From: Pseudidiomarina aquimaris
GTDB taxonomy: Bacteria > Pseudomonadota > Gammaproteobacteria > Enterobacterales > Alteromonadaceae
Reading direction: 5' to 3'
Assembly (NCBI RefSeq): GCF_003987395.1
Contig: NZ_PIPT01000005.1
Span: 186,001 to 250,000, forward strand
DNA: 64,000 nucleotides
The position numbers and the translations under genes were made by a program. A model generated the notes under the pieces. That model had not been told where the DNA came from. It saw nothing but the letters and a program-made list of their open reading frames with translations, and did no database searches. Numbering within the stretch: position 1 is the first letter of the stretch; each line of letters starts with the position of its first letter. Shown one piece after another: positions 1 through 64,000 of this stretch.

Positions 1-2
1 GT

Positions 3-2711
3 GACTTGCTGCGCACCTCAACTGTAGCAGCTGGTTCAAACCAGATCACCGCTGCGACTTCTACTGCATTCGTAACTGAAGGTGGTACAGGTACTGAAAC
101 CTTCTCACTTCGCGGCCTCGGCGCAAACCGTACTCTCGTACTCTTGAATGGCCGTCGTATCGGTCCTGCGGGTACGCGTGGTCAGGTTTCTGCGTTTGAC
201 TTAAACATCATGCCTTTGTCTGCCGTTGAGCGTGTTGAGATCCTGAAAGATGGTGCCTCTTCACTATATGGTTCTGATGCGGTTGCAGGTGTTGTGAACA
301 TCATCACCAAATCAGGTGATGAAAGTAGCCTCAACTTGAACATGAGTCAGCCGATGGACGACGGCGGTGCGCAGTTCCGCCTAAGCGGTACTATGGGCCG
401 CAGCTTTGACAGCGGTTCAGTGCGCGTAGTCGGTGACTATCAGCGTACTCAAGAGCTTGCGCGCGGTGACCGTGATGTGTTTGCTTGTGCAAACCCGTAC
501 TTCTTTGATCCAGACTCAGGTGAGCGTGTTGATGTAGTTGACCCGCGTACCAACGAATACCATTGTAACGACTTACTTTGGGGTCATGTTTGGATTTATG
601 ATTACTCTGACGAAGTTCCTCCAGGCGCGAAAGCGCAGTACGATTACGATGGCGACTTAGGTCAATACCTCGATTCGTTTAATGAGCGTGCGACCGGCCC
701 TAACTCAATGCGTACGCCAGAAGGCTGGTACCCAGTTGCTTACGACCGCGAATCTTTCGGCGTAACCAATGCTGACCATCCTTTCCAAGATCTTGAAACC
801 TTGTCGCCAGAAACCGAAGTCGCAACCGTCTTCGTTGAAGGTGAATACTGGGCATCAGATACCACTACTTTGTACACAGAGGTGTTGCTAAACCGTCGTA
901 AAACCACCACCAATGGTTATCGTCAGTTCTGGAGCTACATCTACAACGAAAACTTCTTCGCTGGCGATTCGCGCAGTGAAGGGTGGACGGGTGCACAGTG
1001 GTTAAGCCCAACCGCGATCACTGATCATTCTGGTAGTGAAATCACCGTTGATTACCGTCGTTTTGTGGCCGGAATCGAAGGCTCTATTGGCGATTGGTAC
1101 TGGGATATTAACTATCAAGACAGCCGCAGTGACGGTGATTATCAGCAGAAAATCATCTATCAAGACGCTATCTTCGATCAGAACTTCCTAACAGGTTCAT
1201 GTGAAGGCATGGAACTGTCGGTACGTGGCATTCCGTGTAAAGATATTCCATGGCTCGATCCGCAATTCTTGGCGGGTAACATCAGCCCGGAAATGCAAGA
1301 CTTCTTGTTTGGCAGCGAAACCGGTAACACCATCTACGAACAACGTACGCTGGAAGGTATTATCACGGGCGACTTGATGGAGCTTCCAGCTGGCTTTGTC
1401 GGCATGGCTGCAGGCTTGTCATTCCAACAAGATAAAATCAACGATACTCCTGGAGAAGTAACGCTGCAGGGGAACAGTTGGGGCATGTCATCAGCAGGTA
1501 TCACCCGCGGTAAATCACTCACTCGCGCAGCTTTCGCAGAATTACAGATTCCAGTTGTCCGAGATTTACCATTAGTTGAAAGACTCGACGCATCTATTTC
1601 AGGGCGCTTCACTGATGTATCGACTTACGGCAGTGATACAACATACAAAATGGGTTTGAACTGGTCGATTACTGAAGACCTACGCGTTCGAGCATCACAA
1701 GGCACCTCGTTCCGTTCACCAGCGCTGTATGAGCTGTTCTTGAATGACCAAACAAGCTTCGTAGGTCAGCGTATCGACCCATGTGTTCGTTGGGGGCAAG
1801 GCGTTGAGGATGGCAGTACTTCTGACATCGTAGCGGCGAATTGTGCGGCTGACGGTATTCCAGACGATTATCCGGGCGGTGCGATTTCTGCAGAGGTTGT
1901 CACCGGAGGTGGTTTCGGTAAGCTGAAAGCAGAAACCTCAACTGCGCGAACTTTAGGCGTAGTATGGACACCGAGTTTCACTGATTTTGCGATGAGTATT
2001 GACTATTTCGATATCGAAATTGAAGGTGAGGTAACGCTTCTGTCAGCGGGTGAAATTGTTGGTGGTTGCTATGCATCTCAGAACTTCTCGACCGAGCCGT
2101 TGTGTGATCAGTTCTTCCGTAACGATACTGACTTACGTATCGAAGAAGTCCAAGGTGAGTACCTGAACATTGCGAGTCAGGTCAACCGTGGTATCGATTT
2201 GCAAATGAGCTATCCGTTCTCTACTGATTTTGCTGAGTTCGAATTGAGCTATGAGCACACTTACCAAATCGAAGCTTCGAGCAAGTTGTTGCCTACCAGT
2301 GAGCGTCAAGACCGCGCTGGCCGCTTAGGTCGTCCTGAGCACGTAGGTAACTTCAACTTCGCAATGATGAAAGGCGATTGGACCTTTAACTGGACCGCCC
2401 GTTATATCGGTGATGCGTCGAACCATGAGTTTTATGGTGACGGTGAGTACCGTGATGATGCAACTTACTGGGGGGAAACCGTTCGAGTTGACCTAGCAAC
2501 GCCTTCAGTTACGTATCACGCACTTTCTGTGACGCGTGACTTCATAGATGAGGGTCTTAGCGTGACGTTCGGTGTTGCGAATGCATTCGATAAAGAAGCA
2601 CCGCAAATTTCATCGAACGCCTATACTACACGTGTAGGTAACGCAGCGTTCTACAGTCAGTATGACTGGTTAGGTCGCCGTGCGTTCGTCAACATTGCTT
2701 ACGACTTTTAA
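3..2711 (+). CDS. TonB-dependent outer-membrane receptor (5' end outside window)
   Basis: Outer-membrane beta-barrel receptor that imports a substrate using TonB-ExbBD energy. The reading frame is open from base 3, so the signal peptide and TonB box lie upstream of the window. Counting from the TTG at base 6, the plug domain is visible at residues 34-102: SLRGLG, LNGRRI and the ERVEILKDG...YGSDAVAGVVNI block. The rest is barrel, ending in the expected C-terminal phenylalanine (FVNIAYDF). It belongs to the long receptors with many Tyr/Trp barrel strands seen in marine Alteromonadales. A strong terminator follows. Its neighbours, a sulfotransferase-like protein and a flavin halogenase, fit the common pairing of such receptors with FADH2-dependent halogenase homologues. 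The substrate cannot be told from sequence. Confidence 0.93.
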   Translation, partial: DLLRTSTVAAGSNQITAATSTAFVTEGGTGTETFSLRGLGANRTLVLLNGRRIGPAGTRGQVSAFDLNIMPLSAVERVEILKDGASSLYGSDAVAGVVNIITKSGDESSLNLNMSQPMDDGGAQFRLSGTMGRSFDSGSVRVVGDYQRTQELARGDRDVFACANPYFFDPDSGERVDVVDPRTNEYHCNDLLWGHVWIYDYSDEVPPGAKAQYDYDGDLGQYLDSFNERATGPNSMRTPEGWYPVAYDRESFGVTNADHPFQDLETLSPETEVATVFVEGEYWASDTTTLYTEVLLNRRKTTTNGYRQFWSYIYNENFFAGDSRSEGWTGAQWLSPTAITDHSGSEITVDYRRFVAGIEGSIGDWYWDINYQDSRSDGDYQQKIIYQDAIFDQNFLTGSCEGMELSVRGIPCKDIPWLDPQFLAGNISPEMQDFLFGSETGNTIYEQRTLEGIITGDLMELPAGFVGMAAGLSFQQDKINDTPGEVTLQGNSWGMSSAGITRGKSLTRAAFAELQIPVVRDLPLVERLDASISGRFTDVSTYGSDTTYKMGLNWSITEDLRVRASQGTSFRSPALYELFLNDQTSFVGQRIDPCVRWGQGVEDGSTSDIVAANCAADGIPDDYPGGAISAEVVTGGGFGKLKAETSTARTLGVVWTPSFTDFAMSIDYFDIEIEGEVTLLSAGEIVGGCYASQNFSTEPLCDQFFRNDTDLRIEEVQGEYLNIASQVNRGIDLQMSYPFSTDFAEFELSYEHTYQIEASSKLLPTSERQDRAGRLGRPEHVGNFNFAMMKGDWTFNWTARYIGDASNHEFYGDGEYRDDATYWGETVRVDLATPSVTYHALSVTRDFIDEGLSVTFGVANAFDKEAPQISSNAYTTRVGNAAFYSQYDWLGRRAFVNIAYDF

Positions 2712-2739
2712 TTAGCAGTGTAGAGACAAGCACTAAGAT

Positions 2740-2773
2740 AAAATGCCGACTTTTTGTCGGCATTTTCTTTTTT
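2740..2773 (+). terminator. Rho-independent terminator after the TonB receptor gene
   Basis: A perfect 11-bp stem (AAAATGCCGAC with GTCGGCATTTT) with a 5-nt T loop is followed by a T-rich tract. It separates the receptor gene from the sulfotransferase-like gene, so these two are probably not simply co-transcribed. Confidence 0.9.
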
Positions 2774-2829
2774 ATAGGCCATGAAAATGGCACACTCATA
2801 GAACTAATAACAACAACAGTGAGTAGACA

Positions 2830-3621
2830 ATGGCGCGTATTGTGACTAAGCCTGATACCCTTAACGAGCGTAATCAGGACTTTGAACAACAAGTTCTAAC
2901 CGTTCCCGTATTTTTAAATTCAGTTCCTAAATGTGGTACGCACCTCATCCGCAATATCTTTCGGATGTTTGTTCCAGTGAATCAGCAATACCACGATACT
3001 TTTATTCAGATCCCGGTTTTGCGTCAGCATGTTGGTGCTTTTAACCCGTTGCAGCCGAAATTAAGTTGGGGGCATCTGCTGTTCTCCGATGAGGCCTGCA
3101 TTGCGTTGCACAAAGCCCAACATATTGTCGTCGTTCGAGACCCGTATGATTGGGTTTTAGCGCGCGCACGTTTCTTCCTGTCAGACAATTTCCAAGGCAA
3201 CCTTGAGCATCTTAAAGCGGGCCAAATAAACCTCGAAGAAATCCTCAATATGATGATTTTTGGTATCCATCAGAAGGTTCCCTCATTGGCCGATATCTTC
3301 GATAACAACGCTGCGGCATGGTTGGGTACCGGAGTGAAACTGGTGCGCTACGAAGAACTTCGCGATCATGTTGTGAATCTCGATACCGACGCTGCTGAAA
3401 CCTACTTCCGCGAGTTGCTGGCGCCACTGAACTTACGTGAATTCCCCGCGGACTGGCGTGAGCGCATTCGTGTGGGGGCCGACCGTGAGCAAAGCGGTAC
3501 CTATCGCGACAACCTCAGCAATACGGCATTTTCAATTCCCAATGAGCTTCCTGAACAACAGCGCAAATTGGTGGATTACGCTGCTCCAGGTTTGCGGGCG
3601 CTGTTAGGTTACGATTCATAA
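2830..3621 (+). CDS. Sulfotransferase-fold protein
   Basis: A 263-residue protein with the two PAPS-binding signatures of sulfotransferases. PKCGTHLI at residues 33-40 resembles the 5'-phosphosulfate loop (PKSGTxxL), and VVRDPYDWVLARA at 101-113 resembles the 3'-phosphate loop (RNPxDxxxS), although the usual serine of that loop is not obvious. There is no signal peptide, so it is cytoplasmic. The expected reaction is transfer of sulfate from PAPS to a hydroxyl or amine; the acceptor is unknown. It lies between a TonB receptor and a flavin halogenase, 25 nt before the latter, so it and the halogenase probably form an operon. The fold call is good; true sulfotransferase activity is inference. 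Confidence 0.7.
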   Translation: MARIVTKPDTLNERNQDFEQQVLTVPVFLNSVPKCGTHLIRNIFRMFVPVNQQYHDTFIQIPVLRQHVGAFNPLQPKLSWGHLLFSDEACIALHKAQHIVVVRDPYDWVLARARFFLSDNFQGNLEHLKAGQINLEEILNMMIFGIHQKVPSLADIFDNNAAAWLGTGVKLVRYEELRDHVVNLDTDAAETYFRELLAPLNLREFPADWRERIRVGADREQSGTYRDNLSNTAFSIPNELPEQQRKLVDYAAPGLRALLGYDS

Positions 3622-3646
3622 TTACAAAGCATAAGCGGAGTTGGGT

Positions 3647-5290
3647 ATGGAAAAGCGGAAGATTCTTATTGTCGGTGGCGGCTCGGCAGGCTGGATGGCA
3701 GCTGCTTATCTTAATGGTGCGCTGAATCGTCGTGGTAATGACCACCGCGTTGATATCGAACTGCTCGAGTCACCGGATACACCCCGTATTTCAGTTGGTG
3801 AAGCAACCATTCCGTCGATGCGACACCTATTAGCGGCTATTGGTATCGATGAAATGGAATTCATGCGCGTTACCGAAGGTACGTTTAAACAGTCGATTAA
3901 GTACGTGAATTGGGTGCATAACGACAATAGCTTCTACCATCACCCGTTCAGTAGTTTACGCACCCACCCCATCGATTATGCTGGCAGTAACTGGCTGCGC
4001 TCTGACCGCAGTGTGCCGTTCATGGAAACTTGTTCCATACAGCCGCTCATTTGTGAGTGGGGTCGCGCTCCAGTTATGTTTGGTGAATGGCGCATGGGCG
4101 CACGGCTCAACTATGCCTACCAAATGAATGCGCAAAAGTTTGCCGACTATTTACGCGATTTCTCCACGGCGCGTGGCGTGGTGCATACCAAGGCTAACAT
4201 GGCGCAGGTGAAAAAGCACGCCAATGGCGATATTGCCAGCGTCACCACTGACAAAGGCCAAGAAATCACGGCCGATATTTTTGTCGACTGTACGGGTTTC
4301 CGCTCGCTGCTGTTAGAAAAAGAAATGGGCGTCGGCTACGAGGATTTTGGCAAGTACCTGCTTTGCGATCGTGCGGTGACAATGCACGTGCCCTATGACA
4401 CGCATTACCCCGGCATGGTGCGGCCTTATACGACCGCCACAGCGTTGTCGAACGGTTGGATCTGGGACATTCCTATGCAAACCCGTCGTTCGATTGGCTA
4501 TGTGCATTCCAGTGCCTTTATTGACGAAGAAGCTGCCGAGCGTGAAATGCGTGCTTACCAGGGCGGTAATACAGACGATTTACCGTGTCGCTTTATTCCA
4601 TTTAAAGCCGGCCGTCGTCATCAACAGTGGCAGGGCAATTGCGTTGCTATCGGTCTTTCTGGTGGCTTCATTGAGCCGTTAGAGTCAACAGGCCTCTACC
4701 TGAGTGACTTGGGCGCGGTCTTGTTGGCGGAGCACTTCCCATGGCGTCGTGAAGACCAAGAGATGCTCGCCGCGCGCTACAATCGCCTGATGACCAACCG
4801 CTACTATGAGATCCTTGATTTCATTAATATGCACTATTGCCTCACCAAGCGCACCGACACGGAGTTCTGGCGTACTGTGCAAGAGCGAGAGCATATCACC
4901 GACCGTTTACAGGCAAAATTTGACTACTGGCGCCGCAAGCCGCCAAGTCCGCATGATTTCCAAGACCAAAACTTTGCTGCCATGTTAGGGCAAGACACGT
5001 CCGCGCTACCACCTATCGGGAATGGCCGGCAAGATGCACGTGCACCGGTTGATACCGGCGGCCTATGGAATCATGAAAGTTACGAGTGCATTCTCTATGG
5101 CATGGAATTCCTGCAAAAAGAATGTGATCAGTGGTTCGGTGAGCGTCGTCCACCCACACAAGTGAATCCAGCGATTTTGCAACGCCTTCAAATGGCGCGA
5201 CAAATGCTACCGCCGCACGAGCTTTGGCTGCAACAGGCACTTGGCATGCAGGATTACCCGAAGGCAGCACGTCCAAAAGGCTGGATTTAA
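3647..5290 (+). CDS. Flavin-dependent (tryptophan-type) halogenase
   Basis: A 547-residue FADH2-dependent halogenase homologue. Residues 10-15 (GGGSAG) are the FAD-binding Rossmann loop. Lys81 in TFKQSIKYVNW aligns with the catalytic lysine of PrnA (Lys79). WIWDIP at 271-276 is the diagnostic WxWxIP motif that keeps these enzymes from acting as monooxygenases, and FIEPLESTG at 341-349 carries the active-site glutamate region. These enzymes halogenate an aromatic substrate through HOCl and a lysine chloramine, using FADH2 from a partner reductase; none is encoded nearby. I chose the ATG at 3647 over an upstream TTG, with GGAG about 10 nt before it. Many such genes next to TonB receptors have no known substrate, so tryptophan itself is not implied. 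Confidence 0.9.
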   Translation: MEKRKILIVGGGSAGWMAAAYLNGALNRRGNDHRVDIELLESPDTPRISVGEATIPSMRHLLAAIGIDEMEFMRVTEGTFKQSIKYVNWVHNDNSFYHHPFSSLRTHPIDYAGSNWLRSDRSVPFMETCSIQPLICEWGRAPVMFGEWRMGARLNYAYQMNAQKFADYLRDFSTARGVVHTKANMAQVKKHANGDIASVTTDKGQEITADIFVDCTGFRSLLLEKEMGVGYEDFGKYLLCDRAVTMHVPYDTHYPGMVRPYTTATALSNGWIWDIPMQTRRSIGYVHSSAFIDEEAAEREMRAYQGGNTDDLPCRFIPFKAGRRHQQWQGNCVAIGLSGGFIEPLESTGLYLSDLGAVLLAEHFPWRREDQEMLAARYNRLMTNRYYEILDFINMHYCLTKRTDTEFWRTVQEREHITDRLQAKFDYWRRKPPSPHDFQDQNFAAMLGQDTSALPPIGNGRQDARAPVDTGGLWNHESYECILYGMEFLQKECDQWFGERRPPTQVNPAILQRLQMARQMLPPHELWLQQALGMQDYPKAARPKGWI

Positions 5291-5310
5291 GAAAAAAATT
5301 AACCACAAGA

Positions 5311-5338
5311 CTTGTAATCCTTTTTCGCAACCCCATAA
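5311..5338 (+). promoter_or_regulatory. Sigma-32-type heat-shock promoter (distal) of dnaK
   Basis: CTTGTAA at 5311-5317 and CCCCATAA at 5331-5338 are separated by 13 nt, a good match to the RpoH consensus CTTGAAA-N13-CCCCATnT with one mismatch in the -35 part. It lies about 105 nt before the dnaK start. Confidence 0.75.
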
Positions 5339-5373
5339 CACTGTCAACCAAAGATGAAATACCTGAGTGGGCA

Positions 5374-5400
5374 TTGAAAAAAGTTAAAGATGCCCCATAT
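5374..5400 (+). promoter_or_regulatory. Sigma-32-type heat-shock promoter (proximal) of dnaK
   Basis: TTGAAA at 5374-5379 and CCCCATAT at 5393-5400, with a 13-nt spacer, match the RpoH consensus almost perfectly. Transcription would start about 35-40 nt before the dnaK ATG. Together with the distal copy this gives tandem heat-shock promoters. Confidence 0.85.
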
Positions 5401-5444
5401 CAGGAATAACAAAGTAATTTGAATGTTGGAGTTTGGAGACAGTC

Positions 5445-7367
5445 ATGGGCAAAATTATTGGTATTGATTTAGGTACGACTAACTCATGTGTTGCTGTATT
5501 AGACGGCGACAAAGCACGCGTTATCGAAAACGCTGAGGGTGATCGTACAACCCCTTCAGTGGTTGCGTTTACCGACGACGGTGAAACATTAGTGGGTCAG
5601 CCGGCCAAGCGCCAGGCGGTAACCAACCCGAATAAAACCCTTTTCGCAATCAAGCGCTTGATCGGTCGTCGCTTTAAAGACGAGGAAGTCCAGCGCGATA
5701 TCGGCATTATGCCGTACAAAATCGTCGAAGCTGACAATGGCGATGCTTGGGTCGAAATCAACGATGACAAGAAAGCGCCACCACAAATTTCTGCGGAAAT
5801 CTTGAAGAAGATGAAAAAGACCGCAGAAGACTTCCTTGGTGAGAAAGTAACTGAAGCTGTTATTACGGTTCCGGCTTACTTTAACGATGCGCAGCGTCAA
5901 GCAACCAAAGATGCGGGTCGTATCGCTGGTCTTGAAGTGAAGCGTATTATCAACGAGCCAACCGCCGCAGCTCTTGCGTACGGTATGGACAAGAAGAAAG
6001 GTGACAACACCATCGCAGTATATGACTTAGGTGGTGGTACCTTCGATATCTCAATCATCGAAATCGACGAAGTTGAAGGCGAGCACACCTTTGAAGTATT
6101 GGCGACCAATGGTGACACGCACCTTGGTGGTGAAGACTTCGATAACCGCTTGATCAACTACTTAGTAGAGCAGTTCAATAAAGACCAAGGCATCGACTTA
6201 CGCAAAGATCCGTTAGCGATGCAACGTCTGAAAGAGGCTGCTGAGAAAGCGAAGATTGAATTGTCATCAGCACAGCAGACCGAAGTAAACCTGCCGTACA
6301 TCACTGCAGACAACACCGGTCCTAAGCACTTAGCGATTAAAGTAACGCGTGCGAAGCTTGAGTCACTGGTCGAAGACTTGATCACCAAGTCATTGGAGCC
6401 AGTAAAACAAGCACTTGCTGACGCGGATCTATCAGTGAGTGATATCCAAGATATCATCATGGTAGGTGGTCAAACACGGATGCCGAAAGTACAGCAAGCC
6501 GTGACCGATTTCTTCGGTAAAGAACCACGTCGTGACGTTAACCCTGATGAAGCGGTAGCGGTAGGTGCTGCGGTCCAAGCGGGTGTATTGCAAGGTGACG
6601 TGAAAGACGTTCTGTTGCTTGACGTAACCCCATTGTCGCTGGGTATCGAGACCATGGGCGGCGTGATGACCAAGTTGATTGAGAAGAACACGACGATTCC
6701 TACGAAACAGTCGCAAACCTTCTCAACTGCCGAAGACAATCAGTCAGCGGTAACCGTCCATGTGATTCAAGGTGAGCGTAAGCGCGCTGCCGACAACAAA
6801 TCACTTGGTCAGTTTAACTTAGAAGGTATCCGTCCGGCTCAACGTGGCGTACCGCAAATCGAAGTAACCTTTGATCTTGATGCTGACGGTATCTTACATG
6901 TGTCGGCGAAAGACAAAGACACTGGTAAAGAGCAGAAGATCACCATTAAGGCTTCTTCAGGCTTGAGCGATGACGACGTCGAAAAAATGGTACGTGACGC
7001 TGAAGCGCATGCTGAAGAAGATCGTAAGTTCGAGGAAATGGTGCAGGTTCGCAACCAAGCTGACGGCCTTGTGCATGCAACCCGTAAGCAACTTGAAGAA
7101 GTTGGCGACAGCTTAGATAGTGCTGAGAAAGAGAAAATCGAAGCGGCTATCAGTGAACTTGAAGCGGCTGTGAAGAGCAACGATAAAGAACAAATCGAAG
7201 CCAAGCAGCAGGCCTTGATCGAAGCTTCTAGCAAGCTCATGGAAGCGGCACAACAAAAAGCACAGCAAGCTGGCGCTGATGCAGGTGCTGGTGAGCAACA
7301 AGCGAAGCAAGACGATGACGTTGTTGATGCTGAGTTTGAAGAAGTCAAAGACGACGAGAAAAAGTAA
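5445..7367 (+). CDS. dnaK: Molecular chaperone DnaK (Hsp70)
   Basis: ATP-dependent Hsp70 chaperone of 640 residues, the normal length. The N-terminal ATPase begins with the phosphate-1 loop IDLGTTNSC, has the DLGGGTFD phosphate-2 motif and the GGQTRMP adenosine-site motif. The substrate-binding domain ([11 protein letters not shown] onward) and a helical lid follow, and the tail ends in an acidic disordered stretch ([18 protein letters not shown]). It acts with DnaJ, encoded next, and GrpE, not in this window. The ATG at 5445 is preceded by GGAG and a 6-nt gap, and is preferred over an in-frame start four codons earlier. Two sigma-32-type promoters lie directly upstream. Confidence 0.99.
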
Positions 7368-7397
7368 ACATACGCCCACCGGGTGTCTGTGATAACA

Positions 7398-7433
7398 ACG
7401 CACGGGGGTTGCCAGCAGGTGGCCTCCGTGTGT
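7398..7433 (+). terminator. Stem-loop between dnaK and dnaJ, possible partial terminator
   Basis: An imperfect GC-rich stem pairs ACGCACGG with CCGTGTGT around GG-TTGCC/GGTGGCC with an AGCA loop. The tract after it (TTGTGTC) is only weakly T-rich, so it probably lowers read-through or stabilises dnaK mRNA rather than ending transcription. Confidence 0.4.
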
Positions 7434-7479
7434 TTGTGTCAGGACAAAGCAAATTTAGAAAAGTGGAAGACGCAAGATT

Positions 7480-8625
7480 ATGGCGAAACCAGATTTTTAT
7501 GAAGTGCTGGGCGTAAGCAGAGATGCCAGCGAACGCGACATCAAAAAAGCTTATAAGCGCATGGCGATGAAGTATCACCCAGACCGTACCAAGGGTGATA
7601 AAGAGCTTGAGCTTAAGTTTAAAGAAGTCAAAGCAGCGTACGAGGTCCTCATGGATCCGCAAAAACGTGCGGCCTATGACCAATACGGGCACGCAGCCTT
7701 TGAGCAAGGCCAAGGTGGCTTTGGTGGCGGTGGTGCTGGCGCAGCTGACTTCGCGGATATTTTTGGTGATGTGTTCGGTGATATCTTTGGTGGCGGCCGT
7801 CGTGGCGGTGGTCGCGCACAAGCGCAACGCGGTGCCGACTTACGTTACAACCTCGAATTGTCGCTGGAAGAAGCTGTTCGCGGCAAAGAAGTTGAATTAA
7901 AGATTCCAAAATTGTCCGAGTGTGAAGACTGTGATGGTTCAGGCGCACGCAATGGCAGTAGCGCAGAAACCTGCTCGCACTGTCACGGTGCAGGCCATAT
8001 TCAAATGCGCCAAGGCTTTTTCGCGGTGCAACAGCCATGCCCTCATTGCCGCGGTCGTGGCAAGGTTATTAAGGACCCATGTCGTACCTGTCACGGTGAA
8101 GGCCGTGTCGAACGCACGAAGACCTTGAATGTAAAAATTCCGGCAGGCGTTGATACCGGTGACCGTATCCGCTTAAATGGTGAAGGTGAAGCGGGCGAGA
8201 TGGGGGCTCCAGCGGGCGACTTGTATGTGCAAGTACATGTTCGAGAGCACCCGATTTTCAAACGCGATGGCAATAACCTGTATTGTGAAGTACCTTTAAG
8301 TTTCACTCATGCTGCGTTGGGCGGCGAAATTCAAGTTCCGACCTTAGATGGCAAAGTGAAATTAAAGATTCCGGCGGAAACCCAAACCGGCAAACTCTTC
8401 CGTATGCGTGGCAAGGGGGTTCGCTCAGTTCGCACGGGTGCCACCGGTGACTTGATCTGTAAAGTGGTACTGGAAACACCAGTGAACTTGTCAGATGAAC
8501 AGAAAGATTTATTACGCCAACTCGATGATTCGATGGGTAGCGGTGAGGAAGCCGCGCGCTATCGACCAAAAGAAAAAGGCTTTTTCGATGGCGTGAAACG
8601 TTTCTTTGATGACCTCCGTAGCTAA
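7480..8625 (+). CDS. dnaJ: Co-chaperone DnaJ (Hsp40)
   Basis: Type I J-protein of 381 residues that stimulates DnaK ATPase and delivers substrates. The J domain spans about residues 1-70 with the essential HPD at 33-35. A Gly/Phe-rich linker follows, then a zinc domain with all four CxxCxGxG repeats ([32 protein letters not shown]), and two C-terminal substrate-binding barrels. It is 112 nt downstream of dnaK and probably shares its heat-shock promoters. Confidence 0.99.
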
Positions 8626-8654
8626 GCGCGGAGGTGTGAGCTAGGAGAAAGCAT

Positions 8655-9452
8655 ATGCGCACCTTTAAGAAGGCTTTAATTGCAGCGGCAGTAGTCGGTT
8701 TAGCGGCTTGTACGCAATCACCAACAGGTCGTTCGCAATTGCAACTGTTTAGCAGTGATGAGCTGGCTCAATTAGGTGCGCAAAGCTACAGCTCTATCAA
8801 AGAAAAAGAAAAAGTTTCGCAAGACCCTGCACTCAATCAATACGTGCAATGTATTACCAACGACCTCATTGCCGTACTGCCATCGCCTTGGTCGCAGCAG
8901 CAATGGGACGTTACGGTATTTGAAAGTGAGCAGGTGAACGCATTTGCTTTACCTGGCGGTAAGATCGGCGTTTACATCGGACTCATCAATGTTGCCGAAA
9001 CCCCTGACCAACTCGCTGCTGTCATTGGCCATGAGATTGGTCATGTCATCGCGCAACACAGCAACGAGCGGATGTCGAATCAGTTCGCGGCAGGTCTGGG
9101 CCTGCAACTTGGCGGGATGCTCATTGGTCAGGAAATGGATAGCGACCAAGCGGCGCTTATCATGGGGGTGCTCGGGGTCGGTGTGCAATTGGGCTACATC
9201 TTGCCATACTCGCGTATTCACGAGAGCGAATCTGACGAATTAGGAATGCGCTATATGGCTGCTGCGGGCTATGATCCACGCGAAGCTGCTGAGTTATGGC
9301 GCAATATGGCGAAACAAGGTGGTCCAACGCCACCAGAGTTTCTCTCCACGCACCCATCGCCGCAAACACGTATCGACGCCCTCGAACAACTTAGCGCTGA
9401 GGCAATGCCAACATTCCGCCAAGCCCCCCGCGCCAACTGCCCAAAACCGTAA
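8655..9452 (+). CDS. M48-family metalloprotease lipoprotein (LoiP/YggG-like)
   Basis: A 265-residue outer-membrane-type lipoprotein protease. A hydrophobic signal ends in the lipobox LAAC with Cys19 as the lipidated residue. The zinc motif HEIGH is at 126-130, and the third ligand lies in ESESDELG further downstream, as in M48 peptidases. A conserved STHPSPQTRI motif near the C-terminus is also typical of the family. Its length fits LoiP rather than the larger BepA, which carries TPR repeats. It lies 29 nt after dnaJ, so it may be part of the heat-shock transcription unit, which suits a periplasmic quality-control protease. The exact orthologue is uncertain. Confidence 0.88.
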   Translation: MRTFKKALIAAAVVGLAACTQSPTGRSQLQLFSSDELAQLGAQSYSSIKEKEKVSQDPALNQYVQCITNDLIAVLPSPWSQQQWDVTVFESEQVNAFALPGGKIGVYIGLINVAETPDQLAAVIGHEIGHVIAQHSNERMSNQFAAGLGLQLGGMLIGQEMDSDQAALIMGVLGVGVQLGYILPYSRIHESESDELGMRYMAAAGYDPREAAELWRNMAKQGGPTPPEFLSTHPSPQTRIDALEQLSAEAMPTFRQAPRANCPKP

Positions 9453-9481
9453 AAACCTCAAGGCGTTCTTCGCTCCAAGCG

Positions 9482-9581
9482 GAAACGTGGGCGAAAAGTT
9501 TAGGGACGCCGTGAACCCATCCGTGGGGGCTTGCCTGCCGCGTCCCTGCGGCAGACACCCTAAACTTTCCGCCCAAGCTTC
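9482..9581. repeat. Long imperfect inverted repeat with internal hairpins
   Basis: Arms 9488-9505 and 9558-9575 are reverse complements in 17 of 18 positions and continue outward with further partial matches (GGAA on both sides). Between the arms there is a 7-bp hairpin, CTGCCGC-N6-GCGGCAG, and a smaller CCCA/TGGG hairpin, so the whole can fold as a three-way junction. It lies in the non-coding gap between the protease and symporter genes. It may be a REP- or MITE-like element or a structured RNA; nothing distinguishes these here. Confidence 0.7.
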
Positions 9582-9610
9582 CACTCACGCTCACTCGCTT
9601 TTGGTTTAAA

Positions 9611-9674
9611 CGAACAGCGAACAGCGAACATCGAACATCGAACAGCAAACAACGCTCTTTGCATAACGCATAAC
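9611..9674. repeat. Heptamer tandem repeats
   Basis: Five consecutive 7-nt units of CGAACAG or CGAACAT, then a degenerate sixth unit, run from 9611 to 9652. Two copies of GCATAAC follow at 9661-9674. The 7-nt period is exact. The same style of heptamers recurs before pnp (31055-31113). No gene is seen in this gap (9453-9741). Confidence 0.8.
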
Positions 9675-9741
9675 GAATCGATCTAATCGCAAAACCCACA
9701 AGCGCCGTACAATAGCCCAAATTCGACAAAGTAGAGATAGT

Positions 9742-10965
9742 ATGTTGAAAGCTTGGTTTGCGATTCCGTTTTGGCAACGGGTACTCGGAGCATTCGTGCT
9801 CGGTATTGTGGCAGGTTTAGTGGTGCCGGAGTACGCGGTCCAACTCAAACCCTTGGGTGACTTGTTTATTCGTGCGCTGAAAATGCTCGTTGCGCCGCTG
9901 ATCTTCTGCGCCATCGGGAATGCGATTCTGCAGTTTGGTGAGGGCGAGGGGCTTGGCCAGATTGGTGCGAAGACGGTTGGTTTATTCCTGTTAACTGCCG
10001 TTATCGCCAGTGTTATTGGCTTGAGCGTCGGCAGTTTGTTGGACGTGACGGCGGCGCAAGATTTGAGCGCGGCGGCGGATTATCAGGAAAAAGAAGTTCC
10101 CGGTCCGGCGGCGGTGTTCTTGAATATGATTCCGGTGAACCCTTTTGCGGCGCTGTCGGAAGGTAAGATCTTGCAAATAGTGGTTTTTGCCGCGTTGGTG
10201 GGCATTGCTATTCGTCAGGTGGGCGAGCCTGCTCGAGCTTTAGGGAATGTGCTTAAAGCGGGTGCGCAAGTCATGTACCGCATCACCAAAATGGTTCTAG
10301 AGTTGACGCCGCTTGGGGTGCTCGGCTTGATGGCCTGGGTGGTCGGGCATTACGGACTATCGAGTTTGGCGCCCTTAGCTGCCTTTATTGGTGCAATTTA
10401 CTTGGCCTGTTTGCTACACATTTTCCTGACCTACGGGACAATGGTAAAACTTGCGGGGATGTCGCCGTGGTATTTCTTTAAGTCGGTATTTTCCGCGCAA
10501 TTGGTAGCCTTCACTACGTGCAGTAGCTTTGGCACGATTCCGGCCGCACACCAAGCGATTACGGAGAAACTTGGGGTCAAGAAGTCCTACGCGAGCTTTG
10601 TGCTGCCGCTTGGGGCAACCATAAATATGGATGGTTGTGGCGGTATTTACCCAGCGATTGCGTCGATTTTTATTGCCCAGCTTTACGGTATTCCGTTGGA
10701 ATTCACCGATTACTTGTTGATTACTGCGACGGCGACTTTGGCCTCGATAGGAACTGCCGGCGTGCCCGGTACCGCATTAGTGATGCTGACGGTAACCTTA
10801 AATGTGGTAGGCTTACCGCTTGAGGGGATAGCCTTCATCGCAGCGGTTGATCGGATTATCGATATGATGCGCACAGCCACGAATGTGACGGGCGATATGG
10901 CAGTGTCGGTGGTGTTAGGTCGACAAGAACGAGAACAGCAGCTAGCAACGGAATCGACAGCATAA
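9742..10965 (+). CDS. Dicarboxylate/amino acid:cation symporter (DAACS family)
   Basis: A 407-residue inner-membrane transporter of the GltP/DctA/SstT superfamily that couples uptake of C4-dicarboxylates or acidic amino acids to Na+ or H+. Several hydrophobic helices are evident, with the re-entrant loop motif FTTCSSFGTIP, the cation-binding motif GATINMDG, and the second hairpin motif GTAGVPG. The C-terminal MMRTATNVTGD contains the substrate-coordinating Arg/Asn/Asp seen in the family. The substrate cannot be assigned with confidence. The stop codon overlaps the dapB start (TAATG), so the two genes are translationally coupled. Confidence 0.9.
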   Translation: MLKAWFAIPFWQRVLGAFVLGIVAGLVVPEYAVQLKPLGDLFIRALKMLVAPLIFCAIGNAILQFGEGEGLGQIGAKTVGLFLLTAVIASVIGLSVGSLLDVTAAQDLSAAADYQEKEVPGPAAVFLNMIPVNPFAALSEGKILQIVVFAALVGIAIRQVGEPARALGNVLKAGAQVMYRITKMVLELTPLGVLGLMAWVVGHYGLSSLAPLAAFIGAIYLACLLHIFLTYGTMVKLAGMSPWYFFKSVFSAQLVAFTTCSSFGTIPAAHQAITEKLGVKKSYASFVLPLGATINMDGCGGIYPAIASIFIAQLYGIPLEFTDYLLITATATLASIGTAGVPGTALVMLTVTLNVVGLPLEGIAFIAAVDRIIDMMRTATNVTGDMAVSVVLGRQEREQQLATESTA

Positions 10966-11756
10966 TGAAGATTGGAGTAATTGGCGCAAGTGGGCGCATG
11001 GGACAAGCTGTATTACATGAGGCACAGACGCAAGGTCTAGAGCCTGCTGCAGCTATCGTCGGTGCGCACTCAACCAAGCGCGGCGAGAGAACAGTAGCGG
11101 GCTTGCAGTTCATTGATGGCAGCGAACTGACGGCGGCTGCGGTTGATGTGCTGGTTGATTTTAGTTTGCCGGCAGCGTTGCCAGCAAACGTAGAATTAGC
11201 TGAGCGCTTAGGTGCGCCTCTTGTGGTCTGCACGACTGGACTTGCTGCTGAGCAGCACCGCCTTTTGGATCGGGCCGCCGTATCAGTACCCGTGCTTTAT
11301 GCGGCAAATACCAGCGTGGGTATTTGTTTGTTGGAGCAATTAGTCGAGCTGGCCAGTGCGAGTTTACCTGATGCCGATATTGAAATTACCGAAGCGCACC
11401 ATAGTGCCAAGCGCGACGGTCCTTCCGGTACGGCATTGGTGCTCGGTGAGGCGGCAGCACGCGGGCGTGGTACCACTTTAGCGGAGGTCAGTGCAGGGGT
11501 GCGTGGTGATGGGCTCCGGCAAGCTGAAAGTATTGGTTTTTCGGTGATTCGTGCGGCGGACATTATTGGCGAGCATTCGGTTTTGCTGGCCCAGCCGGGC
11601 GAGCGTGTTGAGCTAAACCATCGGGTCAGTGACCGGCGGATTTTTGCTCGTGGCGCGCTGCAGGCGGCACAATGGCTTGTGCGACAGCCAGCGGGCCGCT
11701 ACCGCATGGCTGATAGTCTCAATTTAACGGCACACTTGAGAAAGTTATTGGTGTAA
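10965..11756 (+). CDS. dapB: 4-hydroxy-tetrahydrodipicolinate reductase
   Basis: NAD(P)H-dependent reductase of the lysine/diaminopimelate pathway, 263 residues. The N-terminal dinucleotide loop is GASGRMGQ at residues 7-14. The catalytic His and Lys sit in EAHHSAKRDGPSGTA. The ATG overlaps the stop of the upstream symporter gene. carA follows after 157 nt, in the same dapB-carAB order as E. coli. Confidence 0.97.
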   Translation: MKIGVIGASGRMGQAVLHEAQTQGLEPAAAIVGAHSTKRGERTVAGLQFIDGSELTAAAVDVLVDFSLPAALPANVELAERLGAPLVVCTTGLAAEQHRLLDRAAVSVPVLYAANTSVGICLLEQLVELASASLPDADIEITEAHHSAKRDGPSGTALVLGEAAARGRGTTLAEVSAGVRGDGLRQAESIGFSVIRAADIIGEHSVLLAQPGERVELNHRVSDRRIFARGALQAAQWLVRQPAGRYRMADSLNLTAHLRKLLV

Positions 11757-11861
11757 ATTTAGCTAGACGCAGCAGCGCTTTTTTAATAGAATACGACCAA
11801 TTTGCCGACGCAAAGTTGGCAAGCTGAAAACGCGCACTTTTAAGCTGGTGCAAGGTAATCA

Positions 11862-11896
11862 ACGGGGAAGTCAATTTTTGATTCACCCGTTTTTTT
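11862..11896 (+). terminator. Terminator-like hairpin in the carA leader
   Basis: ACGGG pairs with CCCGT, and an inner GTCAA/TTGAT stem extends the hairpin, which is directly followed by seven T residues (11890-11896). The carA ribosome-binding site GGAGG starts only a few bases later, at 11903. This is the layout of a leader attenuator. I could not identify an obvious leader peptide. Confidence 0.6.
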
Positions 11897-11913
11897 ATGT
11901 ACGGAGGTTAACC

Positions 11914-13071
11914 TTGAGTATTCTAGCGAGCCATTCAGCGAGCAAAGCCATTCTGGTGCTTGCGGATGGAACTGTTTTTCACGGCACAGCTATCGGTGCC
12001 GGTGGTACCGCAGTCGGCGAAGTTGTTTTTAATACTGCAATGACTGGCTACCAAGAAATTCTCACCGATCCCTCCTATGCTGAACAAATCGTTACTCTTA
12101 CTTATCCCCACATTGGCAATTACGGCACGACCCACGAAGACGAAGAATCCAACCGCGTTTGGGCTAAAGGTCTGGTGATCCGTGACATGTCACTTAAAGC
12201 TAGCAACTTCCGGCAAGAGCAGTCACTCGGTGACTACCTGCGGCAGCGTAACGTAGTTGGCATCGCTGACATCGATACGCGCAAGCTAACCCGTCTTCTA
12301 CGTGAAAAGGGTGCTCAAAACGGCTGCATCATGGCTGGTAATGTGGACGGCGAGCTCGATGTCGACAAAGCATTGGAATTGGCACAAGGCTTTCCTGGTT
12401 TGAAAGGAATGGATTTGGCCAAAGAAGTGACGATTCGTACACCACACGAGTGGACGAGTACCAGTTGGCAGTTAGGTGAAGGCTTTGGTGAGCTCACAGA
12501 ACCGAAGTTTCACGTCGTTGCTTATGACTATGGCTGTAAGCGCAATATTCTACGGATGTTGGCGGACCGCGGCTGTAAAGTCACGCTGGTGCCAGCACAG
12601 ACGCCAGCCAAGGATGTCTTGGCAATGAACCCAGATGGCGTATTTTTATCGAACGGACCTGGCGACCCAGAGCCTTGTGATTATGCAATTACTGCAATTC
12701 GTGAGCTCATCGAGGCCAAACTGCCGGTTTTCGGTATCTGTTTAGGCCACCAATTACTTGCGCTCGCTAGCGGTGCCAAGACTGGCAAAATGAAGTTTGG
12801 TCACCATGGCGCGAACCACCCAGTGCAAGATCTGGCGACGGGTCGGGTGATGATTACCAGTCAGAACCACGGCTTCGCGGTAACCGAGGATAACCTCCCA
12901 GACAATTTGAAAGTGACACATAAGTCACTGTTCGACGGCACGCTGCAGGGCATTCACCGTACAGATGTTCCAGCCTTTAGCTTCCAAGGCCACCCAGAAG
13001 CGAGCCCAGGGCCACATGACGCAGCGCCATTGTTTGATCACTTTATTGAATTGATGAGCCAGCACGCGTAA
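11914..13071 (+). CDS. carA: Carbamoyl-phosphate synthase small subunit
   Basis: Glutaminase subunit that releases ammonia from glutamine for the CarB subunit, feeding pyrimidine and arginine synthesis. The 385-residue form starts at the TTG at 11914, preceded by GGAGG with a 6-nt gap. It matches the E. coli start region ([12 protein letters not shown]), whereas an upstream in-frame start would add 22 non-conserved residues across the hairpin. The class I glutaminase nucleophile is in FGICLGHQ, and the His-Glu pair is in [11 protein letters not shown]. carB begins 30 nt after its stop. Confidence 0.97.
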
Positions 13072-13101
13072 GCGTTGCCGGAACGGAGGACGAATTAAAT
13101 T

Positions 13102-16100
13102 ATGCCAAAACGTACCGACATAAAGAGCATCCTCATTCTTGGCGCTGGCCCTATCGTTATCGGCCAGGCCTGTGAATTTGATTACTCGGGCGCACAAGCG
13201 TGTAAAGCGCTGCGCGAAGAGGGTTATAAAGTCATCTTGGTGAACTCGAATCCAGCGACCATCATGACCGACCCAGAAATGGCTGATGTGACTTACATCG
13301 AGCCGATTCATTGGGAAGTAGTAGCCAAAATTATTGAAGTTGAACGTCCAGACGCAGTATTGCCAACCATGGGCGGACAAACAGCGTTGAACTGTGCGCT
13401 CGACCTTGATCGCCACGGTGTACTTGAGAAGTACAATGTTGAGATGATTGGCGCGAATGCAGATGCCATTGACAAAGCGGAAGACCGTGATCGTTTCGAC
13501 AAAGCCATGAAAGCGATTGGTCTTGAGACTCCTAACGCTGAAGTTGCGCATAGTCTTGACGAAGCTTTCGATGTACTTGACCGCCTAGGCTTCCCGTGCA
13601 TTATCCGCCCATCGTTCACCATGGGTGGCAGCGGTGGCGGTATTGCCTATAACCGCGAAGAGTTTGAAGAGATCTGTCGTCGCGGTCTCGACCTTTCGAC
13701 CACCAATCAGTTGCTTATCGACGAATCGCTGATTGGTTGGAAAGAGTACGAAATGGAAGTGGTGCGCGACAAAAATGACAACTGCATCATTGTTTGTGCC
13801 ATTGAAAACTTCGATGCCATGGGAATTCATACCGGTGACTCGATCACCGTAGCGCCGGCCCAAACCTTAACCGATAAAGAATATCAGTTGATGCGTGATG
13901 CGGCGATGGCGGTGTTGCGTGAGATTGGTGTTGAAACCGGTGGTTCAAACGTACAGTTTGGCGTTGACCCTGATACGGGTCGCATGGTTGTGATTGAAAT
14001 GAATCCGCGCGTGTCGCGTTCGTCAGCGCTGGCGTCCAAAGCGACCGGTTTCCCGATTGCTAAAGTCGCTGCCAAGTTAGCTGTGGGCTACACCCTAGAT
14101 GAGCTTGAAAACGAAATTACCGGTGGGGTCACACCTGCTTCGTTTGAACCGGCGCTCGACTATGTTGTGACTAAAATCCCACGTTTTAACTTCGAAAAGT
14201 TTGCAGGCTGTAATGACCGTCTGACGACGCAAATGAAGTCAGTCGGCGAGGTGATGGCTATCGGCCGTAACCAGCAAGAGTCGCTACAAAAAGCATTACG
14301 TGGCTTGGAAATTGGTGCAACTGGCTTTGACCCGATGGTTGACCCAGCTGACCCAGAAGCGCGTGGCAAAGTTATTCGCGAACTGAAAGAGCCAGGTGCA
14401 GAGCGTATTTTCTACATCGCTGATGCCTTCCGTTTAGGTATGACTGTGCGCGATGTGTTTGAACAGACGCGTATCGATGAATGGTATCTCATTCAGATCG
14501 AAGAGATCGTTCTACTGGAAGCTGAGATTCAGAAGCTTGGCATGGCAGGACTCGACGAGCGTGTGCTGCGCGTGCTGAAGCGCAAAGGCTTCTCGGATGC
14601 ACGTATCGCCGACATTCTGGATGTGGCCGAGGGCGAGATTCGTCGTCGTCGCCATGAGCTAAATGTTTTGCCGGTGTATAAGCGAGTGGATACCTGTGCG
14701 GCAGAATTCGCCTCAGACACTGCCTACATGTACTCAAGCTACGACGAGGAGTGTGAAGCTGCACCGTCGGATCGTGAGAAAATCATGGTGATTGGTGGCG
14801 GCCCGAACCGTATTGGTCAAGGTATTGAGTTCGATTACTGCTGTGTGCATGCTGCATTAGCTCTGCGTGATGACGGTTACGAAACCATTATGGTGAACTG
14901 TAACCCAGAGACCGTTTCGACCGATTACGATACTTCTGATCGCTTGTATTTCGAGCCGATCACTTTAGAAGACGTACTAGAAATTGTGCGTGTCGAGCAG
15001 CCGAAGGGCGTTATCGTGCAGTACGGTGGTCAAACACCACTCAAACTAGCCCGTGAGCTTGAGGCGAATGGCGTGCCAGTTATCGGTACTTCACCTGATG
15101 CGATTGACCGTTCGGAAGACCGTGAGCGCTTCCAAAGTGCAGTGCGCCGACTCGGCTTGAAACAGCCGGAAAATGCCACGGTTACCAAGGTTGACGAAGC
15201 ATTACGCGAAGCAGAGCGAATTGGCTATCCGTTGGTCGTGCGTCCAAGTTATGTCTTGGGTGGCCGCGCTATGGAAATCGTCTATGACGAGAGCGACTTA
15301 CATCGTTATTTGACCGATGCGGTTAAAGTGTCGAACTCGGCGCCAGTGTTATTGGATCGCTTCCTTGATAACGCCATTGAGGTGGATGTCGACGCAATTT
15401 GTGACGGTCAAGACTTGTTTATTGGCGGCATCATGCAACACATCGAACAAGCCGGGGTTCACTCAGGTGACTCAGCCTGTTCGTTACCGCCTTATTCGTT
15501 GAGCGATAAAATCCAAGACGAATTGCGTGAGCAAATGCGCAAATTAGCGTTTGAACTCAATGTACATGGCCTGATGAACGCGCAGTTCGCGATTAAAGAC
15601 GATGAAGTTTACTTGATCGAAGTGAACCCGCGTGCAGCGCGTACCGTGCCGTTTGTTTCGAAAGCGACTGGGGTGCCGTTAGCGAAGATTGCAGCGCGCG
15701 TGATGGTTGGGCAGACATTGCAGCAACAAGGCTACACGAAGGAAGTGATTCCGCCTTACTTCTCAGTAAAAGAAGTGGTGATTCCGTTTGCTAAGTTCCA
15801 AGGGGTCGACCCGATTCGTGGTCCTGAAATGCGCTCCACGGGCGAGGTGATGGGTGTTGGTGAAAGCTTCGAAGAAGCCTACGCTAAAGCGAACCTTGGT
15901 GCTGGTGAGGCCTTAGCGAAAGCAGGTAAAGCCTTGCTTTCGGTACGTGATGGCGACAAGGCGCGGCTGTTTGATCTGGCACGCGGTCTACTGGGCTTAG
16001 GCTTCTCATTGGAAGCGACGCGCGGTACGGCGAAGATGCTAAATGAAGAAGGCATTACCTGTTCGGTGGTAAATAAACTGCAAGAAGGCCGCCCGAATAT

Positions 16101-16326
16101 TGTTGATGCAATCAAAAACGGCGAGTACAGTTACATCATTAATACCGTCGAAGGGCGCCAGGCGATTGAAGATTCGGTCTACATTCGTCGTGAAGCACTC
16201 TTGAATAAAGTGATTTACACCACCACGTTAAATGCAGCCTTTGCTACCGTAAAAGCCAATACTGCAGACGATAGAGCACGGGTAAATTCACTGCAGTCAT
16301 TACATAAAAGGGTTCTAACAGCATGA
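13102..16326 (+). CDS. carB: Carbamoyl-phosphate synthase large subunit
   Basis: Synthetase subunit of 1074 residues, the usual size. It contains two homologous halves, each with an ATP-grasp domain: one phosphorylates bicarbonate and the other carbamate. The paired start motifs [12 protein letters not shown] and [17 protein letters not shown] mark the halves, and a C-terminal MGS-like allosteric domain ([15 protein letters not shown]) binds UMP or ornithine in relatives. The stop overlaps the greA start (ATGA), suggesting coupled translation. Confidence 0.99.
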
Positions 16327-16799
16327 GTCAAATTCCAATGACGACCCGCGGCGCTGAGATGCTGCGGGAGGAATTGAAGCGTCTAAAAACTGAAGATCGC
16401 CCGCGCATCATTCAAGCGATCGCAGATGCGCGTGAGCACGGCGACTTGAAAGAGAATGCCGAGTATCACGCTGCTCGCGAACAGCAAGGTTTCTGTGAGG
16501 GACGTATTCAAGAAATCGAAGCAAAATTGTCAAATGCACAGATTATTGATGTCACGAAAGTACCGAATCAAGGGAAAATTATCTTTGGCTCTACCGTGAC
16601 GCTTTATAACACTGCAACTGACAAAGAAGTTCGTTACCGGATTGTGGGTGATGATGAGGCAGATATTAAGCAAAACCTAATATCTGTGAACTCGCCTATC
16701 TCGCGTGCGCTTATCGGCAAACAAGTTGATGACGTTGCACGGGTGAACACCCCCAACGGTGAAGTTGAATATGAAGTAGTAAGCGTTGAGTACATCTAA
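16323..16799 (+). CDS. greA: Transcription elongation factor GreA
   Basis: A 158-residue factor that inserts its coiled coil into the RNA polymerase secondary channel and promotes cleavage of backtracked RNA. The N-terminal coiled coil carries the conserved acidic tip ([12 protein letters not shown]), and a C-terminal FKBP-like domain follows. The ATG overlaps the carB stop by four bases. Confidence 0.98.
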
Positions 16800-16821
16800 C
16801 GCTGCTTAACATTCCAAAAGA

Positions 16822-17100
16822 TTACTTCTCATCATTTAAGAGCGCGATTAATTCGCGCTCTTTTTGTTCGCGCTCATGACGATTTTTAGGTACCGCAACG
16901 CGGTATTCAGGCACATCAGGAAAAACCTCCTCAATCGGCCGACCCAGAGCTTTAGCGATAGCCGCAGCTACCGCGTGAGAGCGCGCTTTGCGCGAGGCGA
17001 CCTTGGAAATGAGCGACGGGCTTTTGCCTAGAGCTTTTGCCAGCATCGAGAAATCGAAGCCGCGTTTTGCTAATTCCATTTTTATTTTTTGACTATCCAT
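16822..17100 (-). CDS. Ner/Nlp-like winged HTH DNA-binding protein
   Basis: A 92-residue protein with a central HTH (about residues 15-50): FSMLAKALGKSPSLISKV followed by ALGRPIEEVFPDV. This layout is typical of the Mu Ner / E. coli Nlp (SfsB) family. The C-terminus is a charged helix. The ATG at 17100 fits the domain; an upstream extension would only read through the intergenic operator. It is divergent from the CI-like gene at 17207, and a perfect palindrome lies between them, so mutual or self regulation is likely. No other phage genes are nearby. Confidence 0.75.
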   Translation of the reverse strand: MDSQKIKMELAKRGFDFSMLAKALGKSPSLISKVASRKARSHAVAAAIAKALGRPIEEVFPDVPEYRVAVPKNRHEREQKERELIALLNDEK

Positions 17101-17128
17101 AGTGGCTCGGCTGTGGTTGAATGTTTTA

Positions 17129-17153
17129 TTGTGAACCACATGTGAGTTCACAA
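17129..17153. promoter_or_regulatory. Palindromic operator between two divergent regulators
   Basis: TTGTGAAC and GTTCACAA are perfect 8-bp inverted repeats separated by 9 nt, and the spacer itself contains the 8-bp palindrome CACATGTG. It lies 29 nt from the Ner-like start and 54 nt from the CI-like start, the expected place for an operator bound by one or both proteins. Confidence 0.7.
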
Positions 17154-17206
17154 GTAGTTCAAATGAATTTAAATGTAGGTCAAAAGACACCAAATAAGGA
17201 AAAAAG

Positions 17207-17737
17207 ATGTCAAATGACGCTAAAATAAATACTACACAAGGGCCGCAGAAAAGCAATGTTGAAATGCTCAATATGGATGAGGTGATTGCGCGGTTAAAAC
17301 TCTATTTTGGTAATGAATCCACAGCATCGCTGATGCGGCGGCTGGGTATTCCCAAATCTACCTATGGTAACTGGAAGAAACGTAAGACGATTTCCTACGA
17401 TTATCTGGTGCAAGGCTTGTTGCAGGCTGGAGTCTCATTGGATTGGTTCTTTGCACCGCGGCAGCAGTTGAATTATCCGCGCCCGTCTGAGTTACATCTG
17501 AATGAGCCTATTGTTTTGCACTATCAGCCATCCTCAGACACCGAAGAAGTGCTCAAGGCAACCGCAGAGATTAAACCGTTTCTCCAGCGTTACAACTTGC
17601 CGGAGACCACGCGTAATCAGCAGTTGTTGGTCGACACTTATTTGGCCTCACGGGCGGATCACATAGGCATTGATTTCGCTTTGAATCAGATTGCCTTGGC
17701 GTTGAGTTGGGCGCCGGAAACAACTGAACCAGAGTAA
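17207..17737 (+). CDS. CI-repressor-like HTH protein
   Basis: A 176-residue protein whose N-terminal half (about residues 22-68) resembles the phage CI repressor HTH domain: a short helix, then TASLMRRLGIPKSTYGNWKKRKTI and YDYLVQGLLQAGVSLDWFF. The C-terminal half lacks the Ser/Lys autoprotease signatures of LexA/CI peptidase domains and is not recognised. The ATG is preceded by AAGGA. It is divergent from the Ner-like gene. The pair could be a phage relic or a domesticated chromosomal switch. Confidence 0.7.
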   Translation: MSNDAKINTTQGPQKSNVEMLNMDEVIARLKLYFGNESTASLMRRLGIPKSTYGNWKKRKTISYDYLVQGLLQAGVSLDWFFAPRQQLNYPRPSELHLNEPIVLHYQPSSDTEEVLKATAEIKPFLQRYNLPETTRNQQLLVDTYLASRADHIGIDFALNQIALALSWAPETTEPE

Positions 17738-17811
17738 CAGAGAGCCGTACGAGCGAGGTGCGTGCATCGGCAGGTTACGATGCACGCGACGATCACTTGC
17801 AGGTAAACAGG

Positions 17812-18120
17812 TTAGCGACGCGGAAGCTGAATCTTACCTTCCGGACTTGGTTTGTATAGCGTCAAAACTTTGCCAACGACTTGCACACGATAGGCTTGGG
17901 TGTGCGCAACGATGGTCGCATAGACTTGCTCGCGAAGCTCACGATCTTCCTCAGGCACTTTTACCTTGATTAATTCGTGGTGATTCAACGCCAGTTCAAT
18001 TTCCGCCATGACACCCTCGGTCAGGCCATTTGCGCCGAGTAGCACCACCGGCTTCAGAGAATGAGCCAGACTTTTTAGGTGCTGTTTTTGTTTATTGCTT
18101 AAAGTTAACCCTTCGGCCAT
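17812..18120 (-). CDS. yhbY: YhbY/CRM-domain RNA-binding protein
   Basis: A 102-residue single CRM-domain protein that associates with pre-50S ribosomal subunits in relatives. The signature [28 protein letters not shown] contains the GxxG-type RNA-binding loop and follows [15 protein letters not shown] chose the ATG at 18120 because upstream in-frame sequence is not conserved. It is divergent from rlmE, exactly as in E. coli. Confidence 0.95.
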
Positions 18121-18200
18121 GTAATAATATCCCACTATCACTTGAATTTTCGCTATTCTACCGCCATCTGGGTAGAAGAAGCCAGTTTGGTATTGAGGCA

Positions 18201-18827
18201 ATGGGAAAAAAACGTTCAGCAAGTAGTACACGATGGCTGCAAGAGCACTTTAGCGATCATTATGTGCAGAAAGCGCAGAAGAAAGGGCTGCGCTCGCGTG
18301 CAGTATTCAAAATTGAAGAGATTCAGAACAAAGACAAGTTGCTGAAGCAAGGCATGACGGTCGTCGACCTCGGGGCTGCGCCAGGTGGCTGGTCTCAATA
18401 TGTCGTAGATACCTTGCAAGGAAATTGCCAAGTGATTGCTTGCGACATCTTACCGATGGATCCGATCGCCGGCGTTGACTTTTTAGAGGGCGACTTTCGT
18501 GAAGAAAGCGTTTTAAATGCTTTATTGAACCGCATCGGTGGCAAAAACGTAGATGTAGTATTGTCAGATATGGCACCGAACATGAGCGGGAATGATAACG
18601 TTGACCAACCCCGAGCCATGTACTTGGTCGAACTGGCACTTGATATGTGCCACCAAGTTTTGAAACCCAACGGCAGTTTTGTCGTCAAAGTATTCCATGG
18701 ACAAGGTTTTGAAGAATTCTTAAAAGACGTACGTGCGGCTTTTAAAACGGTCAAAACTCGCAAACCAGACTCGTCACGGGCGCGTTCACGTGAGGTCTAT
18801 TTGGTAGCGACTGGATATAAATTGTAG
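18201..18827 (+). CDS. rlmE: 23S rRNA 2'-O-ribose methyltransferase RlmE
   Basis: SAM-dependent methyltransferase that modifies U2552 in the 23S rRNA A-loop, 208 residues. The SAM motif is [14 protein letters not shown], the catalytic Asp is in [12 protein letters not shown], and the catalytic Lys is in [10 protein letters not shown]. The true start is ATG 18201 (MGKKRSASS), which matches E. coli; the long upstream extension overlaps yhbY on the other strand and is not real. It precedes ftsH, as in E. coli. Confidence 0.97.
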
Positions 18828-18870
18828 TAGGCTGTTGCGCATGCAACGCAAGTAAATGAGGTAGTCAGCT

Positions 18871-20796
18871 TTGAGCGATATGGCAAAAAATCTAATTTTA
18901 TGGCTGGTGATCGCTGTTGTTTTGATGACAGTGTTCAATAGTTTCAGCCCCGGTGCGAATAATGGCTCGCAAGTTGCGTACAGCCAGTTTATTTCGCAAG
19001 TGAACAACGGTGGGGTGCGTAAAGTCGATATCGACGGCCGCATGATCACGGCGCAATCGCGCACCGGTGATACCTTCACCACGGTGATGCCAGTTAGCGA
19101 CCCAGACTTGCTCAATGACTTGCTGGAAAACAATGTTGAAGTCGTTGGGAAGCCACCGGAAGAGCCAAGTATTCTTACCTCGATTTTCATTTCGTGGTTC
19201 CCGATGCTGTTGTTGATCGGTGTATGGATTTTCTTCATGCGTCAAATGCAGGGCGGCGGCGGTGGCCGTGGTGCCATGAGCTTTGGTAAGAGCAAAGCGC
19301 GCTTGATGAGTGAAGACCAAATTAAAACCACTTTTGCCGATGTCGCAGGCTGTGATGAGGCGAAAGAAGAAGTGTCGGAATTGGTTGATTACTTGCGTGA
19401 CCCAAGTAAGTTCCAGCGTCTCGGCGGTAAAATTCCGAAGGGCGTGCTTATGGTCGGTCCTCCGGGTACTGGTAAAACGCTTATTGCCAAAGCCATCGCC
19501 GGTGAAGCAAAAGTGCCTTTCTTCTCGATTTCGGGTTCCGATTTCGTCGAAATGTTTGTCGGTGTCGGTGCCTCACGGGTACGTGACATGTTCGAGCAAG
19601 CGAAGAAGTCAGCGCCATGCATTATCTTCATCGATGAGATTGATGCCGTAGGTCGTCAGCGTGGTGCTGGCCTTGGTGGCGGTCACGACGAGCGTGAGCA
19701 AACCTTGAACCAAATGCTAGTTGAGATGGATGGTTTTGAAGGCAACGAAGGTATTATTGTTATCGCTGCTACTAACCGCCCAGATGTGCTTGACCCAGCC
19801 TTGTTGCGTCCGGGACGCTTTGACCGTCAAGTACCGGTAGGTTTACCTGATGTTCGTGGTCGTGAGCAAATTCTTAAGGTCCACATGCGCAAAGTTCCGC
19901 TCGGCGATGATGTAGACGCGTCTGTGATTGCGCGTGGTACGCCTGGTTTCTCGGGTGCCGATTTGGCGAACCTAGTGAACGAAGCTGCGTTGTTCGCGGC
20001 GCGTAACAACAAGCGCGTTGTGGCAATGGAAGAATTCGACAAAGCGAAAGATAAGATCATGATGGGCGCGGAACGTCGCTCCATGGTGATGACGGATGAA
20101 GAGAAGGCTATGACAGCCTATCACGAAGCCGGTCACGCGATTGTGGGGCGCTTGGTGCCTGAGCATGATCCCGTCTACAAAGTATCGATTATTCCGCGTG
20201 GTCGTGCTCTGGGTGTCACTATGTACTTACCAGAACAAGATCGTGTCAGCCATACCAAGCAGCACCTTGAAAGTATGATTTCGAGCTTGTTTGGTGGGCG
20301 TTTGGCAGAAGCTATTATTTATGGCGAAGATAAGGTAACCACGGGTGCATCCAATGACATCGAGCGAGCAACGCAGATTGCGCGCAAGATGGTGACCCAA
20401 TGGGGCTTGTCAGAGAAGATGGGGCCTTTGCTCTACGCTGACGATGAAAATGAAGTATTCCTTGGTCGCTCGGTAACGCAGCACAAGCATATGTCAGACG
20501 ACACAGCGCGTGCGATTGACCAAGAGGTTAAGTTGTTCATCGATCGCAACTATGACCGGGCCAAGCGTATTCTCGAAGAAAACATCGATATCTTGCATTC
20601 CATGAAAGATGCACTGATGAAGTATGAAACTATCGATGCGGATCAAATCGATGATCTTATGAATCGACGCGATGTACGTGAGCCGCGTGATTGGCGTAAG
20701 CCAGACCAAGACAACAACACCAGCGGTGGTGCAACGGCCAGCTCAGACGAGCGACCGTTAACCGATGGGAAGCCGGGAGACGCTCCGGCGAGTTAA
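18871..20796 (+). CDS. ftsH: ATP-dependent zinc metalloprotease FtsH
   Basis: Membrane-anchored AAA+ protease that degrades membrane and short-lived cytoplasmic proteins, such as LpxC and sigma-32 in E. coli. It has 641 residues from the TTG at 18871; an ATG three codons later is also possible and fits the E. coli N-terminus. Transmembrane segments are near residues 8-26 and 101-123. Walker A is GPPGTGKT at 196-203, the second-region motif is [11 protein letters not shown], and the zinc site is HEAGH at 418-422. The tail is disordered. A strong terminator ends the transcript. Confidence 0.98.
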
Positions 20797-20798
20797 CA

Positions 20799-20825
20799 AA
20801 AAAGCCCCGAGTTCGGGGCTTTTTT
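20799..20825 (+). terminator. Rho-independent terminator after ftsH
   Basis: AAAGCCCCGA and TCGGGGCTTT form a 10-bp stem with a 2-base centre, flanked by A and T tracts. It ends ftsH transcription. folP starts 29 nt later, so folP needs its own promoter or read-through. Confidence 0.9.
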
Positions 20826-20853
20826 ATGAGAATAGAAGTTTGAGGATCGAGTC

Positions 20854-21666
20854 ATGAGCACAGCTGTACTTCCGCAAGTTATGGGAATTCTCAACGTCAC
20901 CCCCGACTCCTTTTCTGATGGTGGTCGCTATAATCATCTCGATGAGGCCTTGCGCCAAGCTGAGCAAATGATTGCCGATGGTGCGACTTACATCGACATA
21001 GGGGGGGAATCAACGCGACCTGGTGCAGCGAGTGTCGCTGTGCAGGAAGAAATCGACCGGGTGGTTCCGGTGATTGAGCGTTTACGCGCCGAAACCGACG
21101 TAGCGATTTCGTTAGACACCTGCAAAACTCCGGTGATGGCGGAGGGCTTAAAGCACGGTGTCGACATGATTAACGATATACGCGCATTGCAGGACGAGGG
21201 CGCAGTAGCGCTGCTGGCCCAGCATGAAGCTGATATCTGCCTCATGCATATGCAAGGCGAGCCACGCACGATGCAACACGAACCCCGGTATGATGACGTG
21301 GTGGTCGAGGTGAAGGCGTTTTTACAAGAACGCATGCGTGCCTGCGAAGCGGCAGGAATTAGTAAAGACCGGGTTTTTCTCGATCCAGGCTTTGGTTTTG
21401 GCAAGTCAGTCAGGCATAATTACCAGCTGTTACAACGCATGCAAGCACTCCACGAGCTGCAGGCGCCGTTGTTGATTGGCATGTCACGCAAGTCGATGTT
21501 AGGTCATGTGACGGGGCGTGAGGTGCAGGACCGCTTATCAGCGAGCATTGCAGCCGCGACTATAGCTGCGATGAAAGGGGCACGCATTATTCGCGTGCAT
21601 GATGTCAGGGAAACGGTTGATGCAATGAAAGTCGTTGCAGCAACCTTGGCTGGAGATTTAGTTTGA
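20854..21666 (+). CDS. folP: Dihydropteroate synthase
   Basis: Condenses 6-hydroxymethyl-dihydropterin pyrophosphate with p-aminobenzoate in folate synthesis, and is the sulfonamide target. The 270-residue TIM barrel begins with [15 protein letters not shown] (pterin and phosphate loop), then [11 protein letters not shown], and has the conserved DPGFGFGKS and MSRKSMLG. Its stop overlaps the glmM start codon. Confidence 0.98.
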
Positions 21667-23003
21667 GTCAACGTAAGTATTTTGGCACTGATGGCGTCCG
21701 CGGACGCGTCGGTGACTTTCCGATTACTCCGGATTTTGCCGTAAAGCTCGGTTGGGCCGCAGGTACCGTCCTGTCGAAGTCAGGCAACCAACGCGTTTTA
21801 GTGGGCAAGGACACCCGTTTATCGGGGTATATGCTCGAGTCGGCACTTGAAGCAGGGTTGTTATCGGCGGGCGTGAGTGTTGAATTTTTGGGGCCGATGC
21901 CGACCCCCGCAGTGGCTTATCTAACGCGCAATTTCCGTGCCGCGGCAGGTATTGTGATTAGCGCATCACATAATCCTTATCACGATAACGGTATCAAGTT
22001 TTTCTCTGATTCTGGCAGTAAATTACCTGATGCAGTCGAAAGCGAGATTGAGCGCCTACTCGACGAAGATTTAGTGTGCGTGCCATCTGAGCAAATGGGG
22101 CGCGCGAGCCGTATAGACGATGCACCTGGGCGCTACATTGAGTTTTGTAAAAGTGCGTTCCCAAGTGAGTTATCACTTACTGGCTTAACGATTGTCGTTG
22201 ACTGTGCCCATGGTGCGACCTATCACATTGCTCCAGATGTTTTGCGTGAGCTTGGCGCACAAGTCATTGAGATCGGTACCGCGCCGAATGGCGTCAATAT
22301 CAATGATAAATGTGGCGCAACCGATTTAGCTACTTTACAAGCAGCGGTGCAAGAGCACAAAGCAGACCTTGGCTTCGCACTTGACGGTGATGGCGACCGC
22401 TTGATGATGATTACGGCGGACGGACGTGTCGTTGACGGTGATGACGTGATCTACATCTTGGCACGCGCGGCGCAGCAAGATGGCTTGCTCCAAGGTGGTA
22501 TTGTTGGCACTTTGATGTCGAACTTTGCCTTGGAAAAGCATTTTGCCGACCGGAATATCCCTTTTGTGCGCGCAAAAGTGGGTGACCGCTACGTGATGGA
22601 AGAGCTGGTGAAACGCGATTGGAAAATCGGTGGCGAAAATTCAGGGCACATCATCAACCGACAGTTTCATAGTACCGGCGATGGCATTATTGCAGGTTTG
22701 CAAGTGCTCACCGCGATGCAGCGCGAGCAGTGCAGCCTAGCGGACCTTTTGAAAGGCTTTGAAAAATACCCACAAGTTTTAATTAATGTGCGTTTTAAAG
22801 CCGGCTCAGACCCGTTAAGTGATGAAGCGGTCAAAGCAGCGGTGAAAGATGTTGAAGATCGTTTGGGCGATGAGGGCCGTGTATTGCTGCGTAAATCAGG
22901 GACGGAACCGCTGATTCGAGTGATGGTCGAAGGGCGTGATGAGCAAATTACCAAGACCTTTGCGCAACAAATCGCCGGTGAAGTAGAGGCGGCGGCGAAT
23001 TAA
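21663..23003 (+). CDS. glmM: Phosphoglucosamine mutase
   Basis: Converts glucosamine-6-phosphate to glucosamine-1-phosphate for peptidoglycan and LPS precursors, 446 residues. The phosphoserine loop ISASHNP contains Ser102. The metal-binding DGDGDR and sugar-binding GGENSGH follow, and the C-terminal phosphate loop is [12 protein letters not shown]. It starts with TTG at 21663, overlapping the folP stop (TTGA), so translation is coupled. Confidence 0.98.
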
Positions 23004-23107
23004 TAAGCAGTCTCGCTGATTTATCGCATTCAGTACTTGTAAGTTAGCGGCAGGTTATGTAATATCTCGCCGCTCTTGAGGTAGCAACTTAAGACCAAGA
23101 GGCAACT

Positions 23108-23884
23108 ATGCAACGGCAATCGTTAGTTATCGCTAACTGGAAAATGAATGGCTCACGTCATCTCGTCAAACAGTTGGCCAACACTTTGCGCAACGCGCCA
23201 GAAGTATTAGCTGATGTCACTGTTGCGGTTTGTCCTCCAGCCGTACTACTAGCTGCTTGGCAAAGCGAAGTTTTTTACGATCAAGTGCATCTAGGTGCAC
23301 AAGACGTGAACGAAAATGCTTCTGGAGCTCATACCGGTGAACATAGCCTCGCGCTCGTAGCGGAAGCAGGCGCCGAGTATGTACTCATCGGTCATTCCGA
23401 GCGTCGCCAGTTTTACGGCGATACAGAACAGCGGATACAAGCGAAAGTTGAATCGGCTTTAGCTGCTACTGAACCCAAGTTTAAAGTCGTTCTGTGTGTT
23501 GGCGAAAGCGAACAAGAACGCGAAGCTGAACAAACCATGCAGGTGGTGCAGGCGCAATTAGAAAGCGCATTGCAAAACGTGACGAGCGCAAAAATGGCGC
23601 AGGTAGTCATCGCGTACGAACCGGTTTGGGCCATAGGTACGGGTAAAACCGCAAGCCCAGCTCAAGCACAGGAAGTTCATGCATTTATTCGGCAGTGGTT
23701 GCAGCAAAAATATGATGCTGCGGGCACAAGCGTTCCACTGCTGTACGGTGGTAGCGTAAAGGCAGAAAATGCCGAAACATTGTTTGCAGAAGCAGATATT
23801 GATGGCGGCTTGATTGGCGGCGCAAGTCTTGAACCAGAAGCGTTCCTTGCAATTTGTCGCGCAGCGCAAGCCCGGAGAAGTTAA
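23108..23884 (+). CDS. tpiA: Triosephosphate isomerase
   Basis: Glycolytic isomerase of 258 residues. Catalytic Lys12 is in NWKMNG, the catalytic His is in GHSERR, and the catalytic Glu is in AYEPVWAIGTG, the start of the flexible loop. It is placed between glmM and secG, as in several other gammaproteobacteria though not E. coli. The secG start is 2 nt after its stop. Confidence 0.98.
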   Translation: MQRQSLVIANWKMNGSRHLVKQLANTLRNAPEVLADVTVAVCPPAVLLAAWQSEVFYDQVHLGAQDVNENASGAHTGEHSLALVAEAGAEYVLIGHSERRQFYGDTEQRIQAKVESALAATEPKFKVVLCVGESEQEREAEQTMQVVQAQLESALQNVTSAKMAQVVIAYEPVWAIGTGKTASPAQAQEVHAFIRQWLQQKYDAAGTSVPLLYGGSVKAENAETLFAEADIDGGLIGGASLEPEAFLAICRAAQARRS

Positions 23885-23886
23885 CT

Positions 23887-24234
23887 ATGTACGAATTTTT
23901 ATTGATTGCGTATCTTATTGTGGCCATCGTGCTGATCGGTTTTATCATGATCCAGCAGGGTAAAGGTGCCGACATGGGCGCATCTTTCGGTGCCGGCGCA
24001 TCGAACACTGTTTTTGGGTCAGGTGGTTCAGGTAACTTTTTGACCCGTACGACAGCAATCGTAGCGATTATCTTTTTTGTTTTAAGCTTAGTTTTAGGTA
24101 ATCTTTCTTCAGGTAACGGTGACGTAGAGAGTGAGTTCGAAAGCATCGAAACTCCAGCGCCAACCATGAATGAAGTGCCAGCGTCAGATGAAGAAGTTCC
24201 AAGTTCTTCAAACGACGTACCAGAATCGAACTAA
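23887..24234 (+). CDS. secG: Protein translocase subunit SecG
   Basis: Small subunit of the SecYEG channel, 115 residues with two transmembrane helices (about 3-22 and 52-72) around the conserved QQGKGADMGASFGAG loop. The C-terminal tail is acidic and Ser/Pro rich. The ATG at 23887 immediately follows tpiA; an upstream in-frame start would lie inside tpiA. tRNA-Leu follows after 12 nt and is probably co-transcribed. Confidence 0.96.
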   Translation: MYEFLLIAYLIVAIVLIGFIMIQQGKGADMGASFGAGASNTVFGSGGSGNFLTRTTAIVAIIFFVLSLVLGNLSSGNGDVESEFESIETPAPTMNEVPASDEEVPSSSNDVPESN

Positions 24235-24246
24235 GTTATTGTTTTT

Positions 24247-24331
24247 GCGGATGTGGTGGAATTGGTAGACACGCTATCTTGAGGGGGTAGTGCTTTCGGG
24301 CGTGCGGGTTCAAGTCCCGCCATCCGCACCA
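24247..24331 (+). tRNA. tRNA-Leu (GAG)
   Basis: Complete class II tRNA of 85 nt with encoded CCA. The acceptor is GCGGATG/CATCCGC, the anticodon loop is TTGAGGG, and the T loop is GGTTCAAGTCC. It lies between secG and tRNA-fMet, as leuU does in E. coli. Confidence 0.96.
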
Positions 24332-24352
24332 AATTTCGCAACCGAATCTTGG

Positions 24353-24380
24353 TTGCGTTTCCTTCGGGAATCCTTATAAT
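24353..24380 (+). promoter_or_regulatory. Sigma-70 promoter for tRNA-fMet and the nusA operon
   Basis: TTGCGT at 24353-24358 and a perfect TATAAT at 24375-24380 are separated by 16 nt. The start would fall close to the tRNA-fMet gene, as in the metY-nusA-infB operon of E. coli. Confidence 0.75.
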
Positions 24381-24397
24381 ATGGACACGTTTTCGGA

Positions 24398-24474
<77 letters not shown>

Positions 24475-24497
24475 TTTAACAAAGGGTCCAGTGTTTT

Positions 24498-24526
24498 AAA
24501 AGCCCCGCAGCAGTTCGGGGCTTTTT
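24498..24526 (+). terminator. Terminator after tRNA-fMet
   Basis: AAAAGCCCCG pairs with CGGGGCTTTT around an 8-nt loop, followed by T residues. It separates the tRNA from rimP, probably as a partial terminator. Confidence 0.8.
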
Positions 24527-24592
24527 ACTATGTGACCTCTGCTGCCATGTGGTACGGCTAGACTTAGCGGCCAAATGAGCAGCACTAACACT

Positions 24593-24613
24593 GGGCGTTT
24601 ACGCCCTTTTTTT
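24593..24613 (+). terminator. Terminator or attenuator just before rimP
   Basis: GGGCGT/ACGCCC stem with a TT centre followed by seven T residues. It ends only 20 nt before the rimP start and is the second terminator in the same leader, so read-through or antitermination must supply nusA-infB transcription. Confidence 0.75.
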
Positions 24614-24632
24614 GTTTCAGGAGTTCAAGAAT

Positions 24633-25091
24633 TTGGCACGTATTGAAGAGCGCTTAGTCGAGATGCTAGAGCCCGCAGTGGCTGCATTAGGATTCGAGTT
24701 ATGGGGTGTGGAATTTGTCCGCGCCGGCAAGCATTCAACCTTGCGCGTTTATATTGATCATGACAACGGCATCAGTGTTGATGACTGTGCTGACGTGAGT
24801 CACCAAGTAAGCGCATTATTGGATGTCGAAGACCCGATTTCGAGCGAATACTATTTAGAGGTATCGTCGCCCGGTATGGAGCGTCCTTTCTTCAGTGCGG
24901 CTCAAATGCAAGACTATTTGGGTGAAACGGCAGCGGTTGAGCTGACCATGGCCCAACAAAACAAACGTAAATTTAAGGGCGTGATCAAAGCGATTGATGG
25001 CGACCAAGTTGAATTCGAAGTTGATGGCGAACCACTGAAGGTAAGCTATTCAACAGTTAAAAAAGCTCATTTAGTTCCTCAGTTTAACTAA
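24633..25091 (+). CDS. rimP: Ribosome maturation factor RimP
   Basis: 30S assembly factor of 152 residues. Conserved blocks are LGFELWGVEFVRAG, DDCADVSHQVSALLDVEDPI and YLEVSSPGMERPFF. The start is the TTG at 24633, with CAGGAG nine nt upstream, matching the E. coli N-terminus; the frame extends 7 codons further into the terminator T tract, which is not plausible. nusA follows after 24 nt. Confidence 0.96.
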   Translation: MARIEERLVEMLEPAVAALGFELWGVEFVRAGKHSTLRVYIDHDNGISVDDCADVSHQVSALLDVEDPISSEYYLEVSSPGMERPFFSAAQMQDYLGETAAVELTMAQQNKRKFKGVIKAIDGDQVEFEVDGEPLKVSYSTVKKAHLVPQFN

Positions 25092-25115
25092 GGATTGCGC
25101 AGGCGAGGCAAGATA

Positions 25116-26615
25116 ATGGCAAAAGAGATTTTATTAGTTGCAGAAGCTGTTTCGAATGAAAAAGATGTGTCGAAAGACAAGATCTTTGAAGCGCTAGAGT
25201 CTGCGCTGGCACATGCAACCAAGAAGAAATATGAAGGCGACATCGACGTCCGTGTCAGTATCGATCGCACCACTGGTGATTTCGATACCTTCCGCCGTTG
25301 GTTAGTGGTCGACGATTCTGAGACGCCACTTGAGCATCCGTATCGTGAAATTAGTTTAGCTGCGGCGCAGTATGAAGACGACTCAGTGGAAGCGGGTGAT
25401 TATGTTGAAGAACAAATCGACTCAATCGAGTTTGACCGTATTACCACGCAAACCGCGAAGCAAGTCATCGTGCAGAAGGTACGCGAAGCTGAGCGTGCGA
25501 AAGTTGTCGATGAATACAAAGATCAAGTCGGTGAGTTGGTAAGTGGTATCGTGAAGCGCGCGAATCGCGAGCACGTGCTGCTGGACCTAGGTAACAACGC
25601 TGAAGCGATTATTTACCGCGAAGAAATGCTGCCACGCGAATCTGTTCGTGTGGGTGACCGTGTACGTGGTTTGTTGTATGACGTGCGTCCAGAAGCACGT
25701 GGCGCACAATTATTCGTGAGCCGTACGCATCCTGATTTCTTGGTCGAGCTATTCCGCATTGAAGTGCCGGAAATCGGTGAAGAAATGATTGAAATCCGTG
25801 GCGCAGCGCGCGATCCAGGTTCTCGTGCAAAGATTGCGGTGAAGAGCAACGACCGTCGTATCGACCCAGTCGGTGCTTGTGTCGGTATGCGTGGAGCGCG
25901 TGTACAAGCGGTGTCTGGCGAGCTCGGTGGCGAGCGTGTGGATATCGTATTGTGGGATGACAATCCGGCGCAGTTCGTTATCAATGCGATGGCTCCAGCT
26001 GAAGTTGCTTCAATCGTTGTCGATGAAGATGCACATACCATGGATATCGCTGTGGAAGAGGGTAATCTTGCCCAAGCGATTGGTAAAGCAGGCCAGAACG
26101 TTCGCCTCGCTAGCCAGTTAACCGGTTGGCAGTTGAACGTGATGTCAGAAGAAGAGTTCACTGAGAAAAACGAAGCCGAATCGCAACGTTTACTCGACCT
26201 CTTTACGAAACATCTTGATATCGATGAAGATTTTGCCGCGGTATTGGTCGATGAAGGTTTCTCTACGTTAGAAGAAATCGCTTATGTACCAATGGACGAG
26301 CTGTTGGCCATCGACGGCATGGATGAAGACATTGTCGAAGAGTTACGTAACCGTGCTCGTGCAGTGTTGACCACCAAAGCATTGAAAGATGAAGAATCAC
26401 TCGAAAGCGCAGAGCCAGATGAAACCCTGCTTAACCTAGAGGGCTTAGATCGTCACTTGGCGTATGTGCTAGCCAGTAAAGGGATTATCACCCTTGAAGA
26501 CTTGGCTGAGCAGGGTATCGATGACCTTGCTGAAATTGAAGAGTTAACCGAACAACGAGCTGGTGAGCTGATTATGCAAGCGCGTAATATTTGCTGGTTC
26601 GGTGACGAAGAATAA
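25116..26615 (+). CDS. nusA: Transcription termination/antitermination factor NusA
   Basis: RNA polymerase-binding factor of 499 residues that controls pausing, termination and antitermination. In order: an N-terminal polymerase-binding domain, an S1 domain (about 135-200, from [21 protein letters not shown]), two KH domains ([16 protein letters not shown] and [19 protein letters not shown]), and two C-terminal acidic AR repeats. ATG 25116 (MAKEILL) agrees with E. coli. Confidence 0.98.
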
Positions 26616-26638
26616 GATCAACGGGGGTACGACGGACT

Positions 26639-29305
26639 ATGGAAGAAGTAACGCTGGATAAACTAGCTAAAGATGTAGGTACGACAGTTGATCGTTTGGT
26701 GACGCAATTCGCCGAGGCTGGCATGAAAAAGTCAGCGGGCGACTCGGTTACTGAAGACGAAAAACAAGCGCTGTTGGCGCACCTGAACAAACAGCACGGC
26801 GGCAAAGGCCCGCAAGAGCCAAGCAAAATGACCCTGAAGCGGAAAGAGAAAAGTACGCTAAGCATTGGCGGCGGTCCGCGTAGCAAGTCTGTGCAAGTTG
26901 AAGTACGTAAAAAGCGTACTTACGTGAAGCGTTCTGCGCTCGAAGAAGAGCAGAAGGCGGCACAAGAGCAAGCTGAGCAAGAACGTTTAGCAGCTGAAGC
27001 GAAACGCAAGGAAGAAGAAGCGAAAGCAGCAGCCGAAGCAAAAGCTAAGGCTGAAAAGAAAGCAGCTGAAGAAAAAGCGAAGCAGGAAGCTGCTCGCAAA
27101 GAGAAAGAAAAGGCTAAAGCCAAAGCTGAAGCTGAAAAACGCGCGGCAATGACGCCGGAAGAGCGTAAGAAAGCTGACGAAGCTAAAGCTGAAGCAGAAA
27201 AACTACGTAAGGCGCAAGAGGAAGAGGCTCGTAAAAAAGCGGAAGCTGAAGCTGCGCGTCAAGCCGAAGAAGCGCGCAAACTTGCCGAAGAAAATGAAGC
27301 GCGTTGGCAAGAAGAAGAAGCCAAACGTAAGCAAGCTGAGCAAGAAGACGTTCACTTCACTACCTCACAATACGCGCAAGAAGCGGAAGACGAGCAAGAC
27401 GTTGATGAAGAGCGTCGTAATCGTAAGAAGTCAAAGCGTCGTGCAAAAGATGATGAGCGTGATGAAGCACCGCGTCGCGAGAAGCGTCGCAAAGGTTCGA
27501 AGCGTTCTACCTTGCAGCAGGCCTTTACCAAGCCAGCCTCACCTGTCGAGCGCGAAGTGAAGCTTGGTGAGACGATTACCGTAGGCGAGCTTGCGAACCG
27601 TATGGCGGTAAAAGCCAGCGAAGTGATCAAGACCATGATGAAAATGGGCGAAATGGTCACCATTAACCAAGTACTGGATCAAGAAACAGCATCACTTGTG
27701 GTTGAAGAAATGGGCCACAAAGTACAGTTGGTCAGCGATAACGCGCTAGAGCAAGAAGTCCTTGCTGAGCGTAATGAGGGCGAAGAGAAAGCGAAAACCC
27801 CACGCGCGCCAGTGGTAACCGTAATGGGCCACGTTGACCACGGTAAAACCTCATTACTTGACTACATCCGTAAGGCGAAAGTTGCATCAGGCGAGGCCGG
27901 TGGTATTACTCAGCACATTGGTGCTTACCACGTTGAAACAGGCCACGGCATGATCACCTTCTTGGATACTCCAGGTCACGCGGCGTTTACCTCAATGCGT
28001 GCTCGTGGTGCGAGTGCGACGGATATCGTCATCTTGGTTGTTGCGGCGGACGACGGCGTAATGCCACAGACTATCGAAGCGATCCAGCACGCGAAAGCAG
28101 CTGGTGTACCGATTGTCGTTGCAGTGAACAAGATGGATAAGCCTGAAGCCGATCCAGACCGCGTGAAGAACGAACTTGCACAGCGTGATGTTATCCCTGA
28201 AGACTGGGGTGGTGACGTGCAGTTTGTGCCGGTATCTGCGCACAGCGGTCAAGGTATTGACGAGCTTCTTGAAGCCCTGTTGCTACAAGCTGAAGTTCTT
28301 GACTTACAAGCCGTTTCAGAAGGTATGGCACACGGTATCGTGATTGAGTCACGCCTCGATAAAGGTCGTGGTCCAGTGGCGTCAATCTTGGTACAAGAAG
28401 GTACCTTGCGCCAAGGCGATATCGTACTTTGTGGTCTTGAGTACGGTCGTATTCGGGCAATGCGCGATGAACTCGGTCGTGAAATCAAAGAAGCGGGTCC
28501 ATCGATTCCAGTAGAGATTCTTGGTTTGTCAGGTGTACCGCAAGCCGGTGACGAAGCAACCGTGGTCAAAGACGAACGTAAAGCACGCGAAGTTGCAAAC
28601 TACCGTCAAGGTAAGTACCGCGAAGTGAAACTCGCGAAGCAACAGAAAGCGAAGCTTGAGAACATGTTTGCGAACATGCAAGAAGGTGACGTCCAAGAGC
28701 TGAACATCGTCTTGAAATCAGACGTGCAAGGTTCGTTGGAAGCGATTGCCGACTCATTGCAGAAACTGTCGACGGATGAAGTGAAAGTGAACATCATCGG
28801 TAGTGGCGTGGGTGGTATTACCGAAACCGACGCCTCACTTGCAAGTGCTTCGAACGCTATCGTAGTGGGCTTCAACGTACGTGCTGATGCCTCTGCCAAA
28901 CGCTTAATCGAACAAGAAAGCGTCGACCTTCGTTACTACAGCGTCATTTATGACCTGATCGACGAAGTGAAGCAGGCAATGGGTGGTATGTTGGCACCAG
29001 AGTTCAAGCAAGAAATCATTGGTCTTGCTGAAGTTCGTGACGTGTTTAAGTCACCGAAGATTGGCGCAATTGCCGGTTGTATGGTTACCGAAGGTGTGGT
29101 GAAGCGTTCAGCGCCAATTCGTGTACTACGCGACAACGTGGTCATCTACGAGGGTGAACTTGAGTCACTCCGCCGTTTCAAAGACGACGTCCAAGAAGTT
29201 CGTAACGGCATGGAATGTGGTATCGGCGTGAAGAACTACAACGACGTGAAAGTGGGTGACCAAATCGAGGTCTTCGAAACTGTTCAAGTCGAACGGAGTC
29301 TGTAA
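26639..29305 (+). CDS. infB: Translation initiation factor IF-2
   Basis: GTPase of 888 residues that places fMet-tRNA in the ribosomal P site. It has an IF2_N domain (1-50), a long highly charged Ala/Glu/Lys coiled region (about 95-290), a second IF2_N domain, then the G domain with [17 protein letters not shown] and NKMDKPE, and domains II-IV. It is similar in size to E. coli IF-2 alpha (890 residues). An in-frame downstream start for a shorter form was not examined closely. Confidence 0.99.
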
Positions 29306-29310
29306 CCCTT

Positions 29311-29706
29311 ATGGCGAAAGACTACAGTCGGACAGAGCGAGTCGGTCAGCAGTATCAACGTGAAATAGCGTTGATATTGCAACGCGAAATCAAAGACCCG
29401 CGCGTATCTATGGTAACGGTCTCGGCGGTTGAAGTATCGCGAGACCTTGCCTATGCCAAAGTCTATGTGACGTTTTTGCAAGACGACGACCAACAAGTCA
29501 AACAAGGCCTGAAAGTGCTGAATGAAGCTTCAGGTTTTGTCCGCTCGTTGTTGGGCAAGCGTGTGCGAGCGCGCATAACGCCTGAACTTCGTTTCGTACA
29601 CGACCCATCGTTGAACGAAGGGATTCGTATGTCGCGTTTGGTTGATGATGCGATAAAACGCGATCAAGAGCGCACAAATTCAAAGGACGAGCACGGAGAC
29701 GATTAA
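29311..29706 (+). CDS. rbfA: 30S ribosome-binding factor RbfA
   Basis: A 131-residue KH-fold factor for late 30S maturation and cold adaptation. Conserved features are [25 protein letters not shown] and the C-terminal [21 protein letters not shown]. The stop overlaps the truB start by one base (TAATG), so the two are translationally coupled. Confidence 0.97.
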
Positions 29707-30647
29707 TGGGACGACGTAAATCGGGTCGCGATATCAGCGGCGTGATTGTCTTAGATAAGCCTCTGGAACTCACATCAAACGCCGCACTGCAACAGGTGCG
29801 GCGTTTTTTTGACGCCCGTAAAGGGGGGCACACAGGCGCTTTGGATCCACTGGCGACCGGTGTGCTGCCACTGTGTTTTGGCGAGGCAACCAAGCTTTCG
29901 CACTTTGCTTTAGAAGCCGACAAAACCTATGTCGTAACTGCAAAACTGGGCCAGCGGACCAGCACCAGTGATGCCGAAGGTGAAGTCGTCGAAGAACGCC
30001 CCATTGGTTTCGCAGACGCACAATTGTCAGCAGCGCTTGAACATTTCACCGGCGAACAAGCTCAATCACCATCGATGTTTTCAGCGCTCAAGCATGAAGG
30101 CCGACCGTTGTACTATTATGCACGGCAGGGTATCGATGTGCCGCGCAAGTCGCGCACCATTACGATTCACAACATAACGCTGCTAGAGCTCAAGGACGAC
30201 TTACTTACCCTTGAAGTAACTTGTTCGAAGGGCACGTATATTCGTACTTTGGTCGATGATATGGGGCAGTATCTAGGTTGTGGCGCACATGTGCAGGCCC
30301 TGCGACGCACCTGGATTGAAGGTGTTGTTGGCGACATGGTCACCCCTGAAGAACTAGCGGCCAAAGCGGCACAATGTGATCCTGAAAGCGACGATTTTGC
30401 CGCTTTAGATGCGTTACTACTGCCTTGTGATGCGGTCATCCAGCAGATTCCCGAAGTGTTTATCGAACCAGCTGATGCACCGCGTTTTACGGCCGGCAAC
30501 CCTGCGCAAGCAGTGAATGCTGAACCGCAAGCGGAAGATGTCATTTTGCGGGTCAAAACGGCAGGGGAAGAACAACTGTTGGGCCTAGGCTTTTGGCGCG
30601 ACAATAAAATTATGCCCAAGCGGGTGCTGAGCATTGCTAAAATTTAG
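29706..30647 (+). CDS. truB: tRNA pseudouridine(55) synthase
   Basis: Makes pseudouridine 55 in the T loop of tRNAs, 313 residues. The catalytic Asp is in GGHTGALDPLATGVLP, and KTYVVTAKLGQRTSTSDAEG and CSKGTYIRTLVDDMG are further family motifs. The C-terminal region is the PUA-like extension. Confidence 0.98.
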   Translation: MGRRKSGRDISGVIVLDKPLELTSNAALQQVRRFFDARKGGHTGALDPLATGVLPLCFGEATKLSHFALEADKTYVVTAKLGQRTSTSDAEGEVVEERPIGFADAQLSAALEHFTGEQAQSPSMFSALKHEGRPLYYYARQGIDVPRKSRTITIHNITLLELKDDLLTLEVTCSKGTYIRTLVDDMGQYLGCGAHVQALRRTWIEGVVGDMVTPEELAAKAAQCDPESDDFAALDALLLPCDAVIQQIPEVFIEPADAPRFTAGNPAQAVNAEPQAEDVILRVKTAGEEQLLGLGFWRDNKIMPKRVLSIAKI

Positions 30648-30729
30648 CTGAGTACGTATAATGCTCGGCGATCGCGTCGGTGCTGAATTAGTGATTGGCA
30701 CTGACTGTTTTAACTACTAGGAGTAATTT

Positions 30730-30999
30730 ATGTCACTAACTGCGGCACAAAAAGCTGAAATCGTTAAAGAATACGGCCAAGGCGAAAACGACACTGGTTC
30801 ACCAGAAGTTCAAGTAGCTTTGTTAACCCATAACATTAACGAGTTACAGGGCCACTTTAAAGAACACGCAAAAGACCATCACTCACGTCGTGGTTTGTTG
30901 CGCATGGTAAGCCAACGTCGTAAATTGTTGGACTACCTGAAGCGTAAAGACAATCAGCGTTACGCAACTCTGATTGAGCGACTCGGTTTACGTCGCTAA
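30730..30999 (+). CDS. rpsO: 30S ribosomal protein S15
   Basis: Primary 16S rRNA-binding protein of 89 residues, all helical. The conserved core [35 protein letters not shown] and the C-terminal RLGLRR are intact. AGGAG lies 6 nt before the ATG. The truB-rpsO-pnp order is as in E. coli. Confidence 0.99.
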
Positions 31000-31011
31000 G
31001 CAATGTTCGCA

Positions 31012-31036
31012 AAAGGGGGCCGTAAGGCCCCTTTTT
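31012..31036 (+). terminator. Terminator after rpsO
   Basis: AAAGGGGGCC and GGCCCCTTTTT form a strong stem with a GTAA loop and a T tract. In E. coli part of the transcription also reads through here into pnp. Confidence 0.88.
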
Positions 31037-31054
31037 ACTTATAAAAGCGCTATT

Positions 31055-31113
31055 GGCTATTCGCTGTTCGCTATTTGATAAAAAAGATAACGAACAGCAA
31101 ATAGCAAATAGCA
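31055..31113 (+). repeat. Heptamer-built inverted repeat in the pnp leader
   Basis: 31056-31070 (GCTATTCGCTGTTCG) and 31091-31105 (CGAACAGCAAATAGC) are reverse complements at 14 of 15 positions, with a 20-nt A-rich loop region. Both arms are built from 7-nt units, as at 9611. The RNA would form a long stem 40 nt before the pnp start, the place where E. coli pnp mRNA has its RNase III site. Confidence 0.75.
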
Positions 31114-31153
31114 AAGAACGCATTTAAAGAAGAAAGTAGGAAAGGAAAAAAAC

Positions 31154-33304
31154 GTGAATCCAATAACTAAGCAATTTCAATACGGTCGTCACACAGTGAC
31201 ATTAGAAACAGGTGCGATAGCGCGCCAAGCGACCGGTGCCGTGCTAGCGAGCATGGACGATACCACCGTTTTAGTAACTGTGGTCGCTAAAAAAGAAGCG
31301 AAAGAAGGTCAAGACTTCTTCCCATTGACAGTCAATTATCAAGAGCGTACCTACGCTGCCGGTAAAATCCCAGGTGGTTTCTTTAAGCGTGAAGGCCGCC
31401 CATCAGAAAACGAAACCTTGACGTCGCGTCTGATTGACCGTCCGATTCGTCCACTGTTCCCAGAAGGCTTTAAGAACGAAGTACAAATTATTGCCACTGT
31501 AGTTTCAGTTAATCCACAAGTAAGCCCTGATATCGTTGCTTTGATTGGTGCTTCTGCAGCCCTTTCAATTGCTGGCGTACCATTCGCAGGCCCAATTGGT
31601 GCTGCGCGTGTAGGTGTTCTTAACGATGAATATGTGCTGAACCCAACCCTAGACGAGCTTGCAGAATCGAAACTCGACTTGGTTGTTGCAGGTACCGAAA
31701 ATGCGGTATTGATGGTTGAGTCAGAAGCACAGTTGCTGTCTGAAGATGCCATGTTAGGTGCAGTGGTTTATGGTCACGAGCAAATGCAAGCTGTGATCAA
31801 CGCCATCAACGAATTCACTGCTGAAGCCGGCAAGCCGAAGTGGGATTGGCAGGCACCAGCAGAAAATACCTCGTTGAAAGACAAGGTAAAAGCGTTGGCA
31901 GAACAAGGTATCGGCGATGCTTATCGTATCACTGAGAAAGCTGAACGCTACGAGCAAATCAGCAAGTTACGTGATGAAGTCATCACTAAACTGACTGAAG
32001 AAGATGAATCACTTGATAGCAAAGAAATCGGCGACATCTTCCATGCCCTAGAAAGCGATGTGGTGCGTAGCCGCATTATCGCTGGCGAGAAGCGCATCGA
32101 TGGCCGTGACCCAGATATGGTTCGTGGTTTGCACATCGCTACGGGCGTATTGCCACGCGTACACGGCTCGGCCATTTTCACTCGTGGTGAAACGCAGGCA
32201 TTGGTTGCTGCTACCCTAGGTACTGAGCGCGATGCGCAGATGATTGATGACCTCGTGGGTTCAAGCAACAACCGCTTCATGTTGCACTACAACTTCCCTC
32301 CATACTGTGTTGGTGAGACTGGTATGGTCGGCTCACCGAAGCGTCGCGAAATCGGTCACGGCCGTTTGGCGAAGCGCGGTGTGCAGGCAGTCATGCCTTC
32401 ACAAGAAGAATTCCCGTACACCATTCGTGTGGTATCAGAAATCACTGAATCAAACGGTTCAAGCTCAATGGCCTCAGTGTGTGGTACTTCATTGGCATTG
32501 ATGGACGCGGGCGTTCCAATCAAAGCTTCAGTTGCGGGTATCGCAATGGGCTTGGTGAAAGAAGGCGATAAGTTTGTCGTTCTGTCTGATATCTTGGGTG
32601 ACGAAGATCACTTAGGCGACATGGACTTCAAAGTTGCCGGTAGCAAAGACGGTGTCACTGCGTTGCAGATGGACATCAAGATTGACGGTATCACGCGTGA
32701 AATCATGGAGCAGGCACTTGAGCAAGCGAAAGCTGCGCGTCTGCACATTTTGAATGTGATGGACGATGCAATTTCTGGTGCTCGTGAAGAGCTTTCTGAC
32801 TTTGCTCCTCGCTACCACACCATGAAGATCAACCCAGATAAAATCCGTGACGTGATTGGTAAAGGTGGTGCGGTGATTCGTGAATTGACTGAAAGCACGA
32901 ACACCAACATCGAAATCAATGATGACGGTACGGTACGTATTGCTGCAACTGACCAAGCGTCAGCGCAAGCGGCGATTGACCGTATTAAAGAGTTAACTGA
33001 AGACGTTGAAGTGGGTCGCATCTACCAAGGTAAAGTGGCACGTATCGTCGACTTCGGTGCGTTCGTGACTATCCTGCCTGGTAAAGATGGCTTGGTACAC
33101 ATTTCTCAAATCGCTGAAGAGCGTGTGAACGACGTCAACGAATACTTGAAAGTCGGTCAGACAGTACCAGTGAAGGTACTTGAGATTGACCGTCAAGGCC
33201 GTGTCCGTCTGAGCATGAAAGATGCAGCAGAAAAGCCAGCTCAAGCAGACACTGCAGAGCAAGCGGATAATGCTGAAGAGAAAGGTCAGGACGAAGCGGA
33301 ATAA
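31154..33304 (+). CDS. pnp: Polyribonucleotide nucleotidyltransferase (PNPase)
   Basis: Phosphorolytic 3'-5' exoribonuclease of 716 residues, part of the RNA degradosome. It contains two RNase PH-like domains separated by a helical domain, with the second core marked by [11 protein letters not shown] and [23 protein letters not shown] domain ([10 protein letters not shown]) and an S1 domain ([15 protein letters not shown]) follow. It starts with GTG at 31154, preceded by an AGGAAAGGA tract. The tail is acidic. Confidence 0.98.
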
Positions 33305-33333
33305 AACCGTTTAAGTTCTTTACAATTCTCTAC

Positions 33334-33363
33334 GAAAAGGGGCTTCGGCCCCTTTTCTTTTTT
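33334..33363 (+). terminator. Terminator after pnp
   Basis: GAAAAGGGGC and GCCCCTTTTC pair around a TTCG tetraloop, followed by a T-rich tract. Confidence 0.92.
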
Positions 33364-33413
33364 GTCTTTAGTTGCGCTATGATGAGAGTCTAACCAGCGA
33401 GAAAGGAAGTGGT

Positions 33414-34325
33414 ATGAATTACGCGAAGGTTGTTGCTGTGCTACTAACCTTGGGCGCACTCAGCGCTTGCACGGCGACTCCGCAAAGCGAGCAGGGCATG
33501 CTCGCCAACTTAGTAGTGCCCACGCCACAAGTCGCCGATGGTCGCTATCAATTAGAAGTGGCAAAACTGACGGAAGTCATCACCCGTGGCGAAGAGGAAC
33601 TCGATGCGGAAGCAATGGGGCAATTACTCTACCGCCGTGGCAGTCTTTACGATGCACTCGGTTTGGCAACGCTTGCGCGTATCGATTTCAATCGCGCGCT
33701 GGACTATCAACCACGATTGGCCGACGCCTATAACTACTTGGGCATTCATTACACGCAGGTGGGCCAATTTGATTACGCTTATGAAGCGCTTGATGCCGCA
33801 TTGGAGCTAGAGCCTGAACATCCCTATGCTTATCTGAATCGGGGCGTAGCAGGCTATTACGATGGGCGCTTTGATCTTGCTTTAGCTGACCTAGAGCATT
33901 TCTATCAAGCCGACCCCGATGATCCCTACCGTGCGCTGTGGCGCTATCTTGCCAAAGTCGAAGTCGAATCCGCAGAACAAGCCAAACAAGAGCTTGCTGC
34001 TGCGCGCCTCGCCAGTAATTCAGAGGCTTGGGGTTGGGGCATCGTTGACCTCTATGTCGGCGGTATGAGCGAACAAACATTTTTACAAAGCTATGCAACG
34101 CAACAGTTGGGTGAGGATGAGACGCTAGCTGAACGTATGTGTGAAGCTTATTTCTACCTGGGCAAGCTGCAACAGTTGCAGGGCAAGTGGGATACTGCGG
34201 CGGTTTACTTCCGGCTAGCCCTCGCCACCAATGTGCATCTATTTTTAGAACACCGTTATGCAGCAATGGAAATGGATGCGAGCCAAGCGCGCGCAGCTTA
34301 TGAAACCAAGCCTAACGTCGATTAA
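33414..34325 (+). CDS. nlpI: Lipoprotein NlpI
   Basis: TPR-containing outer-membrane lipoprotein of 303 residues that scaffolds peptidoglycan hydrolases and the Prc protease in E. coli. The signal peptide ends in lipobox LSAC. TPR units are clear around LYRRGSLYDALGLATLARIDF, ADAYNYLGIHYTQVGQFDYA and AYLNRGVAGYYDGRFDLA. ATG 33414 is the start; the upstream in-frame extension lacks signal-peptide character. The position after pnp agrees with E. coli. The next gene begins inside its last codons. Confidence 0.95.
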   Translation: MNYAKVVAVLLTLGALSACTATPQSEQGMLANLVVPTPQVADGRYQLEVAKLTEVITRGEEELDAEAMGQLLYRRGSLYDALGLATLARIDFNRALDYQPRLADAYNYLGIHYTQVGQFDYAYEALDAALELEPEHPYAYLNRGVAGYYDGRFDLALADLEHFYQADPDDPYRALWRYLAKVEVESAEQAKQELAAARLASNSEAWGWGIVDLYVGGMSEQTFLQSYATQQLGEDETLAERMCEAYFYLGKLQQLQGKWDTAAVYFRLALATNVHLFLEHRYAAMEMDASQARAAYETKPNVD

Positions 34326-35190
34326 CACGGGTCTGAGTTTACTCCTCGGGTGCTTGGCTATTGCACCTCCGGCCAACGCCGCGGCGAGCTTGCCAGAATG
34401 GCCGCTAGCACCGGCGGCGTCAGCCGCAGCCGTAGCGACATGTGACGCAACTGATGAGAAGATCTGGGTGTGGCTACCACAGCATGGCGATGCGCCAGCG
34501 CAAGCGATGTTACAACGCTGGCAACAACACCCGCTGGCAGCTTTGAGCGGTTGTCTACAATACCGCACCTACAGTGATGCCGAACAACTGCAATGCACCG
34601 TTAATGGCGAGCGTCAGCATCAGCGCTGTAACCTACCGCTATTGCCGCGTGAGCTATTGCAGCGCCACATCGTTTTTACCGATGCCGAAATAGGCAGTGC
34701 TTCTGCGCAGCAAATAGTGTTACCGCTCAATGCGAACTTAACGGTATTTGCGCATGAAATCGCGCATTGGTTGGGTTTTGCCGACGAATATCAAATGTCG
34801 CCGAGCCTTGCTAAGAATTACTGTCAGGGGCGTTATGAGCATCCGTCATTGAACGTGGTGCTAACGCGCAGCAAGCAACTCAGTGCGCAAGAATTAGAGC
34901 AACTTTGGCAACGTCTTCCTTGGCGCGAGGCGATAGCAGACTGGCGTTTATTGGGGCAACAACAAGCAGACGGTAAATGGTTGTTAGGCTCAGCAAGCTC
35001 GACTGAGGTTGGCCTGTTTACCAGCCAAACCTGTGCTGGCGTTGCTGGGGTCTATAGTTGGAAGCCCGTCGCCAAGCTCACCGCGATGGAGTATCACGAT
35101 GTCAATGTTTGGCCGACGGTCTATCTCGAGACGGCGCGTGCGCTACAGCGCGGTAGCCGTTTGCGCAATCATGATGATGGGGCAGAGTAG
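34300..35190 (+). CDS. Predicted secreted zinc metalloprotease
   Basis: A 296-residue protein from the ATG at 34300, which overlaps the nlpI 3' end by 26 nt. The N-terminus is a signal peptide (hydrophobic LSLLLGCLAIAPPANAA). The motif HEIAHWLGFADEY is an extended HExxHxxGxxDE zinc site of the metzincin/gluzincin type. Several Cys residues may form periplasmic disulfides. I do not recognise a named family. Its overlap with nlpI suggests co-expression. Its 3' end also overlaps the convergent MAPEG gene by 48 nt. Confidence 0.7.
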   Translation: MKPSLTSINTGLSLLLGCLAIAPPANAAASLPEWPLAPAASAAAVATCDATDEKIWVWLPQHGDAPAQAMLQRWQQHPLAALSGCLQYRTYSDAEQLQCTVNGERQHQRCNLPLLPRELLQRHIVFTDAEIGSASAQQIVLPLNANLTVFAHEIAHWLGFADEYQMSPSLAKNYCQGRYEHPSLNVVLTRSKQLSAQELEQLWQRLPWREAIADWRLLGQQQADGKWLLGSASSTEVGLFTSQTCAGVAGVYSWKPVAKLTAMEYHDVNVWPTVYLETARALQRGSRLRNHDDGAE

Positions 35191-35535
35191 TGCGAAAAAC
35201 CAGACCAAGCTGCGTAACTTGTCCCAATTGGCAAGGTAGAGCACGTGATAGGCGATTCTGAAACCGATAAAACCCACCGCCAACCATTGGTTCAGCGCAT
35301 TGACTTGATCAGTGGCAATGACCAGCAAAACTGCCGCCGCAAATAACGGAAACGCTTCGTAGGCATTGTAATGGCCTGCAACCGCGCGTGCTCCAGCACC
35401 TGTCAAACGTTGCTGTTGGGCACGCGGGTGGCGGTTATCGTAGCCATTATCACGATTTTGAAAATAGACTACCGGAGCTTTGGCGGCGATGGGTAACAAG
35501 CCGGCAATTAATAAACACCAAATCATGAGACTCAT
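35143..35535 (-). CDS. MAPEG-family membrane protein
   Basis: A 130-residue protein with four hydrophobic helices. GNYNAYE-type conservation is present as GHYNAYEAFPLFAAAVL, and the family motif FRIAYHVLYLANWDKLR is present. Bacterial MAPEG proteins are often annotated as glutathione-S-transferase-like, but the function of this branch is unknown. The ATG at 35535 is chosen because an extension upstream would run into lipA. It converges on and overlaps the zinc protease gene. Confidence 0.85.
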   Translation of the reverse strand: MSLMIWCLLIAGLLPIAAKAPVVYFQNRDNGYDNRHPRAQQQRLTGAGARAVAGHYNAYEAFPLFAAAVLLVIATDQVNALNQWLAVGFIGFRIAYHVLYLANWDKLRSLVWFFALLCPIIMIAQTATAL

Positions 35536-35554
35536 CGCACACTCCTTTTCGTGA

Positions 35555-36520
35555 TTATTTAACTTCTTTACCTGCAGCCTGAAGGTCTGCGTGATAAGAA
35601 GAACGTACAAGTGGGCCACTGGCAATGTGAGTGAAGCCCATTTTAACGCCTTCTTGGCGGAACATTTCAAACTCATCCGGCGTTACATAGCGCGTGACCG
35701 GAAGGTGATGACGACTCGGCTGTAAGTATTGACCGATGGTGAGCATGTCAACATCGTACTCACGCAAATCGCGCATGACTTCGAGGATCTCTTCGTTGGT
35801 TTCCCCAAGACCTACCATGAGTCCTGACTTGGTACGGACATCTGGGCGTGCTTTTTTGTAGCCCTGCAACAATTCCAACGACCATTTATAGTTGGCGCCT
35901 GGACGCGCTGCTTTGTACATACGTGGCACCGTTTCCAGATTATGGTTGAAGACGTCTGGCGCTTCGTCGCTAAGAATATCCAGTGCTACCTGCATACGGC
36001 CACGGAAGTCAGGTACTAAGACTTCGACTTGAATACCTGGGCTATGGGCACGGATCTCACGAATACAATCAGCAAAGTGCTGTGCACCGCCGTCACGCAG
36101 GTCGTCACGGTCAACCGAGGTCACCACCACATACTTAACTTTCATGTCACGCACTGTAGCGCCAAGCTTCACCGCTTCTTCAGGGTCAGGTGGCAGCGGG
36201 CGACCGTGGGCAACGTCACAGAAAGGACATCGACGGGTACAAATCGCACCCAAAATCATAAAGGTTGCAGTACCGTGGTTGAAGCACTCGGGTAAGTTAG
36301 GACACGAGGCTTCTTCACACACCGAGTGTAAACCGTGCTTGCGCATGGCTTGTTTGATCTCGTCGATGCGCTGGGTAGAGGCTGGTAATTTCACTTTCAG
36401 CCACTCAGGTTTGCGCAACATCTGATCGCGTTCAGTTGGGACTACTTTTACCGGGATGAGTGCCATTTTGTCGGCATCACGTAGTTTGACGCCCGGTTCA
36501 ACTCTAACTGGCTTGGACAT
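35555..36520 (-). CDS. lipA: Lipoyl synthase
   Basis: Radical-SAM enzyme of 321 residues that inserts two sulfurs into octanoyl groups on E2/GcvH proteins. The auxiliary cluster Cys motif is [12 protein letters not shown], and the radical-SAM motif is CTRRCPFC. The conserved C-terminal serine is in [11 protein letters not shown] 36520 (MSKPVRV) matches E. coli; the gene overlaps the lipB 3' end by 17 nt. Confidence 0.98.
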
Positions 36521-37169
36521 AAGCGTTGTCGAATCCTGTCTGTTGGTGAATATCTTCATACCCTAGGCGCTCAGCAAACAGCGCGGTTACACGCTCAGCG
36601 GCTGCAGCGACGGTGGCAGGGCCATTGAGCTCTGCAGTCTGTACCATTTGCATGCCAGCATAGCCACAAGGGTTAATGCGTAAAAAGGGACTAAGGTCCA
36701 TATTAACATTGAGCGCTAGTCCATGAAACGAGCAGCCGCGGCGGATCCTTAGGCCCAAAGAGCATAACTTAGCGCCATCGACATAGACGCCCGGTGCATC
36801 AGGGCGCGCTGCCGCTTTAACGTTGTGTTCAGCCATTAAAGCTACGATGGTTTCTTCAATATGGGTCACTAACTGACGCACGCCAATCTTCAGGCGCCGC
36901 AAATCAAGTAGAAAATAAACCACTAATTGGCCTGGTCCGTGGTAGGTAACTTGGCCTCCGCGGTCGACTTTCACAACGGGAATATCGCCTGGCGCGAGCA
37001 GGTGCTCTTCTTTGCCTGCTTGGCCTTGGGTGAAAACCGGCTCATGCTCGAGTACCCATAACTCGTCAGGGCTGTGTTCGTCACGCTGGTCAGTATAGTT
37101 CTGCATGGCTTGCCATACGGGTTCGTAGGGCTGTCGGCCTAACTGACGAATGATCAGCTTAGAGGACAT
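36504..37169 (-). CDS. lipB: Octanoyltransferase LipB
   Basis: Transfers octanoate from ACP to lipoyl domains, 221 residues. Motifs are [34 protein letters not shown] and the active-site Lys/Cys region in [10 protein letters not shown]. It overlaps ybeD upstream by 11 nt and lipA downstream by 17 nt, so the three are probably translated as a coupled unit. Confidence 0.97.
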
Positions 37170-37425
37170 AGCGAACTTCTTCGATAGCAGCCAACGCTTG
37201 GTACAGCTTTTCTATGTGTTGTTGGCTTTCAACCCGAATTTGAATTGAAACCGAATGATAATTACCTTTACTACTTGGTTTAACGGTTGGGCTGTAATCG
37301 CCAGGCGCATGTTCTTGCGCAACCGCAACCACCGCGTCAGGAAGTTCTGGTGTCGCCACGCCCATCACCTTAAAGGTGAAATGGCAGGGAAATTCAACCA
37401 GTTCGTCAAAACGGGTTTTTTGCAT
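37159..37425 (-). CDS. ybeD: DUF493 family protein YbeD
   Basis: An 88-residue ferredoxin-like alpha/beta protein with the family motifs [11 protein letters not shown] and [17 protein letters not shown]. Its molecular role is unknown, but it sits between dacA and lipB in gammaproteobacteria and is thought to be linked to lipoylation or the envelope only by that position. Confidence 0.93.
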
Positions 37426-37444
37426 TACCTACTCCTCTAAACTT

Positions 37445-38293
37445 TTACTGCGCGCTGAGTTGGCGCTTGCTGGCGTGGAAAGCGTGAACAAGTCGTTCAG
37501 TTATCTCTCCACAACCGCCTTGACCGATGATTATATCATCAATTTGGCCAATCGGCTGTACTTCGCGGCTTGAACTGGTGAGAAAAAGCTCATCGAGTTG
37601 CGCTAAGTCAGCAACACTGAATGCTTGCTCATGCACTGGAATCGCCAATTCTTTGGCGAGCTTCAGCACCCACATGCGGGTAATGCCAGGCAAAATCAAG
37701 TGGTCGGTGGGTGCAGTGTAGATAGCACCATCTTTGACGGCAAAGTAATTGCTCGAAGCGCCCTCTGTGACCAAGCCGTTACGGTGTAACAACGGCTCTA
37801 GGGCACCACAAGCTTGAGCTTGCTGCTTGAGCATGATGTTGCCGAGTAAGCTGATACTTTTAATGTCGCAGCGGAGCCAGCGAATGTCGTCGAGCAGGGT
37901 GACTTTCACCGGCGTTGGCACATCCCAATGCACGGGCATCGCAGAGACACTGGCAAAAATCGTCGGTTGTAGAGGGCCTTGGGGAAGGTGCGAGCGTTTT
38001 GCTTCGGCACCGCGGGTGACTTGAATGTAGACCAAGGCGTCTTGACTGTGATTACGCGTTAGCAGTTGTTGAATTAAGTCTAACCAAAACGCTTGTCCGG
38101 GATTGGCTATTTCTAACGCGGCAAGGGAGCGTTCGAGGCGAGCTAAATGGTCTTCAAGCAAAAACGGATGGCCGTGATAGACCGGGACCACTTCATAGAT
38201 ACCGTCTGCAAACAAAAAGCCTCGGTCGAAAACCGAGACTTTTGCAGCTTCAGGGGCGAGCCACTCGCCATTAAGGTAAACGCTCTCAGGCAT
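37445..38293 (-). CDS. D-amino acid aminotransferase (class IV)
   Basis: PLP-dependent fold-type IV aminotransferase of 282 residues. The PLP lysine is in the SISLLGNIMLKQQA segment typical of D-alanine transaminases, preceded by LRCDIKS, and SSNYFAVKDG and the C-terminal TSSSREVQPIG phosphate-binding loop follow. It probably makes D-alanine or D-glutamate for peptidoglycan. It is placed between ybeD and dacA, where E. coli has no such gene but Alteromonadales often do. Confidence 0.9.
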   Translation of the reverse strand: MPESVYLNGEWLAPEAAKVSVFDRGFLFADGIYEVVPVYHGHPFLLEDHLARLERSLAALEIANPGQAFWLDLIQQLLTRNHSQDALVYIQVTRGAEAKRSHLPQGPLQPTIFASVSAMPVHWDVPTPVKVTLLDDIRWLRCDIKSISLLGNIMLKQQAQACGALEPLLHRNGLVTEGASSNYFAVKDGAIYTAPTDHLILPGITRMWVLKLAKELAIPVHEQAFSVADLAQLDELFLTSSSREVQPIGQIDDIIIGQGGCGEITERLVHAFHASKRQLSAQ

Positions 38294-38317
38294 GTTCGCC
38301 CCCTTTAAAACAAACGC

Positions 38318-39481
38318 TTATTCGCTTTCAAACTTACGTAAAACCCAATCTTGCAGTTGCTTAAACATGCCACCTTCAGCGACCTCGTTTAAGGTCACTA
38401 ACGGGAAGCTAACTAAGGTTTCACCTTCCAGTTGAATACTCACGGTACCCACTTCGGTGCCCTTAGCGATTGGAGCTTCCAGCTCTTGCGCCAATTCAAT
38501 GCTGGCTTTTAAATTGTCACGTTGACCACGTGGCAACGTCATGACTGCGTCTTGCGCAATACCGAGTGCTACGGTGTCTTGTTCGCCACCCCACACGCGC
38601 TGATCAACGAAACTCTCGCCAGCGCTGTAGGCTTGCACAGTTTCATAGTAGCGGAAGCCGTAGTTAAGGAGCTTTTTGCTCTCAACTTTACGCGCTTGCT
38701 CACTGCTGGTACCCATCACAACTGCCACAAGACGCGTATCGCCTTCTACCGCTGAGCTGACAAGACTGTAACCTGCCTCTTGCGTGTGACCGGTTTTAAT
38801 ACCGTCGACGTTCATGCTCGCATCCCATAACAGCGAGTTACGGTTGTACTGCTTAATGTTGTTGAAGGTGAATTCTTTTTCACTATAAATGGCGTATTCT
38901 TCAGGCACATCACGAATAAGCGCAATACCCATGGTCGCCATGTCACGTGCGGTGGTGTACTGATCAGGATCCGGTAGGCCATGGCTATTCATAAAGTTAG
39001 TGCCCGTCATGCCCAATTCAAACGCATAGTTGTTCATTAAATCAGCAAACGCACTTTCACTGCCAGCAATATGTTCTGCCATCGCGACACAGGCGTCGTT
39101 CCCTGAAGAAATGATGATGCCGCGGTTCAAATCTGCCACGCTGATTTGCTTACCGACTTCGATAAACATCTTGGACGACTCAGGGAAGTTTTTCGCCCAT
39201 GCATTTTCGCTAACGGTCACCAAGTCGTTTGGGCTGACACGGCCATCTTGAATTTCACGGCCGATAATATAGCTGGTCATCATTTTCGTTAAACTAGCTG
39301 GCGCCAGCTGCTCGTCGGCGTTCCCTTCGGCGATCACATAGCCGGTGGTGTAGTCCACCAAAATATAGCCATTGGCATTGACTTGTGGTGCAGGTGGAAT
39401 AATAGCGGCATTCGCGGCGACGGTAACAAGGCCGGCAAGGAGGGCGACGGCACGCGTTAGCTGTGATACGACAGATTGCAT
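38318..39481 (-). CDS. dacA: D-alanyl-D-alanine carboxypeptidase (PBP5)
   Basis: Periplasmic penicillin-binding protein of 387 residues that trims pentapeptides. A signal peptide covers the first 26 residues. Active-site motifs are SLTK at 63-66, SGN at 126-128 and KTG in DGIKTGHTQ. A C-terminal beta domain ends in an amphipathic membrane anchor (FKQLQDWVLRKFE). Confidence 0.97.
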   Translation of the reverse strand: MQSVVSQLTRAVALLAGLVTVAANAAIIPPAPQVNANGYILVDYTTGYVIAEGNADEQLAPASLTKMMTSYIIGREIQDGRVSPNDLVTVSENAWAKNFPESSKMFIEVGKQISVADLNRGIIISSGNDACVAMAEHIAGSESAFADLMNNYAFELGMTGTNFMNSHGLPDPDQYTTARDMATMGIALIRDVPEEYAIYSEKEFTFNNIKQYNRNSLLWDASMNVDGIKTGHTQEAGYSLVSSAVEGDTRLVAVVMGTSSEQARKVESKKLLNYGFRYYETVQAYSAGESFVDQRVWGGEQDTVALGIAQDAVMTLPRGQRDNLKASIELAQELEAPIAKGTEVGTVSIQLEGETLVSFPLVTLNEVAEGGMFKQLQDWVLRKFESE

Positions 39482-39560
39482 GATTGATTTCTCTACGTTG
39501 TCTTTTAACTATGGATTTAGCGCGCTGAATAGTAGCATAGCCGCGCTCGAAAGGCAGCTT

Positions 39561-40358
39561 CTATGGGCTCACCGGCACTCGAAAAACGCCATTGTAACCA
39601 TCAGCGCGTAACTGATTGATGAGTTGGTCGGTCTGCGTTGCAGCAAACGGTCCCAACATTAAAGCGTGTAGACCATTTTTCGGCCGAGTAGTTGCAGGAA
39701 CTTCATAGATTTGTGCCAATTTATTGGCTTCTTGTGCAACGCGCTGAGCATCGCTACTGGCCACCACTTGGATGTAATACTGCTCGGCTTCGAGCGGTGG
39801 TGCCACTGCAAGCGCTTGGTTGTTGGCTTCCGGATGTAAGGCTTCAATGCGGACGCGTGCGGTACCCGTGGCAAGCATGCCAAGTTTGTAGGCGGCGACA
39901 TAGGATAAGTCGATCATGCGATCGCCATGAAAAGGACCGCGGTCATTAACGCGCACAACCACTGATTTATTGTTGGCGAGATTGGTGACGCGAACGTAGG
40001 TTGGTAAGGGTAGTGTTTTATGCGCTGCACTCATGGCGTACATGTCATAGGTTTCGCCATTCGAGGTGAGGTGGCCATGAAATTTTTCACCATACCAAGA
40101 GGCAGTCCCTTCGGCTGTGTAACCGCGTGCATCCGGCATAATGTTGTAGGTTTTACCAAAGAGCGTGTAGGTTCGATTCCCCTGGGGGCTGGGCGGTAAA
40201 GTTTTCGGGATCGGTTCGGCGAGCTCGTCGGCACTCGGCAAACGGCTTGGAATACTGTCATGCGTTTGACTGTAGCGACCGCTGTTAGGTGAGGGCGATG
40301 AGCTGCAACCAATAACGACTATGAGTGTGAGAGCGAGGCTGATGAGTACGCGCGTCAT
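39561..40358 (-). CDS. rlpA: Septal ring lytic transglycosylase RlpA
   Basis: Lipoprotein of 265 residues from ATG 40358. The signal ends in IGCSS with Cys18 lipidated. The double-psi barrel (GTASWYGEKFHGHLTSNGE; catalytic Asp in RVNDRGPF) is followed by a C-terminal SPOR domain (YYIQVVASSDAQRV) that binds denuded glycan at septa. The start is chosen by the signal peptide. Confidence 0.95.
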   Translation of the reverse strand: MTRVLISLALTLIVVIGCSSSPSPNSGRYSQTHDSIPSRLPSADELAEPIPKTLPPSPQGNRTYTLFGKTYNIMPDARGYTAEGTASWYGEKFHGHLTSNGETYDMYAMSAAHKTLPLPTYVRVTNLANNKSVVVRVNDRGPFHGDRMIDLSYVAAYKLGMLATGTARVRIEALHPEANNQALAVAPPLEAEQYYIQVVASSDAQRVAQEANKLAQIYEVPATTRPKNGLHALMLGPFAATQTDQLINQLRADGYNGVFRVPVSP

Positions 40359-40471
40359 ACCGAATCCAGTTTCCCCAGCAAAAAGTGTTAGCGTTATTAT
40401 TAGGCAGTGTTCACTTTCGCACAAGCCACATCATAAGAGTAGCCTATTTGCGGTAAATCTTCTGCAAAGCC

Positions 40472-41578
40472 TCAGGCGTGAACGAGACGACGATTCGTTG
40501 CAATGGCCATAAGCAGACCAAAACCGGCAAACAGGGTTACCATTGAGGTGCCGCCATATGAGATCAGAGGTAAGGGCACTCCTACCACCGGCAATAAGCC
40601 GGAAACCATGCCAACGTTGACCATCACATAGACGAAAAAGGTGAGCGTCAAACTACCAGCAAGTAACTTTTGATAGACGCGTTGCGCGCGCATGGCAATG
40701 ATCATGCCGCGAAAAATGATAAAGCCGTAGAGCACAAAAAGACCGGCAACGCCAAGCAGGCCAAATTCTTCGCTAAAAACAGAGAAGATAAAGTCGGTAT
40801 GCCGTTCAGGCAAGAATTCAAGTTGCGATTGCGTACCTTGCAACCAACCTTTACCTTCAATGCCGCCGGAGCCGATGGCTATCTTCGATTGAATGATTTG
40901 ATAGCCTGCGCCGAGTGGATCACGCTCGGGATCTAAAAAAGTGAGTACCCGCTGGCGCTGATAATCACGCATGAGGAACATCCAGAGCACCGGAATAAAC
41001 GAGCCAATCGCAACCGCAAAGAAGCCGATCAATTTCCACGACATGCCGGCGAGAAATAGGACGAATATTCCAGAGCTCGCAATAAGCAGTGAGGTACCCA
41101 GATCAGGTTGTTTGGCAATCATTAGCACGGGTATCAGCAGTAAAATAAACGCGGCGGCGAGGCGTCGTTTCGTCGGTGGCATGCCTTGCTCCGCGATAAA
41201 CCAGGCGACGGCCATGGGCACGGCTAGCTTCATAAGCTCAGAGGGCTGAATTGTGGCGACCCCGATATTTAACCAGCGCTGTGCACCCTTGCTACTCTCA
41301 CCTACCAACAGCACCGCGACCAATAACACAAGGCCGACAGTAAAGATGGGCAATGACCAGCGTTGCACACTATCAAGCGGAATTTGGGCAATCACAAACA
41401 TAGCGAAAAATGCGGCGCCAATGCGAATGACCTGGCGTTCGGTCATGGCCATACTCTCGCCACTGGCCGAATAGACCGTAACTAAGCTCACCACGGAGAT
41501 AACCAATAGTGCCAAAAACAGCGGTGGATCGATGTGCAAACGTTGTAGCCAAGAGGTACGTTGTTGATCAGGGAGCAT
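40472..41578 (-). CDS. mrdB: Rod-shape SEDS glycosyltransferase RodA
   Basis: Polytopic SEDS peptidoglycan polymerase of 368 residues, partner of PBP2 in the elongasome. Many transmembrane helices are visible. Signatures are KGAQRWLNIG, QPDLGTSLL (with the catalytic Asp region), and the C-terminal VGVPLPLISYGGTSM. It overlaps mrdA by 11 nt. Confidence 0.97.
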   Translation of the reverse strand: MLPDQQRTSWLQRLHIDPPLFLALLVISVVSLVTVYSASGESMAMTERQVIRIGAAFFAMFVIAQIPLDSVQRWSLPIFTVGLVLLVAVLLVGESSKGAQRWLNIGVATIQPSELMKLAVPMAVAWFIAEQGMPPTKRRLAAAFILLLIPVLMIAKQPDLGTSLLIASSGIFVLFLAGMSWKLIGFFAVAIGSFIPVLWMFLMRDYQRQRVLTFLDPERDPLGAGYQIIQSKIAIGSGGIEGKGWLQGTQSQLEFLPERHTDFIFSVFSEEFGLLGVAGLFVLYGFIIFRGMIIAMRAQRVYQKLLAGSLTLTFFVYVMVNVGMVSGLLPVVGVPLPLISYGGTSMVTLFAGFGLLMAIATNRRLVHA

Positions 41579-43457
41579 TAGCGGTCACCGTTGCTTCAGG
41601 TTGTTTTGCGGCGAAATAGAAATCAAGCAATTCGCGGGCCATGGGCGCAGCTACTGAACCACCGCCACCAATGACGTTTTCGGCAGTGATCACGATCACC
41701 ACTTCAGGATTCTCAACTGGGGCGTAGCCCACGTACATAGCGTTATCACGATAACGTTCGGCAATTTCTTCGGCGTTGTATTCTTCATCTTGGCCGATAC
41801 TACGCACCTGTGCGGTACCGGTTTTCCCTGCCGAGGTGTATTCAGCACCACGGAATGCCTTATGCGCGGTTCCTTTGATGCTCGACACGACCTTTTCCAT
41901 ACCGTCGAGGGCGATATCCCAATGTTCGGGATTACGGAGCTGCACAGGCGGCTTTTGCTCGACCACTGCTGGGAGTTCGATACCGGCGTCTTGAATAGCG
42001 CTCAGTAAGCGGGGAACGGGGCGGCCTCCACGATTGACCATGACTGCGGTCGCCACCGCTAACTGCATGGGTGTTACCGTCCAATAGCTTTGCCCGATAC
42101 CGATCGATACGGTTTCGCCCGCATACCAAGGCTGGTTGAAACGTGCGCGTTTCCAGCCGCGACTAGGCATGACCGCAGCCGACTCTTCGCCAATATCAAT
42201 GCCCGTGTACTCGCCGAAACCATACTGAAACATATGCTCAGAGATGGTGTCGATGCCGAGTTTTAGTGCTAAGTCGTAGTAAAAAGTATCGCAACTTTCG
42301 ATGATAGCGGTGTCGACATTGACCCAACCATGTCCCCAGGACAACCAGTCACGGTACTTGTGGTTGACACCTTTGATCTGGAACCAGCCTGGATCCCAAA
42401 CTTGGCTATCGCGTGTAATCGTGCCTTCCTCTAGGCCAACGACAGCAAGTTGTGGCTTGATGGTTGAGGCGGGTGGGTAGCCGCCTTGTGTTGCACGGTT
42501 CAACAACGGCGAATGGCGCGAATTGAGCAGGCCTCGGTACTGTTCAACCGAGATCCCTTGGGCAAACCAATTAGGGTCATAACTGGGTTGGCTGACCATC
42601 GCCATGACGCCGCCGTCTTCAGGGTCCATGACAATAATGGTGCCGCGCTGTTCGCCCAAGATTTCCTGTGCACGTTGTTGCAACTCGATATCAATTTCGA
42701 GGACCAAGTCTTGTCCAGGGATAGGAGGCTCAATTTCAAGGGTGCGGAGTTGTCGCCCGTGAATATCCACTTCGACTTGTTGGTAGCCAACGGTGCCGTG
42801 CAGCTGTTCTTCATAGTAACCTTCGACGCCAAGCTTACCGATGGTACGTGTTGCTGCGTAGTTCGCATTAATGCCTTGCTCTTTCAGACGCTGCACATCG
42901 CGCTGATTAATTTTCGCAACGTAGCCCAAGGCATGGGTGAGGGTATCGCCGTAGGGATAGTAGCGTACGAGGCGAGCCTCGATACTGACGCCAGGGAATT
43001 CGTGTTGTCGCGCGGCAAACCGCGCCGCTTGGGCTTCGCTCATCCGGTCGAGCAGGATGACCTGTTCAAAACGTCTTTCACGTTTGCGGTTACGCTCAAA
43101 CTGATCGAGTTGCTCTTGATTCAAACCAAGTAAATTACTCAGATCAGTGAGGGTTTGGTTGAGGTCCTCAACGCGTTCAGGCACCACTTCGAGACTGAGC
43201 ACGGGAATATTTTCAGCAAGCAATTTGCCGTTGCGGTCGTAAATCAGGCCACGATTGGGTGCTAAGGGGACCACCTTGATACGGTTATCATTTGAGCGCG
43301 TTTGGAAGGTTTCGAATTGCTTGACCTGCAACTGATACATGTTGGCCAGCAGAACCATGAATACACCCACCACAATTACCAGAGCAAAAACCACGCGGCG
43401 ACCAAATAAGGCGCTCTCAGCATGGTGATCTCGAATTGTGGTACGGCGTCTTCTCAT
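41568..43457 (-). CDS. mrdA: Penicillin-binding protein 2
   Basis: Monofunctional transpeptidase of the elongation complex, 629 residues. One N-terminal transmembrane helix (about 20-42) is followed by the pedestal domain (APNRGLIYDRNGKLLAEN). Catalytic motifs are STIK at 331-334, SCD in ESCDTFYYD, and KTG in AGKTGTAQ. It stands in the order rlmH-mrdA-mrdB, as in E. coli. Confidence 0.98.
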   Translation of the reverse strand: MRRRRTTIRDHHAESALFGRRVVFALVIVVGVFMVLLANMYQLQVKQFETFQTRSNDNRIKVVPLAPNRGLIYDRNGKLLAENIPVLSLEVVPERVEDLNQTLTDLSNLLGLNQEQLDQFERNRKRERRFEQVILLDRMSEAQAARFAARQHEFPGVSIEARLVRYYPYGDTLTHALGYVAKINQRDVQRLKEQGINANYAATRTIGKLGVEGYYEEQLHGTVGYQQVEVDIHGRQLRTLEIEPPIPGQDLVLEIDIELQQRAQEILGEQRGTIIVMDPEDGGVMAMVSQPSYDPNWFAQGISVEQYRGLLNSRHSPLLNRATQGGYPPASTIKPQLAVVGLEEGTITRDSQVWDPGWFQIKGVNHKYRDWLSWGHGWVNVDTAIIESCDTFYYDLALKLGIDTISEHMFQYGFGEYTGIDIGEESAAVMPSRGWKRARFNQPWYAGETVSIGIGQSYWTVTPMQLAVATAVMVNRGGRPVPRLLSAIQDAGIELPAVVEQKPPVQLRNPEHWDIALDGMEKVVSSIKGTAHKAFRGAEYTSAGKTGTAQVRSIGQDEEYNAEEIAERYRDNAMYVGYAPVENPEVVIVITAENVIGGGGSVAAPMARELLDFYFAAKQPEATVTANAP

Positions 43458-43460
43458 TAT

Positions 43461-43931
43461 TTATTCACGGTGGTAAGGGTGGTTGGCATTCACACTCCAA
43501 GCGCGATACAGCGCTTCGGCTAAAATCACCCGCACCAACGGGTGGGGCAGTGTGAGTGGCGATAAACTCCAGCGTTCGTCAGCGACGGCGCAACATTCGG
43601 CGGCAAGGCCTTCTGGACCACCCACTAATAAGCTCACGTCGCGTCCATCCATTTGCCAAGCACCCAAGCGCTCAGCTAGTTTCGGGGTGTCCCAGGCGCG
43701 GCCATTCACTTCAAGTGTCACAACGCGGTCACCTTTGCCGATGGCGGCGAGCATTGCTTCGCCTTCTTGCTTGGTGAGGCGCGCAATATCGGCGTTCTTG
43801 CCGCGTTTACCTGCGGCGATTTCAATCAGTTCAAGCTGACAGTCGGCAGGTAAACGTTTCGCGTACGTCGTGTAGCCTTCGGTGACCCAGTTCGGCATTT
43901 TTTGTCCGACTGCGATCAACCTAATACGCAT
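43461..43931 (-). CDS. rlmH: 23S rRNA pseudouridine-1915 N3-methyltransferase
   Basis: SPOUT methyltransferase of 156 residues acting on pseudouridine 1915 in helix 69. The SAM-binding knot is in [10 protein letters not shown] and [25 protein letters not shown], with the C-terminal YHRE end. Its start codon overlaps the rsfS stop by one base. Confidence 0.97.
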
Positions 43932-44254
43932 TAACGCGGCCCCCAGAGTTTTTCAAGTTCATAAAAGTCACGGATAGATTCTTGCATGACATGGACAACA
44001 ACGTCACCAAGGTCAACCAACACCCACTCTGAGCTATCAGCACCTTCAACACCAATCGGCGGAACACCATGGTGTTTAGCTTCGGTGGCGACATGATTTG
44101 CTAGGCTTTTCACATGTGTTTTTGAGTTGCCTGAGCACACAACCATGTATTCTGCTACGTCCGTCTGATCGTGCACATCAAGAACTTTGATGTCACGACC
44201 TTTTAAGTCTTCTAGTTTATCGACCACAAAGTCGCGTAATTGTTCAGCTTGCAA
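43931..44254 (-). CDS. rsfS: Ribosomal silencing factor RsfS
   Basis: A 107-residue protein that binds L14 and blocks subunit joining in stationary phase. Conserved blocks are [21 protein letters not shown] and [16 protein letters not shown] followed by YELEKLWG. Confidence 0.96.
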
Positions 44255-44321
44255 AAGTGAAATTCTCCATGATGTAGTTCAGGCGCTAAGTTTATCACGA
44301 GCGGAGGGGAAAAAGCAGTGT

Positions 44322-44918
44322 CTAGCGACCGTACAAATGCTGTTGTTCGATGAATGCTGCCACCGCTTCGGGAACTTGCTCGCGCCAAGCGCGGTTGGCG
44401 GCAATAGCAGCACGCAGCTCAGTCGCTGATACGGCAACATTGGGCGTGTTGAGCTGCTTAATCTGCGCGCTGTGGGTGCGTGCCAACTCGGTGACTGCGG
44501 GTGACCACGGGGTGTCTTGCGCTTGCCGGCGCATGACTGCTAGATCAGCGTAATGCAGAAGCTCTTGCCAACCGTACCAGGTATCTAGTTTGGCAAAGGC
44601 GTCATTACCTAATAAGAAAACCAGCTTGTCTTGCGGCCAACGCTGCTGCATTTCTTGTAATGTGAGTAGGCTGTATGAGGGACCACTGCGTTTTAATTCG
44701 CAGTCTTCGGCGATAATATTCGGCTGCTCCGCGTACGCTAGTTGCACCATGGTAAGTCGTTGTTCAGCGCTCGCGCCGGGGTAGTCGCGATGCGGAGGCT
44801 GCGCACTTGGCATCACGTGCATACAGTCGGCGTTAAGCTCATTAAAGGCCGCGAGCGATGTCGTCACATGCCCCTTGTGGATGGGGTCAAAGGTACCGCC
44901 AAAGATTACGCGTAACAT
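44322..44918 (-). CDS. nadD: Nicotinate-nucleotide adenylyltransferase
   Basis: Adenylates nicotinate mononucleotide in NAD synthesis, 198 residues. The nucleotidyltransferase motif GTFDPIHKGH is at residues 8-17 and the second motif ISATELR is present as VSATELRAAI. It overlaps holA by 13 nt. Confidence 0.97.
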   Translation of the reverse strand: MLRVIFGGTFDPIHKGHVTTSLAAFNELNADCMHVMPSAQPPHRDYPGASAEQRLTMVQLAYAEQPNIIAEDCELKRSGPSYSLLTLQEMQQRWPQDKLVFLLGNDAFAKLDTWYGWQELLHYADLAVMRRQAQDTPWSPAVTELARTHSAQIKQLNTPNVAVSATELRAAIAANRAWREQVPEAVAAFIEQQHLYGR

Positions 44919-45931
44919 GAGCTAATAAATTCGGGTTCTTTATCAGGGGCACACAGAAGCACAACGGCATGTACGTACAGTGTGGCAAAGTCTTCACCCG
45001 AATCGCGTTTGAAGGCGTATTCAAGGCGCACTAACAGACGGCTTAAGCGCGCAAGGTGTTCGCGGCTGATGCGTTTCGCAAAGGCATGATAGGCACCTTC
45101 TTGGTTACGCCAAATGCCTAATGACATAAGGTCGCGTGGGCCGAGGTTACCTTGCTGTAGGCGTTCAATTTTTTGCAACTCACGTTGTAGCATCCAGTTG
45201 AGGATCGCCACCTCGGCTTCTTCTTCAAGCAAACGTTGCAAACGCTTCAGCGCGGTTTTGAGGTCGCCAGCGACAATGGCGTCTTGCAATGCAAATACGG
45301 TAAACCGACTTTGGTCTTGCGCGGCATCCATGACAGCTTGTGGGGTCAAGGGTTGCGGCAAGTCCGTCAGTGCTAGTTTTTGTAGTTCTTGGTCCAAGGC
45401 AAGCAGGTTACCTTCGAACCAATCGGCTAGTAGCTGCACAGCATCGCTAGTCAGTGTGACTTGGTGGCGTTGGCTGCGTTGTTGAATAAAGGCGGGTAGC
45501 TGACGCCGCTCAGGACTGTTAGCCTGAACTACAGGCCCAGCTTGTTGCAACAATTGAAACCATTTCGCTTTCAGTTGCTCTTGTTTGAGCTTAGGGCCTG
45601 TAATTACCAGTATTTGGTCTTCTGGTAACTCATTGCAGTAACGCTTCAAGGCCTCGGCACCCTCGCGTCCTGGTTTGGCTTCAGGCAGATCTAATTCAAC
45701 TAAGCGCACGCTGGAAAATAGCCCAAGATTGGCACCTTGTTCTTGCAACCGCGACCAATCGAATTGGCTGTCTTGAATATAGCGGGTGCGTTCGTCAATG
45801 CCTTGAGCACGCGCCTGCGCACGTACCATCTGTAACGCGTCATCGAGCAACAATGGCGTATCGCCAAACACACAAAGCAGCGCCGGTAAGCCGTGTGATT
45901 TGAGGTGTTGGTCGAGTTCGGCGAGTTGCAT
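44906..45931 (-). CDS. holA: DNA polymerase III delta subunit
   Basis: Clamp-loader subunit of 341 residues that opens the beta ring. The conserved N-terminal VFGDTPLLLDDAL and the middle region YCNELPEDQILVITGPKL with the C-terminal collar helices are recognised. It lies between lptE and nadD, with a one-base overlap with lptE. Confidence 0.95.
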   Translation of the reverse strand: MQLAELDQHLKSHGLPALLCVFGDTPLLLDDALQMVRAQARAQGIDERTRYIQDSQFDWSRLQEQGANLGLFSSVRLVELDLPEAKPGREGAEALKRYCNELPEDQILVITGPKLKQEQLKAKWFQLLQQAGPVVQANSPERRQLPAFIQQRSQRHQVTLTSDAVQLLADWFEGNLLALDQELQKLALTDLPQPLTPQAVMDAAQDQSRFTVFALQDAIVAGDLKTALKRLQRLLEEEAEVAILNWMLQRELQKIERLQQGNLGPRDLMSLGIWRNQEGAYHAFAKRISREHLARLSRLLVRLEYAFKRDSGEDFATLYVHAVVLLCAPDKEPEFISSCYA

Positions 45932-46425
45932 TAGGGGCTCTCGGCGAGTTGTGCGATGACTTGGCGCAGGACTTGTTGCGCTGCTTGCTCGCGCATTTCG
46001 GCCACCAGCACCTCGCGCTCCCGAGTTTTCGCTAGCGCAAAATTAGGGTCATCTTGGTAATCGCGAAAAACCTCGACTTGCAGCGCTTTGGCTGTTTTAT
46101 TCGGCGCGCGCAACAGGTAATCGACGGTGTAGATAAGTTCGTATTCAGCCACTTGGCCGCTCGCCGAAAGGCTCAGGGTGCGGCGCGTTAAACTGTCGCG
46201 TACGATTTCAATTGCGGTGGTGTCAGTATTGCTAGTTTCAACAACGTCGACACCCGCTAGAGTGAAGCGTTGGCGTACTTGTTCTGCCACTTCACTGAAT
46301 TGCGGTGCGTCGATAGTCGCTTGTTGTAATTGCGGTGGTAACTGATAGCTACCACGCAATTGAAAGCCACAACCTGCTAGCGACACAACCAAGAGCAAGG
46401 TGAGAGTTAGCAGTAAATAACGCAT
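45931..46425 (-). CDS. lptE: LPS-assembly lipoprotein LptE
   Basis: Outer-membrane lipoprotein of 164 residues that plugs the LptD barrel. The signal ends in lipobox LAGC with Cys19, followed by the conserved CGFQLRGSYQLPPQL. Position between leuS and holA agrees with E. coli. Confidence 0.95.
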   Translation of the reverse strand: MRYLLLTLTLLLVVSLAGCGFQLRGSYQLPPQLQQATIDAPQFSEVAEQVRQRFTLAGVDVVETSNTDTTAIEIVRDSLTRRTLSLSASGQVAEYELIYTVDYLLRAPNKTAKALQVEVFRDYQDDPNFALAKTREREVLVAEMREQAAQQVLRQVIAQLAESP

Positions 46426-46449
46426 TGTGGCTAGGTCCTTTTCAGTTTT

Positions 46450-49062
46450 CTAATTGGCAACGATGTTGACCAGTTTACCAGGCACATAAATCTGCTTGCG
46501 AATGGTCTTGTCAGCAATAAAACGTTGCACATTTTCATCGCCAACGGCGGCAGCGATAACAGCATCTTGCTCGGCATCTGCTGGTACGTTGATCTTGCCA
46601 CGTACCTTACCATTCACCTGGACCACGACCAAAATACTACTGGCGACCAAGGCGGATGCGTCGACCTGAGGCCAAGCGGCAAACGTAATGTCGCTGTCGT
46701 GGCCAAGTTCTTGCCAAAGCACCTCACTGAGGTGTGGCGTGACCGGTGCGAGCATCAAGACGATTGCATCAAGTGCTTCGCGCATGATGCCGCGATCAAC
46801 CGCCGCGTCGAGGCTGGCTTTTTGCAACTTGTTCAATAATTCCATAATGGCCGCAATGGCGGTATTGAAGTTCTGGCGGCGGCCCATGTCATCACTGACT
46901 TTTTCAATGGTGCGATGCACCTCGCGACGCAGTTCTTCTTGCGCGCTCGAAAGCTGACTAAAGTCGGAGCTGTGCTCTTGCTCAGCAACCGCTTGATAAT
47001 CGGCAACGAGACGCCACACGCGACGCAAGAAACGTTGCGCACCTTCAACGCCAGAGTCTGACCACTCAAGGGTGGCTTCTGGTGGCGCGGCGAACATCAT
47101 AAACAAACGCACGGTATCAGCGCCGTATTTATCAATCATGACTTGTGGGTCGATACCGTTGTTTTTCGATTTCGACATCTTCGTCATGCCACCGTACTGC
47201 ACTTCTTTTCCGTCGGTGGTTAAAATCGCTTTAACGATTTGGCCTTTGCTGTCGCGTTCGACAATTTCGACATCGAGCGGCGAGTACCACGTGATCTTGC
47301 CGTCAGCGGCTTCACGGTAGTAGCTATCGGCAAGCACCATACCCTGCGTTAATAAGCGCTTGAACGGTTCGTCCGAGCTTACTAAGCCGGTATCGCGCAA
47401 CAGTTTATGGAAGAAGCGTGCGTACAACAGGTGCAAGATCGCGTGCTCGATACCACCAATGTATTGATCGACCGGCAACCAGTAGTTGGCTTGTTCTGGA
47501 TTCAGCATGCCGTCATGAAAGTTGGCACTGCAGTAACGCGCGTAGTACCACGACGACTCCATGAAGGTGTCAAAGGTATCGGTTTCATGCTCGGCTGGCG
47601 CGCCATTATAGGTGGTTTTGCGCCACTCAGGGTCAGCCTTGATAGGTGATTGCGTACCGTCCATTACCACGTCTTCCGGCAGCGTCACCGGTAATTGGTC
47701 TTCTGGCACAGGTACCGAACTGCCATCAGGCAAGTTCAACATTGGAATCGGCGTCCCCCAATAGCGCTGGCGCGATACGCCCCAGTCACGCAGACGGTAA
47801 TTTACCTGGCGGCGGCCAATTCCTTGTTGGGCAAGTTCTGCAGCAATCGCATCAAAGGCTTCAGCGCTGCTCATGCCAGTGTATGGGCCTGAGTTAATGG
47901 TTGTGCCTTTGGCGGTAATAGCTGCAGCACTAATGTCGTGTTCACCCTCGGCTGGGTCAATCACCACATTAATGGGTAAGTTGTAAGCTGTGGCGAATTC
48001 CCAGTCGCGCTGGTCATGGGCGGGAACCGCCATGACAGCACCTGAGCCGTAGTCCATCAGAACGAAGTTGGCGACCCAAATAGGAATTTCTTCACCTGTT
48101 AATGGGTGTTTGGCGTGAAAGCCAGTTGCCATGCCTTTTTTGTCGATCGTGGCAAGGTCGGCTTCGGCCATTTTGGTGGTCTGAATACTTTCGATAAAGG
48201 CAGCCAGCTCGGGATTCTTCGCAGCCGCTTCTTGCGCCAGTGGGTGCTGTGCCGCCACGGCCATATAAGTCACCCCATACAGGGTGTCTGGACGCGTGGT
48301 ATAAACGGTCAGTGGCTTCTCATGATCGACCACGCTGAAATCGATTTCGACCCCTTCGGAACGACCAATCCAATTGCGCTGCATGGTTTTGACTTGCTCA
48401 GGCCAGCCGTCAAGCTGTTCAAGGTCGTTTAACAATTCTTCAGCGTAGGCAGTGATTTTGATAAACCACTGTGGAATTTCCTTTTGAATAACCTTCGCGC
48501 CAGAGCGCCAACCACGACCGTCAATAACCTGCTCATTGGCAAGTACGGTATTATCAATCGGGTCCCAGTTTACGGTTGCGTTCTTCTTGTAAACGAGGCC
48601 TTTTTCAAAAAGCTTGGTGAAGAACCACTGTTCCCAACGGTAATAGTCGGGGCGACACGTGGCGACTTCACGCGACCAGTCATAGCCAAAACCGAGCGAT
48701 TTAAGCTGGTCTCGCATGTAATCGATGTTCTGATAGGTCCACTTCGCTGGAGCAGTTTTGTTGGCTACTGCGGCATTTTCTGCCGGTAGGCCGAAGGCGT
48801 CCCAGCCCATCGGTTGCAGGACATTTTTACCCTGCATGCGCTGATACCGAGCGACCACATCGCCAAGGGTATAGTTGCGCACGTGCCCCATGTGGAGTTT
48901 GCCACTCGGGTAGGGGAACATCGATAGGCAGTAGAATTTCTCCTTGCCCGGCTGTTCAGTAACTTCGAAAACTTTGTCGTTTTCCCAACGCTGCTGCACG
49001 GCAGCTTCAATCTGTGCTGGATCGTAATTATCCTGCATGAACTTTGACATCTGAGAATCCAT
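46450..49062 (-). CDS. leuS: Leucyl-tRNA synthetase
   Basis: Class I synthetase of 870 residues from the most upstream ATG; alternative in-frame ATGs lie 4 and 8 codons later, and the last ([11 protein letters not shown]) best matches E. coli. None has a strong ribosome-binding site. The HIGH motif is HMGH in KLHMGHVRN, the KMSKS motif is in [10 protein letters not shown], and the editing domain is inserted between them (TTRPDTLYG). The C-terminal [12 protein letters not shown] is typical. Confidence 0.98.
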
Positions 49063-49087
49063 TAAATCGCTGGCGAATAGTAAAAAC

Positions 49088-49282
49088 TTACAGTGCGTAC
49101 CACATCAATAACATCACGACGAGGCCGGCGAGACCGAAAAAGCCGTATTCAAAACGCTCACGTTGCTCGCTATCGCGATCTTCAGGGTTGCGGTGAAAAA
49201 GAAACATGCCAATGCTTGAAACACCTAAGGTGCCCGCTGCAGTTAACAGGGCAAACAGGATTGCTGCAAAGATATTTTCCAT
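49088..49282 (-). CDS. Small two-helix membrane protein, unknown function
   Basis: A 64-residue protein from ATG 49282, preceded by TTGGA. Two hydrophobic helices (about residues 3-27 and 47-62) flank a charged loop rich in Glu, Asp and Arg ([16 protein letters not shown]). I do not recognise a family. It lies between leuS and lnt on the same strand, and its codon use looks like its neighbours', so it is probably a real gene. Confidence 0.65.
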
Positions 49283-49340
49283 GATGTATTCCAACTGTTG
49301 GTGATGAGACGCAAATTAGTATGTATACAGTTTACTTATT

Positions 49341-50870
49341 TTAACGGCGAATGACTATGGGTAATGCGCCGCCAAGCAGAATCAATCCGGCTAAGATCCA
49401 TGCGCCATAGCCGCCCCACAGCGCAAATGGCGTTAGCCCCTGAACCAACGGGACTGTTGCCGACAGCGTGGTGGCTTCAAATTGTTCGGCGCGTGCTAAC
49501 CATTGGCCATGTTCGTCAGTTATCGCGGTGATACCGCTATTAGTCGAACGCACCAAGGGCCGACCTAATTCGATGGCGCGCATGCGGGCGATTTGCATGT
49601 GTTGCGCTGGGCCATGCGAGCGGCCAAACCAAGTATCATTACTCACGGTCAGGATAAAATCAGTGGCCGGGGTGAAATTTGCCCAAACCTGCTGTGGAAA
49701 AGCGATTTCATAACAAATCGCCGTGCTAAATTCCCAGCCATGGGCGCGCAACGGCGCTTGCACATACTCGCCACGACTAAACGACGACATCGGTAGGTTA
49801 AACAGCGGCGCAAGCGGACGTAGCAGATCGCCGAATGGAACAAATTCGCCGATAGGTAACAATTGGTGCTTCTGGAAACGGTTACTGTGGCCGTGGTGAT
49901 ACTCTTCCTCAACACCTGAAGCCCCGTCTTGGCCGAGTGCAATCACCGAGTTGTAATAGTTTTCACCCTCGATATCGATAATGCCGGTAATCAATCCGGT
50001 TTCAGTTTTCGCCATCTCGTTGTTGACGATGGCAAGAATGTCATCGGTATAGGGCTCGGGCATAGTCACTGCAGATTCAGGCCAAATCACAACGTCATGA
50101 TCGTTGTAAACCAACCGCGTCAGGTCCAAATAGAGATTTAAGTTAGGCCAATGCTGGTCGGGATCCCACTTAATCGACTGACTAATATTTCCTTGCACCA
50201 ACGCGATTTTGGCTTGTTCACCGGTGCGAGATATCGCAGTAAGCTGATTGAGTACAAAAGGTAACAAAAGCAGACCGGCAATCACGGCGGGCGCACGCCA
50301 GTGGCGCTGCTCTAGGGTTGTGATGGTGAGTAACGCAATGGTCATGATAATAACGCTGATGCCGGTACCACCAAACCAACTGGCATAACCTGCTAGCCAA
50401 GTCGAGGTTTGCGTGTAACCCAAATCGAGCCACGGAAAGCCGGTCAAGAACCAACCCCGTAGCGCTTCCGCGGCTAACCAAACGAGTGGCAAACTCCAGT
50501 AACCGAGACGACCGAAACGCACGGTTAGCCAGCGCCAAGCAAAGAGTGCCAACGCGGGGAACAGACTCAGGTAGGCGAACAGCAGCAGGAGTATCGCGAC
50601 CGACGCAATGGGATGTAAGCCACCAAAGGTATCGATGCTCACATATATCCAGCTGAGTCCGGCCGCAAACCAACCCAAGCCGAAAAAATAGCCCAAGCGC
50701 CACGCATTACTTGGCTTTTTATCTTTGACTAACCAAAGTAGTGCGGGAATAACCAAAAACGGCAGCCATGCTTGCTCAAAGGGCGCATAACTTAAAACTA
50801 AGCTAGCGCCCAGTGCTAGGCAGGCAAGGCGAGAGAGGGCCGCCTGCCAACGTCGTTTTGCCAAGGGCAT
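49341..50870 (-). CDS. lnt: Apolipoprotein N-acyltransferase
   Basis: Inner-membrane enzyme of 509 residues that adds the third acyl chain to lipoproteins. The N-terminal half has about seven transmembrane helices, followed by a periplasmic nitrilase domain with the Glu of VVIWPESAV, Lys of KHQLLPIGEFVPF and Cys of AICYEIAFP. It is 2 nt downstream of corC, forming a pair as in E. coli. Confidence 0.97.
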   Translation of the reverse strand: MPLAKRRWQAALSRLACLALGASLVLSYAPFEQAWLPFLVIPALLWLVKDKKPSNAWRLGYFFGLGWFAAGLSWIYVSIDTFGGLHPIASVAILLLLFAYLSLFPALALFAWRWLTVRFGRLGYWSLPLVWLAAEALRGWFLTGFPWLDLGYTQTSTWLAGYASWFGGTGISVIIMTIALLTITTLEQRHWRAPAVIAGLLLLPFVLNQLTAISRTGEQAKIALVQGNISQSIKWDPDQHWPNLNLYLDLTRLVYNDHDVVIWPESAVTMPEPYTDDILAIVNNEMAKTETGLITGIIDIEGENYYNSVIALGQDGASGVEEEYHHGHSNRFQKHQLLPIGEFVPFGDLLRPLAPLFNLPMSSFSRGEYVQAPLRAHGWEFSTAICYEIAFPQQVWANFTPATDFILTVSNDTWFGRSHGPAQHMQIARMRAIELGRPLVRSTNSGITAITDEHGQWLARAEQFEATTLSATVPLVQGLTPFALWGGYGAWILAGLILLGGALPIVIRR

Positions 50871-50872
50871 GG

Positions 50873-51754
50873 TTAGACTTCCGCTTCTTGCTCAGGGGGT
50901 GGCTCTGGAAAGCTCACCTGCAATTGTTGGATACGACGTTTATCAGCGCCGGTGACTTTGAAGTTAATGCCGCTAATGACAATTTCTTCGCCCGGTTTGG
51001 GTAAGTGTCCAAAGCCATGGGCGACCATACCACCGATGGTGTCGTATTCTTCGTCACCAAACTGGGTTTCGAAGTAATCATTGAAATCTTCAATGGTGGT
51101 CAGCGCTTTCACTGAAAAACGCGACTTATTGATGCGACGAATATCGGCTTTGGTGTCTTCGTTGTAATCGGTTTCGTCTTCAATGTCGCCGACGATTTCT
51201 TCGAGAATATCCTCGATGGTCACCAAACCTGAAACACCGCCATACTCATCGACAACAATCGCCATGTGGTAGCGCTGCGAGCGGAACTCTTTGAGCAATA
51301 CGTCAACGCGTTTTCCCTCAGGCACAATCACTGCGGGGCGAATCACCTTGGTGAGGGCAAATTCATCATCGGTCATGCCAAAGCCATAGGCCAACAAATC
51401 TTTGGCAAGCAGGATACCTTCCACATGGTCTTTGTTTTCACTGATGACAGGGTAGCGACTGTGCTGGGCATCAATAACGATCGGTAGGAACTCGTCGACT
51501 TTTTGATTAATGTCGATAGTGACCATTTGCGAGCGCGGCACCATGATATCGCGAACTTTGAGTTCAGCAACGTCAAGTACGCCTTCAATCATTTCTTTGG
51601 TGTCGTTATCAATCAGGTCGCGCTCTTCGGCGTCCTGAATCATATCGACTAACTCTTCGCGGCTGCTCGGCTCTCCAGTAAACAGTTGCAACAGTTTTGT
51701 TGCCCAAGATTTACCCGAAGAACCGTTGGTAGAGTGGGGATGGTCATCGCTCAT
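50873..51754 (-). CDS. corC: CorC/YbeX CBS-domain protein
   Basis: Cytoplasmic protein of 293 residues with two CBS domains (from [15 protein letters not shown] and [15 protein letters not shown]...[22 protein letters not shown]) and a C-terminal CorC/HlyC transporter-associated domain. It is linked to magnesium efflux and ribosome-related phenotypes in E. coli (YbeX). The tail is Glu/Pro rich. Confidence 0.95.
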
Positions 51755-51772
51755 TAGCTGGTATTGCTCCGT

Positions 51773-52246
51773 TTAGTTACCAACTTCGACGTAAGGGTCA
51801 GCGAACCCTAAGCCGGTTAATATGGTTGTTTCGAGGCGCTCCATACGGTCCGCCTCGTCTTCTTCAATATGGTCATAACCTAGCAAATGCAAGGTGCCGT
51901 GTACAATCATATGCGCCCAGTGTGCCACTAAGGTCTTATGTTGCTCACTGGCCTCTCCTTGCACTACTTGCGCGCAAACCACAAGATCACCTAACAAAGT
52001 GACCGGCATCGGTATAGGTGCGGTAAAAGGAAACGATAGCACATTGGTGGCATAATCGCGCTCACGATAGCTAAGATTGAGCTCGCGGCCTTCCTCTTCG
52101 TCGACAATGCGCACGGTAAGCTCAGCATCGCCGTCTTGCCATTGTGCGCCTTGTAAAGCGGCTTGCACCCACGTTTCAATCTGCTCTGCACTGGGCAGAT
52201 CAGGTGCTGTAGAAGCGTTCTGTACATCAACGGTTAAATCAATCAT
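51773..52246 (-). CDS. ybeY: Endoribonuclease YbeY
   Basis: Zinc-dependent single-strand RNase of 157 residues involved in 16S rRNA maturation and ribosome quality control. The metal site is HGTLHLLGYDH, with the conserved Arg and NVLSFPF strands before it. It overlaps ybeZ by four bases. Confidence 0.96.
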   Translation of the reverse strand: MIDLTVDVQNASTAPDLPSAEQIETWVQAALQGAQWQDGDAELTVRIVDEEEGRELNLSYRERDYATNVLSFPFTAPIPMPVTLLGDLVVCAQVVQGEASEQHKTLVAHWAHMIVHGTLHLLGYDHIEEDEADRMERLETTILTGLGFADPYVEVGN

Positions 52247-53229
52247 GCGCGCCCATCAAAGTCTTCATAAGCCTGCACAATACGTTGTACGACCGGATGA
52301 CGGACAACATCGCCTGCTTGGAAGAAGGTAAAGCTGATATCCGGCACATCACGCAGCACTTCAATGACGTGACGCAAACCCGATTTCTGCCCACGCGGCA
52401 AGTCGACCTGAGTAATGTCGCCGGTGATCACCGCACGCGAATTAAAGCCAATTCGGGTCAGGAACATCTTCATCTGTTCACAGGTGGTGTTTTGGCTTTC
52501 ATCGAGAATAATAAACGCATCGTTGAGTGTGCGACCACGCATATAAGCGAGGGGAGCAACTTCAATGACGTTACGCTCAATGAGTTTTTCCACACGTTCA
52601 AAGCCGAGCATCTCAAACAATGCATCGTAAAGTGGGCGCAGATAAGGGTCGACCTTTTGTGCCAGGTCACCGGGTAAGAAACCAAGTTTTTCGCCTGCTT
52701 CAACCGCAGGACGGGTCAGCAGAATGCGGCGAATTTCTTGCCGTTCTAAAGCATCTACTGCTGCAGCAACGGCCAAATAGGTTTTACCCGTACCGGCAGG
52801 GCCCACGCCAAAATTGACGTCGTGACTCAAAATAGCACGCACGTATTCCGCTTGGTTGTGGTTACGTGGCTTGATCATGCCGCGCTTGGTTTTGATGTGC
52901 GTCATTTTTTCGGCCGCAGGGTCGCCCTGACCTTGCTCAAGCACGTTCGCTTGTTGGATAGCAAGGTGCACTTGTTGCGGCTCGATTTCACCCGCTTGGC
53001 CTTTCACGGTGGCGGTTTCCACATACAAATCACGCAGCAACTTAGCGGCTGCGTTGACGGTATGTTGTGGACCAATTAAACGGAAGGCATCGTTGCGGTA
53101 GGTAATTTCAATGCCGAGGCGGCGTTCAATGTGTTTCAAGTTTTCATCGAACGGGCCGCAGAGCTCGGCCAAGCGCCGGCTATCTGCCGGCTCTAGGTTT
53201 ATATCTAATGTTGTGAGCTGTGGACTCAA
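52243..53229 (-). CDS. ybeZ: PhoH-like ATPase YbeZ
   Basis: PhoH-family P-loop ATPase of 328 residues that partners YbeY. Walker A is GPAGTGKT, Walker B lies in DAFIILDESQNTT, and an N-terminal KH-like segment precedes them. It stands in the miaB-ybeZ-ybeY-corC-lnt order of E. coli. Confidence 0.95.
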   Translation of the reverse strand: MSPQLTTLDINLEPADSRRLAELCGPFDENLKHIERRLGIEITYRNDAFRLIGPQHTVNAAAKLLRDLYVETATVKGQAGEIEPQQVHLAIQQANVLEQGQGDPAAEKMTHIKTKRGMIKPRNHNQAEYVRAILSHDVNFGVGPAGTGKTYLAVAAAVDALERQEIRRILLTRPAVEAGEKLGFLPGDLAQKVDPYLRPLYDALFEMLGFERVEKLIERNVIEVAPLAYMRGRTLNDAFIILDESQNTTCEQMKMFLTRIGFNSRAVITGDITQVDLPRGQKSGLRHVIEVLRDVPDISFTFFQAGDVVRHPVVQRIVQAYEDFDGRA

Positions 53230-53262
53230 ATGAACCTCTTTTAGCTTACTAAATGTGCTAGC

Positions 53263-54705
53263 TTAGGATTGTTGCGGCGGCACAAAGCTCGCCACGCCTA
53301 GCTCGTCAGGCTGCGTACGTGATTGACGCGCCAGAATGTCTTGAGGTGCGGTATCAACACGCAAGCCCATTTCATCTTCGACGCGAATCACCTCACCACG
53401 CAATGAATTGGCAAACACATCGGTGATTTTCACATCAACGAATTTACCCACCATGCGTGGGTTGCCAACAAAGTTCACGACACGGTTGTTCTCGGTACGC
53501 CCGCTTAATTCCATCGGATCTTTCTTCGACGGACCAGTGACCAAGATACGTTGTTCAGTGCCAACCATACGGCGAGCATGCGCGTGTGCTTGCTGGTTCA
53601 ATCGTTGCTGCAATAGGTGCAGACGCTGCTTCTTGGTTTCTTCGCTGACATCGTCAGGCAAATCGGCCGCAGGCGTGCCAGGACGTGCGCTGTAAATGAA
53701 GCTGAAGCTTAAATCGAAATCAACGGCCTGAATAAGGTCCATGGTTGCTTCAAAATCAGCGTCGGTTTCGCCTGGGAAGCCAATGATAAAGTCCGACGAC
53801 ATGGCCATTTCAGGACGAATTTTCTTCAGCTTGCGGATCTGCGCTTTGTATTCGAGCGCTGTGTGACCGCGCTTCATCAGCGTCAACACGCGATCTGCAC
53901 CACTTTGTACCGGTAGGTGCAAGTGGTTCACTAATTCCGGAATTGTCGCATAAGCTTCAATGATGTCGTCAGTGAACTCCACCGGATGCGAGGTGGTGTA
54001 ACGAATACGGTCGATACCATCAATGGCAGCAACTAAGTGCAACAATTCTGAGAAGCGGCATACTGAACCATCAAAGTGTTCGCCGCGATAAGCATTCACG
54101 TTTTGCCCAAGCAAGTTCACTTCACGCACGCCTTGCTCAGCCAATTGCGCGATTTCATACAGAACGTCATCGACCGGGCGGCTGACTTCTTCACCACGGG
54201 TGTAAGGCACCACACAGAAGGTACAATACTTGCTGCAACCTTCCATGATCGAAACAAAAGCCGAAGGGCCATCTGACGTTGGTTCTGGCAAACGGTCGAA
54301 CTTTTCAATTTCTGGGAATGAGATATCCACCATCGGGGTGTGGTCGCTTTGCACTTGCTTGACCATTTCTGGCAGGCGGTGCAGGGTTTGCGGACCAAAC
54401 ACGATATCGACAAATGGCGCACGGCTGCGAATATGCTCGCCTTCTTGTGAGGCCACACAGCCACCGACACCGATCACCAGGTCAGGTTTACTGTCTTTCA
54501 GTGTTTTCCAGCGACCGAGCTGATGGAACACTTTTTCTTGGGCTTTCTCACGAATAGAGCAGGTATTGAGCAGGATCAAATCAGCATCTTCTGCTTCGGC
54601 TGCGACTTCATAGCCGTGGGTTGCCTTCAGTAGATCTGCCATTTTTGCAGAGTCGTACTCGTTCATCTGGCAGCCCCAAGTTTTGATGTATAACTTCTTG
54701 CTCAT
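53263..54705 (-). CDS. miaB: tRNA-2-methylthio-N6-isopentenyladenosine methylthiotransferase
   Basis: Radical-SAM enzyme of 480 residues that methylthiolates i6A37 in tRNA. The N-terminal cluster Cys is in [10 protein letters not shown] with later cysteines in [11 protein letters not shown] and GGCVASQEG. The radical-SAM motif is [13 protein letters not shown] domain follows near the C-terminus. ATG 54705 matches E. coli; an upstream extension of 23 codons is not conserved. Confidence 0.97.
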
Positions 54706-54770
54706 AAAATTGTTGCGCTCACTTGCGTTGGTGTATGTCAAAAGGGTCGTTATTTTAGCCTGTTCTGGAC

Positions 54771-55655
54771 TCAACTGCCAACTTTGCCGCTGCTTTCTGC
54801 TTTCCGTCGGGTGCGAATGGCAAGATAACCTGCCATGGTAATGATTGCAGCGCCGATAAGCATGTACCAGGTAATCGCTTCATCCCAGAACCAGTAGCCC
54901 ATCAAGGCCGCGAAAATCACTGAGCTGTAGGTAAACACCCCGACCCTTGCCGCAGGGGCGAGCGAGAAGGCTTTGGTCATGCCTAGCTGGCCACCGACGG
55001 CAAGTAATCCCATGGCTAAAATGCCGAACCAATGTTCCGCGGCAATGGGACTGCCGAGCCAAAGCAAGGGAATTGCGGAGAGTAAAGTCGATAGCGCAGA
55101 AAAATAGAAGACAATCTTGCTCGAGGATTCCGTCGCCGACATTTGTCGAATAAGGGTTTTCGTGAATGCTGCTAAACAAGCTGCGACAAATGCCACTGCA
55201 ATCACTGGGGAGAGTTCTGCCGCCGCCGGATTCAAGAAGACAAATACACCGACAAAGCCGATAGCGATTGCGAGCCAGGTTTGCGGTAGTACTCTTTCTT
55301 TTAACCAAACACGGCCGATAATCGGGATTAAAAACGGCGAGAGGAGCAGTACCAAAGTGGCTTGTGCTAGTGGAATCGTGGCAATGGCATAAAAGAACAA
55401 GTACATCGCCGCGAGTCCGGCAATACCGCGGCTCAAGTGAAACTTCCAAGCTTTAGTTTTAAAGGCACTCGGGCCTTTGCGCCACAGCCAAGGCAGCAAT
55501 ACCACAAACGCCATTAAATTGCGGAAAAACACCAGTTGCTCAGAAGGCACGTCGGTGCTCAAATACTTGACCAGCGCACTCACGCCAGCAAAGCAAAGCT
55601 CCGCTGTGACCACCAGTAACGAAGCAATGACTACGGTGCGTTGAGGAGTTTCCAT
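54771..55655 (-). CDS. EamA/DMT-superfamily transporter
   Basis: A 294-residue membrane protein with about ten hydrophobic helices arranged as two EamA repeats, first from [14 protein letters not shown] and then from [19 protein letters not shown]. The substrate is unknown. ATG 55655 is chosen; an extension of ten codons crosses the intergenic direct repeat ATGCAAGCC (55672 and 55681). It is divergent from the DUF486 gene. Confidence 0.85.
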
Positions 55656-55712
55656 AATTACCTTAGATGCAAGCCTTAGATGCAAGCCTCAGATTCAATA
55701 GGGATAGATGAA

Positions 55713-56066
55713 ATGAACCGTTATCTTATCACGATCAGTCTGCTCACTCTTAGTAATGTTTTCATGACCTTTGCATGGTATGCGCATCTAAAAAACCTTG
55801 CCGATAAGCCGTGGATTGTTGCAGCTTTTTTAAGCTGGGGAGTGGCCCTATTCGAGTATTTGCTACAGGTACCTGCGAATCGTATCGGCTTTGAGGTCAT
55901 GAACTTGGGTCAGCTAAAGATCCTACAAGAGGTCATCACTTTAACGGTATTCGTGCCTTTCGCTATTTTTTATATGAAAGAAAAGCTGACATGGGATTAT
56001 TTATGGGCCGGTCTATGTATACTTGGAGCAGTCTTTTTTATTATGCGAGCTAAGTTAACTGGGTAA
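55713..56066 (+). CDS. DUF486-family small membrane protein
   Basis: A 117-residue protein with four transmembrane helices and the DUF486 signatures TFAWYAHLK, ALFEYLLQVPANRIGF and LKILQEVITL. These belong to the drug/metabolite transporter superfamily, but no transport activity is known to me. ubiF begins 9 nt after its stop. Confidence 0.88.
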   Translation: MNRYLITISLLTLSNVFMTFAWYAHLKNLADKPWIVAAFLSWGVALFEYLLQVPANRIGFEVMNLGQLKILQEVITLTVFVPFAIFYMKEKLTWDYLWAGLCILGAVFFIMRAKLTG

Positions 56067-56075
56067 GAGCTAACG

Positions 56076-57209
56076 ATGCAGATTGTTATAGTAGGTGGTG
56101 GATTAGTTGGCGCTAGTGCAGCGGTTGCTGCGGTGCGTGCGGGTCATCAGGTAACGCTATTGGAACGCGGCGCAGCGCCCGATGCTGGCGCAGCGAGCGA
56201 CGACTGGGATTTGCGTATTTCGTCGGTGCACCAAACCAATGTCGCCTGGCTGGAAGAATTAGGTGTCTGGGCACAGGTGGAGCCGACGAAGTTTCTAAGT
56301 TATGACGGACTGAGCGTGACCACTCGCGATCGTCAGACGTTGAACTTTTCTGCCCAAGAAGTTGCCGCCGAACGGTTAGGCGTGATGGTCGAGAACGATG
56401 CTCTGGTGCGTGCCTGCTGGCAAGTTTTACGCACACATGATTCCGCTACGTTACTACCTGAAACTGAAGTAAAGGGCTATGGGCTAGCGCAACGAGCGAT
56501 AACACTTAGCGATGGTCAGACACTGAATTACGATCTGCTCATCGGCGCCGATGGCGCAAACTCTGCCGTTGCCAAAGCTGCTGGCATAGGCGTGCGCGGA
56601 TGGGATTACGGCATGCGTTGCCTGTTGGCAATTGCCGAAGTTGAACAACCGTTACCCGCCGCAACATGGGAAGTCTTCCGTGCTGAAGGTCCTTATGCAC
56701 TATTGCCGTTAGGTGAACATCTGGCCTGTTTAATTGATTACCGTACTGAAGAAGAATGGCGCAACGCCGCAACTGCTGAAGTTGAACAAAAACTGCAGGC
56801 AACCTTCACCGATGTCATCGGTCCCTACAAACTGCAGAAACATGCAAGCTTTCCGCTGCGGCGCCAACGTGCATTACGTTATTTCGACCCGTGCGGTGTA
56901 GCATTGATTGGCGATGCTGCACACAGTATTCATCCGCTAGCGGGGCAGGGTGTAAACTTGGGTTTTACTGATGTGCAGGTGCTTTTTGAACAACTTGCAA
57001 AAGAGCCACTGACCACAGCTCTGGCTAACTACGAACGCCAGCAAGTAAAAGTAAATCAACAAATGATGCGCGCCATGGATGCCATTCATTGGGGCTTCCG
57101 GAGCGAGCATTTTCTACCGCGAGCAGCGGTGGCACTGGGCTTAATTGCAGTTGGGCAAATGAAGCCCCTGAAGCAACACATTATTAAAGCCGCTATGGGA
57201 TGGAAGTAA
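56076..57209 (+). CDS. ubiF: UbiH/UbiF-family FAD-dependent ubiquinone hydroxylase
   Basis: Flavin monooxygenase of 377 residues. The FAD loop is IVGGGLVGASAA at the N-terminus, the DG motif is in LLIGADGANSAVAK, and the GD motif is in LIGDAAHSIHPLAGQGVNLGF. Of the UbiH/UbiF/UbiI paralogues I name ubiF from position: in E. coli it also lies between miaB and a Leu/Met/Gln tRNA cluster. Sequence alone would support only the family. Its stop overlaps the next start codon. Confidence 0.85.
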   Translation: MQIVIVGGGLVGASAAVAAVRAGHQVTLLERGAAPDAGAASDDWDLRISSVHQTNVAWLEELGVWAQVEPTKFLSYDGLSVTTRDRQTLNFSAQEVAAERLGVMVENDALVRACWQVLRTHDSATLLPETEVKGYGLAQRAITLSDGQTLNYDLLIGADGANSAVAKAAGIGVRGWDYGMRCLLAIAEVEQPLPAATWEVFRAEGPYALLPLGEHLACLIDYRTEEEWRNAATAEVEQKLQATFTDVIGPYKLQKHASFPLRRQRALRYFDPCGVALIGDAAHSIHPLAGQGVNLGFTDVQVLFEQLAKEPLTTALANYERQQVKVNQQMMRAMDAIHWGFRSEHFLPRAAVALGLIAVGQMKPLKQHIIKAAMGWK

Positions 57210-57430
57210 TGATGCGAAAATTCATGAGTGTCTTCGGTTTGGTGTTCTTACTCAGCGGTTGCGCTGCTGAGGGCTGGTATCACAGCTGGGAGGATGAGCG
57301 TCTCGAACGCTGCCAATATGCGAAAAGCAGTGCAGAGCGTCGTGAGTGTGAATTAGAGGCAACGAAGAGTTACCAAGAGTACAAGCGTGAGCGTGAACAA
57401 GCGCTGAAAGCGACCGAAAATCAGACATAA
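57209..57430 (+). CDS. Small lipoprotein, unknown function
   Basis: A 73-residue protein with a signal ending in lipobox LSGC (GLVFLLSGCAAEG). The mature part is short, charged and helical (CxxAKSSAERRECELEATKSYQEYKRE), perhaps a coiled coil, with two Cys that could form a disulfide. The ATG at 57209 overlaps the ubiF stop (TAATG); a second ATG is the next codon. No family recognised. Confidence 0.75.
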   Translation: MMRKFMSVFGLVFLLSGCAAEGWYHSWEDERLERCQYAKSSAERRECELEATKSYQEYKREREQALKATENQT

Positions 57431-57456
57431 AAAAACCGCCGAAGGGCGGTTTCTTT
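57430..57456. terminator. Bidirectional terminator between the lipoprotein gene and the tRNA cluster
   Basis: ACCGCC and GGCGGT form the stem around GAAG, with A tracts on the left and T tracts on the right. It serves the plus-strand ubiF unit and, on the other strand, the end of the tRNA cluster. Confidence 0.85.
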
Positions 57457-57483
57457 GCATCGTTGCGGCCACCATGTATGAAA

Positions 57484-57570
57484 TGGTGCGGAGGGAGGGA
57501 CTTGAACCCTCACGTCCTTTCGGACACTAGCACCTGAAGCTAGCGCGTCTACCAATTCCGCCACCACCGC
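57484..57570 (-). tRNA. tRNA-Leu (CAG)
   Basis: Complete class II tRNA with encoded CCA. The anticodon loop is TTCAGGT and the T loop is GTTCAAGTC. One acceptor mismatch (position 5) is shared with E. coli tRNA-Leu(CAG). Confidence 0.95.
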
Positions 57571-57584
57571 AACAAGCAGTGAGA

Positions 57585-57659
57585 TGGCTGGGGTACCAGG
57601 ATTTGAACCTGGGAATGGCGGGATCAAAACCCGCTGCCTTACCGCTTGGCTATACCCCA
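57585..57659 (-). tRNA. tRNA-Gln (TTG), copy 1
   Basis: Complete 75-nt tRNA with CCA: acceptor TGGGGTA/TACCCCA and anticodon loop TTTTGAT. The sequence is identical to the next copy. Confidence 0.96.
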
Positions 57660-57682
57660 ACTCTCGGAAAACAGCTTTTAAG

Positions 57683-57757
57683 TGGCTGGGGTACCAGGAT
57701 TTGAACCTGGGAATGGCGGGATCAAAACCCGCTGCCTTACCGCTTGGCTATACCCCA
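57683..57757 (-). tRNA. tRNA-Gln (TTG), copy 2
   Basis: Second identical 75-nt copy, separated by 23 nt; a tandem duplication as in the E. coli glnV/W/U/X cluster. Confidence 0.96.
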
Positions 57758-57793
57758 ACTTAGGCTTAAAAACTTGCGCTCACCGTGAAAGGT

Positions 57794-57878
57794 TGGTGCG
57801 GACGGAGAGACTTGAACTCTCACGCCGTGAGGCACTGGAACCTAAATCCAGCGTGTCTACCAATTCCACCACGTCCGC
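57794..57878 (-). tRNA. tRNA-Leu (TAG)
   Basis: Complete 85-nt class II tRNA with CCA: acceptor GCGGACG/CGTCCGC, anticodon loop TTTAGGT. It corresponds to E. coli leuW. Confidence 0.96.
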
Positions 57879-57893
57879 CCATTGCAATTTGGT

Positions 57894-57970
57894 TGGTGGC
57901 TACGGCGAGATTCGAACTTGCGACCCCAGCATTATGAGTGCTGTGCTCTAACCAGCTGAGCTACGTAGCC
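57894..57970 (-). tRNA. Elongator tRNA-Met (CAT)
   Basis: Complete 77-nt tRNA with CCA: acceptor GGCTACG/CGTAGCC, anticodon loop CTCATAA. It is the first gene of the cluster, like E. coli metT. Confidence 0.96.
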
Positions 57971-58012
57971 ATACCAAAATTTTTCAAACTGCGCTCGGTG
58001 AGTGCGGCGCGT

Positions 58013-58041
58013 ATTATGCAAATCAGGGACTCAAGCGTCAA
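58013..58041 (-). promoter_or_regulatory. Sigma-70 promoter of the tRNA cluster
   Basis: On the minus strand TTGACG (58041-58036) and CATAAT (58018-58013) are 17 nt apart. The sequence after the -10 is GC-rich (ACGCGCCGC), a stringent-type discriminator expected for a stable-RNA promoter. The metT-like tRNA starts about 40 nt downstream. Confidence 0.85.
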
Positions 58042-58197
58042 CCTCTTTTTCGCAAAAAAACGCGTTTGCTGGCGCGATTGCTCAAAAAACCGTTTGTTTG
58101 GTTATTTAATCAACGTGATTGGGTGAGAAGGGCATTGTTAGTGCTCGGGGAAATGTATCTGAAGAGAGTTTGTTGACTAAGTAATGTAAGCGATGCT

Positions 58198-58227
58198 TTG
58201 ACAGTGGCTTCTAATAGGTGCTAATAC
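58198..58227 (+). promoter_or_regulatory. Possible promoter and operator of the antitoxin gene
   Basis: TTGACA (58198-58203), then an 18-nt gap and TAATAC (58222-58227). The near repeats CTAATAGGTG/CTAATACCTG here include AGGT-N6-ACCT, an inverted repeat that could be an autoregulatory site for the Phd-type protein. The -10 match is modest. Confidence 0.4.
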
Positions 58228-58257
58228 CTGTACCCGTTGATTGCTTGGAGTATTTTT

Positions 58258-58527
58258 ATGGATGTAAAATTTTCCGAAGATGTAATTCCACTATCAGATC
58301 TAAAAATTAACCCTGACAAGCTCGTTGAGCGAGTAAAGGATACACATCGACCTATCTTGCTTACCAGTCGAGGTCGGGGTATCGCTGTTGTCCAGTGCCT
58401 AGAAGATTATGATAATACCGCAGAGGAGTTACGGTTTGTAAAGGCTGCGGAGCAAGGACTCATCGAGGTTTGTGAAGGTGATTCGGTATCGTTGGAGGGC
58501 GCCAAGAAAACCTTAGGAATCGAGTAA
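58258..58527 (+). CDS. Phd/YefM-family antitoxin, orphan
   Basis: An 89-residue protein with the Phd/YefM fold: VIPLSDLKINPDKLVERVKDTHRPILLTSRGRGIAVVQ is the DNA-binding dimer region, and the acidic C-terminal part would wrap a toxin. ATG 58258 has GGAG 8 nt upstream. In typical systems a ParE/RelE toxin follows within a few bases. Here only about ten codons could be read after its stop before a stop codon, and unrelated sequence follows, so the toxin gene is missing. Confidence 0.8.
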   Translation: MDVKFSEDVIPLSDLKINPDKLVERVKDTHRPILLTSRGRGIAVVQCLEDYDNTAEELRFVKAAEQGLIEVCEGDSVSLEGAKKTLGIE

Positions 58528-58626
58528 ATTGAATTTTCAGGAGTACCACAAAGAATAAAATGTATCAGACATCGGTAACGAATTCGTGGTTGCCATACGG
58601 GTACCTCGTGAACCCCTTCGAGCCTG

Positions 58627-58650
58627 TGACCTTTGCCTCGCGACAAAAAA
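58627..58650 (+). repeat. 24-nt direct repeat, left copy
   Basis: Identical at all 24 positions to 63284-63307 (core CTTTGCCTCGCGACAAAAAA). Similar but diverged sequence, ending in a TAATTTAA-type motif, follows each copy. The two copies bracket the viperin operon and are 4.66 kb apart. Confidence 0.85.
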
Positions 58651-59136
58651 CTCCACCTTGTAACTGGGCATTGGGAGTGTAGGGTAGGGTATGGTGTAAT
58701 TTAACCGTATCAATACGAGGGGTTAAAAATGAAAGAATCTATTGATGAGGAAACAATACGGTGTCTGGGAAAGGCTTTATCGAATTCAGCGTGGAATGCT
58801 TGAGGTTGATGAGAACATGCTTCTTCTCTCTTCTCGTCAACGACAACCGCTTAAATACCTTAATGATAGGACGGTAGCCGTAAATACCTTTAAAGACTCG
58901 AGATACTGTAATACTTAATTTTTTAGTATGTCTATGCCATCGACATGACAAAATTACGTGTCGATTGTTTCGTGTTTTATCGACATGAAAGGCTGTTGTA
59001 TGAAGTGAAAACATTTGGATCATACCCTGCACCTTTCCAATTCTGTTCAACTTTCCACTTATGGTCGCCCTGATTTTTCGGGGGGATTACAGGGCGAATT
59101 CAGTCACCGCTAAGTTAATCCGCAGAGCTGAATAGC

Positions 59137-59158
59137 GAGGAGGGAACCTTCCCTCCTC
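59137..59158. terminator. Perfect inverted repeat after the viperin operon, probable terminator
   Basis: GAGGAGGGAA and TTCCCTCCTC are perfect 10-bp complements with only CC between them. On the minus strand it stands 44 nt after the HicA-like gene, but no clear T tract follows on either strand, so it could be a weak terminator or mRNA-stabilising stem. Confidence 0.5.
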
Positions 59159-59201
59159 TTATCATTTAAGTTGCCGTCCGCAACGCAATATAAACTGCGA
59201 T

Positions 59202-59417
59202 TTATCGGCGATATTTAAAGTTCCTTAGTACTTCTGCTTTAAACTGTCTTGGTGCTCGCCAATCACTAGGGGTGTTCGGTATCGATATACGTCTTTTTCC
59301 GTTGGGAGACACAATCTTTCCATGCTTTTTCCCTCTTTGATAAACGTACCCTCGCTTTACCAGCAACTTAACCAGCTTGTTAATTTGATCATTATTTGAG
59401 TATTTGTGATTCTTCAC
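59202..59417 (-). CDS. HicA-like small protein coupled to the viperin gene
   Basis: A 71-residue basic protein with the HicA (YcfA) double-stranded-RNA-binding-like layout: a first helix (INKLVKLLVKRGYVYQRG), then GKKHGKIVSPNGKRRISIPN, the two-strand region that in HicA carries the catalytic His (GSHHK type; here KKHGK), and a final helix. The usual second His and Ser are missing, so activity is uncertain. The GTG start is 9 nt after the viperin stop, with AAGGA 7 nt before it. No HicB antitoxin is encoded nearby. The HicA-like fold is an inference from motif shape. Confidence 0.6.
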   Translation of the reverse strand: MKNHKYSNNDQINKLVKLLVKRGYVYQRGKKHGKIVSPNGKRRISIPNTPSDWRAPRQFKAEVLRNFKYRR

Positions 59418-59426
59418 GACGATTCC

Positions 59427-60311
59427 TTACTCGCTGTAACGACTTGCGAATGCGCGCATATCGAAAGGAATCTGACTTAGCGCCTTTTGAACACCCACTT
59501 GTAAAATCGGTTTGCTCTGTAGGTGCCCACTGGTCGGGTTTACATTTTGATAAAACTGGCCTTGTGGGTTGATCATTAAATAGGACTGCCACATGTCATC
59601 ATTATCCTCAATGATCAACCTTGGATAGCTCCGCAGGTGGCGATCTACGTATGCATAGTATTGTGTATCAGTAACGACTTGAGACGCATCGTGAACCGGC
59701 AATACACGAAGTAGCTTCCATTTATCAGGCTGAATTTGGTTGATTAGCGCTGACAGGTCTTCGCGAACATTGAACGGGTTGACGACGGTGTTTAGCTTTA
59801 GCTTACCTAGTGGATTGAGGTGCCGGAATGAACGGCATAGTTCAAGCAGTTGCCTCGGGCTTAACCAACGCTTATGGCGATCGGTGCGCCCAATAGATTG
59901 CGCAATCAATTCATCGGCTGTATCGAAACTGATGCCCAGCATATCAAGGCTTGGTGCGACCTCGCGCATCATCTTATCATTGAGAAAGTGCCCGTTGGTG
60001 ATGACCGATGTTTGAAATCCGAGCGCCTTTGCTTTTACTAATGCCCTAGTAAAGTATTTACCTAGCATCATTGGTTCGCCACCGGCGAAATTAATACGAA
60101 CGCGCTGATAGCCGAGTTGCTCTCGAATAGGGTTAGAATTGAAAAAGTAGTCGGCAAGTGAATTGAGTAACGCGTCTACCTGTCCTGAATGGCCATAAAG
60201 CTCTTTACTACTAGGCTCGTCATTCCATTTAGCGTAGCAGTATGCACACCGAAAATTGCATGCCTCGGTCATATGAAAATTGATAACAAGTTCTTGAGTG
60301 CGAATAGTCAT
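59427..60311 (-). CDS. Prokaryotic viperin (radical-SAM ddh-nucleotide synthase)
   Basis: A 294-residue radical-SAM enzyme with the viperin pattern throughout. The cluster motif CNFRCAYC spans Cys18, Cys22 and Cys25 after INFHMTEA, matching human VNYHFT..CNYKC. NFAGGEP is at 74-80, GISFDTADE at 126-134 (human AISCDSFDE), KLNTVVNPFNVREDL at 172-186 (human KINSVINRFNVEEDM), DKWKLLRVLPV at 196-206 and SYLMINPQGQF at 243-253 (human DSYLILDEYMRF). Viperins convert CTP or other NTPs to 3'-deoxy-3',4'-didehydro nucleotides that stop viral RNA synthesis; prokaryotic members (pVips) defend against phage. GGAG precedes the ATG by 7 nt. No adjacent nucleotide kinase is present, so the substrate is unknown. 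Confidence 0.95.
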   Translation of the reverse strand: MTIRTQELVINFHMTEACNFRCAYCYAKWNDEPSSKELYGHSGQVDALLNSLADYFFNSNPIREQLGYQRVRINFAGGEPMMLGKYFTRALVKAKALGFQTSVITNGHFLNDKMMREVAPSLDMLGISFDTADELIAQSIGRTDRHKRWLSPRQLLELCRSFRHLNPLGKLKLNTVVNPFNVREDLSALINQIQPDKWKLLRVLPVHDASQVVTDTQYYAYVDRHLRSYPRLIIEDNDDMWQSYLMINPQGQFYQNVNPTSGHLQSKPILQVGVQKALSQIPFDMRAFASRYSE

Positions 60312-60352
60312 TATTTCTCTCCGTTAATTTAAGTCGCGGGAGAGATGATTTA

Positions 60353-60369
60353 TTAGTGCAGTGCACTAA
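60353..60369. promoter_or_regulatory. Perfect palindrome between the upstream gene and viperin
   Basis: TTAGTGCA and TGCACTAA are perfect 8-bp inverted repeats around one central base. It lies in the 67-nt gap before the viperin gene, 42 nt from its start. No T tract follows on the minus strand, so an operator for a dimeric regulator is more likely than a terminator. A good internal promoter could not be assigned. Confidence 0.6.
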
Positions 60370-60378
60370 AAAGACTTT

Positions 60379-61056
60379 TTATTGATTTTTGAAAAGACTT
60401 ATCAGCTGGTCAAACTCGTAAGCTTCTTGATAGCCGCGTTCCACTGACTCAATGAGCTCACGGTAGGTCTCACTCTGGGCACCAAGCTTTTTAATCCGTG
60501 CGCAATGACTCATTGCTTCAACCCAGTCCTGACGAAGATAAGCAGACAGTAACGAATCATGAACATCCAAAGATGCGGTCTGCGCCAGTAAGGCTTGTAA
60601 CAAACCTATATTACTACCAAGCGCAAGCTGCGGAAGAGTTTGAAAGGGGTTGGGAAGCGTTTTATGTCTTAAGTCGAACGTTTCGATATCATTTAAGCCG
60701 CCTATTAAAAGCTGAGACTTAGAACTCAAAAGCGCCACGCCAACAAGAGCCTGCTTATCCAAAATTAAGCTACGAACTATTTCCGCGCTTTCTTCCCTCA
60801 CTTTTACATCATCGAAGATAGACTTCACACGCTTAGGATCTGGAAAGAATGCATTCAGCAAAAGAGCATTGTAGAGCGTAACTTCACCAGATGTACTAGT
60901 AATGAACCACTGCTTCCTGTGTATGCCTTGCTCAGCTTCGGCTTGAACGAGACCGTTACGAACAAAAGACATTGCTTTGTCTTTGAGTATCTTGCTGTCT
61001 TCAGCTGATGAGATATTAAATACTTTCCGTAAAAGCTCTGGAATTTTATAACGCAT
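60379..61056 (-). CDS. Unknown protein, possible winged-helix N-terminus
   Basis: A 225-residue cytoplasmic protein I do not recognise. ATG 61056 is chosen because it begins one base after the stop of the upstream gene (TAG-C-ATG), although the frame continues 27 codons upstream to a TTG. The first 75 residues look like a winged helix: short helices YKIPELLRKVF and DKAMSFVRNGL, then a beta-wing-like stretch (RKQWFITSTSGEVT). The rest is helical (GLLQALLAQTASLDVHDSLLSAYLRQ), with a Tyr-rich end. If it is a DNA-binding protein it could act on the palindrome 10 nt from its stop. This is inference. Confidence 0.6.
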   Translation of the reverse strand: MRYKIPELLRKVFNISSAEDSKILKDKAMSFVRNGLVQAEAEQGIHRKQWFITSTSGEVTLYNALLLNAFFPDPKRVKSIFDDVKVREESAEIVRSLILDKQALVGVALLSSKSQLLIGGLNDIETFDLRHKTLPNPFQTLPQLALGSNIGLLQALLAQTASLDVHDSLLSAYLRQDWVEAMSHCARIKKLGAQSETYRELIESVERGYQEAYEFDQLISLFKNQ

Positions 61057-61057
61057 G

Positions 61058-61417
61058 CTATCGGCAAACACCTTGCTGCAGGATTCTATCAATCGAGGTG
61101 TGTCTATTATCCGAACTTTCGTCGTCTGAAATGGCAACTCTTCGCGCCGATTCGAAAAGAGAATATTTCCCCAGCCGCCGGCACTGATACTGTTTCATCA
61201 CACCTAAGCAATAACCGGCGCGCATTGCATCAGCAAGAGACGTGGTTTGGCTTGCAAGGAATCGCTTCTCATTATGTGCGTTATAAATTTCAGTGACTGC
61301 CTGGCAGGCACCGATTAAAAATTCAGCATCTGGTTTCTCAAAACTACCTTTTGCATCGGCCGCTAACGGCATGAGGCTAATGAGTACAATTAGTGTGGGT
61401 ATTAAGCTTTTAAACAT
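61058..61417 (-). CDS. Secreted cysteine-containing protein, Rap1a/Tai-like
   Basis: A 119-residue protein starting with the ATG at 61417, inside the upstream gene's final codons (CATGTTTAA: stop of one, start of the other). The N-terminal signal peptide (MFKSLIPTLIVLISLMPLAADA) predicts export. The mature part holds GACQAV, AGYCLGV, YQCRR and a C-terminal GVCR, four cysteines probably in disulfides, in the pattern of small Rap1a/Tai-type periplasmic immunity proteins. That family link is tentative. Its place in a viperin operon is unexplained. Confidence 0.6.
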   Translation of the reverse strand: MFKSLIPTLIVLISLMPLAADAKGSFEKPDAEFLIGACQAVTEIYNAHNEKRFLASQTTSLADAMRAGYCLGVMKQYQCRRLGKYSLFESARRVAISDDESSDNRHTSIDRILQQGVCR

Positions 61418-61934
61418 GATCCTGCTTTTCTTCCCTGAGTGTGACTTTTTCTGGAGGCGATGTAGCTGAAACAGCTTGTGAAAACTTGAGCTTACCCTTT
61501 GGTGCGATGGCAAATATTAAGAGCAACAGAGATGCATTGTAAGCTAAGTTCCAGTACTCCTGCTTATTGTTCATCAGTAGTTGATTGTTGTAAGAGCTCA
61601 GTGAGCCAAAGAGGAGTTCAGAGCTAATGAATACAAACGTATGAATGCCAATTGCAGTGAAGTATCGGTAAATGGCGTTGCCAACTTTAGCAGAGTGTTT
61701 TCTCACTTTTACGATGTAGCGTGCTGAAAGAAGCGTAAACCCTGTTAGGAACAAAATCTCCATGTTGCTCAGGTCATGCCAACCTGCGTCGTTAGGAAAA
61801 ACCGTAGCCGGAAGCCCCCAAAGTGCGATGGCGAAAAGGGCAGAAGAGATAATGAAAAATGACGCTTTAAAGAGCCAGTGTAAGCCAGTGCTGAGAAGCT
61901 CGTCCCAAGTCATGGTGTAATTAGTTTTATTCAA
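61410..61934 (-). CDS. Four-helix membrane protein, unknown function
   Basis: A 174-residue protein with predicted transmembrane helices near residues 19-43, 59-77, 90-110 and 129-146, and a charged C-terminal tail. The start is the TTG at 61934, with AAAGGGA 6 nt upstream; a later ATG (61913) lacks a ribosome-binding site. No family is recognised. It is first in the five-gene viperin operon, behind a promoter at 62016-62044. A membrane component might sense or execute a response, but nothing in the sequence shows this. Confidence 0.65.
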   Translation of the reverse strand: MNKTNYTMTWDELLSTGLHWLFKASFFIISSALFAIALWGLPATVFPNDAGWHDLSNMEILFLTGFTLLSARYIVKVRKHSAKVGNAIYRYFTAIGIHTFVFISSELLFGSLSSYNNQLLMNNKQEYWNLAYNASLLLLIFAIAPKGKLKFSQAVSATSPPEKVTLREEKQDHV

Positions 61935-62015
61935 GTGAAATCCCTTTGCTAAATTCCTTATGAGCGCCGGCTCGCTTTTTCTATTTTCGATGTGTAAGTT
62001 ATTAAGTAAATACCG

Positions 62016-62044
62016 ACTATATTGAGTCGAGTCCGCGACTGCAA
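62016..62044 (-). promoter_or_regulatory. Promoter of the viperin operon
   Basis: On the minus strand TTGCAG (62044-62039) and TATAGT (62021-62016) have a 17-nt spacer. The start would be about 75 nt before the first gene. The divergent gene at 62109 lies upstream on the other strand. Confidence 0.65.
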
Positions 62045-62108
62045 TGGTAATGTTGCTATTTGACCATGGATTTTAGGCAAGAGAACAATGGATAAGGAGC
62101 AGGGAATT

Positions 62109-62564
62109 ATGAATACGGCGAAGCTTACCCCAGAGGAAGTGCATTTAAGAGCATGCCAAGCTTTAGTGTCGCTTTTTCGAGATCAAGTGGAATCGAACAT
62201 TGAGTGTGTTCATTCTCGTATTTTCAATTATGTGTTACACCCAGAGCAACGCTACGTTCATTGCGCTCATTCTGAAGCTGTTAAGGAGGGCGTGAAAACT
62301 CACCCAGAACACGTAGTGCCGTGCGCGCTAATGATAAGAGAGTGTTTCTCGTTCATAAAAGAAGGAAAATATTCCGATGATGAAATTGCAGGATTCCTTC
62401 AAAAGCACTGGAAAATCGTGACCATCACCAAAGAAGAGGCGAAACGCTTAGATTCAGAGCTTGGGCTAAAATCGACCATGCCAGAGGGTTGGCACCTCGA
62501 TAGCGAAGACACTTTTGCAAGATTCAAACAAGCTAACATCAAGATAATAAAATCAAGTTCATAG
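62109..62564 (+). CDS. Hypothetical protein, Cys/His-containing
   Basis: A 151-residue cytoplasmic protein from ATG 62109, with AAGGAG 9 nt upstream; an earlier ATG seven codons before is also possible. Several Cys and His occur in the first half (CQALVSLF, ECVHSRIF, HCAHSEAVKEGV, HPEHVVPCA), which could bind a metal, and the second half is helical and charged with conserved-looking acidic stretches. I recognise no family. It is divergent from the viperin operon, 174 nt away. Confidence 0.55.
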   Translation: MNTAKLTPEEVHLRACQALVSLFRDQVESNIECVHSRIFNYVLHPEQRYVHCAHSEAVKEGVKTHPEHVVPCALMIRECFSFIKEGKYSDDEIAGFLQKHWKIVTITKEEAKRLDSELGLKSTMPEGWHLDSEDTFARFKQANIKIIKSSS

Positions 62565-62609
62565 CGTTTTGATGAATGAATTTTGCATGTAATAAAAAGG
62601 AAAATGTAC

Positions 62610-62828
62610 ATGGCAGTAAAAAAATGCAAAAGCTGTAACAAGCCAGCTGAGAAGCTTTACGATAAAGGGCACTGTCAAGCTTGTATGTGGGTGACGGTGG
62701 GCGAGAAAGGTGCTGATATGTTTTTCGCCAAAGCTGAGGCATGGGCGACACAATACGTATCACCCGCGGTGTTCAAGATGATAGTGGGTGGTATCTTTCT
62801 ACTGTTCTTATATCTGCTTTTTACCTAA
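62610..62828 (+). CDS. Small zinc-ribbon-like protein with a C-terminal membrane tail
   Basis: A 72-residue protein. CKSCNKPAEKLYDKGHCQAC holds two CxxC pairs 12 residues apart, a zinc-ribbon arrangement, and a hydrophobic helix (FKMIVGGIFLLFLYLLF) ends it. ATG 62610 is used because GGA is 8 nt upstream; an ATG two codons earlier is also possible. It follows the hypothetical gene by 45 nt, so the two may be co-transcribed. Confidence 0.55.
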   Translation: MAVKKCKSCNKPAEKLYDKGHCQACMWVTVGEKGADMFFAKAEAWATQYVSPAVFKMIVGGIFLLFLYLLFT

Positions 62829-62925
62829 CATCTTAGGTTGAATTATTAGAGTATTAAGCAGTTGGGCTCAGGATAAAACTACGAATCCTATAAATATTGT
62901 GGTTTTACTAAAGCCGTCGTTGTCC

Positions 62926-63030
62926 TGTCCCAAACGACAAATCCATGTCCCAGGACACCATAAAAAGACAAAACGACAGCACCAAGACAAATCAGCGAAA
63001 ATTACAAAAGTGTGGGACTAACTGTGGGAC
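62926..63030. repeat. TGTCCCA/TGTGGGAC repeats, possible integrase arm sites
   Basis: TGTCCCA occurs at 62926-62932 and 62946-62952, and TGTGGGAC at 63011-63018 and 63023-63030. Short repeated motifs in both orientations next to a tRNA fragment resemble the arm-type binding sites of a tyrosine recombinase, but no integrase gene is present. Confidence 0.45.
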
Positions 63031-63085
63031 TTTTTGAGTTATCGGCACTATAAAGACACGAAGATGCGATACAGGCCAGTAAAAA

Positions 63086-63137
63086 TGGCGCACCCGGCAG
63101 GAGTCGAACCTGCGGCCTCTGCCTCCGGAGGGCAGTC
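63086..63137 (-). pseudogene. tRNA-Arg (CCG) 3' fragment, probable att scar
   Basis: On the minus strand the last 50 or so bases of a tRNA are intact: anticodon stem-loop CTGCC-CTCCGGA-GGCAG (anticodon CCG), T arm with GTTCGAC, acceptor 3' strand and CCA. The D arm and the 5' acceptor half are absent; the sequence before position 63138 does not match. Integrative elements leave exactly this 3' tRNA copy. Confidence 0.85.
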
Positions 63138-63283
63138 TCGGGTTCGGTGGTAAATCGTTAAAGCTAGGCGTGGTAAGGGTTTAAACGGTGTTGTGGCTTT
63201 TTGTTTGGCATCAAAATCGGCACTTTTGAGACCATTTAATGACAAAGTTAGTCACAGAAAACCGACGCCGGAATTTCAATTTT

Positions 63284-63307
63284 TGACCTTTGCCTCGCGA
63301 CAAAAAA
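63284..63307 (+). repeat. 24-nt direct repeat, right copy
   Basis: Identical to 58627-58650. A TATAAT-like motif (about 63390) lies some 80 nt beyond it. Confidence 0.85.
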
Positions 63308-63439
63308 TTCTGAACATCCGAAAAATCCTGAGTTTTTAGGTGGAAAAAATTCCACTTTTTAACCGGACTTTAGGTGTGTAGATTAGCCTATAATTTAATA
63401 ATGCCAACAAACGAGATCGCTTTATTCCAAATATCGGAA

Positions 63440-64000
63440 CTAACGCCGTTCGTTCAAAAAGCGATTAATTAGGTCTTGATGTTCGGCTAAACGCTCAATA
63501 ATATCAGCAAAGCTATCAGGGGCACTGAAGAACATTCCACCGCTTACGGACTGGTCGTAATCTTTTTTGATATCTTCGAGCAGCCGCCCCGTTGGAATTA
63601 ACACCAGCTCACCGGAAAGAATGGCTTCAAAGAAAACGCCTCGAGTAGCCCACCTTGCCGACTTCATCGCTACCACGTCCTGCAGTGCTTTCATGTTTTG
63701 GTACGAACCTTCATAGAGATTTTGCAGAATACAGTCTACATCATACCAATGTCTGGATAACCGCACCGTATCAGGCGAGTTCTCTTGCGTGCAGAATTGA
63801 TGAAGTGCGGTTAGCTTTTCCCAAATAATGTAATCGGGGTGGTAAGCCTCTACTGTAGCTATCGGTAACGTATGGGACCCTGCAACCGCATCTATTTCTG
63901 AGAGGTAAGTCGTTACCGGTTTAGAAACCGTCGGCCGGCCCCGATTACGGCCGCCAAATTCGAGCAGTATATGCTCTAACTGATAAGAATCATCTTGGAA
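63440..64000 (-). CDS. AbiEii-family nucleotidyltransferase toxin (5' end outside window)
   Basis: The minus-strand frame is open from the window's edge to the stop at 63440, about 186 residues of the C-terminal part. AbiEii family features are clear: LLEFGGRNRGRP, then HPDYIIWEKLTALHQF, RLSRHWYDVDCILQN, and a C-terminal DYDQSVSGGMFF. AbiEii toxins of type IV toxin-antitoxin (abortive infection) systems are nucleotidyltransferases that act on tRNA or GTP. The catalytic GS...D motif lies upstream, outside the window, as would the AbiEi antitoxin. Confidence 0.85.
   Translation of the reverse strand, partial: FQDDSYQLEHILLEFGGRNRGRPTVSKPVTTYLSEIDAVAGSHTLPIATVEAYHPDYIIWEKLTALHQFCTQENSPDTVRLSRHWYDVDCILQNLYEGSYQNMKALQDVVAMKSARWATRGVFFEAILSGELVLIPTGRLLEDIKKDYDQSVSGGMFFSAPDSFADIIERLAEHQDLINRFLNERR

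What the first reader, a model, noticed from the sequence alone, without database searches (positions are those of the whole stretch)
59202..61934. Prokaryotic viperin in a five-gene operon with unknown partners
The gene at 59427-60311 matches viperin along its whole length, and its gene order is unusual: four-helix membrane protein, secreted Cys protein, possible winged-helix protein, viperin, HicA-like protein. All lie on the minus strand with overlaps of 1-8 nt or a few bases between most genes and a shared promoter. Known pVip genes are often found alone or with a nucleotide kinase; here there is none. This could be a multi-component defence system with viperin as effector.
Basis: partly seen in the sequence, partly recalled or inferred. 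Interest (0 to 1): 0.9.

Follow-up and report, generated by a model that had tools for sequence, protein, structure and literature searches.

The report
Three-gene switch for viperin defence
Next to a bacterial antiviral gene (viperin) lie three unstudied genes that recur as a unit in related bacteria, sometimes with viperin and sometimes with a toxin gene instead, followed each time by the same DNA and RNA control signal, which suggests a reusable switch that keeps costly antiviral genes off until needed.

Summary
In detail: a genuine prokaryotic viperin (59427-60311, minus strand) follows three unknown genes and precedes a HicA-like gene. HicA beside viperin is already published; I found nothing in print on the rest. 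The three upstream genes (p1 membrane, p2 secreted Cys protein, p3) form a unit in the 33 loci I examined; 20 have viperin. In 10 of the other 13 a ParE-like toxin gene follows instead. Each of the 33 carries the same element just after p3: a dyad (AGTGCA-N-TGCACT here) between a -35-like and a -10-like hexamer, then a hairpin over the next gene's ribosome-binding site (clear in 18 of 18 distinct elements of viperin loci, 3 of 9 of the others). The predicted start (+23) lies just past the hairpin's 5' arm, so read-through RNA should be silent and RNA from the internal promoter free (median opening cost 10.2 against 1.7 kcal/mol), the design known from phage T4 gene e. The dyad core follows the p3 lineage, not the payload. 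p3's predicted N-terminus resembles MerR-type winged helices, at modest scores. Most likely p3 controls this promoter and p1/p2 pass it an envelope signal; both steps are inferred.

The parts
61410..61934 (-). p1: membrane protein, 174 aa (TTG start as listed), first gene of the module
   Evidence: profile match in 27 of 33 module loci, a membrane ORF of like place in the other 6
61058..61417 (-). p2: secreted Cys protein, 119 aa, signal peptide by eye, motif TSLxDAMRAGYCLGV
   Evidence: profile match in 33 of 33 module loci; AF2 helical, pLDDT 71; no fold match
60379..61056 (-). p3: 225 aa, predicted N-terminal winged helix and helical C-terminal part; candidate regulator
60367..60372 (-). 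-35-like hexamer TTTTTA (-11 to -6 from the dyad centre at 60361)
   Evidence: TT at -11/-10 in 27 of 27 distinct elements; consensus inference
60355..60367 (-). candidate operator AGTGCA-C-TGCACT (within the longer dyad TTAGTGCACTGCACTAA)
   Evidence: only exact copy in the 2.8-Mb genome; present in 33 of 33 module loci
60345..60350 (-). -10-like hexamer AATCAT (+11 to +16)
   Evidence: second base A and sixth base T in 27 of 27 distinct elements
60339..60345 (-). 5' (anti-SD) arm of the hairpin, TCTCTCC (+16 to +22)
60338..60338 (-). predicted start of the internal transcript (+23)
   Evidence: placed from the -10-like hexamer; not mapped; SD opening cost here 7.3 kcal/mol in read-through RNA against 0.1 from +23
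60316..60322 (-). 3' arm of the hairpin, GGAGAGA, holding the viperin Shine-Dalgarno GGAG (60319-60322)
59427..60311 (-). viperin family radical SAM protein, 294 aa
59202..59417 (-). HicA-like protein, 71 aa (GTG start); His32 conserved in 6 of 6 aligned

Best explanation
The locus is a regulated antiviral cassette: a three-gene control module (p1 in the membrane, p2 exported, p3 a winged-helix regulator), then a promoter-operator-hairpin element, then a payload, here viperin plus a HicA-like RNase. Shown from sequence: the module recurs as a unit, the element follows p3 in every copy examined, the payload varies, the dyad core goes with the p3 lineage. Inferred: p1-p3 are made from an upstream promoter; a p3 dimer sits on the dyad inside the internal promoter and holds it off; read-through RNA carries a hairpin that hides the viperin start; an envelope or infection signal passed on by p1/p2 alters p3; the internal promoter fires and its RNA begins just past the anti-SD arm, so viperin (chain-terminating ddh-nucleotides, from knowledge of the family) and the RNase are made. 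I prefer p3 as repressor over activator, about 60 to 40, because the spacer is 16 nt and not over-long.
Confidence: 0.45

Rival explanations
1. The dyad is an RNA hairpin and the control is purely at the RNA level: the two adjacent hairpins form a leader, bound for example by the RNase toxin or by p3.
For: Both hairpins fold in most loci; HicA domains are described as double-stranded-RNA-binding (PMC10865869, abstract).
Against: The innermost dyad position, which cannot pair across a one-base centre in RNA, is complementary in 23 of 25 distinct elements, as A-T (20) or C-G (3). The invariant TT, A and T of the promoter-like hexamers lie outside the hairpin at fixed distance. Group II loci have the element but no toxin.
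Confidence: 0.15
2. p3 is an activator: it binds the dyad and helps RNA polymerase at a weak promoter once p1/p2 signal, as MerR-type proteins do.
For: Operator in the spacer and MerR-like fold; both hexamers are poor matches to consensus.
Against: Spacer 16 nt, whereas MerR activators work on over-long spacers (recalled).
Confidence: 0.25
3. A toxin-antitoxin-like unit: p1-p3 restrain a toxic RNase (HicA-like or ParE-like), and viperin is a passenger.
For: A HicA-like or ParE-like protein or domain is in 23 of 33 payloads and no HicB-type partner is seen.
Against: Ten of 33 loci have no such toxin, among them all six group II viperin loci examined; HicA-like genes sit beside viperin in many loci without p1-p3 (24 of the 68 without the module).
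Confidence: 0.1
4. An ordinary pVip-HicA pair that happens to lie downstream of three unrelated genes in a defence island.
For: Viperin and module are each found without the other.
Against: Same order in 20 loci of several families, and a shared control element right before the payload.
Confidence: 0.05

Closest known systems
Prokaryotic viperins (pVips), including hicA or relE next to pVip (classes 9 and 10 in PMC10865869)
   Same: Viperin of the pVip family with a HicA-like gene directly downstream.
   Different: That paper's sections seen do not mention membrane partners, and its text has no hit for Idiomarina or Shewanella; here three further conserved genes and a control element precede viperin, and the payload can change.
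Phage T4 gene e, soc, 49 and I-TevI control (PMC3014915, passages)
   Same: Read-through RNA hides the ribosome-binding site; for gene e, transcripts from promoters just upstream of the RBS lack the 5' part of the structure and are well translated.
   Different: Here bacterial, inferred only, and with a dyad in the promoter that a dedicated regulator may bind.
MerR-type regulators (MtaN, GlnR, CvkR)
   Same: Predicted N-terminal winged helix; dyad between -35 and -10.
   Different: 16-nt spacer, no Pfam match, a different helical C-terminal part.
BrxR/CapW-type WYL repressors of defence islands (PMC9122601, passages)
   Same: A DNA-binding regulator encoded with defence genes, acting on inverted repeats.
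   Different: No WYL match in p3; three-gene membrane-linked module; payload exchange.

Membership tests
Prokaryotic viperin (pVip) | Full-length match above the curated cut-off | tested here: met
   NF038283 330.7 bits, cut-off 180, residues 7-292
Prokaryotic viperin (pVip) | Radical SAM CxxxCxxC motif | tested here: met
   CNFRCAYC in the translation; its cysteines are invariant in six aligned viperins
Prokaryotic viperin (pVip) | Makes ddh-nucleotides and protects from phage | not testable with these tools
   needs expression
HicA toxin | Pfam HicA_toxin above cut-off | tested here: not met
   21.2 bits against 27; so called HicA-like only
HicA toxin | PADLOC HicA-like model and a conserved His | tested here: met
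   PDLC02910 E 2e-23; His32 in 6 of 6
MerR family (p3) | Sequence match to a MerR or other HTH family | tested here: not met
   no HTH family among hits up to E 1 for 13 members
MerR family (p3) | MerR-type winged-helix fold | tested here: inconclusive
MerR family (p3) | Operator in an over-long (19-20 bp, recalled) promoter spacer | tested here: not met
   dyad in the spacer, but spacer 16 nt
T4 gene e-type translational lock | SD in a hairpin of read-through RNA; local transcript starts past the 5' arm | tested here: inconclusive
   hairpin and layout predicted; 5' end not mapped

The most novel reading that the evidence does not exclude
A self-standing, transferable alarm module (membrane protein, exported Cys protein, winged-helix regulator) that reads an envelope signal and fires interchangeable antiviral payloads (viperin, viperin-toxin fusion, ParE-like or HicA-like toxin, nucleotide kinase) through a doubly locked element: an operator inside the promoter plus a hairpin that silences read-through RNA. 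In logic it would be a bacterial counterpart of the induced viperin of animals.
Probability: 0.35. Interest if true: 0.9.

Novelty: new variant of a known kind. Interest (0 to 1): 0.74.

Why it matters
How viperins and RNase toxins are kept silent and then switched on in bacteria is largely open, to my knowledge. This gives a concrete, testable circuit: a 13-bp dyad, a start site to map, a hairpin, and three new protein families, one of which may sense the envelope. The p2 and p3 profiles together with the element also offer a way to find further antiviral payloads.

Tried and rejected
p2 as a Rap1a/Tai-type immunity protein: it looked so by eye, but there was no Pfam match and no fold match, so I dropped it; absence from these lists does not exclude a known fold.

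p3 as Skp1-like: one Pfam hit below cut-off with an over-long start; no hit with the conserved start.

Module in viral contigs: scans with p3 and p2 alignments gave candidate stretches but no confirmed relative. p3 in plasmids by tblastn: no match; yet a group II copy is on a Pseudoalteromonas replicon of that collection, so the search excludes only close relatives.

Moraxella and Acinetobacter plasmid viperins at first looked alike by gene lengths, but their neighbours differ in sequence.

Module across the class: 1 of 369 genomes, the window's own, so it is rare in that sample, though Nitrincola and a Saccharospirillaceae genome have it.

Autoregulation through a second dyad upstream of p1: in 21 loci no exact second copy of the dyad core lies there. 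One-mismatch copies exist elsewhere in L046, L051 (two), L145 and L026; one in L051 lies about 170 nt upstream of p1, but it does not meet the eight-position rule. The L026 one is the second element before viperin.

Rfam: only the tRNAs reached the gathering score near the locus. PDB sequence searches with the p3 and p2 profiles: best E 0.064 and 0.54.

Faults of mine: a wrong pattern missed every viperin start (85 lines); mended. In one search the group labelled nontrio (67) still holds five group II loci that have the module. Profile hits in loci used to build the profiles are partly circular. My ORF caller did not call the viperin of L106.

Literature: the 2021 pVip paper is not held, so I know it by recall and through PMC10865869. 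The searches list nothing that I could recognise from title and abstract as describing this module; only open-licence papers are in that library, and I opened three of them (PMC10865869, PMC3014915, PMC9122601), in passages and one section.

Full report
1. Observation. The five genes are present as described. The viperin is genuine, the last gene is HicA-like, and the first three match no curated family above cut-off. Of 59 relatives searched, 4 (the window's genome included) had a viperin above the family cut-off, 3 of them among the 26 genomes of the genus. Two other genomes of the genus hold the same five genes: viperin 97% and 85% identical, p3 99% and 80%.

2. Recurrence. A scan of genome contigs with six aligned viperins confirmed 105 relatives and kept the best 80. 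In 12 of the 80 (L030-L037, L039, L045, L046, L051; L032 and L033 are one genome) p1-p2-p3 lie upstream of viperin; in 30 of the 80 a HicA-like gene is near. Profile searches with p3 and p2 then found the three genes without viperin. In the order-level sample p2 was in 17 of 394 genomes: 7 with viperin, 9 without it in the stretch fetched, 1 undecided. Across the 33 distinct module loci that I examined, p2 was found by profile in 33, p1 by profile in 27 and as a membrane ORF in 6, viperin in 20 (in L149 in two pieces). Profiles made from one group alone link the groups: p3 of group I on L125, E 9e-7; p2 of group II on L122-L124, 1e-8 to 4e-6; p3 of group II on L144 and L149, 3e-5 and 4e-5. A direct profile comparison of group I and II p3 is weak (probability 1.5%).

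3. Payloads. In 10 of the 13 loci without viperin a ParE-like gene follows p3, in two or more pieces in L122, L124 and L146. L123 has neither; L125 and L151 have neither, and as relatives of that clade carry viperin I read them as losses. With viperin, a HicA-like gene is in 7 loci, a ParE-like gene in L147-L150 (weak in L149), and in L024 and L152 viperin is fused at its C-terminus to a ParE-like domain (27.3 and 27.0 bits, cut-off 24.4). So a toxin gene or domain is in 23 of 33. Kinase genes of the thymidylate or deoxynucleoside type lie near viperin in several loci.

4. The element. All 29 loci compared at first show a dyad shortly after the p3 stop codon, and so do the four fetched later. 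The exact dyad occurs once in the window's 2.8-Mb genome. In one search, where palindromes were sought blindly, the score did not stand out from shuffles in all loci: the dyad was not the best palindrome in L035, L039, L045 and L026, and was weak in L032, L046, L051, L125, L146 and L151. The case rests on position and shared layout. With 32 elements (27 distinct) centred on the dyad, T at -11 and -10, G and T at -5 and -4, A and C at +4 and +5, A at +12 and T at +16 are found in 27 of 27, whereas +17 and +18 hold 0.1 bit or less. The rows are related, so 27 is not a number of independent cases. I read a -35-like hexamer (-11 to -6), an operator in a 16-nt spacer, and a -10-like hexamer (+11 to +16) whose second and sixth bases are invariant. 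The eight positions plus 5 of 6 dyad pairs, used as a rule, give three stray hits in 1.95 Mb of strand sequence of the 68 viperin loci without the module, none before viperin, and one hit in the 64-kb window, this one. In L026, L039, L045 and L184 the element occurs twice, before a kinase gene and before viperin.

5. The hairpin. A hairpin covering the Shine-Dalgarno sequence follows. With one 60-nt window, 21 of 27 distinct elements have an opening cost above the 90th percentile of 775 other genes of these loci: 18 of 18 from loci with viperin, 3 of 9 from loci without. The median cost is 10.2 kcal/mol in read-through RNA and 1.7 in RNA starting at +23; it falls from 9.3 at +12 to 2.1 at +22, that is, just before the start expected from the -10. 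For the window the values are 7.3 and 0.1. L123 shows no fall (4.1 and 4.2). The arrangement is that of phage T4 gene e (passages of PMC3014915).

7. Mechanism. Shown: unit, element, payload exchange, hairpin geometry. Inferred: p3 binds the dyad; p1/p2 report an envelope event; the internal transcript escapes the hairpin; viperin and toxin act together. The double lock would make sense because p3 is read straight towards a costly payload.

8. Known work. hicA or relE beside pVip is in print (PMC10865869: passages and section 10). I found no account of this module in six searches of open-licence papers.

9. Setting. AbiE genes (AbiEii E 1e-179, AbiEi E 3e-56) and a 600-aa protein with a partial HEC-05 match lie beside the cassette; five tRNA genes lie at 57484-57970. 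A type I restriction gene precedes the module in L123.

Noticed in passing
viperin loci L024-L109: Viperin Shine-Dalgarno sites are more hidden in RNA structure than those of neighbouring genes in general: median opening cost 4.6 kcal/mol for 77 viperins against 2.1 for 775 other genes; 4.4 for the 67 outside ten module loci (five group II module loci still included). Related sequences inflate the p-values.
   Followed up: partly
L040, L041, L043, L044, L047, L048, L057, L060, L063, L068, L070 and others, about 120 nt upstream of viperin: Viperins that follow an unknown 709-740 aa protein share a leader with a start-stop mini-ORF (ATGTAA or ATGCAG nearby) and a hairpin; the 737 and 723 aa proteins match no Pfam family.
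   Followed up: no
L024:7716-8873, L152:6777-7946: Viperin fused at its C-terminus to a ParE-like toxin domain (PF24732).
   Followed up: partly
L026, L039, L045, L046, L051 just upstream of viperin: A conserved small ORF (about 37 aa, MYHLILFSLL...LVLGGS-E in L026) starts behind the SD hairpin and overlaps the viperin start.
   Followed up: no
L121, L125, L151, L187, L188: A 160-179 aa protein, GRDP-like by Pfam in L121 (weakly in L125), with a Cys-rich end GHACHAPS-CACR-PGACK, follows the module.
   Followed up: no
L125:2975-4808: Thg1-like and NYN/OST-HTH proteins near the module.
   Followed up: no
L028 (Moraxella osloensis plasmid), L029 (Acinetobacter towneri plasmid): Viperin preceded by a 222-aa protein, annotated as lecithin retinol acyltransferase family in L029, and a 116-119 aa protein of another kind.
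   Followed up: no
L075, L093 upstream of viperin: A 609-614 aa partner 18-24 nt before viperin with a below-cut-off match to FGE-sulfatase.
   Followed up: no
window 63440 onward and L025:15341-19445: AbiEi/AbiEii pair and a HEC-05-like protein beside the cassette.
   Followed up: partly
window 58237-58527: A Phd/YefM-type antitoxin gene (PF02604, 51.6 bits) between the tRNA cluster and the cassette; no toxin partner was identified.
   Followed up: no
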